From positions 1 to 36,883 of the forward strand of contig JAFDXD010000151.1 in NCBI GenBank assembly GCA_018268135.1: a stretch of 36,883 nt of DNA. The letters run 5' to 3'. A program made the position numbers and the translations under genes. The notes below the pieces were generated by a model. It saw nothing but the letters and a program-made list of their open reading frames with translations. It did not search any database and was not told where the DNA came from. The stretch is from Bacteroidota bacterium. GTDB taxonomy: Bacteria > Bacteroidota > Bacteroidia > Chitinophagales > Chitinophagaceae. Shown piece by piece: positions 1 to 36,883 of the stretch (positions are counted from its first letter, which is position 1; every line of letters begins with the position of its first letter).

Positions 1-263
1 GCAAACTCTTTTGCAAATCCGTCATAATAATCAATAGCGCCAAGGGTATCTTCCAAAAGTTTGAAATGTTCTTTTATTTTCAAAAACTTTTTTTTGTTGT
101 GAATGCCGGCATACAATTTTGCCAAACCCTCCAGCATAAATAATGGCGTACGTGCATTATTGTTATACAACCAAAGTGCTGGGTTTTTATCGGCAATAGC
201 TTGTGCAAATAATGCCTCTAACTTTACTAAATAAAATTCAAAACGTTCACGCCCATGCTTCAT
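1..263 (-). CDS. Unknown protein, 3' part cut by the window edge (possibly CHAD-like)
   Basis: An open frame starts with ATG at 263 and runs leftwards off the window without a stop, giving 87 complete codons of the N-terminus. It begins 11 bases after the stop of the ATP-grasp-like gene, so it is probably the next gene of that operon. The visible part is helical and charged. A stretch with an RTPLFML segment, a basic KKKFLKIKEHFKLLE helix and an LGAIDYYDGF segment loosely recalls the helices of CHAD domains (histidine-rich polyphosphate-binding bundles), but only by pattern and without a decisive motif. I do not recognise the family with any certainty. The full gene would be needed to decide. 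Confidence 0.6.
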   Translation of the reverse strand, partial: MKHGRERFEFYLVKLEALFAQAIADKNPALWLYNNNARTPLFMLEGLAKLYAGIHNKKKFLKIKEHFKLLEDTLGAIDYYDGFAKEF

Positions 264-274
264 AATAATATATT

Positions 275-1465
275 TTATCCTTCTTCAAAAAATGCTACGC
301 CGCCGCCCACCCAGCTCTTATCTTTATTGTACCGGGTGCCTATCATTTTGCCCTTACTTAGCCTTGCCAGATTGTGTACGGCAATGGGCCTTTTCCATTC
401 ATCTTTCCAAAAATAAAATAACCTTATCTCTGCTTTTGCCGGCTCATCCAATGTGGGTATTACAGAAGCATACTGCACTTTCTTTTGCAATATCCAGTTT
501 TCAGGATCTTTTATTTTATCAATATCTTCTTGTGTTACATCTATTACCACACCCATTCCGGCAAAAGAAAATAATGGCTTCAATACATACTCTTCCAGGT
601 TTACAGGCTGCTTTATTTCATTTAAGAAAAATGTGTCGGGCACATAATCATTGTCAATAAAGGGTAGGGTAAATTTACTAATGCGAAAAAACCAATTGGG
701 GTGCGGCATCCACTCTACATCATATTTTTTTGTAAGATCTATTACATTGCCGAGGTTTTGCTGCTGTTGCAAATCGTCAAAAATAAGACGGTTGTAAATC
801 CTTTTTACCTCAGTTTTCTTTCCGTTTAAATCATAATATATTTTATTGCCTTCGGCCTGTAATGCAGTAAGGCAAACGGTTTTAATGCCAAGCAATTGTT
901 CTGTAGCATAAAAATCTATCCTGGTTTTTTGCTGCTCGGGGTATATTTCTAACAGTATCACATTTTCGGGGGCATGGTTTGCAATAATGATATCTTTTAA
1001 TAGGCTGATATAGGTTTGCTTATTGTATCCATTTAAGTAAGGAGAATAGTTTGCAGGTAAATTTGAATATTCGGCCGTAAGCTCGCTATGAAAAGCCTGA
1101 AAAGCAAACAGTGTGGGAAAGCCCTGCATTTCTATCAATTGCGGCTCCATTTCTCCTTCAGTATTTTGGCAAACCCCAAAATCAAATACCAGGCATTGCG
1201 GATGGCTGTCTTCGCCGGGCACTACCAGGTTAGCAGGAATGCTTCTTTGTGTAAGCTCTTTAAAGTTGGGCGATACTAATACATCAATGATATCTTCACA
1301 AGCCGCCAGCATTTTATTTTTAAAATCTTTTTGAATAAATACCGGTGTTTCTGCCAGCCTGAATTCTAATGAGCCCGGGTGTATGGCTTCTATTTTTTTT
1401 ACATATTCATTATATTTTTCTTCTGTAAATTCTTCATTGAATTTTTTCCTGAGTATTTTATCCAT
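275..1465 (-). CDS. ATP-grasp-like protein of unknown substrate
   Basis: This 396-residue soluble protein has no signal peptide or membrane segment. The second half carries features of an ATP-grasp fold: a strand with a lysine followed by a glycine-containing loop (YVLKPLFSFAGMGVVI, about residues 291-306), then WILQKK and, near 345, AEIRLFYFW. The C-terminus ends with a GKMIGTRYNKDKSW segment and a triple glycine. ATP-grasp enzymes join a carboxylate to an amine or thiol through an acyl-phosphate, so a ligase role is plausible but the substrate cannot be read from the sequence. It lies downstream of a class I glutamine amidotransferase on the same strand (245 bases away) and 11 bases before another gene, which suggests a joint pathway. 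The family assignment is by motif reading only; ATP-dependent carboxylate-amine ligase is the best guess. Confidence 0.6.
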   Translation of the reverse strand: MDKILRKKFNEEFTEEKYNEYVKKIEAIHPGSLEFRLAETPVFIQKDFKNKMLAACEDIIDVLVSPNFKELTQRSIPANLVVPGEDSHPQCLVFDFGVCQNTEGEMEPQLIEMQGFPTLFAFQAFHSELTAEYSNLPANYSPYLNGYNKQTYISLLKDIIIANHAPENVILLEIYPEQQKTRIDFYATEQLLGIKTVCLTALQAEGNKIYYDLNGKKTEVKRIYNRLIFDDLQQQQNLGNVIDLTKKYDVEWMPHPNWFFRISKFTLPFIDNDYVPDTFFLNEIKQPVNLEEYVLKPLFSFAGMGVVIDVTQEDIDKIKDPENWILQKKVQYASVIPTLDEPAKAEIRLFYFWKDEWKRPIAVHNLARLSKGKMIGTRYNKDKSWVGGGVAFFEEG

Positions 1466-1710
1466 TGCTCTATATTGAAGTGTTGAAAAATTGTATTCCT
1501 ATAAAGATAAAAAAGTTTCGGCATTGCTCCATAAAGCCTTTGCATAAAACTATACCATGCCCTTCAGGGCCTGCGAATATTGACTTAATAAATAATATAG
1601 AAGAATAGGGTTAGGTAAAATGAGTACAAAACAAAAACCTAATAACAATAAAGGTTTGGTATCAAAATAACTAATCCTCAAGAAGAATATTGCTAAAGAA
1701 ATTTGTCATT

Positions 1711-2556
1711 TTATACTTCTGCCAGTTGCATTTTATTTACGGCATTGTTTAAAAAATTAGGCAGCACATGTGCATAGGTGTACATAATTTTTTCAGGGTC
1801 GCTCAGTTGGTCAATCATTGATTGCCATTTGGCTTCGCCATGATTTTCTATCACTGTTTTTTTACGTTCAGGAGTTTGCAGATGTAGGCTCATACCTACC
1901 GCATCTGCCTCCGGGTGAAACTGTGTGCCAATCATATTTTCATTAAATCTTACCGCCATAATGGCTCTCTCTAATGGTATATGTGGCCGGGCTTTTTCTA
2001 TGGCCAATATACTTGCGCCCATGCTGCGTATGCGATTGTGATGCGGTTGCGTTACCTGATAATCCCGGCTGTCCACTGCATAAAAAGGATCTTTTAGCCC
2101 CTCAAAAATAATTTCATTTTCTGCATCGTGCAGGTAATGAATCGGAAACACACCAAACGATGTACTTTGCCTTTTAGATACCAATGCAATTTTATATTGC
2201 CTGCATACCAGTTGAAAAGAATGACAAATTAAAAATATTTTTTTCTTGATAATATTGGCCGGGTTGTTATTGTATTTTTCTACTTGCTGCAGCCAGTTAA
2301 AATATACCTGCTCCCATTGGCTGCCCTCGCTATCTAATGGGCTGCCGGGGCCGCCTGTAGAGATGTAAACATCATAATCGAGCCCGGGAGCTTCATTCTT
2401 AAGCCGCACATCGTATTCATCTTTGTGCAAGGTCATCCCGTTTATTTCAGCAAATTGGTTTAGTATTTCTCTTATGCATCGCATCCCCTGGTTATCGGCT
2501 CCTTCATACATATCCAGTATAGCTACTCTTAGCTCGTTCTTTTCAAGTGAATTCAT
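1711..2556 (-). CDS. Class I glutamine amidotransferase family protein
   Basis: A single GATase1 domain of 281 residues. The nucleophile elbow is ICHSFQ with Cys111, preceded by the oxyanion region STGGPGSP (residues 66-73). The other triad residues lie in FHPEAD (His214, Glu216). GATase1 domains release ammonia from glutamine and pass it to a partner synthase. Here there is no fused synthase domain, so the acceptor enzyme is probably separate; the ATP-grasp-like gene downstream on the same strand is the obvious candidate. The length exceeds a bare GATase (about 190-240) because of N- and C-terminal helical additions. It resembles the 'GMP synthase-like' stand-alone amidotransferases but lacks the GuaA C-terminal half. 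Alternative: a gamma-glutamyl hydrolase-type peptidase using the same fold. Confidence 0.8.
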   Translation of the reverse strand: MNSLEKNELRVAILDMYEGADNQGMRCIREILNQFAEINGMTLHKDEYDVRLKNEAPGLDYDVYISTGGPGSPLDSEGSQWEQVYFNWLQQVEKYNNNPANIIKKKIFLICHSFQLVCRQYKIALVSKRQSTSFGVFPIHYLHDAENEIIFEGLKDPFYAVDSRDYQVTQPHHNRIRSMGASILAIEKARPHIPLERAIMAVRFNENMIGTQFHPEADAVGMSLHLQTPERKKTVIENHGEAKWQSMIDQLSDPEKIMYTYAHVLPNFLNNAVNKMQLAEV

Positions 2557-2776
2557 GCGCCAAACTTAATATATTTTTAACATTTAGCTTTTTCGACAAG
2601 CATTTTTTTTATCAACGATTGTGTACAAATAACAGCAATTATAGGGCATAGAGCAGGTTTCTACCATCTAAAAACGCATAGGGTCAACAATAGATTGTAT
2701 GGAATCCTAATATTTAGTAACGCAGTTTTTACCAACAATACCCTGTTAAACCCTTCCTTTCCACCAAATTATAAAT

Positions 2777-2784
2777 TACCTTTG
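2777..2784 (+). promoter_or_regulatory. Bacteroidota -7 promoter box before rimO
   Basis: TACCTTTG matches the TAnnTTTG -7 consensus of Bacteroidota primary sigma factors and ends 10 bases before the rimO ATG. A T-rich stretch at 2758-2760 stands where a -33 TTTG-like element would be, but it is a poor match. Confidence 0.5.
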
Positions 2785-2794
2785 CACACTTATT

Positions 2795-4102
2795 ATGAAG
2801 ACAAAAAGCATAAAAAAAGATAAAGTAAACATCATTACTCTGGGCTGTAGCAAAAATATGGTTGACAGCGAAGTGCTTAGTGGGCAATTGCTTGCAAATG
2901 ATATTACTACCGTTCATGAAAATGCTAAACTCGATCATAATATAGTAATTATTAATACCTGCGGCTTTATAGATAAAGCAAAAGAAGAAAGTATCAACAC
3001 TATTTTAGATAATGTAGAGCTAAAAAAGAAAGGCAGGCTCGATAAAGTATATGTAACCGGTTGCCTAAGCGAGCGATACAAAAAAAATTTAGAAACCGAA
3101 ATACCTGAGGTAGATGCATTTTTCGGCACTATGGAGCTGCCCCTGATTTTAAAAAAATTTGAAGCGGATTACAAAGGAGAGTTAATTGGAGAAAGATTGC
3201 TGAGTACTCCGCAACATTATGCCTACATAAAAATTAGCGAAGGTTGCAACCGCACCTGCGCTTTTTGCGCCATCCCACTCATGCGTGGCAAACATGTAAG
3301 CCGCAGCATAGAAAGCATTGTAGCCGAAGCAACCCAACTGGTGCAAAGAGGCGTAAAAGAAGTAATGCTCATAGCACAGGAGCTTACTTATTATGGCCTT
3401 GATATTTATAAAAAAAGAGAATTGCCAAAACTTTTGCATGCGTTGGCCGATATTAAAGGCCTGGAGTGGATTCGCCTGCATTATGCATACCCTTCAAAAT
3501 TTCCTTTAGAAATTATTGATGTAATGAAAGAGCGTGAAAATATTTGTAACTATCTCGATATGCCGTTGCAACACGCTTCTAACAATATGTTGAATGCCAT
3601 GAAGCGGCAAATAAGCAGGGAAGAAATGGAAGATTTAATTGGCAACATAAGGGCTAAGTTGCCGGGTATTTGCCTGCGTACTACATTGATAGCAGGTTTT
3701 CCGGGCGAAACCAGAGATGATGTGGAAGAGCTAAAAACATTTTTACAAAAAATGCGCTTTGACAGGGTGGGAATATTTACTTACAGCCACGAAGAAGATA
3801 CAAGCGCACACAACCTTGTTGATAATATTTCAGCAGAAGAAAAAGAAGAAAGGGCACAGGAAATAATGGAAGTACAACAGGGAATTTCATTAGAAAAAAA
3901 TGAAGAAAAAGTAGGAAAAATTTTTAAAGTAATTATTGATAAAAAAGAAGCCGGCAGGTATCTTGGCCGCACCGAGTTTGATAGTGTAGAAGTAGATAAT
4001 GAAGTAATCATCCAAAGTGATACAGCCCTAAAGCCGGGCCAATTTGTAAATGTAAAAATTACAAAAGCCTACGATTATGATGTAGAAGGAGAAGTAGTGT
4101 AA
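2795..4102 (+). CDS. rimO: Ribosomal protein S12 methylthiotransferase RimO
   Basis: A radical SAM methylthiotransferase that inserts sulfur and a methyl group on a conserved aspartate of ribosomal protein S12. The N-terminal UPF0004 domain holds the three cysteines for the auxiliary iron-sulfur cluster (Cys18, Cys56, Cys90). The radical SAM motif CxxxCxxC follows (Cys151, Cys155, Cys158), and a TRAM domain occupies the last ~65 residues. At 435 residues it has the normal family length. The LGCSKNMVDSE start and the GEGCNRTCAFCAIP-type segment fit RimO rather than the tRNA enzyme MiaB. The start is fixed by the TACCTTTG box 10 bases upstream and by the usual N-terminus. It appears monocistronic: a 122-base gap with a strong palindrome separates it from bshC. 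Confidence 0.96.
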   Translation: MKTKSIKKDKVNIITLGCSKNMVDSEVLSGQLLANDITTVHENAKLDHNIVIINTCGFIDKAKEESINTILDNVELKKKGRLDKVYVTGCLSERYKKNLETEIPEVDAFFGTMELPLILKKFEADYKGELIGERLLSTPQHYAYIKISEGCNRTCAFCAIPLMRGKHVSRSIESIVAEATQLVQRGVKEVMLIAQELTYYGLDIYKKRELPKLLHALADIKGLEWIRLHYAYPSKFPLEIIDVMKERENICNYLDMPLQHASNNMLNAMKRQISREEMEDLIGNIRAKLPGICLRTTLIAGFPGETRDDVEELKTFLQKMRFDRVGIFTYSHEEDTSAHNLVDNISAEEKEERAQEIMEVQQGISLEKNEEKVGKIFKVIIDKKEAGRYLGRTEFDSVEVDNEVIIQSDTALKPGQFVNVKITKAYDYDVEGEVV

Positions 4103-4114
4103 AAAATATTTTGG

Positions 4115-4188
4115 GCGTTTACGGGCTTTCCGCTGCAATCTTTTTGTTTTAGAAAAACAAAAAGGATTTCCGCTTCAATCCCTAACGC
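4115..4188 (+). repeat. Palindrome flanked by direct repeats (structured intergenic element)
   Basis: A perfect 11-bp stem (4140-4150 with 4154-4164, loop AGA) is flanked on both sides by nearly identical direct repeats, TTTCCGCTGCAATC at 4127-4140 and TTTCCGCTTCAATC at 4167-4180 (13 of 14 equal). An outer 5-bp pair, GCGTT at 4115-4119 with AACGC at 4184-4188, closes the unit. The element lies between rimO and bshC and could end rimO transcription, although no T-run follows the stem on the plus strand. From memory of other Bacteroidota genomes I believe this kind of unit recurs between genes; that is recollection, not a search. Only one copy is visible in this window. Confidence 0.6.
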
Positions 4189-4224
4189 ACCGGCAGATAG
4201 TCAATAATATTATACAGAAAATAA

Positions 4225-5823
4225 ATGAATGTAACAGCCAGCCATATACCTTACAGCCATACAAATGCATTTTCTACAATGGTGCTGGATTATTTACATG
4301 ATGCACCCGGCCTTCGGCCATTTTATCAACACAAGCCTACCTTAGATGGCATAAAGCAAGCCATTGAAGAAAGAAAAAATTTTAAGTACAACAGGGCGTT
4401 GTTGGTAGAGCAACTACAAAAACAATACCATGCAATTGCCACTACAGATGCCGTAAAGCATAATATTGAAGCGCTTTTGAGCGAAAATACATTTACAATT
4501 TGTACTGCCCATCAGCCCAATATTTTTACAGGCCATCTTTATTTTATTTATAAAATTTTACATGCCATCAAGCTGGCAGCTACATTAAAAGAGCAGCTAA
4601 GCCAATACAATTTTGTGCCGGTATATTACATTGGTAGCGAAGATGCAGACCTGCAAGAGCTGGGAGAAGTATGCATCAATACCAAAAAATATCAATGGCA
4701 TACAAAGCAAACCGGGGCTGTAGGCAGAATGAAGGTAGATAAAGAATTATTAAAAATAATTGATGAAATAGAAGGGCAGATAAGCATTGACCCTTATGGA
4801 AAAGAAATAATGGATAGCGTAAGGTCGGCTTATTCTATCCATAAAACTATAGAGCAGGCAACTTTTGAATTTACCAATACATTATTTGCCAGTTATGGTT
4901 TAGTGGTACTGATGCCGGATAATGCAGCGCTGAAAAAAGAATATAGCCAGATTATGTGGCAGGAGCTTACAAATAATTTTTCTGCAAAAGCGGTAGCAGA
5001 CACAGTTTCAGAGCTTCCATCATCGTACAAAGTGCAGGCTGCCGGTAGGGATATTAATTTATTTTATTTGTTAGATGATAGCCGACAGAGAATAGAAAAG
5101 GCTGGAGATGTTTGGAAAATTGTACATACCAATAAGCATTTTACCAAAGATGAATTATTTCAAGATTTACAAAATAACCCCGAGCGGTATAGCCCCAATG
5201 TAATATTGCGGCCGGTTTACCAGGAGATGATTTTACCCAATATTGCATTTATAGGTGGTGGTGGTGAGCTGGCTTATTGGTTAGAGTTAAAAAAAGTTTT
5301 TGAGCAGGCAAAAGTACCATACCCGGTATTGGTATTACGCAATTCCTTTATGCTGGTAAATAAAAAGAATGCAAATGCTATGGCAAAATTATCGCTGCCG
5401 GCAGAAGATTTTTTTTCTCCGGTGCTCGATATAATAAATACAATAGTAAAAAAAGCATCGGAGCATCAATGGAGCCTGGAGGAAGAAAAAGCCGGATTAA
5501 AAAAACTGTACCATGCAATACAAACGGCTGCAAGGCAGGCAGATACTACATTACAAGCACATGTGGAGGCATTGCAGGTACAAGCCTTAAAAAAAGTAGA
5601 GGCATTAGAAAACAAAATGCTTAAAGCAGCCCGCCATAAATTTGATGCAGAGCAACGGCAGGTAAATAAATTAAAGCAGGCATTATTTCCGGGCAATAAC
5701 CTGCAGGAAAGAGTGGACAATATTTTGCCTTACTATAGCATGTACGGAAAAAATATTTTAGAGGCATTGTATCAACATTCTAATGCACTGCAACAGGATT
5801 TTACCATTTTAACCGAAGAATAA
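4225..5823 (+). CDS. bshC: Bacillithiol biosynthesis cysteine-adding enzyme BshC
   Basis: The last enzyme of bacillithiol synthesis, adding cysteine to glucosaminyl-malate. The 532-residue length fits the family. Recognisable segments are CTAHQPNIFTGHLYFIYKI (about residues 93-111), the VPVYYIGSEDADLQELGE block (131-148), a nucleotide-fold centre with VLRPVYQEMILPNIAFIGGGGELAYW, and a long coiled-coil-like helix before the C-terminus (about 440-500). These are hallmarks of BshC. The other genes, bshA (glycosyltransferase) and bshB (PIG-L deacetylase), are not adjacent, so the pathway is split on this chromosome. ruvX follows after 7 bases and is probably co-transcribed. The start at 4225 gives the normal N-terminus; no Shine-Dalgarno sequence is visible. 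Confidence 0.93.
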   Translation: MNVTASHIPYSHTNAFSTMVLDYLHDAPGLRPFYQHKPTLDGIKQAIEERKNFKYNRALLVEQLQKQYHAIATTDAVKHNIEALLSENTFTICTAHQPNIFTGHLYFIYKILHAIKLAATLKEQLSQYNFVPVYYIGSEDADLQELGEVCINTKKYQWHTKQTGAVGRMKVDKELLKIIDEIEGQISIDPYGKEIMDSVRSAYSIHKTIEQATFEFTNTLFASYGLVVLMPDNAALKKEYSQIMWQELTNNFSAKAVADTVSELPSSYKVQAAGRDINLFYLLDDSRQRIEKAGDVWKIVHTNKHFTKDELFQDLQNNPERYSPNVILRPVYQEMILPNIAFIGGGGELAYWLELKKVFEQAKVPYPVLVLRNSFMLVNKKNANAMAKLSLPAEDFFSPVLDIINTIVKKASEHQWSLEEEKAGLKKLYHAIQTAARQADTTLQAHVEALQVQALKKVEALENKMLKAARHKFDAEQRQVNKLKQALFPGNNLQERVDNILPYYSMYGKNILEALYQHSNALQQDFTILTEE

Positions 5824-5830
5824 TACAAGT

Positions 5831-6244
5831 ATGGCAAGAATAATGGCAATAGATTATGGAGGAAAGCGTACAGGCATTGCCGTTACTGACCCTATGCAAC
5901 TGATTGCTACAGGGCTTGCCACCATTGCTTCGGCAGAATTAATACCTTTTTTAAAAAAATATTTTGCAGCCGAAAAAGTAGAACTCATTGTAATTGGCCT
6001 TCCCAAAAATTGGGATGAGTCTGCAACACATGGTACCGCTCTGGCCGAAAATGCTATCCGTACTATTCAAAAAGAATTTCCGGAAATGCCTGTAAAAACT
6101 GTGGATGAGCGCTTTACCTCCAAAATGGCAAAAGATGCCATGCTGCAAATGGGTATGAAGAAAAAAGACAGGCAAAATAAAAAAAATGTAGATGAAATAG
6201 CAGCAACCATTATGCTGCAGGATTATATGCAAAGCAGGCAATAG
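5831..6244 (+). CDS. ruvX: Holliday junction resolvase-like protein RuvX (YqgF)
   Basis: A 137-residue RNase H-fold protein of the YqgF/RuvX family, linked to 16S rRNA 5' processing and, in some bacteria, Holliday junction resolution. The N-terminal MAIDYGGKRTGIAVTD segment carries the first acidic metal-binding residue (Asp8). IGLPKNWDES, VDERFTS and the C-terminal KKNVDEIAATIML supply the other conserved acidic positions. The length is typical. It starts 7 bases after the bshC stop, which implies one transcript. def follows after 63 bases and has its own promoter-like box. Confidence 0.94.
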   Translation: MARIMAIDYGGKRTGIAVTDPMQLIATGLATIASAELIPFLKKYFAAEKVELIVIGLPKNWDESATHGTALAENAIRTIQKEFPEMPVKTVDERFTSKMAKDAMLQMGMKKKDRQNKKNVDEIAATIMLQDYMQSRQ

Positions 6245-6265
6245 GGCTATTTAGTAGCTATGCTT

Positions 6266-6273
6266 TACCTTTG
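6266..6273 (+). promoter_or_regulatory. Bacteroidota -7 promoter box before def
   Basis: TACCTTTG, followed by GCAGGGATAG, lies 34 bases before the def ATG and directly after the ruvX stop. It matches TAnnTTTG. I see no clear -33 TTTG at the expected distance, so def may also be read through from ruvX. Confidence 0.4.
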
Positions 6274-6307
6274 CAGGGATAGTTAATATATTAATTTTTT
6301 TGTAGAG

Positions 6308-6889
6308 ATGATTTTACCAATTGTAGCCTATGGCTCACCGGTTTTAAGAAAAGTAGCCTCAGATATTACACCGGATTATCCCGGTCTTCAAAAGCTGATA
6401 GAAGATATGTGGGAAACCATGTACAACAGTAATGGCGTGGGCCTGGCTGCACCGCAAATTAATAAAGATATCCGCCTATTTGTGATGGATAGCATGCAGA
6501 TATTTACAAATGATGACGATGGGGAAACAGATAATTATCCTGATAAACCCGGCTATAAAGGCGTTTTTATTAATGCACACATCAGCAGCCTGCAAGGGGA
6601 GCAGTGGAGCTATAATGAGGGCTGCCTCAGTATTCCAAAAATACGGGAAGATATTTTGAGAAATCAAACTGTCACGTTGGATTATGTAGATGAAAATTTT
6701 ATTCCCCACAGCAAAACTTTTAATGGTATTTCGGCAAGAGTTATTTTGCATGAGTATGACCATACTGATGGCAAACTATTTATTGATTATGTAAAACCCC
6801 TGAAACGTACTTTGATGAAACGTAAGCTGGAAGATATAAGCAAGGGCAAAATAAAAGTTGATTACCGGATGGTTTTCCCCAAGGGTTGA
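6308..6889 (+). CDS. def: Peptide deformylase
   Basis: Removes the formyl group from the N-terminal methionine of new proteins; a cytosolic Fe/Zn enzyme. All three family motifs are present: GVGLAAPQI (residues 43-51), EGCLSIP (104-110, metal ligand Cys106) and HEYDH (148-152, ligands His148 and His152, catalytic Glu149). The length of 193 is normal. A short acidic insertion (about residues 66-80, NDDDGETDNYPD) precedes the second motif; such inserts are common in this group. It lies between ruvX and a secreted protein on the same strand. Confidence 0.97.
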   Translation: MILPIVAYGSPVLRKVASDITPDYPGLQKLIEDMWETMYNSNGVGLAAPQINKDIRLFVMDSMQIFTNDDDGETDNYPDKPGYKGVFINAHISSLQGEQWSYNEGCLSIPKIREDILRNQTVTLDYVDENFIPHSKTFNGISARVILHEYDHTDGKLFIDYVKPLKRTLMKRKLEDISKGKIKVDYRMVFPKG

Positions 6890-6931
6890 AATTTATCTTT
6901 TTATTTTAAAACATTATAATAATTTGCAGGG

Positions 6932-7855
6932 ATGAAATTTTTTTTCATACCTGTTTTTTTTATTAGCTGCAGCCTGCATGGACTTGCACAGCAACATACA
7001 GATACCAGTATTGTTGGCAGCAAAGTAATTACGCTCAGTACTGTAGTGGTTGATAACAAATTGAATGTACCATCATTTATAGAACGTATAAAGAACGATA
7101 GCAGCTTTTACAAAGCTTTTAAAAACCTGCGAATTATTGGCTACAGTGCTATTAACGATATCAGGATGCTACATAAAGATGGCAGCCTGAGAGCTTCTTT
7201 GAGAAGCCGCACCAGACAATATCGTAGCGGCAACTGCCGAAAAATGCAAACCCTTGAAGAAGCAGTAACCGGCGATTTTTATACAAGTGAACATGAGTAT
7301 AATTATTACACTGCACAGATGTATGCTTCCCTTTTTTTTACAAAAGATTCTGTATGCGGCGAAAATAATATTGTGGCGGGCACTAACTTTTCTACCTCCG
7401 GAAAAAGTGGAATAGAAAAGCACAAAGAACAATTGAAAATGCTTTTTTTTAACCCCGGCAAAAGAATTAGCGGCCTGCCATTTATGAGTAATAAAACCGC
7501 TATTTACGATGATGATATGGCAGATGATTATAATATGGATATTGACATGGGGCCTTACAATAATATCAACTGCTTTATTTTTACGCAAAAAGTAAAGCCG
7601 GGCTACGAAGATGATGTAGTGGTGGATGAAATGATTACCTGGTTTAATGCAGATACTTATGAAGTAGTTGCCAGAAAATATTCATTAAGTTATGATGCTC
7701 TATTTTATGATTTTAAAGTAGATATGCAAGTAGAAATGACCAACTTTAAAGGGCTTACCGTACCCAATTTAATCCGATATAATGGCAACTGGAAAGCGGT
7801 AACAAAAAAAAGGGAGAGAGGCGTTTTTACTGCCACGCTTTTTGATTTTAATTAA
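6932..7855 (+). CDS. Secreted protein of unknown function
   Basis: I do not recognise this 307-residue family. An N-terminal signal peptide is clear: MKFFFIPVFFISCSLHGLAQ, with cleavage likely after LAQ. No catalytic motif stands out in the mature part. It begins with a segment like the conserved opening of Bacteroidota proteins that carry a 'FIERIKNDSSFYKAFKNLRIIGYSA' type region, then alternates short strands and acidic loops (DDDMADDYNMDIDMG at about 190-204). The C-terminal half reads like a beta-rich, lipoprotein-carrier-like or DUF-type domain (FNADTYEVVARKYSLSYDALFYDFKVDMQVEM). It follows def by 42 bases and ends at a strong terminator. Likely periplasmic or outer-membrane associated. 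Confidence 0.75.
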   Translation: MKFFFIPVFFISCSLHGLAQQHTDTSIVGSKVITLSTVVVDNKLNVPSFIERIKNDSSFYKAFKNLRIIGYSAINDIRMLHKDGSLRASLRSRTRQYRSGNCRKMQTLEEAVTGDFYTSEHEYNYYTAQMYASLFFTKDSVCGENNIVAGTNFSTSGKSGIEKHKEQLKMLFFNPGKRISGLPFMSNKTAIYDDDMADDYNMDIDMGPYNNINCFIFTQKVKPGYEDDVVVDEMITWFNADTYEVVARKYSLSYDALFYDFKVDMQVEMTNFKGLTVPNLIRYNGNWKAVTKKRERGVFTATLFDFN

Positions 7856-7861
7856 ATAAAA

Positions 7862-7892
7862 AATCCGAAGGCAAGTGCCTCCGGATTTTTTT
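7862..7892. terminator. Bidirectional intrinsic terminator
   Basis: Stem 7862-7873 with 7876-7887 (11 of 12 pairs, one A/C mismatch) followed by a seven-T run at 7886-7892; an A-run precedes the stem at 7857-7863, so it works on both strands. It separates the convergent secreted-protein gene (plus) and the M49 peptidase gene (minus). Confidence 0.85.
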
Positions 7893-7916
7893 GAGAACAT
7901 TATTTTGCAATGCCTG

Positions 7917-10007
7917 TTAATTTTTTATTGGCAAAAAAGAATATTTTTTTCCAAAGTCCATCATTTGTTTGTAGAAGCTGGTAGGATATTCAATTTTTAC
8001 ATCAGTAATTTTTTCGCCATCCATTACCGGCACCAGCTCAGGCTGTATAAAGCCCCTGTATGGTTTTATACCAAGTTTTGTATAGCGCTCCAGCACTTCT
8101 TTGTGTAATGCAGGGTCCACTTTTACACCGTAGGTTTCTACTAAATTTTTTCCGGCGTTGTAGTCGCCTTCCGATTTTATGCGTTGTATTTCTCTCAGCA
8201 ACTGGCCAAACAATGATCTTAGTTTGTTGTAATCATTAATCTTTACATAAGTTTTGCCATTTTTTTTCACAAACTCTACTACGTTTTCTGCTTTACCATG
8301 TTCATAGGCCCAGCGGGCAATGGTTTGGCGGTCACGCATGTGAGCTTCTTCTATCTGGTCGCCGGGTTTTATACGGGTAAGTTGTGTCATAAGCCCGTTT
8401 AGCATATAATTATCGTATTCTGCTTTACCTACTTCCAGCGAAGGCATTACACCAATGTCAATTAATTTTTGGTCCATCACATAGTATAAACCAACCAGGT
8501 CGGCCCGGCCTTCTTCCAGGCAGCTTGCATAGTTTTTTAAGGTTTGGTCGGGGGTACCTACGCCGGGGTTAATTTGCCCGCTGGCATGGCCAATGCACTC
8601 ATGCATATCCGTAAGTAAATCGGCAGCAAGGTTGCCATACAGTTTTTGCCTGTTGATAACGGTATCATTCAGGCCAAACTCCTGCCAAAAACCACCTTTT
8701 GAAGAAGCTACATTGTACGAATAAATAATATTGCTAAGAGATACTGATTTGGAGCCATATTCTTTTCTTATCCACTCTGAATTGGGAAGGTTAATACCAA
8801 TAGAAGATGCAGGGGATGCATCGCCGCCCTGGCCAATTACTGTAATGGCTTTGCCAATAATACCTTTTACGTTTTTCTTTTTATGCTGCGGCATTAAAGG
8901 GCTATTGTCTTCAAACCATTGTGCCTGGCTACTGATGGCTTGTATCCTTTTGGTAGCTTCTACATCTTTCATAGATACTACACTTTCATAACTTGCTTTT
9001 TTGGCAATGGGGTCTAAGTACACTTCTATAAAACCATTTACAACATCTATGCGGCTTGTGGTATCTTTTACCCAGGCAATATTATATTGGTCAAAGGTTT
9101 TTAAATCGCCGGTTTGATAATATTGTATCAAAAGCTCCAGGGCTTTTTTCTGTGCATCGTTTTCTGTTACGGTGGTAGCTTTTTCTAACCAGCCAACTAT
9201 TTTTTCTATGGCTGCAGAATACATGCCGCCTACTTTCCAGGGTCTTTCTGTTACCTGGCCATTTTCTTTTACCACTTTACTATTTAATCCCCACATGGGC
9301 TGATCGCCTTTGCTGTCAAATTTTGAGTAAAAATTTTCTACTTCTTTTTGGGTTACACCTTCATAAAAATTTACAGACGATGCCACCACATTGTCAATAT
9401 TGGGGCTTAGGTCCACAAGCTTTGGCTCTACTTTGGGGTCGTAAATAATGGGCACTGTCCTGGTTAAAAATGCACTGAGAGATTCTCCTTCGTTTTTAGG
9501 AAACTTAGTGGTATCGCTGCTTTCAGCAAATTTTAAAAATGCTGCTGTATTGCATTCCGGAAAAAACTTTTCATTACCATAATGATGATGGTTGCCATTG
9601 CTAAACCAAAACCTGCCACAATACACTTCAAAATTTTTCCAATCATCTGAGTTTTTATCGCCTGTGTAAGTGCCGTAGATGTTTTCTAAAGTTTTGCGAA
9701 GCATGATGCCGTATTTACTTTTTTGATCGTAAATAATATCTCTGCCGGCCAGGGCTGCCTGATAGAGATAATAAGCCAGTTGCTTTTGTTGCAGTGGGAG
9801 GTCATCAAAGCCGGGCGCCTGGTAACGTAGTAACTGCAGGTCGGCAAATGACTCAGCTTCTACTTTAAAGCTGGTATCGTAAGTAGGTGATTTTACATCA
9901 ACCGAGGTATCGGTATGTGCAGCATTTTTATTACTGCCGCTGTTACAGGCTGCAAACGTAGCAATGCTTATTGCTGCCGCAATACTCAATGTTAATTTCA
10001 TATTCAT
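7917..10007 (-). CDS. Dipeptidyl peptidase III-like metallopeptidase (family M49), lipoprotein
   Basis: A zinc exopeptidase that cuts dipeptides from the N-termini of oligopeptides. The M49 zinc motif HECIGH (His469, Glu470, His474) is followed by the second ligand motif LEEGRAD (residues 497-503), the normal spacing for the family. At 696 residues it is a usual bacterial DPP III size. The N-terminus has a hydrophobic stretch ending in FAAC (Cys21), so the protein is probably exported and lipid-anchored. It may start at Met1 or Met3; both keep the lipoprotein signal. Database entries of this family in Bacteroidota are sometimes mislabelled dihydrofolate reductase; nothing here supports that. 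It shares its 3' end with a bidirectional terminator and is preceded by a DUF3820-like gene 70 bases upstream on the same strand. Confidence 0.9.
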   Translation of the reverse strand: MNMKLTLSIAAAISIATFAACNSGSNKNAAHTDTSVDVKSPTYDTSFKVEAESFADLQLLRYQAPGFDDLPLQQKQLAYYLYQAALAGRDIIYDQKSKYGIMLRKTLENIYGTYTGDKNSDDWKNFEVYCGRFWFSNGNHHHYGNEKFFPECNTAAFLKFAESSDTTKFPKNEGESLSAFLTRTVPIIYDPKVEPKLVDLSPNIDNVVASSVNFYEGVTQKEVENFYSKFDSKGDQPMWGLNSKVVKENGQVTERPWKVGGMYSAAIEKIVGWLEKATTVTENDAQKKALELLIQYYQTGDLKTFDQYNIAWVKDTTSRIDVVNGFIEVYLDPIAKKASYESVVSMKDVEATKRIQAISSQAQWFEDNSPLMPQHKKKNVKGIIGKAITVIGQGGDASPASSIGINLPNSEWIRKEYGSKSVSLSNIIYSYNVASSKGGFWQEFGLNDTVINRQKLYGNLAADLLTDMHECIGHASGQINPGVGTPDQTLKNYASCLEEGRADLVGLYYVMDQKLIDIGVMPSLEVGKAEYDNYMLNGLMTQLTRIKPGDQIEEAHMRDRQTIARWAYEHGKAENVVEFVKKNGKTYVKINDYNKLRSLFGQLLREIQRIKSEGDYNAGKNLVETYGVKVDPALHKEVLERYTKLGIKPYRGFIQPELVPVMDGEKITDVKIEYPTSFYKQMMDFGKKYSFLPIKN

Positions 10008-10077
10008 GTTATGTTGGTTTGTTATTAATAGTATGCTTTGTTTTTATAATTAATTACTGCAAAGTAAGGGGTATTAA

Positions 10078-10293
10078 TTATTTCAATAAACTTTCCAGGC
10101 CATTTAGTTTTATTTCGTATAAAGTTTCTAACAATACGCCCAGCCTGCCTTTTGGAAAACCTTTACTCCAAAACCATTCTAAATAACTTACCGGCAAATT
10201 TTTTATTACTGTTCCTTTATATTTTCCGAAAGGCATATTGGTACTTACTATTTCCTTTAAAATTTTGCCATCCGGCAATTTCATTTCTACCAT
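10078..10293 (-). CDS. DUF3820 family protein
   Basis: A small 71-residue protein that matches the DUF3820 pattern: MPFGKYKG near residue 20, the NLPVSYLEW segment, a KGFPKGRLG turn and a C-terminal NGLESL helix. No biochemical role is established for the family that I can name with confidence. It has no signal peptide and is likely cytosolic. It lies 70 bases upstream of the M49 peptidase on the same strand and directly borders the repeat-containing gene-free stretch. The start codon gives the usual short N-terminus before the KLPDG segment. Confidence 0.82.
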   Translation of the reverse strand: MVEMKLPDGKILKEIVSTNMPFGKYKGTVIKNLPVSYLEWFWSKGFPKGRLGVLLETLYEIKLNGLESLLK

Positions 10294-10361
10294 CTTTTAA
10301 TTTTTTTTTAAGATTAGGTATTTTAATATCAAACCTTTGTTTCTTTTAAGTTTCTCTTTAA

Positions 10362-10540
10362 TTACTTTTTGTCTTGATACAAAAAGTAACAAAAAAATCA
10401 AGGCTGCATAAAAAAAGCTAAAAATTTGAATGTCTGCCTAAAATAAAATAAGTCCGGGCGATAGATCATATCCCAGCTTTAGTGCGACTTACGAGCAAAC
10501 TGCAAGATTCAGCTTTTTCAGCATTCATTTTATTTTTTAA
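10362..10540 (+). repeat. Structured direct repeat, copy 1
   Basis: About 179 bases, roughly 90% identical by eye (18 substitutions, no gaps) to 10695-10873. It opens with a perfect 11-bp inverted repeat, TTACTTTTTGT (10362-10372) with ACAAAAAGTAA (10379-10389). The six-base loop CTTGAT (10373-10378) is itself complementary to ATCAAG (10397-10402). A further 8-bp inverted pair, AAAAAGCT near 10413-10420 and AGCTTTTT at 10511-10518, spans the rest of the unit. Confidence 0.8.
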
Positions 10541-10694
10541 CGGCTTCCATTCAAATTTTCTAAACGCTTTTTTTATGAGGCCGGAGCCTCAAGCCTCGAA
10601 AATTTGATTTATACTCATTTTTTCTAATCCTATTAATCTGCAAGGATTAGATATTTTGATTTAGAACCTTTACTCCTATTAGGCTTTTCTTCAT

Positions 10695-10873
10695 TTACTT
10701 TTTGTCTTGATGCAAAAAGGAACAAAAAAATCAAGGCTGTATAAAAAAAGCTAAAAATTTGAATGCCTGCCTAAAATAAAATTAGTTCGGGCAGTAGGTT
10801 ATATCCCGGCTTAAGTGCGACTTACCAACCATCTGCAATATTCAGCTTTTTCAGCATTAATTTTATTTTTTAA
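10695..10873 (+). repeat. Structured direct repeat, copy 2
   Basis: Second copy, 333 bases downstream of the first and in the same orientation. The opening inverted repeat has two changes here, but the CTTGAT and ATCAAG boxes and the AAAAAGCT/AGCTTTTT pair are kept. Weaker similarity seems to continue beyond the 3' end of both copies (CGAAAAATTG-like words), so the ancestral unit may have been longer. Confidence 0.8.
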
Positions 10874-10997
10874 AACATTTTTTTTGGTCCAAACCTCAAC
10901 CCACGAAAAATTGTTTGGTATTAATGCTGCCTCATTCTTATTTTAAAAAAAGTTAAGTGCAATCTATCTTTTTTTTCTGCATTAAACAGGGGCATTT

Positions 10998-12101
10998 TTA
11001 CTCTTCCGTATTTTTAAATTGGCTGTATTTTCTCCATTTTTCTATTACCTGCTCCATATCGTTGGGCAATTGGCTGGTAAAAAGCATTTCTTTTTTTGTA
11101 ACGGGGTGTACAAAGCCTAACTCTTTGGCATGTAGGGCCTGGCGAGGACAAAGCTTAAAACAATTATCTACAAACTGCTTGTATTTTGTGTACACGGTTC
11201 CTTTCACAATTCTGTCGCCTCCATAAAAATCATCATTAAAAAGCGGATGGCCAATGTATTGCATGTGTACCCTTATTTGATGTGTGCGGCCTGTTTCGAG
11301 CCTGCACTCTACCAGGGTTACATAATTAAAATTTTCTAATACCTGATAATGTGTGATGGCTTCTTTGCCGTGGTCGCCATCGGGGTAGGTAGTAAATAAT
11401 TTTCTAAAACGCTGATGCCTGCCTACGTTTCCGGTAATGGTACCTTGGTTTTCTTCAAAATTGCCCCATACCAATGCCACATATCTGCGGTGTACCGTAT
11501 GGTTGTAAAATTGTTTGGCAAGCTCACTCATTACTTTTTGTTTTTTGGCCATTACCAATAGCCCACTTGTATTTTTATCTATGCGATGTACCAAACCAAA
11601 GCGTGGCAATTCACTCTCATTTATTTGAGGACAATTTTGTTTTAAATGATAAGCAACTGCATTTACTAAAGTGCCATCGGGGTTACCACTGCCGGGGTGC
11701 ACTACCATGCCTATGGGTTTGTTTATTACTAACAGGTCATCATCTTCGTACACCATATTAAGCGGAATATTTTGCGGTATGATTTCAGAAGACTCTGGCG
11801 AGTTGTTATCATAAATAATGATTTTATCGCCGGGCTTTATTTTGTAATTGCTTTTGATTGGCTTTTCATTTACCAATACCATCTCATCTTCTATTGCCTG
11901 CTGTATTTTATTTCGGGTGGCGCCTTCTATTCTATTCATCAAAAATTTATCTATGCGTACAGGCTCCTGTCCTTTATCTATGCTGATGGAAAGCTTTTCA
12001 AATAATTCATCTGTATCATGAAGTTCTTCTTCTGTATTTTTTTCCGGTACATTCATTTGATTGGTTCTTTTAATGTTTATGGCTTTTGATGATGGTTGCA
12101 T
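10998..12101 (-). CDS. rluD: RluA-family 23S rRNA pseudouridine synthase (RluD-like)
   Basis: Isomerises uridines in 23S rRNA. An N-terminal S4 RNA-binding domain (about residues 46-100: RIDKFLMNRI...NEKPIKSNYKIKPGDKI) precedes the catalytic domain. The RluA-family active-site motif is GLVHRIDKNTSG with catalytic Asp175. Late motifs typical of the family are present: LETGRTHQIRVHMQYIGHPLFND. The length (367) is slightly long because of an N-terminal tail rich in charged residues; Met16 is an alternative start. RluD (positions 1911/1915/1917 in E. coli numbering) is the best match because of the S4 domain, but RluC cannot be excluded from motifs alone. It is divergent from lipB. Confidence 0.9.
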   Translation of the reverse strand: MQPSSKAINIKRTNQMNVPEKNTEEELHDTDELFEKLSISIDKGQEPVRIDKFLMNRIEGATRNKIQQAIEDEMVLVNEKPIKSNYKIKPGDKIIIYDNNSPESSEIIPQNIPLNMVYEDDDLLVINKPIGMVVHPGSGNPDGTLVNAVAYHLKQNCPQINESELPRFGLVHRIDKNTSGLLVMAKKQKVMSELAKQFYNHTVHRRYVALVWGNFEENQGTITGNVGRHQRFRKLFTTYPDGDHGKEAITHYQVLENFNYVTLVECRLETGRTHQIRVHMQYIGHPLFNDDFYGGDRIVKGTVYTKYKQFVDNCFKLCPRQALHAKELGFVHPVTKKEMLFTSQLPNDMEQVIEKWRKYSQFKNTEE

Positions 12102-12114
12102 AAAGATATATGGT

Positions 12115-12180
12115 ACAAGAGTGCGACGCCCATGAAGCTGATGGGCGGTTTGCTGCCGGGTACAAAAAAATAAACCGGCA
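12115..12180. repeat. Inverted-repeat element between rluD and lipB
   Basis: ACAAGAGTGCGACGCC at 12115-12130 occurs again in reverse complement at 27999-28014. Here it runs into a 7-bp hairpin (12127-12133 with 12141-12147, loop GAAGCTG), followed by a second 6-bp pair TGCCGG (12154-12159) with CCGGCA (12175-12180). It sits in a divergent promoter region, so it is not placed as a terminator. Confidence 0.5.
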
Positions 12181-12228
12181 TTCTGTATTGTGTTTGTGTG
12201 CTATCATTTTTTCGCCATACTATTTGCA

Positions 12229-12236
12229 TAACTTTG
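12229..12236 (+). promoter_or_regulatory. Bacteroidota -7 promoter box before lipB
   Basis: TAACTTTG matches TAnnTTTG and ends 23 bases before the lipB ATG. A T-run lies at about the -33 position (12207-12212). Confidence 0.45.
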
Positions 12237-12259
12237 CAAAGTAAAACATTGATACCGAT

Positions 12260-12973
12260 ATGCAGGCAGTGAATTATAAAGATTTGGGAATAATTGAGTA
12301 TAAAGCGGCCTGGGATTACCAGGAAAGCCTGCTTCAGCAAAACGTAGATTTAAAAACTGCTGCAAGAAAAGAAAATAGTAACTATGATACCGGAGCGCTG
12401 CCTACCCGGCATTATTTTTTAATTTGTGAGCATGAGCCTGTGTACACTTTGGGCAAAAGCGGCAACATAAATCATGTGCTGATGAGTAAGGAAGAGTTGG
12501 CAAAAAACGGAATTTCTTTTTTTAATACCAATCGTGGGGGCGATATTACTTTTCATGGATTGCAGCAAATAGTTGGCTATCCTATTTTGGATCTTGAAAA
12601 ATTTTATACAGATATTGGCAGGTACCTTCGCAACCTGGAGGAGGTAATCATCAATACTATTGCAGCCAATGGAATTATTGGCGAAAGGAGTAAGGGCGAA
12701 ACGGGTGTATGGATAGAGCCCGGAGTGAGAGGGCGGGAGAGAAAGATTTGTGCCATTGGTGTAAGATGCAGCCGCTGGATTACCATGCATGGCTTTGCTT
12801 TGAATGTAAATACTGATCTCCGTTATTTTAATAATATTATACCCTGCGGCATTCAAAATAAGCAGGTAACCTCTCTGGAAAAAGAAGTAGGCCACAAGCT
12901 CAACTATGACGAGGTGAAAGATGAACTTAAAAGAAATTTTGAAAAAGTATTTGATGTAAAGCTGCAAGAGTAA
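12260..12973 (+). CDS. lipB: Octanoyltransferase LipB
   Basis: Transfers octanoyl groups from acyl carrier protein to lipoyl domains, the first step of protein lipoylation. Family motifs are all there: NRGGDITFHGLQQIVGYP (residues 91-108), the catalytic lysine in RKICAIGVR (Lys162) and the catalytic cysteine in IIPCGI (Cys196). The length of 237 is normal. A promoter-like TAACTTTG box lies just upstream and supports this start. lipA is not in the window. It is convergent with the following secreted-protein gene. Confidence 0.96.
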   Translation: MQAVNYKDLGIIEYKAAWDYQESLLQQNVDLKTAARKENSNYDTGALPTRHYFLICEHEPVYTLGKSGNINHVLMSKEELAKNGISFFNTNRGGDITFHGLQQIVGYPILDLEKFYTDIGRYLRNLEEVIINTIAANGIIGERSKGETGVWIEPGVRGRERKICAIGVRCSRWITMHGFALNVNTDLRYFNNIIPCGIQNKQVTSLEKEVGHKLNYDEVKDELKRNFEKVFDVKLQE

Positions 12974-13050
12974 GCGTTTGCAGGCATATTTTTTTTGATG
13001 AATGCTTATTAAGAGAAACAGGTAATGAATAAAGCCGGGTAATTTTATTT

Positions 13051-13818
13051 TTAATACCTGTTGTTTTGCTTCGTGTCTTTTGGTACAAACAGCCTGTTTT
13101 TTTCTACCAGTTCATTGCCGTCATACAACTCAAAATGGTACCATCCTGAGCGAATAAAATTTACTTTTTCAAGAATTAGATATTCTTCTTTTAACTTGTT
13201 TAATTCAAAAATCATTTTATTGTCTTCATCAAAAAATTTGATGCTGTATTTTTTAAATGGCGCACCCGGCAAATGCAATACAATGCTATTTTCTCTTGAA
13301 GTGTACACCAACTTGCTGGGGTAGGTTATAACAGGTTTGATATTGGCCGGCACTTTTATATTGCCAGGGTTAGCTATGGGTGGAATATTAATGGAAGAGT
13401 CTGCCAGGGGATTTACCTGCCAGGGATAGCGTGTAAGATGTGTACTGTCGGTATCGGGGCCGGTAATTGCTTCTTTTGTAGGCCTTACGGGTTTGGTAAT
13501 AATATAGGAGCCGCCTTCAAATGCAATAAAGAGCCTGTAATACATTTTATTGTATGGCGGGTTTTCATCGGCGTAACCATTTTCTTTATTTAGGGGGTTT
13601 AATACACTTCCGATGGTTGTAAAATTTTTCAGGCTATCGTAAGAGCGTTGAATATTGATGGTAGCAGTGGGCTGATTGTATAAATTTTGCCAGCTCACTA
13701 TTATTTTTCCGCTAATATTTTTTACTGTAATGTTGGGTAGTATTTCCTGTGCTGACACTGCATTTACAAACAATATTGCAGCAAATATTAAATGGTATTT
13801 TTTCTTAAGAATTGTCAT
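13051..13818 (-). CDS. Secreted protein of unknown function, beta-rich
   Basis: I do not recognise a named family. The start at 13818 (MTILKKKYHLIFAAILFVNAVSAQ) gives a classical signal peptide, cut after SAQ. A longer frame from 13839 is possible, but its first codons contain TATATTTG, a -7 promoter box, which argues for the shorter form. The mature part is beta-rich. The segment about residues 20-100 reads like a fibronectin type III fold (IIVSWQNLYNQPTATINIQRSYDSLKNFTTIG), a linker with Pro/Ile repeats follows, and a second strand-rich domain ends the protein. A structural or adhesion-like role at the cell surface is only a guess. No operon partners: it is convergent with lipB. Confidence 0.75.
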   Translation of the reverse strand: MTILKKKYHLIFAAILFVNAVSAQEILPNITVKNISGKIIVSWQNLYNQPTATINIQRSYDSLKNFTTIGSVLNPLNKENGYADENPPYNKMYYRLFIAFEGGSYIITKPVRPTKEAITGPDTDSTHLTRYPWQVNPLADSSINIPPIANPGNIKVPANIKPVITYPSKLVYTSRENSIVLHLPGAPFKKYSIKFFDEDNKMIFELNKLKEEYLILEKVNFIRSGWYHFELYDGNELVEKNRLFVPKDTKQNNRY

Positions 13819-13827
13819 ATTGGAGTG

Positions 13828-13835
13828 CAAATATA
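13828..13835 (-). promoter_or_regulatory. -7 promoter box TATATTTG that decides the start of the secreted-protein gene
   Basis: On the minus strand TATATTTG lies 9 bases before the ATG at 13818 and overlaps codons 2-4 of the longer open frame starting at 13839. Transcription would then begin downstream of the longer start, so 13818 is preferred. The -33 element is not clear. Confidence 0.5.
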
Positions 13836-13886
13836 TCATTCAATTTTTTAGAAAATACTACAAGGACAATAAAGGCCTGTTAAGAA

Positions 13887-14783
13887 TTAGAAAATAAGAG
13901 TGCCTGACGGCAAAGAGTGGTTGCCTTGTAAGCCTCCTGTATGCAGGCATACAATGGTACTTTCGGCAGGAAAATAATTTTTAGATATTTGATCCATTAT
14001 GCCAAACATCATTTTGGCTGTATAAACAAAATCAGTAGGGATAGTATATTTTTTATAAAATGAATTGATGAAGTTGATAAGCTCAGTATTTTTTTTGGCG
14101 TACCCGCCAAAATGGTAATCGCCCAATATTTTCAGGTTATTAAATTGATTTTTACCTGTTAGTATTTTTATTCTGCTTTCTATATCGGTCATATTTTTTA
14201 TAACCGGTATAGAGATGATTTGTTGCTTATTATTGGCAGCCATTAATAAACCTGCAAGTGTGGTGGCGGTGCCTGTAGCAGTAGCAATATGAGTAGCATT
14301 GCAGTGATGAAGCAAATCCATAATTTTTGCAGCGCCTGCAGCGCCCTGTGTGCTAAAGCCGCCTTCGGGTATCAGTATAAAATGACCAAATTTATTTTTA
14401 AGGTCAGTAGTAAAACTTTCTGCTTCGTTATTTTTATATTCTTCTCTCGAAATAAAATGTAGTTGCATACCCAACTTAATACATTGTTGTAGAGTAGCAG
14501 AGAGAGCTTGTGGTTTTTCGCCCCTTACAATACCAATACAATTTAATTGATACGCTTTGCAGGCAAATGCAGTAGCTACAAGGTGATTAGAATAGGCTCC
14601 GCCAAATGTGAGAATGGTTTTATGAGTAGATTGAAGGGCATCTTGCAAAAAGTAATGCAGTTTGAATAATTTATTGCCGGATACAATCGGGTGGATTTTG
14701 TCGAGCCTTGCTACCAATAGTTTTATTGAAGTATTTGCGGTATCGATATGATTAATTTCTATATTTTCGGGGTAGAATAGCAT
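13887..14783 (-). CDS. PLP-dependent ACC deaminase / D-cysteine desulfhydrase family protein
   Basis: A fold-type II PLP enzyme of 298 residues. The cofactor lysine is in the SGNKLFKL motif (Lys38), and TFGGAYSNH (about 60-68) matches the phosphate/substrate loop of this family. Members act as 1-aminocyclopropane-1-carboxylate deaminase or D-cysteine desulfhydrase; the sequence alone does not separate these, and in non-plant-associated Bacteroidota desulfhydrase activity seems more likely. It is cytosolic, with no signal peptide. The start is 15 bases from the neighbouring longer frame on the plus strand, in a divergent arrangement. The length is somewhat short (family about 300-340). Confidence 0.85.
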   Translation of the reverse strand: MLFYPENIEINHIDTANTSIKLLVARLDKIHPIVSGNKLFKLHYFLQDALQSTHKTILTFGGAYSNHLVATAFACKAYQLNCIGIVRGEKPQALSATLQQCIKLGMQLHFISREEYKNNEAESFTTDLKNKFGHFILIPEGGFSTQGAAGAAKIMDLLHHCNATHIATATGTATTLAGLLMAANNKQQIISIPVIKNMTDIESRIKILTGKNQFNNLKILGDYHFGGYAKKNTELINFINSFYKKYTIPTDFVYTAKMMFGIMDQISKNYFPAESTIVCLHTGGLQGNHSLPSGTLIF

Positions 14784-14809
14784 TTAATTCATATTTTAAT
14801 GTATTGCGT

Positions 14810-14817
14810 TAAATTTG
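14810..14817 (+). promoter_or_regulatory. -7 promoter box before the nucleotidyltransferase gene
   Basis: TAAATTTG fits TAnnTTTG. It lies downstream of the ATG at 14799 and 48 bases upstream of the ATG at 14865, so it supports the later start. Confidence 0.45.
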
Positions 14818-14864
14818 TGATGCAAAAATCTATTATTATTTTTAAAACCCTGAAAAGTAAAAAT

Positions 14865-15782
14865 ATGCAACAACCTACACTTTTAATTTTAGCAGCCGGT
14901 ATGGCGAGCCGATATGGCAGTATGAAACAAACTGAAGGTTTTGGTCCATCGGGCGAAACTATTATGGATTATTCAATATATGATGCCATAAAAGCCGGGT
15001 TTGGAAAAATTGTGTTTGTAATAAGAAAAGACTTTGCTGAAAATTTTAAAGCAAGTTTTGATGCAAAATTAAAAGGTAGGGTAGAGGTAGAATATGTTTA
15101 CCAGGAGAAGGATTATTTTGTAGATCCACAATACATGCCTGAAGACAGAACAAAGCCCTGGGGTACCGGCCATGCAGTACTTTGCGCCAGCGATGTAATA
15201 AAGGAGCCATTTGCGGTAATTAATGCGGATGATTTTTATGGCTATGATGGTTTTGCAAAGGCTGTTAATTTTTTAACTAATGATTGCAATGAAAAAACTT
15301 ATTCTATTATTGGGTATATATTAAAAAGTACTTTAAGTGATAATGGTACGGTAAGCCGTGGCGTATGCGATACAGATGCAAGCAATAACCTGGTAGATAT
15401 AAATGAGCGGACTAAAATTTATAGAAATAAGGAGGGGATAGTGGTGTATGAAAATAATGATGGGGAACTGGTGCAGGTAAGCGAAGACTCAAGTGTGTCG
15501 ATGAATTTTTGGTGTTTTCATCCTACGGTATTTGATGTAATCAAAAAATTATTTAAAGATTTTCCGAAAGATAATTTTGAAAATATTAAAGCAGAATTTT
15601 TTATTCCTATTATTGGAGAATATTTTATTAAAAAAGGGGGAGGTAAAATTAAAGTGATTCCTACTACTGCACAGTGGTTTGGCGTAACGTATAAAGAAGA
15701 TGCGCCTGAAGTAAAAGCAAGTCTTGATAAATTGATAAATGACGGAACATACCCTACCTCGCTTTGGAATGAAAAGAAATAA
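14865..15782 (+). CDS. NTP-transferase family protein (sugar nucleotidyltransferase-like)
   Basis: The N-terminus TLLILAAGMASRYGSMKQ is the nucleotide-binding loop of the NTP-transferase (GT-A-like) fold, with a consensus LAAGxGxRxG-type motif. VINADDFYGYDGF supplies the metal-binding aspartates, and later segments end in GVTYKEDAP, as in this family. It probably activates a sugar phosphate, but unlike typical glucose-1-phosphate thymidylyltransferases the pyrophosphorylase signature is altered (GFGPSGETIMDYSIYDAIKAGF), so the substrate is open. I chose Met at 14865 because the 22 extra residues of the longer frame (from 14799) do not look like part of the fold and a promoter box lies inside them. 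The gene is isolated and ends in an intrinsic terminator. Confidence 0.85.
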   Translation: MQQPTLLILAAGMASRYGSMKQTEGFGPSGETIMDYSIYDAIKAGFGKIVFVIRKDFAENFKASFDAKLKGRVEVEYVYQEKDYFVDPQYMPEDRTKPWGTGHAVLCASDVIKEPFAVINADDFYGYDGFAKAVNFLTNDCNEKTYSIIGYILKSTLSDNGTVSRGVCDTDASNNLVDINERTKIYRNKEGIVVYENNDGELVQVSEDSSVSMNFWCFHPTVFDVIKKLFKDFPKDNFENIKAEFFIPIIGEYFIKKGGGKIKVIPTTAQWFGVTYKEDAPEVKASLDKLINDGTYPTSLWNEKK

Positions 15783-15810
15783 GTAAATGGTAGGTTTCGT
15801 CGGGAAAAAG

Positions 15811-15840
15811 AAAAGCGTTTCATTTTAGAAACGCTTTTTT
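15811..15840. terminator. Intrinsic terminator between convergent genes
   Basis: Perfect 11-bp stem 15811-15821 with 15828-15838, six-base loop, T-run at 15835-15840 on the plus strand and an A-run on the other side. It serves the nucleotidyltransferase gene and possibly the sigma/protease operon on the minus strand. Confidence 0.85.
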
Positions 15841-15869
15841 ATGAATACTACTTTTTGCTTAAAGTATTA

Positions 15870-16988
15870 TTAATTTCCTTTTATCATAAAAACATAATCT
15901 TCCATTTTCTTTATCTGATCTACCCTGTCTAAACCTTTTAAAGAAGGGGCAGAGTTAACTTTTATATTTTTATAGTCAGGCATTTTTTTAATAGAATCAA
16001 CGGCTCTGTATATATTAGCAGATTTAACTGCAAAAACTACACCATCAGCATTTGTTTCGCTGCTGGTAATAATACCCATCAATTCGCCATTTTTTGTAAT
16101 TACCGGCGACCCGCTGTTGCCTTCATTTGCCGATGTGGTTAATTGGCAATAGAGTGTATCCATTTTATAGCCGTTCTTAGCGCTTACATAACCTTCTCCA
16201 TATACAATTTCTGCTTTAGGATAGCCCAAAATAAATACCTGCTCGCCAAGGTCGGCGCTTGATTTCTTTATGGAATAAGGCATGGGCGATAATTTCTTAA
16301 AACTACTGTCTGTAATTTTTATAATGGCCAAATCGTTAGCATAATTTACATATACAACCCTGGCAATGTACTGATTGCCTTTATTGTTTTCTACTACCAG
16401 GTGGTTTTTTGCTTCAGATACCACATGGGCATTGGTAACAATAAAATTATTATTGGCATCTATTAAAAAACCGGTAGCTCTGAATTTTGCATCCAACGTA
16501 AGCTTGCGGGTAGCTGGCGTGGTTGAAGCAGCTACTATTTGATTTATTTTTCTTTCTAGTTGTTTGGTTTTATTATCTGTAGCATCTAATTTTTCTACTA
16601 ATAATTTAGTATTCGTTTCTTTGGTAGTAGTAACAGCAGAGGTAATACCTGCAATCAACAGCGATACAAGGCCTGCAATGCAGGCTGCTACACCAATGGT
16701 ACGTTTATATTTTGACCAAAGTTGAATGATTTTAGCTTTTCCTTTCAATACCTGTTTAGAAATAAAGCCTTCATCAACCAGCTTTGACTCTACATCGTGA
16801 AGTTTGTATTTAAAGTTTTTAGTATCGCTAAAATGATGCAATTCGTTTATAAAAAACATTTGTTCTACCACGGCCTGGTCCAGCTCAGGATTATTTTTTC
16901 TTAATTCTTCAAAATAAATCCTTTCCTCAGCGGACATTTCATTATTTACAAACCGCTCTACAGCATCTATGAGTAAAGTATCTTCCAT
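15870..16988 (-). CDS. Membrane-anchored trypsin-like serine protease with anti-sigma-like N-terminus
   Basis: Three parts are visible in 372 residues. Residues 1-90 are cytoplasmic and read like the N-terminus of anti-sigma factors (DAVERFVNNEMSAEERIYFEELRKNNPELDQAV). A single membrane helix spans about 97-118. Residues 160-345 form a trypsin-like (DegP/S1C-type) protease with the full triad: His188 in TNAHVV, Asp219 in NDLAII and Ser292 in GNSGSP. A short coiled-coil-like linker (130-153) lies between the membrane and the protease; no PDZ domain is visible. The gene starts directly after the sigma-factor stop (TAG then ATG, no gap), so the two are translated as a pair. A sensible model is a sigma regulator whose periplasmic part senses or cuts envelope proteins; this is inferred from architecture, not known for this family. 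Confidence 0.88.
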   Translation of the reverse strand: MEDTLLIDAVERFVNNEMSAEERIYFEELRKNNPELDQAVVEQMFFINELHHFSDTKNFKYKLHDVESKLVDEGFISKQVLKGKAKIIQLWSKYKRTIGVAACIAGLVSLLIAGITSAVTTTKETNTKLLVEKLDATDNKTKQLERKINQIVAASTTPATRKLTLDAKFRATGFLIDANNNFIVTNAHVVSEAKNHLVVENNKGNQYIARVVYVNYANDLAIIKITDSSFKKLSPMPYSIKKSSADLGEQVFILGYPKAEIVYGEGYVSAKNGYKMDTLYCQLTTSANEGNSGSPVITKNGELMGIITSSETNADGVVFAVKSANIYRAVDSIKKMPDYKNIKVNSAPSLKGLDRVDQIKKMEDYVFMIKGN

Positions 16989-17555
16989 CTATTCTACATT
17001 TTTGTATTGAGCAAAAAACAATTTTTTTAATCTTACCAGGCATTTATACTTCTGCGTTTTTGCATTATCGGCATTGGTATAGCCAAACGCATCAGCAATT
17101 TCGTTCATCTGCTTTTTTTGTAAGTAGTATGCCTCCAGAAGGCTTTTACAAGGCTCGCCAATTTTAGCCATGGCGCTTTCCATTATTGTAAAATCATTCT
17201 GCTTTTTTTCATGCACTTCTATCTCTTCTTCTACAGGTATGGTATCTTCCAATCCCTCATTTTGAGCAGAAAATCTTTGCATTTGCTGTAATCTTTTCAG
17301 CCAAAGCCTTCTGCAAATTGAATAAATAAAGGTTTTTAGCTGGCAATGAAGCTCCAAATTTCCTGCTTTAGATTTCTGAAACAATAAAATCATCAGCTCC
17401 TGAAAAATATCTGCCGCATCATCTACCGTACCCGAATTATTCAACACAAGTGATTGAACCATAGGGAAATGCTCTCTGTATATCTGCTCTATTGAGGCTT
17501 TATCTTCGGTAGCAAGGCCCTCCAGTAAACTCCTTTCTTGTTCTATTATATTCAC
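16989..17555 (-). CDS. ECF-type RNA polymerase sigma factor
   Basis: A sigma-70 group IV factor of 188 residues. Region 2 is about residues 20-90, with the DAADIFQELMILLFQK core-binding helix and a region that ends in ICRRLWLKR. Region 4 lies at 130-185, with the helix-turn-helix (MNEIADAFGYTNADNAKTQKYKCLVRLKKLF) that recognises the -35 element. Regions 1.1 and 3 are absent, as in ECF factors. It abuts the anti-sigma/protease gene, so both are co-transcribed. It diverges from a small lipoprotein gene, and the shared intergenic region carries inverted repeats that could be its own targets. Its inducing signal is unknown. Confidence 0.92.
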   Translation of the reverse strand: MNIIEQERSLLEGLATEDKASIEQIYREHFPMVQSLVLNNSGTVDDAADIFQELMILLFQKSKAGNLELHCQLKTFIYSICRRLWLKRLQQMQRFSAQNEGLEDTIPVEEEIEVHEKKQNDFTIMESAMAKIGEPCKSLLEAYYLQKKQMNEIADAFGYTNADNAKTQKYKCLVRLKKLFFAQYKNVE

Positions 17556-17580
17556 CTGTGTTATTATTAATACATTTTAA

Positions 17581-17657
17581 TTGATTTTGTAACCCAAATC
17601 AACCAAAAAAAAATTTTTTACAAAAGTAGGGTTACCTTTTTTTAATACCGGTATTAA
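17581..17657. promoter_or_regulatory. Divergent regulatory region with palindrome and inverted repeats
   Basis: Between the sigma gene and the small lipoprotein gene lie: a perfect 16-base palindrome TTAATACCGGTATTAA at 17642-17657; a 7-bp inverted pair TTGATTT (17581-17587) with AAATCAA (17596-17602); and GTAACCC at 17589-17595 repeated in inverted orientation at 17629-17635. One GTAACCC points to each divergent gene. The AAC-containing word is of the kind ECF factors read at -35, but no matching -10 is certain. Operator or auto-regulation is an inference. Confidence 0.5.
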
Positions 17658-17694
17658 TATCAAATTATAATTTTAATTTAAACAAACAAACAAA

Positions 17695-17898
17695 ATGAAA
17701 AAATTATTAGCAATTGCAGTTATCGCAATCTCTTTTACAGCTTGTAACGATTCAGCTAAAAAAGCTGATGACACTAAAGCTACTGACACTTCAGCCGTTT
17801 CTACTCCAGCTACTACTGTAGATACTACAGCTAAAGCTGCTACAGTAGATACAACTGCTAAAGCAACTACTCCTGCTGCTGACACAACAAAAAAATAA
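17695..17898 (+). CDS. Small Thr/Ala-rich lipoprotein
   Basis: A 67-residue protein. The N-terminus MKKLLAIAVIAISFTAC is a lipoprotein signal with the lipid-modified Cys17. The mature part is low-complexity, made of Asp/Thr/Ala/Lys with a repeated VDTTAKAT unit, and has no folded domain. Such short tails occur in Bacteroidota lipoproteins that coat the outer membrane or act as expendable proteins; the function here is unknown. It is divergent from the ECF sigma operon and shares its regulatory region, so it may be a target of that sigma factor. It ends before a clear terminator. Confidence 0.85.
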   Translation: MKKLLAIAVIAISFTACNDSAKKADDTKATDTSAVSTPATTVDTTAKAATVDTTAKATTPAADTTKK

Positions 17899-17970
17899 GT
17901 AGTTTTCAATAGTAAATTAACCTCTTGCCGGTTATTTGCTCAGTAAATTTTTTTAGGCAAGCAATCGTAT

Positions 17971-18006
17971 AGCCATCCCGATTTTTATTGAGATGGCTTT
18001 TTTTTT
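17971..18006 (+). terminator. Intrinsic terminator after the small lipoprotein gene
   Basis: Stem AGCCATC (17971-17977) with GATGGCT (17992-17998), 14-base loop, followed by a long T-run (17998 onwards). It insulates the aromatic operon promoter from upstream transcription. Confidence 0.85.
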
Positions 18007-18098
18007 AATAATACGGGAAGTTTGTAGTGTATTATCAATTGTTGTTATTTAATGCCGGAAAAATTAAAAAAATGTTTTTTTTAATCAATTCATTTTTT

Positions 18099-18106
18099 TA
18101 GTTTTG
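18099..18106 (+). promoter_or_regulatory. -7 promoter box of the aromatic operon
   Basis: TAGTTTTG fits TAnnTTTG and ends 9 bases before the leader-peptide ATG at 18116, so the leader RNA would start within or just before that codon's upstream bases. A T-run at 18075-18082 sits at the -33 distance. Confidence 0.55.
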
Positions 18107-18115
18107 CATCTTACA

Positions 18116-18199
18116 ATGAAGCATATCAATACATACAACTGGCAATCTTTCTGTTTCTATTATTTTAGCAGCAAGCCGGGTATGGTATGTACACACTGA
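18116..18199 (+). CDS. Aromatic-rich leader peptide of the attenuator
   Basis: A 27-codon open frame (ATG 18116, TGA 18197-18199). Seven of the eleven residues from 7 to 17 are aromatic: Tyr7, Trp9, Phe12, Phe14, Tyr15, Tyr16, Phe17. It starts close behind a promoter box and ends 35 bases before a strong terminator hairpin, which in turn lies just before pheA. The reading frame is far too biased to be chance at this location. By the classical model of amino acid attenuation, ribosomes that stall at these codons when charged tRNA-Trp, -Phe or -Tyr is scarce leave the antiterminator free. The peptide itself is not expected to have a separate function. It is not in frame with pheA. Confidence 0.88.
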   Translation: MKHINTYNWQSFCFYYFSSKPGMVCTH

Positions 18200-18244
18200 G
18201 TGAATAAAAAATAAAATCAGTCAACATAACAAGAAATCCCGGCT
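18174..18244 (+). promoter_or_regulatory. Antiterminator pairing of the aromatic attenuator
   Basis: AGCCGGG (18174-18180) is complementary to CCCGGCT (18238-18244), 7 perfect GC-rich pairs. The second strand is most of the left arm of the terminator, so the two structures exclude each other. The first strand lies in leader codons 20-22, three codons after the aromatic cluster: a ribosome waiting at the cluster would leave it free, whereas one that reaches the TGA at 18197 would cover it. Confidence 0.8.
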
Positions 18245-18264
18245 CAAAAGGCCGGGATTTTTTT
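18234..18264 (+). terminator. Attenuator terminator before pheA
   Basis: Ten-bp stem AAATCCCGGC (18234-18243) with GCCGGGATTT (18251-18260), seven-base loop, T-run 18258-18264. It lies 18 bases before pheA, with no gene end directly upstream that it would need to close, which is what an attenuator looks like. Confidence 0.9.
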
Positions 18265-18282
18265 ATTAAAAAAAATAAATCA

Positions 18283-19113
18283 ATGAGTAGGAAAATAGCA
18301 ATCCAGGGTTTTGAAGGAAGTTTTCACCAGTCTGCCGCAAGGTATTTTTTTGGAAAACAGGTAGAAGTAGTTTGTTGTGGCAGTTTTAGAGAATTAATAA
18401 AAAAAGCAGCCAATAAAGATGAAACGGATGGAGCCATCATGGCTATTGAAAATTCTATTGCCGGAAGCATTCTCCCCAATTACACATTATTGCAAAATTC
18501 CAATCTTAAAATTACCGGCGAAATCTACCTTCACATAAAGCAAAACCTCTTAGTAAACCCCGGTATCAGGCTCGAAGATATTAAAGAAGTTCACTCACAC
18601 CCCATGGCATTGCAGCAGTGCCTCGATTTTTTGGATAAATACAATTGGAAACTGGTAGAAACAGAAGATACCGCCCTTAGCGCTAAACAGGTGCACCAGC
18701 ATAAAAGCAAACATATTGCTGCCATTGCCGGCAAACTTGCGGCAGAACTTTTTCAACTCGAAATGATTGCCCCCAACATACAAACTCAAAAAAATAACTA
18801 TACACGCTTTTTGGTTTTAGAGAGAGAAGAAGAAGCCAGCGAAGTAATTGAAGCTAATAAAGCTTCTGTAAATTTTAATACTGATCACTCAAAAGGCAGC
18901 CTGGCCAAAGTACTTACTAAAATTGCAGATGCGGGAATTAACCTAAGCAAGCTGCAATCTTTTCCCATACCCGGTAGCGACTGGTTATATTCTTTTCATG
19001 CAGATATGGAGTTTGACCATGTACAACAGTTTCATAAACTGGTTAAGAATATCATACCACTAACCAACCATTTTAAAGTATACGGCATTTATAAAAAAGG
19101 GGTAACTAAATAA
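18283..19113 (+). CDS. pheA: Prephenate dehydratase
   Basis: Converts prephenate to phenylpyruvate, the committed step to phenylalanine. The N-terminal catalytic domain (residues 4-180) opens with IQGFEGSFHQSAA and holds the conserved TRF motif (174-176). A C-terminal ACT regulatory domain follows (about 193-270). The usual ESRP Phe-binding motif of the ACT domain reads QSFP here (225-228), so feedback by Phe may differ; a similar change is, I believe, usual in Bacteroidota. There is no chorismate mutase domain, because that activity sits on the DAHP synthase of the same operon. It is the first gene behind the attenuator; the next gene follows after 72 bases. Confidence 0.95.
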   Translation: MSRKIAIQGFEGSFHQSAARYFFGKQVEVVCCGSFRELIKKAANKDETDGAIMAIENSIAGSILPNYTLLQNSNLKITGEIYLHIKQNLLVNPGIRLEDIKEVHSHPMALQQCLDFLDKYNWKLVETEDTALSAKQVHQHKSKHIAAIAGKLAAELFQLEMIAPNIQTQKNNYTRFLVLEREEEASEVIEANKASVNFNTDHSKGSLAKVLTKIADAGINLSKLQSFPIPGSDWLYSFHADMEFDHVQQFHKLVKNIIPLTNHFKVYGIYKKGVTK

Positions 19114-19185
19114 TTTTTTCAGCATTATTCAAAATATAACAAATACGGATATACGATATTAAAAAAAGGATTGAAAAAATAAGAT

Positions 19186-20352
19186 ATGCACACAGCAAAA
19201 AGATTAGAAACAATTAATGAATATTATTTCTCTCAAAAGCTAAGAGAAATAGATGAGATGAATAAAGCCGGCAAGGCAGTTATTAACCTGGGTATTGGCA
19301 GCCCCGACCTGCCCCCACACCCCGATGTAATAAAAGTACTGAATGAAGAAAGTATAAAACCAAATGTACATGCTTATCAAAATTATAAAGGCAGTCCGGT
19401 ACTGAGAGAGGCTATGAGCGCATGGTATAAGCGTTGGTATCATGTTACACTTGATGCAAATACAGAAATTCTTCCGCTCATTGGCAGCAAAGAAGGTATT
19501 ATGCATATTTGCATGACTTACTTAAATGAAAATGATGAAGCTTTAATACCCAACCCGGGGTATCCTACTTATCGCTCGGCGGTTACACTTGCCGGAGGTA
19601 CACCGGTAGATTATATTCTTACTGAGGCCAATAACTGGATGCCTGATTTTGCGGAATTAGAAAAAATGGATTTGACTAAAGTAAAACTAATGTTTATCAA
19701 CTATCCTCAAATGCCCACGGGACAGTTGCCTGCCAGGCACACATTTGAACAGGTAGTAAATTTTGCAAAAAAACATAATATCTTATTGGTTCATGATAAT
19801 CCTTACAGTTTTATTTTGAACAGTGAGCCATTAAGTATTCTTAGTACTCCGGGGGCTATGGAAGTAGCACTCGAATTAAATTCACTAAGTAAAAGCCACA
19901 ATATGGCAGGTTGGCGAATAGGTATGCTGTGTGCTTCAAAAGAAAAAATTAATGAAGTGCTTAAATTTAAAAGCAATATGGATAGCGGCATGTTTTTGCC
20001 ATTGCAACTTGCAGCGGCTAAAGCATTATCGCTAAACGAAGATTGGTATCAGCAGGTGAATGAAATTTATAAGGCACGCAGGCAAAAAGTATTTGAATTG
20101 CTGGATTTATTGCAATGTAGTTACAGTAACAGCCAGGCAGGAATGTTTGTTTGGGCCAACATACCATCAGATTATAAAGATGGATATGCCTTAAGCGATG
20201 AAGTGTTGCATCAGGCAAATGTATTTATCACCCCCGGTGGCATATTTGGCACACAAGGAAATAAATATGTAAGAGTAAGCTTGTGTTGTACCGAACAAAG
20301 AATTGACGAAGCTATAAAAAGGATTAAAGTTAATGGAAAATCAAAAGGCTAA
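19186..20352 (+). CDS. Class I/II aminotransferase, probably aromatic or prephenate aminotransferase
   Basis: A fold-type I PLP enzyme of 388 residues. The Schiff-base lysine is Lys236 in SLSKSHNMAGWRIG, and the phosphate-binding arginine Arg244 follows. The DNPYSF segment (204-209) holds the conserved Asp and Tyr. The usual N-x-P-T-G motif reads NYPQMPTG (172-179). Placement between pheA and tyrA points to the last step of Phe and Tyr synthesis, either from phenylpyruvate and hydroxyphenylpyruvate or via prephenate to arogenate. Substrate choice cannot be read from the sequence; annotation as aspartate aminotransferase or LL-diaminopimelate aminotransferase would be less well supported by context. 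Its 3' end overlaps tyrA by 20 bases, so translation is coupled. Confidence 0.88.
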   Translation: MHTAKRLETINEYYFSQKLREIDEMNKAGKAVINLGIGSPDLPPHPDVIKVLNEESIKPNVHAYQNYKGSPVLREAMSAWYKRWYHVTLDANTEILPLIGSKEGIMHICMTYLNENDEALIPNPGYPTYRSAVTLAGGTPVDYILTEANNWMPDFAELEKMDLTKVKLMFINYPQMPTGQLPARHTFEQVVNFAKKHNILLVHDNPYSFILNSEPLSILSTPGAMEVALELNSLSKSHNMAGWRIGMLCASKEKINEVLKFKSNMDSGMFLPLQLAAAKALSLNEDWYQQVNEIYKARRQKVFELLDLLQCSYSNSQAGMFVWANIPSDYKDGYALSDEVLHQANVFITPGGIFGTQGNKYVRVSLCCTEQRIDEAIKRIKVNGKSKG

Positions 20353-21256
20353 GCCAAAGCAAGAAATGACAAAAGCATCACAAAACCCTACCGTGCAAGA
20401 CGAACATAAGGGAGCAGTTGTAACAATTATTGGAGTAGGGTTAATAGGAGGCTCAATGGCATTGGCTTTAAAAGATAAAGGGTTTGCAAAAAAAATAATT
20501 GGCGTAGGCAGAAATGAAGCAAGTTTACAAAAAGCAAAAGAGCTCAACATTATTGATGAGTCAATGCCATTAGAGAAAGCGGTGAAACAAAGTGATATTA
20601 TTTACATTTCAATACCGGTAGATGCCACAGTACCCATTACACTCCAGGTTTTAAATGCAGTGGGCAATAATCAGGTAGTAATAGATGCCGGCTCTACAAA
20701 GTCTGCCCTTTGTCAGGCGGTAGCTACGCACCCTATGCGGAAGCAGTTAGTAGCCACGCATCCCATGTGGGGCACAGAGTATAGTGGCCCCGAAGCTGCT
20801 GTGAGAGGGGCTTTTGAAGGAAGAGCTTGTGTGATTTGCGAACAGGAGTTGAGCGACAAGGCTGCGTTGAAAAAAGTAGAAACTATTTATAACAAACTTG
20901 GCATGCATATTATTTACATGGATGCAGTAAACCATGATATACATGCAGCCTATGTAAGCCATATTTCGCATATCACTTCTTTTGCATTGGCCAATACCGT
21001 TTTGGAAAAAGAAAAAGAAGAAGATGCCATTTTTGAAATGGCGGGTGGTGGTTTTGAAAGTACGGTTCGCCTGGCAAAAAGTAACCCGGCTATGTGGGCG
21101 CCTATTTTTATGCAGAATAAAGAAAATGTACTGGATGTGCTGAATGAACATATTTCGCAACTAAGAAAATTTAAATCAAGCCTTGAAAAAGAAAATATAG
21201 AATATTTAATAGAGCTGATGGAGAATGCAAATAAAATAAAAAGAATAATAAAGTAG
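20333..21256 (+). CDS. tyrA: Prephenate dehydrogenase
   Basis: Oxidatively decarboxylates prephenate to 4-hydroxyphenylpyruvate (or arogenate to tyrosine). The Rossmann NAD(P) motif GVGLIGGSMALALK begins near residue 35. The catalytic segment with THPMWGTEYSGP (about 142-153) and HDIHAAYVSHISH fits TyrA. The length is 307, with no fused chorismate mutase and no ACT domain. A low-complexity N-terminal tail (residues 1-28) comes from the start that overlaps the upstream gene by 20 bases; Met12 is an alternative. It is third in the operon and is followed by a 105-base gap without obvious signals. Confidence 0.93.
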   Translation: MENQKAKPKQEMTKASQNPTVQDEHKGAVVTIIGVGLIGGSMALALKDKGFAKKIIGVGRNEASLQKAKELNIIDESMPLEKAVKQSDIIYISIPVDATVPITLQVLNAVGNNQVVIDAGSTKSALCQAVATHPMRKQLVATHPMWGTEYSGPEAAVRGAFEGRACVICEQELSDKAALKKVETIYNKLGMHIIYMDAVNHDIHAAYVSHISHITSFALANTVLEKEKEEDAIFEMAGGGFESTVRLAKSNPAMWAPIFMQNKENVLDVLNEHISQLRKFKSSLEKENIEYLIELMENANKIKRIIK

Positions 21257-21361
21257 TAAACTCCTGATTGAAAGGGCTGAATAAAGCTATGCCGTACAAG
21301 GGAGTGACACAACAATGCTGAATAAATAATCAAAAGCTGGTAACATAAACTAATTTTTAAA

Positions 21362-22453
21362 ATGCAAACAGAAACTAAAACAATGAAACAAGACATCATG
21401 CAGGTATGGAATAAAAGGCCCCTCATTATTAGCGGGCCTTGCAGCGCCGAAACCGAAGAACAGGTATTGGAAACTGCACAGCGTTTAGCCGCTACCGGTA
21501 GAGTAGATATGCTAAGAGCCGGTATTTGGAAACCACGTACTAAACCCGGATTATTTGAAGGCATTGGTACCAAAGGTTTGCCATGGATGGCACAAGCTAA
21601 AAAAGCTACAGGCTTGCCCATAACTGTAGAAGTAGCTACTGCCAAACATGTACAGGATGCATTGCAATTTGATGTAGATGTACTTTGGATTGGTGCAAGA
21701 ACAACTGTAAATCCATTTAGTGTGCAGGAAGTAGCAGACGCATTACGTGGAGTGGACATTCCCGTACTTGTAAAAAATCCGGTACACCCCGACCTTGATT
21801 TGTGGACAGGCGCTATTGAGCGTTTACAAAAAGTTGGTTTAAAAAACATCGGAATGATTCATCGTGGGTTTTCGGCTTATGGCAATACCGAATTCCGAAA
21901 TGCACCTATGTGGCATCTGCCCATCGCAATGAAAAGGCGTTTTCCGGAAATGCTGTTGATATGCGATCCTTCACATATTTGTGGCAACAGGCACATGCTG
22001 CAATCCATTGCTCAAAAAAGTATTGACCTTGATTTTGGTGGACTTATTATTGAAAGCCATATTGACCCTGACAATGCCTGGAGCGACGCTAAACAACAAA
22101 TTACCCCCGAAACCCTTGGAAAAATGTTGGATTCATTGGCATGGAGACATGAAAATACAAGCGAACAGGAATTTTTATCTGCATTATCAAAACTAAGGGA
22201 GCAAATAAATCATATAGATGATGAATTGCTGACCCTGATGAGCCAACGTATGAAAATTGCCGATAAAATTGGTGAATATAAAAGAGCTAATAGCATTACC
22301 ATTTTGCAAACAAACCGCTGGAACGAAATTTTAGAAAAAGCAATTGCAAAAGGCGAAAAACTGGGCCTTAGTAATGAGTTTATTACAAAATACCTTGATG
22401 CAGTGCATTTAGAAAGTATCAGCCATCAAAACAAAATAATGAATGAAGAGTAA
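21362..22453 (+). CDS. aroG: Bifunctional DAHP synthase / chorismate mutase
   Basis: A fusion of two activities at both ends of the common pathway. Residues 1-260 form a DAHP synthase of the short type I-beta (KDOP-like) class: GPCSAET (about 20-26), RAGIWKPRTKPG (the KPRT motif), KNPVHPDLDLW and DPSHICGNR. Residues 272-355 form an AroQ-type chorismate mutase helix bundle (LREQINHIDDELLTLMSQRMKIADKIGEYK). DAHP synthase starts the shikimate pathway and chorismate mutase makes prephenate for PheA and TyrA, so the fusion probably allows feedback through the mutase domain. This arrangement is known from other Bacteroidota. Symbol choice is arbitrary because names for this fusion vary (aroA, aroG, aroF). 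Confidence 0.93.
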   Translation: MQTETKTMKQDIMQVWNKRPLIISGPCSAETEEQVLETAQRLAATGRVDMLRAGIWKPRTKPGLFEGIGTKGLPWMAQAKKATGLPITVEVATAKHVQDALQFDVDVLWIGARTTVNPFSVQEVADALRGVDIPVLVKNPVHPDLDLWTGAIERLQKVGLKNIGMIHRGFSAYGNTEFRNAPMWHLPIAMKRRFPEMLLICDPSHICGNRHMLQSIAQKSIDLDFGGLIIESHIDPDNAWSDAKQQITPETLGKMLDSLAWRHENTSEQEFLSALSKLREQINHIDDELLTLMSQRMKIADKIGEYKRANSITILQTNRWNEILEKAIAKGEKLGLSNEFITKYLDAVHLESISHQNKIMNEE

Positions 22454-22534
22454 CAACAGCGGGCTGCTGTATTTTTAATTTTTTAAATGCAGGCAACCCG
22501 GCTTATTTTATTTTTTTTAGGGAGATATAAATTT

Positions 22535-23563
22535 ATGAAAAGAGAAACATTTGTTTTTTCACAAAAAAAGGTTGACTATCTATTTGATGCATCTTTTAAC
22601 GAGATTGAAAATTTTTTTCCAAAAGAAAAAATTATCATCATTACAGATGATAACCTTTTTAAGCACCATGCCACCCGGTTTGAAGCTTATAAAGTAATAA
22701 CCATACCACACGGCGAAGCTCATAAGCAGCAGGCTACTATCGACAATATAGTGCAGCAGTTGCTTGCATTTGAAGCAGATAAACAATCATGCATTGTAGG
22801 CGTTGGTGGTGGCGTAGTTACAGATATGGCAGGATATGCCGCATCCATTTTTAAGCGTGGCACAAAACTCGCCCTGGCTCCAACTTCTATATTGGCAATG
22901 GTAGATGCCGCCATTGGAGGTAAAAATGGGATAGATGTAGGGCCTTATAAAAATATGGTGGGTACGGTGCATCAGCCGGATGTTTTATTATTTGATTATA
23001 GTTTTTTATCAACATTGCCCACCGAAGAATGGGTAAATGGCTTTGCTGAAATAGTAAAACATGCCTGCATTAAAGATGCTGACTTGTTTGATTTGCTTCA
23101 GCAGAATACTATTGAAAAATTTATGGCTGATAAAGCTGCAATTGCAGCGCTTGTAGAAAGAAATGTGGCCATTAAAACTTCGGTAGTATTGCAGGACGAG
23201 TTTGAAACCGGCGATCGTAAATTGCTAAATTTTGGACATACCATTGGCCATGCAATTGAAAATATATACCATCTGCCCCATGGCCATGCGGTTAGTATTG
23301 GCATGGTTGCAGCTTGCAATATTTCGGAAGAAATAAATAATTTTTATTCTGTTGATAAAGAAAAAATAGTAAAGCTGTTAGAGCAATACCGGCTGCCGGT
23401 AAAAATAAATATTGATACCGATAAAATTTGGGAGCTGCTATTAATGGATAAGAAAAGAAATGCAGGAAATATGAATTTTATTCTGTTAAATAAAATAGGC
23501 GATGCTACAATTGTACCTATTGGATTGATTCAGTTAAAACAATTAGTAAAAGAAAGCCTGTAA
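22535..23563 (+). CDS. aroB: 3-dehydroquinate synthase
   Basis: Cyclises DAHP to 3-dehydroquinate with NAD and a metal ion. Typical segments are VGVGGGVVTDMAGYAASIFKRGT, PTSILAMVDAAIGGKNGID and LNFGHTIGHAIE, the latter two with metal- and substrate-binding residues. I chose Met at 22535 (342 residues) instead of 22487: the 16 extra residues are not conserved-looking, and an AGGGAGA ribosome-binding-like word lies 10 bases upstream of 22535. An intergenic 5-bp hairpin (22456-22470) with a weak T-rich tail precedes the gene, but it looks too weak to stop transcription. The gene is followed after 26 bases by aroA. Confidence 0.94.
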   Translation: MKRETFVFSQKKVDYLFDASFNEIENFFPKEKIIIITDDNLFKHHATRFEAYKVITIPHGEAHKQQATIDNIVQQLLAFEADKQSCIVGVGGGVVTDMAGYAASIFKRGTKLALAPTSILAMVDAAIGGKNGIDVGPYKNMVGTVHQPDVLLFDYSFLSTLPTEEWVNGFAEIVKHACIKDADLFDLLQQNTIEKFMADKAAIAALVERNVAIKTSVVLQDEFETGDRKLLNFGHTIGHAIENIYHLPHGHAVSIGMVAACNISEEINNFYSVDKEKIVKLLEQYRLPVKINIDTDKIWELLLMDKKRNAGNMNFILLNKIGDATIVPIGLIQLKQLVKESL

Positions 23564-23589
23564 ATATTTTATTCAGGCAAAAAAATTAA

Positions 23590-24870
23590 ATGAAAGTAAC
23601 CATACAGCCTACTGTACTTAAAGGCGAAATATTTGCAGCAGCCTCTAAAAGCGCTATGCAGCGTGCTTGTGCGGCGGCATTATTGCATCATGGGCATACC
23701 AATATTATCAACCCGGGCAAAAGCAATGATGATATTGCAGCCCTTTCTATTATTAAAAATCTTGGCGCTTTTATACAGCAAAATGCCGACGGAAGTATCA
23801 GCATTGAGTCTTTGCATTATCCTGCGGAAGATGCTAAAAATAAAGAAATTAATTGCGGCGAAAGTGGTTTAAGTATCAGGATGTTTGTGCCAATAGCTGC
23901 ATTAAACTCAGCGCCCATACAGGTTACGGGTAGTGGCAGCTTACTCACACGTCCCATGGATTTTTTTGATGAAATTTTGCCAAAGCTAAGTGTGCAAATA
24001 CAATCTAATGCTGGCAGGTTGCCATTGCATTTGCAGGGGCCTTTATTACCCGGCGACATTACTATTGATGGTTCCTTAAGCTCCCAATTTCTTACAGGCT
24101 TATTAATGGCATTTGCAAAAGCAGCCACTAAGCAGGTAACCATCACCGTTATTAATTTAAAAAGCAAGCCATATATAGATCTTACGCTGCAAATAATGAA
24201 GTTATTTGGATACGAGGTAAAGAATGAAAATTATGAGCGTTTTATCATACAGCCTCAGCCCAGGTTTGATAAAGATGTAACCTACACTGTAGAAGGCGAT
24301 TGGAGTGGCGCTGCCTTTTTATTGGTAGCAGGCGCCATTGCAGGCGATATTAAAGTGAAAGGCCTCGATATACAATCTGCCCAGGCTGATAAAGCCATCC
24401 TGAATGCCCTCATTCTGGCAAAAGCGGCTATGAAAATTTCGGACAATGAAATTGAGCTGCACTCCAAAAGCCTTGAAGCATTTGAGTTTGATGCAACAGA
24501 TTGCCCGGATCTTTTTCCACCTTTAGTTGCATTGGCAGTATATTGCCAGGGTACTACCGTTATTAAAGGCGTAAGCAGGCTGGCGCATAAAGAAAGCAAT
24601 AGGGCCTTAACTTTGCAGCAGGAGTTTGCCAAAATGGGCGTAACCATACTTTTAGAAGATGATGTAATGAAAATAGAGGGAGGGGGTAAAGTACATGGGG
24701 CAGCCTTGCACTCAAGGCACGATCATCGCATTGCAATGGCCGGCGCCATAGCAGCACTAAGGGCTGAGGGGTTTACTACTATTGATGAGGCAGATGCCAT
24801 CAATAAATCATACCCCGATTTTTATGAGCATATAAAGCACTTAGGCGCATCCGTTAGTATCAATCAATAG
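23590..24870 (+). CDS. aroA: 3-phosphoshikimate 1-carboxyvinyltransferase (EPSP synthase)
   Basis: Adds the enolpyruvyl group of PEP to shikimate-3-phosphate. Substrate-binding motifs are present: SKSAMQRACAAALL (residues 17-30), NCGESGLSIRMF, SSQFLTGLLMAF, the catalytic aspartate in DCPDLFPPL and the late RHDHRIAMAGAIAALRAEG motif. 426 residues is the normal size. Whether it is of the glyphosate-sensitive or -insensitive class cannot be judged reliably here. It sits between aroB (26 bases) and aroC (22 bases), so it is co-transcribed. The shikimate steps in between (aroD/aroQ, aroE, aroK) are not in this window. Confidence 0.95.
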   Translation: MKVTIQPTVLKGEIFAAASKSAMQRACAAALLHHGHTNIINPGKSNDDIAALSIIKNLGAFIQQNADGSISIESLHYPAEDAKNKEINCGESGLSIRMFVPIAALNSAPIQVTGSGSLLTRPMDFFDEILPKLSVQIQSNAGRLPLHLQGPLLPGDITIDGSLSSQFLTGLLMAFAKAATKQVTITVINLKSKPYIDLTLQIMKLFGYEVKNENYERFIIQPQPRFDKDVTYTVEGDWSGAAFLLVAGAIAGDIKVKGLDIQSAQADKAILNALILAKAAMKISDNEIELHSKSLEAFEFDATDCPDLFPPLVALAVYCQGTTVIKGVSRLAHKESNRALTLQQEFAKMGVTILLEDDVMKIEGGGKVHGAALHSRHDHRIAMAGAIAALRAEGFTTIDEADAINKSYPDFYEHIKHLGASVSINQ

Positions 24871-24892
24871 TTCACTTTAAAAATTAAATATT

Positions 24893-25888
24893 TTGAACAG
24901 TTTTGGAACCATATTCAGGGTAAGTATTTTTGGAGAGTCTCACGGGCCTTTTGTAGGCATAAGCATTGATGGATGCCCTGCAGGCATTCCCTTAAATGCA
25001 TCAGATTTTGCAAATGATATTGAAAGGCGCAAAGGCGGCACCAAGGGCACTACTCCCCGTAAGGAAGATGATATTCCTGTTTTTATTTCAGGAGTATTTA
25101 ATGAAAAAACTACCGGGGCGCCGCTTACCATTATTTTTGAAAATAAAAATACCCGTAGCAGCGATTATGAAAAATTACGCACTGTGCCCAGGCCGGGCCA
25201 TGCAGATTTTGTAGCTTCCCAAAAATTTAATGGCTTTGAAGATTATAGAGGCGGCGGCCACTTTAGCGGCAGGCTCACCGTATGCCTTGTAGCAGCAGGG
25301 GTGGTAGCCAAAAAAATACTTTTTTACGCCAGCGATGATATTACCTGCACCGCCATTATAAAAGAAGTGGCAGGCGAAACAGATATTGAAAAAGGTTTGC
25401 AAAAAGCTATTGATGCAAAAGATAGTGTAGGGGGTATTGTAGAGTGTGAAGTAACTAACCTGCCCATTGGGTTGGGAGAGCCATTTTTTAATTCTGTAGA
25501 ATCTGTATTGAGCCATGCTGTTTTTGCAATTCCTGCCATTAAAGGAATAGAATTTGGCGCCGGGTTTGCTGCCGCAAAAATGTACGGCATTGAGCATAAT
25601 GATGCCATTGAAAACGCAGAAGGCAAAACCAAGACCAACCATGCCGGAGGCATTGTGGGCGGTATTACCAATGGCAATGATCTTATTTTTAGAGTAGTAG
25701 TAAAGCCAACATCTTCTACTCCAAAAGAGCAGCAAACATTTAATAAAGAAACCCAAACAGTAGAGCCTTTTTCAGTAAAAGGCAGGCACGACCTCTGCAT
25801 TGCCCTAAGGGTGCCGGTAGTATTAGAAGCAGTAACGGCAATGGTATTAGCCGATTTGCTAATGCTGGAAAATAGAAATAAGTTTTAA
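24893..25888 (+). CDS. aroC: Chorismate synthase, TTG start
   Basis: Last step to chorismate, an FMN-dependent elimination. The N-terminus NSFGTIFRVSIFGESHG is the conserved family start, and the frame has only TTG at 24893 in the correct place, so a TTG start is required. RPGHADF and DYRGGGHFSGRLT hold FMN- and substrate-binding residues. The latter differs from the common RGGGRSSARET form and looks like the variant of clostridial enzymes. At 331 residues it is shorter than the usual 350-370, mainly in internal loops, while the C-terminal RHDLCIALRVPVVLEAVTAMVLADLL is complete. It is the last gene of the aromatic operon. The hairpin that follows has its T-run on the opposite strand. Confidence 0.94.
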   Translation: MNSFGTIFRVSIFGESHGPFVGISIDGCPAGIPLNASDFANDIERRKGGTKGTTPRKEDDIPVFISGVFNEKTTGAPLTIIFENKNTRSSDYEKLRTVPRPGHADFVASQKFNGFEDYRGGGHFSGRLTVCLVAAGVVAKKILFYASDDITCTAIIKEVAGETDIEKGLQKAIDAKDSVGGIVECEVTNLPIGLGEPFFNSVESVLSHAVFAIPAIKGIEFGAGFAAAKMYGIEHNDAIENAEGKTKTNHAGGIVGGITNGNDLIFRVVVKPTSSTPKEQQTFNKETQTVEPFSVKGRHDLCIALRVPVVLEAVTAMVLADLLMLENRNKF

Positions 25889-25910
25889 AAAATAACATCG
25901 AAAGATGGTG

Positions 25911-25950
25911 AAAAAATAATCCCCTGCCAATTTTTTACAAGCAGGGGATT
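25911..25950 (-). terminator. Intrinsic terminator of nagB (minus strand)
   Basis: Ten-bp GC-rich stem AATCCCCTGC (25918-25927) with GCAGGGGATT (25941-25950), 13-base loop. The A-run at 25911-25916 gives the T-run on the minus strand, so it mainly ends nagB; on the plus strand the T-run is poor, though the hairpin may also help to end the aro operon. Confidence 0.8.
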
Positions 25951-25999
25951 TACTTAGGTATCACTCAAAAGAGAGGCAGATAAATGCCTGCTAACAAAT

Positions 26000-27916
26000 T
26001 TAAAAATGCCATCTTACAAAAGCTTCCATAGCCGCAAATTTTGTAAGCCCTAATTGAGCATACAGGCCGGCAGTGTTAGCATTTCTTTCTTCTGCCCTTT
26101 GCCAAAATTCCCTGTCGTCGCTTCCCTGAAAAGGCACTGTATCTTTTTGCGATTGATGAATAAAAATACCATTGCGTTTTTGCAATACCTGGTCGGGGCT
26201 CATTGGTATGGCCATTTCAATGGCAGTAATATCCCACTCCTGCCATGCACCTTTGTAAAGCCATAGCCAGCAGTCTTTCAGCCAGTCGGCATTTTGTTTT
26301 TTTAACCTGTCTAATGCCGCAATTACTACATCAAAGCATACTTTGTGTGTACCATGCGGGTCAGCAAAATCGCCTGCACAAAATATTTGCTGGGGCTTCA
26401 ATTGGTCTAACAATTCTACGGTTTTCAAAATATCTGCTTCTCCCATCGGATTTTTTTCGATGGTGCCTGTTTCATAAAAAGGAAGATTTTGAAAATGTAT
26501 CTGATCATCTGTAAGGCCTACATATTTGCAGGTAGCTTTTGCTTCGCACCGGCGTATCAAACCTTTAATGGCTCTAATTTCTTCAGTATCGCTTTCAGAT
26601 GATTTTTTATTTTTTAAAAATGCGGTGGCTTGCTGAAGTATTTGTTTGCTTTTGCTTCCATCCATATCAAACATGTTTTCAAAACCCACAGCAAAGTCTA
26701 AAAAGCGTGTTACAAATTCATCAGTAACGGCAATATTTCCACTGGTTTGATAAGCTACGTGTACATCATGCCCCTGGTTGTGCAGCCTGATAAATGTGCC
26801 TCCCATGCTTATGATGTCATCATCGGGGTGAGGCGAAAATATTAATGATCTTTTAGGAAATGGTTTATTCCTTTCCGGATGCGAAGCCCTGCTATCAGTG
26901 GGTTTGCCGCCGGGCCAGCCGGTAATACTATCTCTCAATAAATAAAATACCTGCAGGTTGGTTTCATAAGCATTACCTTTTTCTGTAAGCAAATCATTAA
27001 GGCCATTATCATTGTAATCATTATTGGTAAGGCTCAGTACAGGCTTGTTTAATTTTAGCGCCAGGTTTATCACCGCTTTTTTAATCATGGCATCATTCCA
27101 TTCGCACTCGCCGGTAAGCCAGGGGTATCTAAAACGGGTAAGCATAGACGCAGCATCATCATCCACTACAAAGCTGCAATCATCATGCGATTGCAACAGC
27201 GATGCCGGAATTTCTTCCGTCATTTCTTCTTCCACAGCTTTTTGCAATACCGGCGCTTTGTTTTGGCCCCAGGCCATCAATATTATTTTTTTAGATTTTA
27301 ATATGGTGCTAATGCCCATGGTAATTGCCATACGGGGTACCTGGCTCATGTTTCCAAATTCGTACGAATTGGCAATACGGGTACTATTGTCTAAAGTAAT
27401 AAGGCGGGTTTTTGTATAAATGCCGCTGCCCGGTTCATTAAATCCAATGTGGCCATTGTTACCAATGCCCAATATCTGTAAGTCAAGCCCACCGGCAGCT
27501 TCAATATCGGCTTCATATTTTTTGCAATGGTCTTTTACGGCTTCTTTTGGTATCATACCATCGGGTACATGATAATTGTTAGGGTCAATATCCGTATGTT
27601 CAAAAAGATATTTCCGCATAAAGTAATGATAACTTTGCAACGCATTTTTATCCATCGGATAATACTGATCCAGGTTAAAGGTTATCACATTTTTAAAACT
27701 CAGGCCTTCTTCTTTATGCATGCGAACAAGCTCTGCATAAAGCGTTTTAGGGGTAGAGCCGGTAGCAAGCCCAATCACTGCTTTTTTTCCGGCTGCATTT
27801 TTTTCCCTGATTAATGTAGCAATCTCATTGGCTACAAATACAGAACCATCCTGTGGGGTTTTAAATATTTTTACAGGAATTTTTTCTAACGAGTCAGTAA
27901 AATCAATTTTTGTCAT
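26000..27916 (-). CDS. nagB: Glucosamine-6-phosphate deaminase with C-terminal PIG-L-type domain
   Basis: Residues 1-270 are a NagB domain that deaminates and isomerises glucosamine-6-phosphate to fructose-6-phosphate: GLATGSTPKTLY (phosphate loop, 49-60), FNLDQYYP (80-87) and GIGNNGHIGFNEPGS (150-164). Residues 355-638 form a PIG-L/LmbE-like domain with the zinc motif SPHPDDD (361-367). PIG-L proteins remove N-acetyl groups from GlcNAc-containing substrates, but activity of the fused domain is not established as far as I know. The 638-residue fusion is a recognised form in Bacteroidota. Single genes of NagB type have about 265 residues. It lies next to a GH20 hexosaminidase on the same strand (174 bases upstream), which fits a GlcNAc degradation role. 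A terminator follows. Confidence 0.92.
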   Translation of the reverse strand: MTKIDFTDSLEKIPVKIFKTPQDGSVFVANEIATLIREKNAAGKKAVIGLATGSTPKTLYAELVRMHKEEGLSFKNVITFNLDQYYPMDKNALQSYHYFMRKYLFEHTDIDPNNYHVPDGMIPKEAVKDHCKKYEADIEAAGGLDLQILGIGNNGHIGFNEPGSGIYTKTRLITLDNSTRIANSYEFGNMSQVPRMAITMGISTILKSKKIILMAWGQNKAPVLQKAVEEEMTEEIPASLLQSHDDCSFVVDDDAASMLTRFRYPWLTGECEWNDAMIKKAVINLALKLNKPVLSLTNNDYNDNGLNDLLTEKGNAYETNLQVFYLLRDSITGWPGGKPTDSRASHPERNKPFPKRSLIFSPHPDDDIISMGGTFIRLHNQGHDVHVAYQTSGNIAVTDEFVTRFLDFAVGFENMFDMDGSKSKQILQQATAFLKNKKSSESDTEEIRAIKGLIRRCEAKATCKYVGLTDDQIHFQNLPFYETGTIEKNPMGEADILKTVELLDQLKPQQIFCAGDFADPHGTHKVCFDVVIAALDRLKKQNADWLKDCWLWLYKGAWQEWDITAIEMAIPMSPDQVLQKRNGIFIHQSQKDTVPFQGSDDREFWQRAEERNANTAGLYAQLGLTKFAAMEAFVRWHF

Positions 27917-28090
27917 AAAAATTAGGTAAAAGTGATAAGGATAAAAATACGTTTTTTATTTTTTTGTTACAAGCATTTGTTCTTTGGGCATCTTCGGTGG
28001 CGTCGCACTCTTGTGCTTAAAACCTATGCCCGGCTTATGTTGTAGGGCAATATTGCTTGCTATGCAATCGGTTGCTTTATTTTAAAATTT
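27917..28090. repeat. Intergenic region with a copy of the ACAAGAGTGCGACGCC element
   Basis: The 174 bases between the GH20 gene and nagB hold, at 27999-28014, the reverse complement of the 16-base word found at 12115-12130. Further GC-rich words lie around it (GGGCAT near 27987 with ATGCCC near 28028, able to pair). No gene is visible. nagB probably has its own promoter here, but no clear TAnnTTTG box is seen. Confidence 0.45.
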
Positions 28091-30388
28091 TTATTTTATT
28101 TCAATTTCATCAGCAAAAAGCCATGCCGGGTTGCCTGCTCCCTCTTTGCCGGAGGGGATAATGCCGGCATTTTTTGCCCATACTTTCACATATTTTGCAG
28201 AGGCGGCCATTTGAGTACTGAATACAATATTTTGTGCAGTGCTTGAATTAGTTACTGTTTGAAGCAGTGTAAAATTTTCGCCATCGCTGCTGGTATAAAA
28301 CGATACCGATGCAGGTGGATACACCCAACTGCCGGGTTGTTGCACTACATGCAGGCTCATTTCATGTATTGGAGTGGTTTTGCCCAGGTCTATCACGGCT
28401 TCTAAATCATTGCCATTAAACCCCAGTAGCTCATTGCTACGCTGCAACCCTTTTTGATTTTGAATACCATCTACAAGCGTAAAAGGGCCATTGCCGGAGT
28501 AACTGGATGAGGGTGGAGAAGCAAGAGTTATTTTTTTTCCCGTAGCTTCATTAATGCTAATACTTTGAATAATAGCAGGAGTTTTTTTACCATTTACCAC
28601 AGAGTAGGCAACAATTTTTTTTACATTTTTATTAATGGGTATTGGCTGGCCATAAGTCTTTGTAGCTGTGCCAGGCTCTAAGGTATATTTTATAAGCGCA
28701 GCTTTTACATTGCTTTTCAAAGCAGCCATTATACCATTATTGTTGTTTGCCGGCAATATATTTGCCTGAAGATTATAATAAGCCGGGCTATAATTAATAT
28801 GTAAAAAATCTAATTTTTTAAAAATCCCGGGCAATCGTTTTTCAAAATCAGGCCAGCTTCTTTTTTCTTTTGGTGTCCATAGTACTTCGGCCAGGGCTGT
28901 TAATCTGGGAAAAAGCATGTACTCTAATTTTTTTTCATTGCCAATATATTCTGTCCATACATTTGCCTGGGCGCCTAATACATATTTATCTTCATCTGCC
29001 GAAAGGCTTGCCGGTATTGGTTCGTAGCCATATACTTTATCAATAGGCAGGTAGCCTCCAATGGTTACACTGTCTTCGTATTTGCTTTGGCTATGGTCAA
29101 AATAACACCAGCCGCCGGGGGTCATTATTACATCATGTTTATCTTTTGCCGCAGCTATACCTCCTTCTTCGCCACGCCAGCTCATTACCGTTGCATTGGG
29201 TGCAAGCCCTCCTTCCAGTATTTCATCCCAGCCAATTATTTTTTTTCCTTTGCTGTTAATATATTTTTCCATGTGCTGAATAAAGTAGCTCTGCAAGCCA
29301 TGCTCATCTTTTAAGTTATTTTCTTTAATCAGTTGTTGGCAAAAGGCCGATCTTTTCCAGTTTTCTTTTGGGCATTCGTCGCCACCAATATGTATGTACT
29401 TTGAAGGAAATAATGTAATTACTTCATCAATTACATCCTGTAAAAAATTAAATGTATAATCTGTAGGTGCAAATACATCATTAAATACACCAAAGGTTTG
29501 CTGCACCTGTTTTCCTTTTGTAGGGCCGTTCCATACAGTGCCTTTAGGCACTTCTGTATCTTCATCCGGAAAACAACTAAGCTGCGGATATGCTGCAATG
29601 GCTGCTGATGCATGGCCGGGCATTTCTATTTCGGGTATCACATCTATATAGCGGTCGGCGGCATATTTTACTACATCTTTTATTTGAGCCTGAGTATAAA
29701 AACCGCCATAATGCTTATTGTCATTACCTGTGCCAGGGTAGCGGCCAATGATTGTACCATTTCTGTAAGCGCCTACTGATGTAAGCAGGGGATATTTTTT
29801 TATTTCAATACGCCATCCCTGGTCATCAGTTAAATGCCAATGAAATGTATTGAATTTATAAGTAGCTAAATAATCTATATACCTTTTTATTTCTTCTACT
29901 GTAAAAAAATGCCTGCTTACATCAAGGTGTACGCCCCTGTATCCAAACCGGGGATAATCTTTGATGCTTAATTGTGGCACTGCCAATGCATTGGATTTTT
30001 TTGCAGGCAATAATTGCAATAAACTTTGCATGCCATAAAATACCCCTTCTTCATTATCGCCATTGATGTTGATATGCGATTTAGAAATTTCCATATTGTA
30101 AGCCCCTTTTATGGCATCATTGAGCTTATCATAATTTAAAAATATTGAGTTTGCCTCAGGGCCGTTTTTTTGCACGGCTAATACAAATCCATAATTCTTT
30201 TTTAAATAAGTATTAAAGTATTCTGCTGTTTTTTCGAGATTGGTTCCTTCTACAATAATTTTAGTAGATGGAGTAATGGTAAATTCCCCGGTATGTAAAT
30301 TTACCTCGGCAGGCATAGGTACAATATTTACCTGGCAAAATGCCCTGCCATACAGGGACATAGCTACTAAAAATATTATTTTTTTCAT
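28091..30388 (-). CDS. Beta-N-acetylhexosaminidase (GH20)
   Basis: Removes terminal GlcNAc/GalNAc from chitin-, peptidoglycan- or glycoprotein-derived chains. A signal peptide (MKKIIFLVAMSLYGRAFCQ) indicates export. An N-terminal GH20b-type domain (about 22-140) is followed by the GH20 barrel, with YRGVHLDVSRHFF at 150-162 and the catalytic pair Asp337-Glu338 in HIGGDECPKENW. After a chitobiase C-terminal-like segment (about 560-620), the last ~130 residues look like a discoidin/F5-8-type carbohydrate-binding module. The length of 765 fits this layout. The start lies 15 bases after the stop of a CocE-type hydrolase gene, so it is the third gene of that operon. nagB downstream would use the released, phosphorylated sugar. 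Confidence 0.93.
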   Translation of the reverse strand: MKKIIFLVAMSLYGRAFCQVNIVPMPAEVNLHTGEFTITPSTKIIVEGTNLEKTAEYFNTYLKKNYGFVLAVQKNGPEANSIFLNYDKLNDAIKGAYNMEISKSHININGDNEEGVFYGMQSLLQLLPAKKSNALAVPQLSIKDYPRFGYRGVHLDVSRHFFTVEEIKRYIDYLATYKFNTFHWHLTDDQGWRIEIKKYPLLTSVGAYRNGTIIGRYPGTGNDNKHYGGFYTQAQIKDVVKYAADRYIDVIPEIEMPGHASAAIAAYPQLSCFPDEDTEVPKGTVWNGPTKGKQVQQTFGVFNDVFAPTDYTFNFLQDVIDEVITLFPSKYIHIGGDECPKENWKRSAFCQQLIKENNLKDEHGLQSYFIQHMEKYINSKGKKIIGWDEILEGGLAPNATVMSWRGEEGGIAAAKDKHDVIMTPGGWCYFDHSQSKYEDSVTIGGYLPIDKVYGYEPIPASLSADEDKYVLGAQANVWTEYIGNEKKLEYMLFPRLTALAEVLWTPKEKRSWPDFEKRLPGIFKKLDFLHINYSPAYYNLQANILPANNNNGIMAALKSNVKAALIKYTLEPGTATKTYGQPIPINKNVKKIVAYSVVNGKKTPAIIQSISINEATGKKITLASPPSSSYSGNGPFTLVDGIQNQKGLQRSNELLGFNGNDLEAVIDLGKTTPIHEMSLHVVQQPGSWVYPPASVSFYTSSDGENFTLLQTVTNSSTAQNIVFSTQMAASAKYVKVWAKNAGIIPSGKEGAGNPAWLFADEIEIK

Positions 30389-30403
30389 ATAGATTTATTT
30401 AAA

Positions 30404-32251
30404 TTATTGAACTAATACCGGTAAAATTATTTTACTTGAATGATAAATCCTGATATTTTCTTTTTGATAATCTGTTTTGGTAGCTTCGGGTATCTTCATA
30501 AATTTTTGTGGGTTTATATCTACCAAAGGAAACCAACTGCTTTGCACCTGTACCATTATTTTGTGGCCTTTTAAAAAAGTATGCGATACATCATTTAAAT
30601 CAAAGGTTACTTCTGTAATTTTTCCGGGTACAAATGGCTCAGGGTTTTCATAATTGTTTCTAAATTTTCCACGCATTACTTCTGCTCTCACCAGTCGTTG
30701 ATAACCCGCCATCTGAAATCCATGTGGCGCATTTTTAAAATTAGGTTCAGTTTCGGGCAATACATCTATTAATTTTACTACAAAATCAGCATCTGTGCCA
30801 GATAGGCTTACCTGTAAGTCGGCTGTTATTTTGCCGGTAAGAGTTACATTATTGGTAAGCTCTGCTGTTTCGTACACAAGCACATCGGGCCGGGTAGCGG
30901 CAAAGCGCTGGTCTTCGGCCATATAATCATTGTTTCTTCGGCTATACACACCGTTAGTATATGGCACCGGTTTGGCAGGGTCGCTTAGGTATTCATCAAA
31001 ATCATTTTCATTTTTTGACTCAGTAGTTAATTGCTGATTGCTACTTAAATAATAATTTTCATATTTCATATTGGCCGGAGGCCAGGCCGGGTACGATTTC
31101 CACACATTTGTACCGGTTTCAAACATGGTAGCTTCGGCTGCATCAAAACTTCCTTTGTCTTTTAAATAAAAATTAAAAAATCGGGTTTCTAAAGAGTCCT
31201 GAAAAAATTTACTGGTATTACTTCCAAAATCATAACTGGCATATTCCTTCCACTCGCTGCTTTCCCAGGCGCCATGTGTCCAGGGACCCATTACCAGCCT
31301 GTTGTTATTGTTCGGGCTTTGTTTTTCTATGGATGAATAAGTGTGCAGGGAGCCAAAGAGGTCTTCTGCATCAAACCATCCGCCCACTACAAGCGTAGGT
31401 ATAGTAATGTTTTTTAAATGCGGCCTTATATTTCTTGCCTGCCAGTAGGCATCATAGCTGTCATGTAGCAGGTACTCATCCCATATATAACTTTTATGAT
31501 CAAAGTAGGCAGCCGATTGGGTAGCAGAGAGGGGTCCTAATTTTAAAAAAAAGTCGTACAAATTTTTTGGGTTTGCATTAAATATTTCTGAAGAATATGT
31601 TTTTACAGGCCCGGTACGAGGCTTGCCAAAATAATTCATAAATACAAAATTATCCATCAAAAAAAATGCGCCATTGTGGTTGGCATCATCTCCAATAAAC
31701 TCATCTGTAACTGGCGCCTGCGGGCTTACAGCTTTAATAGCAGGATGGGCACCGGGCAGGCTGGCGCTTGCATAAAATCCGGGGTACGAAATACCATAAA
31801 TTCCAACACGGCCATTGTTGTTTTTTATATTTTTTAGCAGCCAGTCAATGGTATCATAAGTGTCGCTGCTTTCATCTACATCTGTTTTGTTTTTTTTATT
31901 TTCTTTATAAGGCGTCATTTCAAGGTTTACCCCTTCGCTCATATATCTGCCTCTTACATCCTGATACACAAAAATATATTTTTCATGCATGAGTGTTGGG
32001 TTGGGGCCTATGCGCCAGGGGTAATTATTGCGGCCATAAGGTCCGGCAGAGTAGGGGGTACGCTCCATTAATATCGGGTATTTTTGCGTAGCATCTTTTG
32101 GCGTATAAATAACGGTATATAATTGTATGCCATCTCTCATCTTAATGAGTGTATCTGTTTTTGTAAAATTATTTTTTACAAAATCTTTCTGCTCTTGTGC
32201 ATTGGTTTGTAGCGTTAAAAAAAATACCAGGCCTGTAATCAAATATTTCAT
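30404..32251 (-). CDS. CocE/NonD-family hydrolase (alpha-amino acid ester hydrolase-like), copy 2
   Basis: A secreted S15-type alpha/beta hydrolase of 615 residues with a signal peptide (MKYLITGLVFFLTLQTNAQ). The full triad is visible: Ser155 in GISYPG, Asp294 in GWFDAEDLFG and His326 in GPWTHG. An oxyanion-hole tyrosine lies in RTPYSAGPYG (64-73). The C-terminal third is the jelly-roll domain of the family. The DAED and GPWxHG motifs point to alpha-amino acid ester hydrolases or related acylases rather than cocaine esterase; natural substrates are probably peptides or amides. It overlaps the upstream paralogue by one base (TAATG), so translation is coupled. The pair shares long identical motifs, which indicates a tandem duplication. 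Confidence 0.88.
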   Translation of the reverse strand: MKYLITGLVFFLTLQTNAQEQKDFVKNNFTKTDTLIKMRDGIQLYTVIYTPKDATQKYPILMERTPYSAGPYGRNNYPWRIGPNPTLMHEKYIFVYQDVRGRYMSEGVNLEMTPYKENKKNKTDVDESSDTYDTIDWLLKNIKNNNGRVGIYGISYPGFYASASLPGAHPAIKAVSPQAPVTDEFIGDDANHNGAFFLMDNFVFMNYFGKPRTGPVKTYSSEIFNANPKNLYDFFLKLGPLSATQSAAYFDHKSYIWDEYLLHDSYDAYWQARNIRPHLKNITIPTLVVGGWFDAEDLFGSLHTYSSIEKQSPNNNNRLVMGPWTHGAWESSEWKEYASYDFGSNTSKFFQDSLETRFFNFYLKDKGSFDAAEATMFETGTNVWKSYPAWPPANMKYENYYLSSNQQLTTESKNENDFDEYLSDPAKPVPYTNGVYSRRNNDYMAEDQRFAATRPDVLVYETAELTNNVTLTGKITADLQVSLSGTDADFVVKLIDVLPETEPNFKNAPHGFQMAGYQRLVRAEVMRGKFRNNYENPEPFVPGKITEVTFDLNDVSHTFLKGHKIMVQVQSSWFPLVDINPQKFMKIPEATKTDYQKENIRIYHSSKIILPVLVQ

Positions 32252-34149
32252 TATGGATTGAGTATAGGTAAAATAAATTTGGTTTGGTTGATAGCATCAT
32301 GATAAATACGAATAGTAGCTTTTTGAAAATCGCTGTCATTAGCTTTATAAATATCAATAAACTTTTGAGGGTTTCTATCCACTAACGGAAACCAGGTGCT
32401 TTGAATTTGTATCATCAACCTGTGGCCCTTTTTAAAAGTATGGGCTATATCCGGAAGTTCATATTTTACATGTGCTATTTTGCCGGGCACAAATGGTTCA
32501 GGTTTTTCAAAACTGTTTCTAAATTTCCCCCTCATTATTTCGCCACGTACCAGCATTTCGTAGCCACCCATCGGGTAATCTTTACCGTTACCTAACTCAC
32601 CGTCAGGGTATTCAAAATCATCAGGAAACACATCAATTAGTTTTACTACAAAATCTGCATCAGTGGTAGAAATGCTTGTGGCAATATCTGCTATTACCGG
32701 GCCGGCAAGCGTAATATCATTGGTAAGAATGGGCGTTTGATAAGTAAGCACATCCGGCCTTCTGGAAGCAAACCGCTGATCGTCTGTCATGTATTCTCTT
32801 GTTCGCCGGTTATGTACCTCTTCTGTATAAGGAACAGGGTGGGCAGGGTCGCTGCAATATTCATCATAAGCAGCCGGGCGCCCTGCTCTGTCAACAGGCT
32901 TTAATTTGGAACCTGTATTTTCAAAACTTAAACTATAATTATTGCCAATGTATAAATTTTTTGTTTCTACATTTTCGGGTGGCCATTTATCAAATTTTTT
33001 CCAATCATTTTCTCCGGTAAAGAAAATATTTGCTTTGCTAATATCAGCTACACTGCCTTCTCCTTTTAAGTAATAATTAAAAAATGGTATTTCTACATTT
33101 TGTTGAAAATAGGCTGAGGTATTACTGCCAAAGCGAACATTGCCAAGAAAACTTCCTTCACGGCTCCATTGGCCATGATACCAGGGCCCCATTACAATGC
33201 GGTTGTTGGTTTGAGGGCTTTGTTTATCTGTAGCCTTAAAGCAATTCCATGCGCCATAGCAATCTTCTGCATCAAATAATCCACCTACCCAAAGCATTGC
33301 AGGCTTTACATTGTACAAACCTACACGGGCATTTCTTTGTTGCCACCAGGCATCGTAGTTTGGATGCTGGTATAATTCATGCCAAAATTTAATGCTGTCG
33401 CCAATCATTTCGTCTAAATGTTTTATTGCTCCTGCTTGTAAATAAAATTTGTAATTATCTTTTATTTTAGTTGTAAATCCTTCACCATAATCTTTCATAG
33501 GGCCATAGTGTGGTTTGCCAAAAGTTGGATAAAATGCAAAACCATCCATTGCAAAAAATGCGCCTTTGTGATGAAAATCATCGCCCATAAACCAATCGGT
33601 TACAGGCGCCTGAGGGCTTACAGCTTTTACCGCAGGATGCCCGCTGAGTGCGGCTTCGGTACTGTAAAAGCCGGGGTACGATGTGCCGGTTACACCAAGA
33701 TTTCCATTGTTGTCCGGGATGTTTTTTACCAGCCAATCTACCGTATCATAAGTATCACTTGCTTCATCAATTTCTTTACCTTTTTTATTTTTAATAAAGG
33801 GCCTTACATCTACAAATACTCCTTCACTCATGTACCTGCCTCGTACATCTTGCGTTACAAATATGTAATACTCTTTGGCGTAAGCCATTTTATAAGTTCT
33901 CCATAATGAAGAATAATTATTTTCACCATAAGGAGCACAGGAATAGGGTGTGCGTGTCATCAGGAAAGGATGCTTCTCCGTATTATCTTTCGGAATATAA
34001 ATGGAGGTAAATAATCGTACACCATCTCTCATGCTGATGTACAATTCTTTTTTGCTGTAATTATTTACAAACCAACTGCTGTCTGCATTCTGAGCGGTTA
34101 CATTTATTGCAATCATACCAATCAGGCAAGTAAAAATTAGTTTCTTCAT
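32251..34149 (-). CDS. CocE/NonD-family hydrolase (alpha-amino acid ester hydrolase-like), copy 1
   Basis: Paralogue of the next gene in the operon, 632 residues, signal peptide ending in TAQ at residue 20. Triad: Ser157 in GTSYPG, Asp293 in GLFDAEDCYG, His325 in GPWYHG. Central (VRGRYMSEG) and C-terminal parts match the second copy closely, whereas the first ~60 residues and loop regions differ, so the two may prefer different substrates. It is the first gene of a three-gene operon with its paralogue and the GH20 enzyme. It is divergent from the SnoaL-like gene; the promoters must lie in about 50 shared bases. Confidence 0.88.
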   Translation of the reverse strand: MKKLIFTCLIGMIAINVTAQNADSSWFVNNYSKKELYISMRDGVRLFTSIYIPKDNTEKHPFLMTRTPYSCAPYGENNYSSLWRTYKMAYAKEYYIFVTQDVRGRYMSEGVFVDVRPFIKNKKGKEIDEASDTYDTVDWLVKNIPDNNGNLGVTGTSYPGFYSTEAALSGHPAVKAVSPQAPVTDWFMGDDFHHKGAFFAMDGFAFYPTFGKPHYGPMKDYGEGFTTKIKDNYKFYLQAGAIKHLDEMIGDSIKFWHELYQHPNYDAWWQQRNARVGLYNVKPAMLWVGGLFDAEDCYGAWNCFKATDKQSPQTNNRIVMGPWYHGQWSREGSFLGNVRFGSNTSAYFQQNVEIPFFNYYLKGEGSVADISKANIFFTGENDWKKFDKWPPENVETKNLYIGNNYSLSFENTGSKLKPVDRAGRPAAYDEYCSDPAHPVPYTEEVHNRRTREYMTDDQRFASRRPDVLTYQTPILTNDITLAGPVIADIATSISTTDADFVVKLIDVFPDDFEYPDGELGNGKDYPMGGYEMLVRGEIMRGKFRNSFEKPEPFVPGKIAHVKYELPDIAHTFKKGHRLMIQIQSTWFPLVDRNPQKFIDIYKANDSDFQKATIRIYHDAINQTKFILPILNP

Positions 34150-34199
34150 GATGTGTTGGGTTTAGAATGTTAAATTTACCGAAACAAACTGACTTTGAT

Positions 34200-34673
34200 A
34201 TGAATGGCGGCGAACAATTAGTGAGCAATTTCTACACAGCATTTCAGCAGCTTGATTCTGCTAAAATGAATGCCTGTTATAGTGATGATATTATTTTTTT
34301 TGACCCCGTATTTGAATTATTAAGGGCAAACGAAGTAAAAATGATGTGGGGAATGCTTTGTAAAAATGCAAAAGATTTTTCATTGGAGTTTGGCAATATC
34401 CAGGCGCTTGATGAGGAATATTATACCTGCGACTGGACAGCCACTTACCAATTTTCAAAAACGGGCAGAAGAGTAGTTAATAAGGTGAGAGCAAATATGC
34501 GCCTGGCCGATGGTAAAATTATTGAGCATAGCGATGCGTTTAGCCTGCACCGTTGGAGCATTCAGGCATTAGGTTTTAGTGGATGGCTGCTGGGTTGGAA
34601 TAAATTTTTTCAGCGAAAAATAAAAAATAATGCCAAAAGAAGTTTGCTTCAATATATGAAGCAAAAAAGTTAG
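34200..34673 (+). CDS. NTF2-like (SnoaL-type) protein
   Basis: A small cone-shaped-barrel protein. The first helix (GEQLVSNFYTAFQQLDSAKMNACYSDDIIFFDPVF) is the typical opening of the SnoaL/NTF2-like family, with an Asp-Phe-Asp-Pro-like pocket segment, and three strands follow. Members act as isomerases, hydrolases or ligand binders; the catalytic acid is not clear here. I prefer the ATG at 34200 (157 residues) because a start at 34167 would lie only 17 bases from the divergent hydrolase gene and adds a tail not typical for the fold; 34167 remains possible. It is a single-gene unit that ends in a strong terminator. Confidence 0.78.
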   Translation: MNGGEQLVSNFYTAFQQLDSAKMNACYSDDIIFFDPVFELLRANEVKMMWGMLCKNAKDFSLEFGNIQALDEEYYTCDWTATYQFSKTGRRVVNKVRANMRLADGKIIEHSDAFSLHRWSIQALGFSGWLLGWNKFFQRKIKNNAKRSLLQYMKQKS

Positions 34674-34680
34674 CAGCCAT

Positions 34681-34711
34681 AAAAAAACGCTCCTTAAAAG
34701 AGCGTTTTTTT
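34681..34711. terminator. Bidirectional intrinsic terminator
   Basis: Twelve-bp stem 34681-34692 with 34700-34711, seven-base loop, A-run on the left and T-run on the right. It separates the convergent SnoaL-like gene (plus) and the M13 peptidase gene (minus). Confidence 0.88.
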
Positions 34712-34730
34712 ATTTTCGGTTTTACATTTT

Positions 34731-36758
34731 CTACCAAATTTTAATCCTGTCTGCCGGCTTTTTATACATAGCATCGCCGGGTTTTATATTAAAAGCTTTA
34801 TACCAGGCATCTAAATTATTTACAGTGCCATTTACCCTCCATTTAGCAGGCGAGTGGGGGTCGGTAAGAATGAGCTGTGCAGCTTTGTCGGGTAAAATAT
34901 TTCCTCGCCAAACCTGTGCCCAGCTTAAAAAGAAACGCTGTGTAGGAGTAAGGCCATCTATCTTTTTGTTTGCCTTATACTCATTTGTTTTGGTAAATGC
35001 TTCATAAGCAATATTGAGCCCGCCAAGGTCTGCAAGGTTTTCGCCCAGGGTTAGTTTGCCATTTACATGAATGGTATCATTCACAGTAAATCCATTGTAT
35101 TCATCAACCACCTCTTGTGCTTTTGCTTTAAATTTTTCGCCATCTTCTGTTACCCACCAGTCTTTTAAATTGCCTACCGCATCATACTGCCTTCCCTGGT
35201 CATCAAATCCATGTGTCATTTCGTGGCCTATTACAGCGCCAATGCCGCCATAGTTTACAGCATCATCTGCGCCAAAATCAAAGAAGGGGTATTGCAAAAT
35301 ACCTGCAGGAAAAGTAAGCCCATTAGTAGTAGGGCTATACGATGCATTGATGGTAGGCGGAGTCATTCCCATTTCGGTACGATCTACAGGTTTGCCCATT
35401 TTATTAATCATATAATTATATCCCCAGGTGCTTACGTTTCTCAGGTTTCCTACAAAATCATTTTTTGAAGTGGTAAGCCCTTCATATTTTTTCCATTTAT
35501 CGGGGTAGGCAATTTTTTTGGCAAATGCATGAAGCTTTTCAAGAGCTTTTACTTTTGTAGCTTCGCTCATCCAGTCTAATCTTTTTATACGGGCTGCAAA
35601 AGTAGCCTGCAGGTTGTTTACCAAATCAAGCATGCGAACTTTAGCTTCGGGTTTAAAATATTTTTCTACATACAATTCTCCAATAAAATCACCAAGGCTA
35701 TTGTCTATTAAGTTGCTCATCCTTTCCCAGCGGGGAGTTTGCTCCTTTTGCCCTGTTTGTACTTTTATAAATTCAAATTCGGCATTTACAAATGGGCTGC
35801 TCAAATAAGGCGCTGCATTTTTAATTATATTCCATTTTACATAACTTTTCCAATCTGATAGCGGGAGCGCTTTTAGCAAACTATCCGATGTAACTAAAAG
35901 GCCGGGATTGTTGAGCAACACTGTATCTACTCCATTTACTTTCATTATTTTAAAAAGCTCTTTCCAATTAAAAACGGTTCCCAATTTTGTGAGGCCATCC
36001 AACGAATATTTATTGTAAGATTTATAGGGGTCACGCATTTGCACCCGGCTATATTGCATTGCTGCTAAAGCGGTTTCAATTTTTACAACGGCATCTTTAC
36101 TTGCTGTGGCCTGTGCCTCATCTTCGCCGCATAAGCCAAATAGTGTTTTTAAATATACTGCATAAGCATTGCGAATTTTAATGCTGCTTGGGTCATTTTT
36201 TGAGTAATAGTCTTTATCAGGTAGTGAAGTGCCTGCAAAGCTGATAGAGGGAATATATTTTAAAACATTTTTTCTATCGGGGCTAATGTACATACCAAAG
36301 AGCGGGCTTGCTTCTCCGGTAGTTCGCAATAAAGCAATTTCATTTAGCAGTTGGGGTAAATCATTAATTTCATCTACCTGTTGCAGTTGCGCTTTTATAG
36401 GGGAATAGCCCTTTGCTTCAATGGCTGCGCTATCCATGCCACTTGTATAAAAGTCGCCAATAATTTGCGACTGCCTGTTTTTGTTTCGATTTTTTTCAGC
36501 GTTTTCGAGCAATATCTGCATACGTTTACTGCTCTGCTCTCTTAATAAATCAAAATTTCCCCAGCGGGTTTTTGATGCCGGCACCGGGTTGTTTTTTATC
36601 CAGTTGCCATCTGCATATTCATAAAAGTTGTCGCCCGGTTTTATTGATAAATCCATATTTGATTTATCAATATAATATTTAAGTGGTTGGGCATTTTGTG
36701 CAATTACACTTCCAAAAATGAGAAATGTAAAGCCAATTGAAATGACTGTTTTTTTCAT
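34731..36758 (-). CDS. M13-family metallopeptidase (neprilysin / PepO-like)
   Basis: A zinc endopeptidase for short peptides, 675 residues, the usual size. The zinc motif is HEMTH (His512-His516), and the third ligand Glu573 lies in GENLADLGG. The N-terminus MKKTVISIGFTFLIFGSVIAQ is a signal peptide, and there is no membrane anchor, so it is probably periplasmic or secreted. The N-terminal M13 domain (about 30-420) and the catalytic domain (440-675) are both complete. The protein ends in IKIW instead of the CxVW end of animal neprilysins, a common change in bacteria. The gene is monocistronic; the last 125 bases of the window upstream of it show no other gene. Confidence 0.93.
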   Translation of the reverse strand: MKKTVISIGFTFLIFGSVIAQNAQPLKYYIDKSNMDLSIKPGDNFYEYADGNWIKNNPVPASKTRWGNFDLLREQSSKRMQILLENAEKNRNKNRQSQIIGDFYTSGMDSAAIEAKGYSPIKAQLQQVDEINDLPQLLNEIALLRTTGEASPLFGMYISPDRKNVLKYIPSISFAGTSLPDKDYYSKNDPSSIKIRNAYAVYLKTLFGLCGEDEAQATASKDAVVKIETALAAMQYSRVQMRDPYKSYNKYSLDGLTKLGTVFNWKELFKIMKVNGVDTVLLNNPGLLVTSDSLLKALPLSDWKSYVKWNIIKNAAPYLSSPFVNAEFEFIKVQTGQKEQTPRWERMSNLIDNSLGDFIGELYVEKYFKPEAKVRMLDLVNNLQATFAARIKRLDWMSEATKVKALEKLHAFAKKIAYPDKWKKYEGLTTSKNDFVGNLRNVSTWGYNYMINKMGKPVDRTEMGMTPPTINASYSPTTNGLTFPAGILQYPFFDFGADDAVNYGGIGAVIGHEMTHGFDDQGRQYDAVGNLKDWWVTEDGEKFKAKAQEVVDEYNGFTVNDTIHVNGKLTLGENLADLGGLNIAYEAFTKTNEYKANKKIDGLTPTQRFFLSWAQVWRGNILPDKAAQLILTDPHSPAKWRVNGTVNNLDAWYKAFNIKPGDAMYKKPADRIKIW

Positions 36759-36883
36759 TTAATAAAATGATTTAATGATAAATGTTCATAATATAAGGGC
36801 ATGAATGTACAAAAAACTACAGTCATAAATTCAGGCAAATAGATAACCGGTAGCAGGCAATAATATTGATAGCTGCCTTAAAC

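Follow-up and report, generated by a model that had tools for sequence, protein, structure and literature searches.

The window, by which we mean the whole stretch of 36,883 nucleotides analyzed here, carries on its plus strand a set of seven genes for the synthesis of aromatic amino acids. The set opens with pheA (prephenate dehydratase, 18283–19113) and continues with an aminotransferase gene of the LL-DAP/aspartate type with a presumed aromatic role (19186–20352), tyrA (prephenate dehydrogenase, 20333–21256), a gene for DAHP synthase with a fused C-terminal chorismate mutase (21362–22453), aroB (3-dehydroquinate synthase, 22487–23563), aroA (EPSP synthase, 23590–24870) and aroC (chorismate synthase, 24893–25888, with a TTG start). 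TyrA, AroB, AroA and AroC score above the curated cut-offs of their own best NCBIfam families. PheA (193.7 against 219 bits), the aminotransferase (400.5 against 507 bits) and DAHP synthase (165.2 against 335 bits) lie under their cut-offs, and these three names are therefore given by best match alone. Read in this way, the NCBIfam matches confirm the content of the seven-gene aromatic operon that an earlier, sequence-only reading of the window had placed behind a leader. The order of the first two genes recurs in relatives: 79 of 80 named loci (the best 80 of 171) have an aminotransferase gene next behind pheA, in the same orientation. Inside the operon, a weak terminator-like hairpin (22456–22470, plus strand) lies downstream of the DAHP synthase gene, in the gap before aroB. 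Upstream of the operon there is a small lipoprotein-like ORF (17695–17898, plus strand), starting with MKKLLAIAVIAISFTACND and rich in Thr, Ala and Asp. The sole Rfam match at gathering score in the whole window is a Flavo-1 RNA (RF01705, 68.5 bits, gathering score 42) at 4115–4199 on the minus strand, between two plus-strand ORFs.

The region ahead of pheA, on the same strand, holds the parts of a putative attenuator. A −7 box, TAGTTTTG (TAnnTTTG, 18099–18106), predicts a transcription start near 18111, and a leader peptide ORF of 27 codons, MKHINTYNWQSFCFYYFSSKPGMVCTH, extends from an ATG at 18116 to a TGA at 18199. Its codons 7–17 (18134–18166) include three Tyr, one Trp and three Phe codons (Tyr7, Trp9, Phe12, Phe14, Tyr15, Tyr16 and Phe17). 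Further along the ORF lies strand 2, whose antiterminator core AGCCGGG (18174–18180) is complementary to strand 3, CCCGGCU (18238–18244), a segment common to the antiterminator and the terminator; both strands are placed by the fold and by covariation. Strand 2 extends over 18183–18190, a stretch supported by the fold and by covariation in the alignment described below (A1): UG (18183–18184) pairs with 18230–18231, and UAUGU (18186–18190) pairs with ACAUA (18224–18228). The 3′ partners of this extension (18217–18231) also include UCAGU (18217–18221), which pairs in the fold with ACUGA (18195–18199), and their region contains an AACAT block conserved in A1. An intrinsic terminator (18231–18270) is predicted from the fold and the alignment, with a stem formed by 18231–18244 and 18250–18263 and followed by a T-run. 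A candidate strand 1, ACUGGCA (18138–18144), contains the Trp codon and can pair with strand 2 in duplex and full-length folds. Recomputed positions agree with the sequence-only reading for the −7 box, the 27-codon frame, the aromatic codons, the antiterminator strand behind them and the terminator before pheA. The description of that terminator as perfect needs amending: the hairpin and T-run are present and the core UCCCGGC/GCCGGGA pairs perfectly, but wobble pairs occur among the 14 of the stem, a G-U close to its base and a U-G at its apex. A plain terminator scan lists the hairpin on the minus strand only, and its omission on the plus strand is probably caused by the stem running into the T-run.

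The 163-nt leader folds with −40.5 kcal/mol, compared with −24.4 for shuffled sequences (z −5.2). We also folded the RNA left free by a ribosome at different positions, with the reach past the A site set, as an assumption, at 12 nt. An A site on codon 9 gives the antiterminator at −22.6, and an A site on codon 12, 14, 15 or 16 gives it at −19.1 each. On codon 17 the antiterminator is weakened (−13.8 versus −19.1), and strand 2 may be partly covered. When the ribosome stands at the stop codon, the free RNA forms the terminator only (−20.5). In these models the antiterminator is thus predicted to exclude the terminator and to stay free ahead of a stalled ribosome. In relatives, the median distance from the last aromatic codon to the start of strand 2 is 11 nt, which is roughly the reach of a ribosome stalled at that codon. 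The full RNA without a ribosome combines the strand 1:2 pairing with the terminator (−40.5). Before strand 4 exists, the antiterminator is preferred over the protecting 1:2 hairpin in the absence of a ribosome (−22.8), so that an untranslated leader might read through. A synonymous-codon test of the strand 1:2 pairing gave −8.45 for the family's own sequences against a null of −7.24, with 71 of 106 related sequences beating the null mean; the 32 class sequences showed no significant signal (p 0.09). The pairing of the Trp codon with strand 2 in Trp-bearing relatives, described below, speaks for the 1:2 hairpin. Because the strand 1 signal is weak and the antiterminator forms before strand 4, we do not claim a full four-strand design.

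To follow the leader through relatives we searched for PheA and obtained matches in 28 of 59 genomes in the genus, 137 of 194 in the family, 73 of 246 in the class, which we take to be Bacteroidia, and 102 of 118 in the phylum. The family set consists of 116 pheA upstream regions, one of them that of the window itself. It draws on 27 of 29 genus loci (L027 and L030 were dropped, as the match lacked the PheA start), 29 loci from the family search and 60 regions chosen manually among matches lacking a locus, as a rule one for each genus and in some cases two. L120–L123 were dropped from the class set as members of the same family, and the class matches G276, G356 and G484 were left out. A first detector, looking for a short ORF with at least four Phe, Tyr or Trp codons in ten and an intrinsic terminator within the following 150 nt, found a leader with terminator in 109 of the 116 family regions. 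Stricter versions retained 109 (at least five aromatic codons), 107 (at least six) and 93 (with the exact antiterminator segment too), while dinucleotide shuffles passed these three criteria in 5, 3 and 1 of 2320 cases, and control windows from the same loci in 0 of 663. Among the seven family regions that fail, L025 shows a leader by eye. The named loci, which partly repeat genomes of the genus and family sets, pass in 79 of 80 cases (the best 80 of 171 encoding a relative). Judged by these sequence counts, the combination of leader and terminator is not a product of chance.

Outside the family, the first detector passes 33 of 64 class-level regions. A fold-based detector, which accepts 106 of the 116 family regions and 0 of 320 crude shuffles (two-base blocks), passes 45 of the 64, distributed over 17 of 24 families of the class. 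The sequence-only reading had proposed conservation of the aromatic codon cluster in relatives as a test, and the cluster is strongly conserved at both levels (109 of 116 family regions and 45 of 64 class regions). The fold-based detector fails 19 class-level regions and finds no leader in families f12 (0 of 7 regions), f20, f21, f23, f58, f62 and f66 (one or two regions each). In family f15 it passes three of six regions, and in the three failures pheA seems, by eye, to stand directly behind another gene. Among 26 upstream regions from other classes of the phylum, 20 have no leader, four give weak, chance-like matches, and two, L302 (family f75) and L313 (family f72), have a clear Phe/Tyr leader followed by a terminator; with only these two outside the class, we do not claim a spread over the whole phylum. 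The PheA proteins of L302 and L313 are 47 and 43% identical to that of the window, closer than most outside the class. A joint transfer of gene and leader would fit these two cases.

The promoter box accompanies the leader in relatives as well. Of the 107 family leaders that begin with ATG, 98 have the motif TAnnTT[TC]G no more than 60 nt ahead of this codon, compared with 9.1 expected from shuffles. Counted to the nearest in-frame leader ATG, its distance across these 107 leaders is at most 12 nt in 90 and between 4 and 9 nt in 87, with a median of 7 nt. Class leaders carry the box in 19 of 33 cases (1.7 expected), at a median distance of 20 nt. In Flavobacterium psychrophilum, the box is placed at −12 to −5 relative to the start site in the excerpted transcriptome study (PMC9723704). 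If this spacing applies here, most family leader RNAs would begin 0–5 nt before the AUG, and that of the window 5 nt before it. The position of the box alone thus suggests that most family leaders start near-leaderless.

Covariation ties the competing helices together. Strand 2 pairs more strongly with its own terminator arm than with arms swapped between sequences, both in the family (−13.84 versus −12.47 kcal/mol, n = 107) and in the class (−12.84 versus −9.51 kcal/mol, n = 33), with 0 of 10000 permutations reaching the own value in either set. With one sequence per family (16 families) the values are −12.16 and −8.81, and the own value was unreached in 200 draws of 500 permutations. Alignment A1 comprises 60 of the 109 family sequences, which are related to one another. 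Its antiterminator helices (columns 42–48/111–117 and 54–61/94–102) have 81% of cells paired and both-side changes in 12 of 15 pairs (0 of 500 shuffles), and all five measures lie above every one of 500 shuffles and every slid version. The terminator has 93% of cells paired; both-side changes in 3 of its 7 pairs are not above shuffles, and the remaining covariation measures exceed them. A per-site test along a PheA tree of 96 tips, which concerns one site, leans in the same direction at low power: of just four supported independent pairs, an average of 1.9 change as expected, 0.1 change oppositely and 2.0 are equal, and the terminator side gives 0.3 of 3. The mutually exclusive pairing of 18174–18180 with 18238–18244, likewise nominated by the sequence-only reading for a test in relatives, proves to be conserved with covarying arms. 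The leader C-termini of relatives (RPGAFC, RPGMLLL and SRVVFAKA) are encoded by similar RNA in differing frames, which suggests that the RNA itself is conserved.

The same genome has further leaders of this kind. Upstream of trpE (L268, G000:C27, reverse strand) lies a Trp leader, MTTTKLNNKSWCWHINNN, with two Trp codons and the terminator GGCCCCGACACAAUGUGUUGGGGU; in the genus search, 19 of the best 21 trpE loci likewise have a terminator behind a leader that contains two or three Trp codons. Upstream of hisG (L270, G000:C8), the leader MIQINHIHHHHLLPTGKLC has five His codons and is also followed by a terminator, and the genus search finds a His-rich leader with terminator at 19 of 20 hisG loci. 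No leader with a terminator was found at leuA of this genome. Since trpE and hisG carry analogous leaders, several amino-acid operons of this organism appear to be under leader-peptide attenuation.

The hairpin before pheA might have a simpler role, merely ending the transcript of the upstream lipoprotein-like gene, with the ORF as a chance frame in an AT-rich region whose base composition makes Phe and Tyr codons frequent. That gene, however, seems to own a hairpin with a long loop and a T-run near 17970–18006 (seen by eye and absent from the terminator scan), and the −7 box stands between this hairpin and the leader. A leader together with a terminator is next to absent from shuffles and control windows, and strand 2 covaries with the terminator arm; the probability of a constitutive terminator is close to negligible. 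A riboswitch or T-box, in which the RNA would directly bind a metabolite or an uncharged tRNA and the ORF would go unread, likewise toggles between a terminator and an antiterminator. The conserved stretch upstream of strand 2 is nevertheless a reading frame of Phe and Tyr codons, and neither an aromatic leader nor a T-box family at cut-off was found in the leader by Rfam searches at gathering and lax thresholds: no family reaches its gathering score, and the 31 sub-gathering matches of the lax search include no T-box, which makes a direct RNA sensor highly improbable. Membership in the T-box family was rejected on the same searches. Leader translation could also act by means other than termination, such as reinitiation at pheA or mRNA stability. 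In the excerpt of a study of Bacteroidetes, close upstream leader ORFs may feed reinitiation, with a peak at 11–14 bp (PMC4833913). Here, 83 nt separate the leader stop from the pheA start, with the terminator in between, and the hairpin and T-run are conserved, so we consider control of this type very unlikely.

The alternative that keeps attenuation itself concerns the amino acids sensed. Phe is present in all 107 distinct family leaders, Tyr in 106 and Trp in 23, with mean numbers of 5.5, 3.5 and 0.22 per leader; among 32 distinct class leaders, Phe and Tyr are present in all and Trp in 13. By these codon counts, the conserved signal is Phe plus Tyr. A sensor of three amino acids, in which Trp shortage would also stall the ribosome at codon 9 and open the operon, is in keeping with the modeled release of the antiterminator from that position, with the use of the operon's chorismate for Trp too, and with the retention of Trp in some near relatives (TYNW in L002, L014, L020, L188 and L194). 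Against it stand the rarity of Trp in family and class leaders, the single Trp codon beside three Phe and three Tyr codons, and the separate Trp leader at trpE. Where Trp is present, it mostly heads the aromatic cluster. In 24 of 28 Trp leaders the UGG codon is paired with strand 2, compared with 7.8 expected from mean coverage, an expectation that is low since UGG is G-rich; only leaders with a strand 2 pairing of −7 kcal/mol or stronger entered this count. The rarity, the pairing of UGG and the separate trpE leader make a Trp response doubtful, and we regard the three-amino-acid sensor as unlikely. The initial proposal that one leader responds to Phe, Tyr and Trp supply therefore stands for Phe and Tyr, and Trp sensing is not supported as a general property.

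It is highly probable, in our assessment of the sequence evidence, that the pheA leader acts as a ribosome-mediated transcription attenuator responding to Phe and Tyr. A putative leader ORF with clustered codons for the regulated amino acids is followed by a predicted intrinsic terminator ahead of the first structural gene, and the downstream genes (pheA, tyrA and the chorismate genes) make the amino acids sensed. The parts of this switch, their conservation, the covariation of both helices and the fold outcomes at the ribosome positions tried are direct observations. RNA polymerase would start ~5 nt before the leader ATG, so that a ribosome would load at once on a near-leaderless RNA. When Phe-tRNA or Tyr-tRNA is scarce, the ribosome would stall on codons 12–17, leaving strand 2 (18174–18190) free to pair with 18217–18244; the antiterminator would then sequester the terminator's 5′ arm, allowing transcription to proceed into pheA and the other six genes. 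When Phe and Tyr are ample, the ribosome would cover strand 2 up to the stop codon, the terminator (18231–18263) would form and transcription would end near 18264. As either shortage would stall the ribosome, the leader would apply OR logic to the operon's two end products. We infer the start site, leader translation, stalling, termination and the response to Phe and Tyr.

Leader-peptide attenuation is best known from Proteobacteria. In Escherichia coli, a Phe-rich leader (pheL) precedes pheA, and an antiterminator and a terminator compete for one strand. The window leader has its logic in common with this attenuator (RF01859, Phe_leader); unlike pheL, it mixes Phe with Tyr, precedes an operon that includes tyrA and chorismate genes, and would be near-leaderless. 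With 22.3 bits where 55 are needed to reach the gathering score, the window leader is not a member of RF01859. The Trp_leader and His_leader families of Rfam follow the same logic with other sensed amino acids and genes. Lopatovskaya et al. (2010) may list Bacteroidetes cases. Attenuators predicted in other phyla belong, going by the excerpted texts, to the same regulation class and were found by a similar comparative method (PMC1262725, PMC3766115). According to the Actinobacteria excerpt, the Phe and Tyr operons of that phylum showed no conserved RNA structures in front of them (PMC1262725), and the excerpt of the other paper, a survey, suggests a possible origin of such motifs in gamma-proteobacteria, with transfers being very rare (PMC3766115).

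Closer to the present case, B. thetaiotaomicron has long 5′ regions with small ORFs, which an excerpt of PMC7366714 calls reminiscent of leader peptides. A 2021 transcriptome of F. psychrophilum reports, in its excerpt, strong indications of leader-peptide attenuation ahead of amino-acid operons, with conserved 5′ elements at pheA, hisG and other genes in Flavobacteriaceae that have no Rfam hits (PMC9723704). Its pheA element resembles ours in phylum, gene and a structured, conserved 5′ region without an Rfam hit, and is likely the same element; the excerpt describes it without codon content, a switch model or a spread beyond Flavobacteriaceae. The statement that such attenuators are hardly described in Bacteroidota thus holds for the codon content and the switch, which that excerpt does not give, but not for attenuation clues and the pheA 5′ element, which it already reports. 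In a search of open-access literature, we found no description of a Phe and Tyr leader in Bacteroidota. The attenuation logic itself is known; new are the breadth of occurrence, the mix of Phe and Tyr, the predicted near-leaderless start, and an operon that reaches from chorismate to Phe and Tyr.

Taken more broadly, the pattern in these sequences leads us to a tentative proposal, to which we give slightly less than even weight: much of Bacteroidia may have inherited an own Phe and Tyr attenuator at pheA, beside the Trp and His attenuators in the genus of the window; in the family it would be near-leaderless, with the 5′ end mostly 0–5 nt before the AUG and with ribosome and polymerase coupled from the outset, and the Trp codon would serve mainly as an RNA strand rather than as a sensor. 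A conserved attenuator with covarying arms, present in 17 families of the class besides that of the window and thus in 18 altogether, would mean a separate, old and broad use of this regulation in another main phylum. The phylum is described, in the excerpted F. psychrophilum study, as lacking Shine-Dalgarno sequences (PMC9723704). In laboratory strains of the phylum, the leader would report on the supply of Phe and Tyr. Attenuation needs tight coupling of ribosome and polymerase, and a simple leader reporter would make this coupling testable in Bacteroidota.
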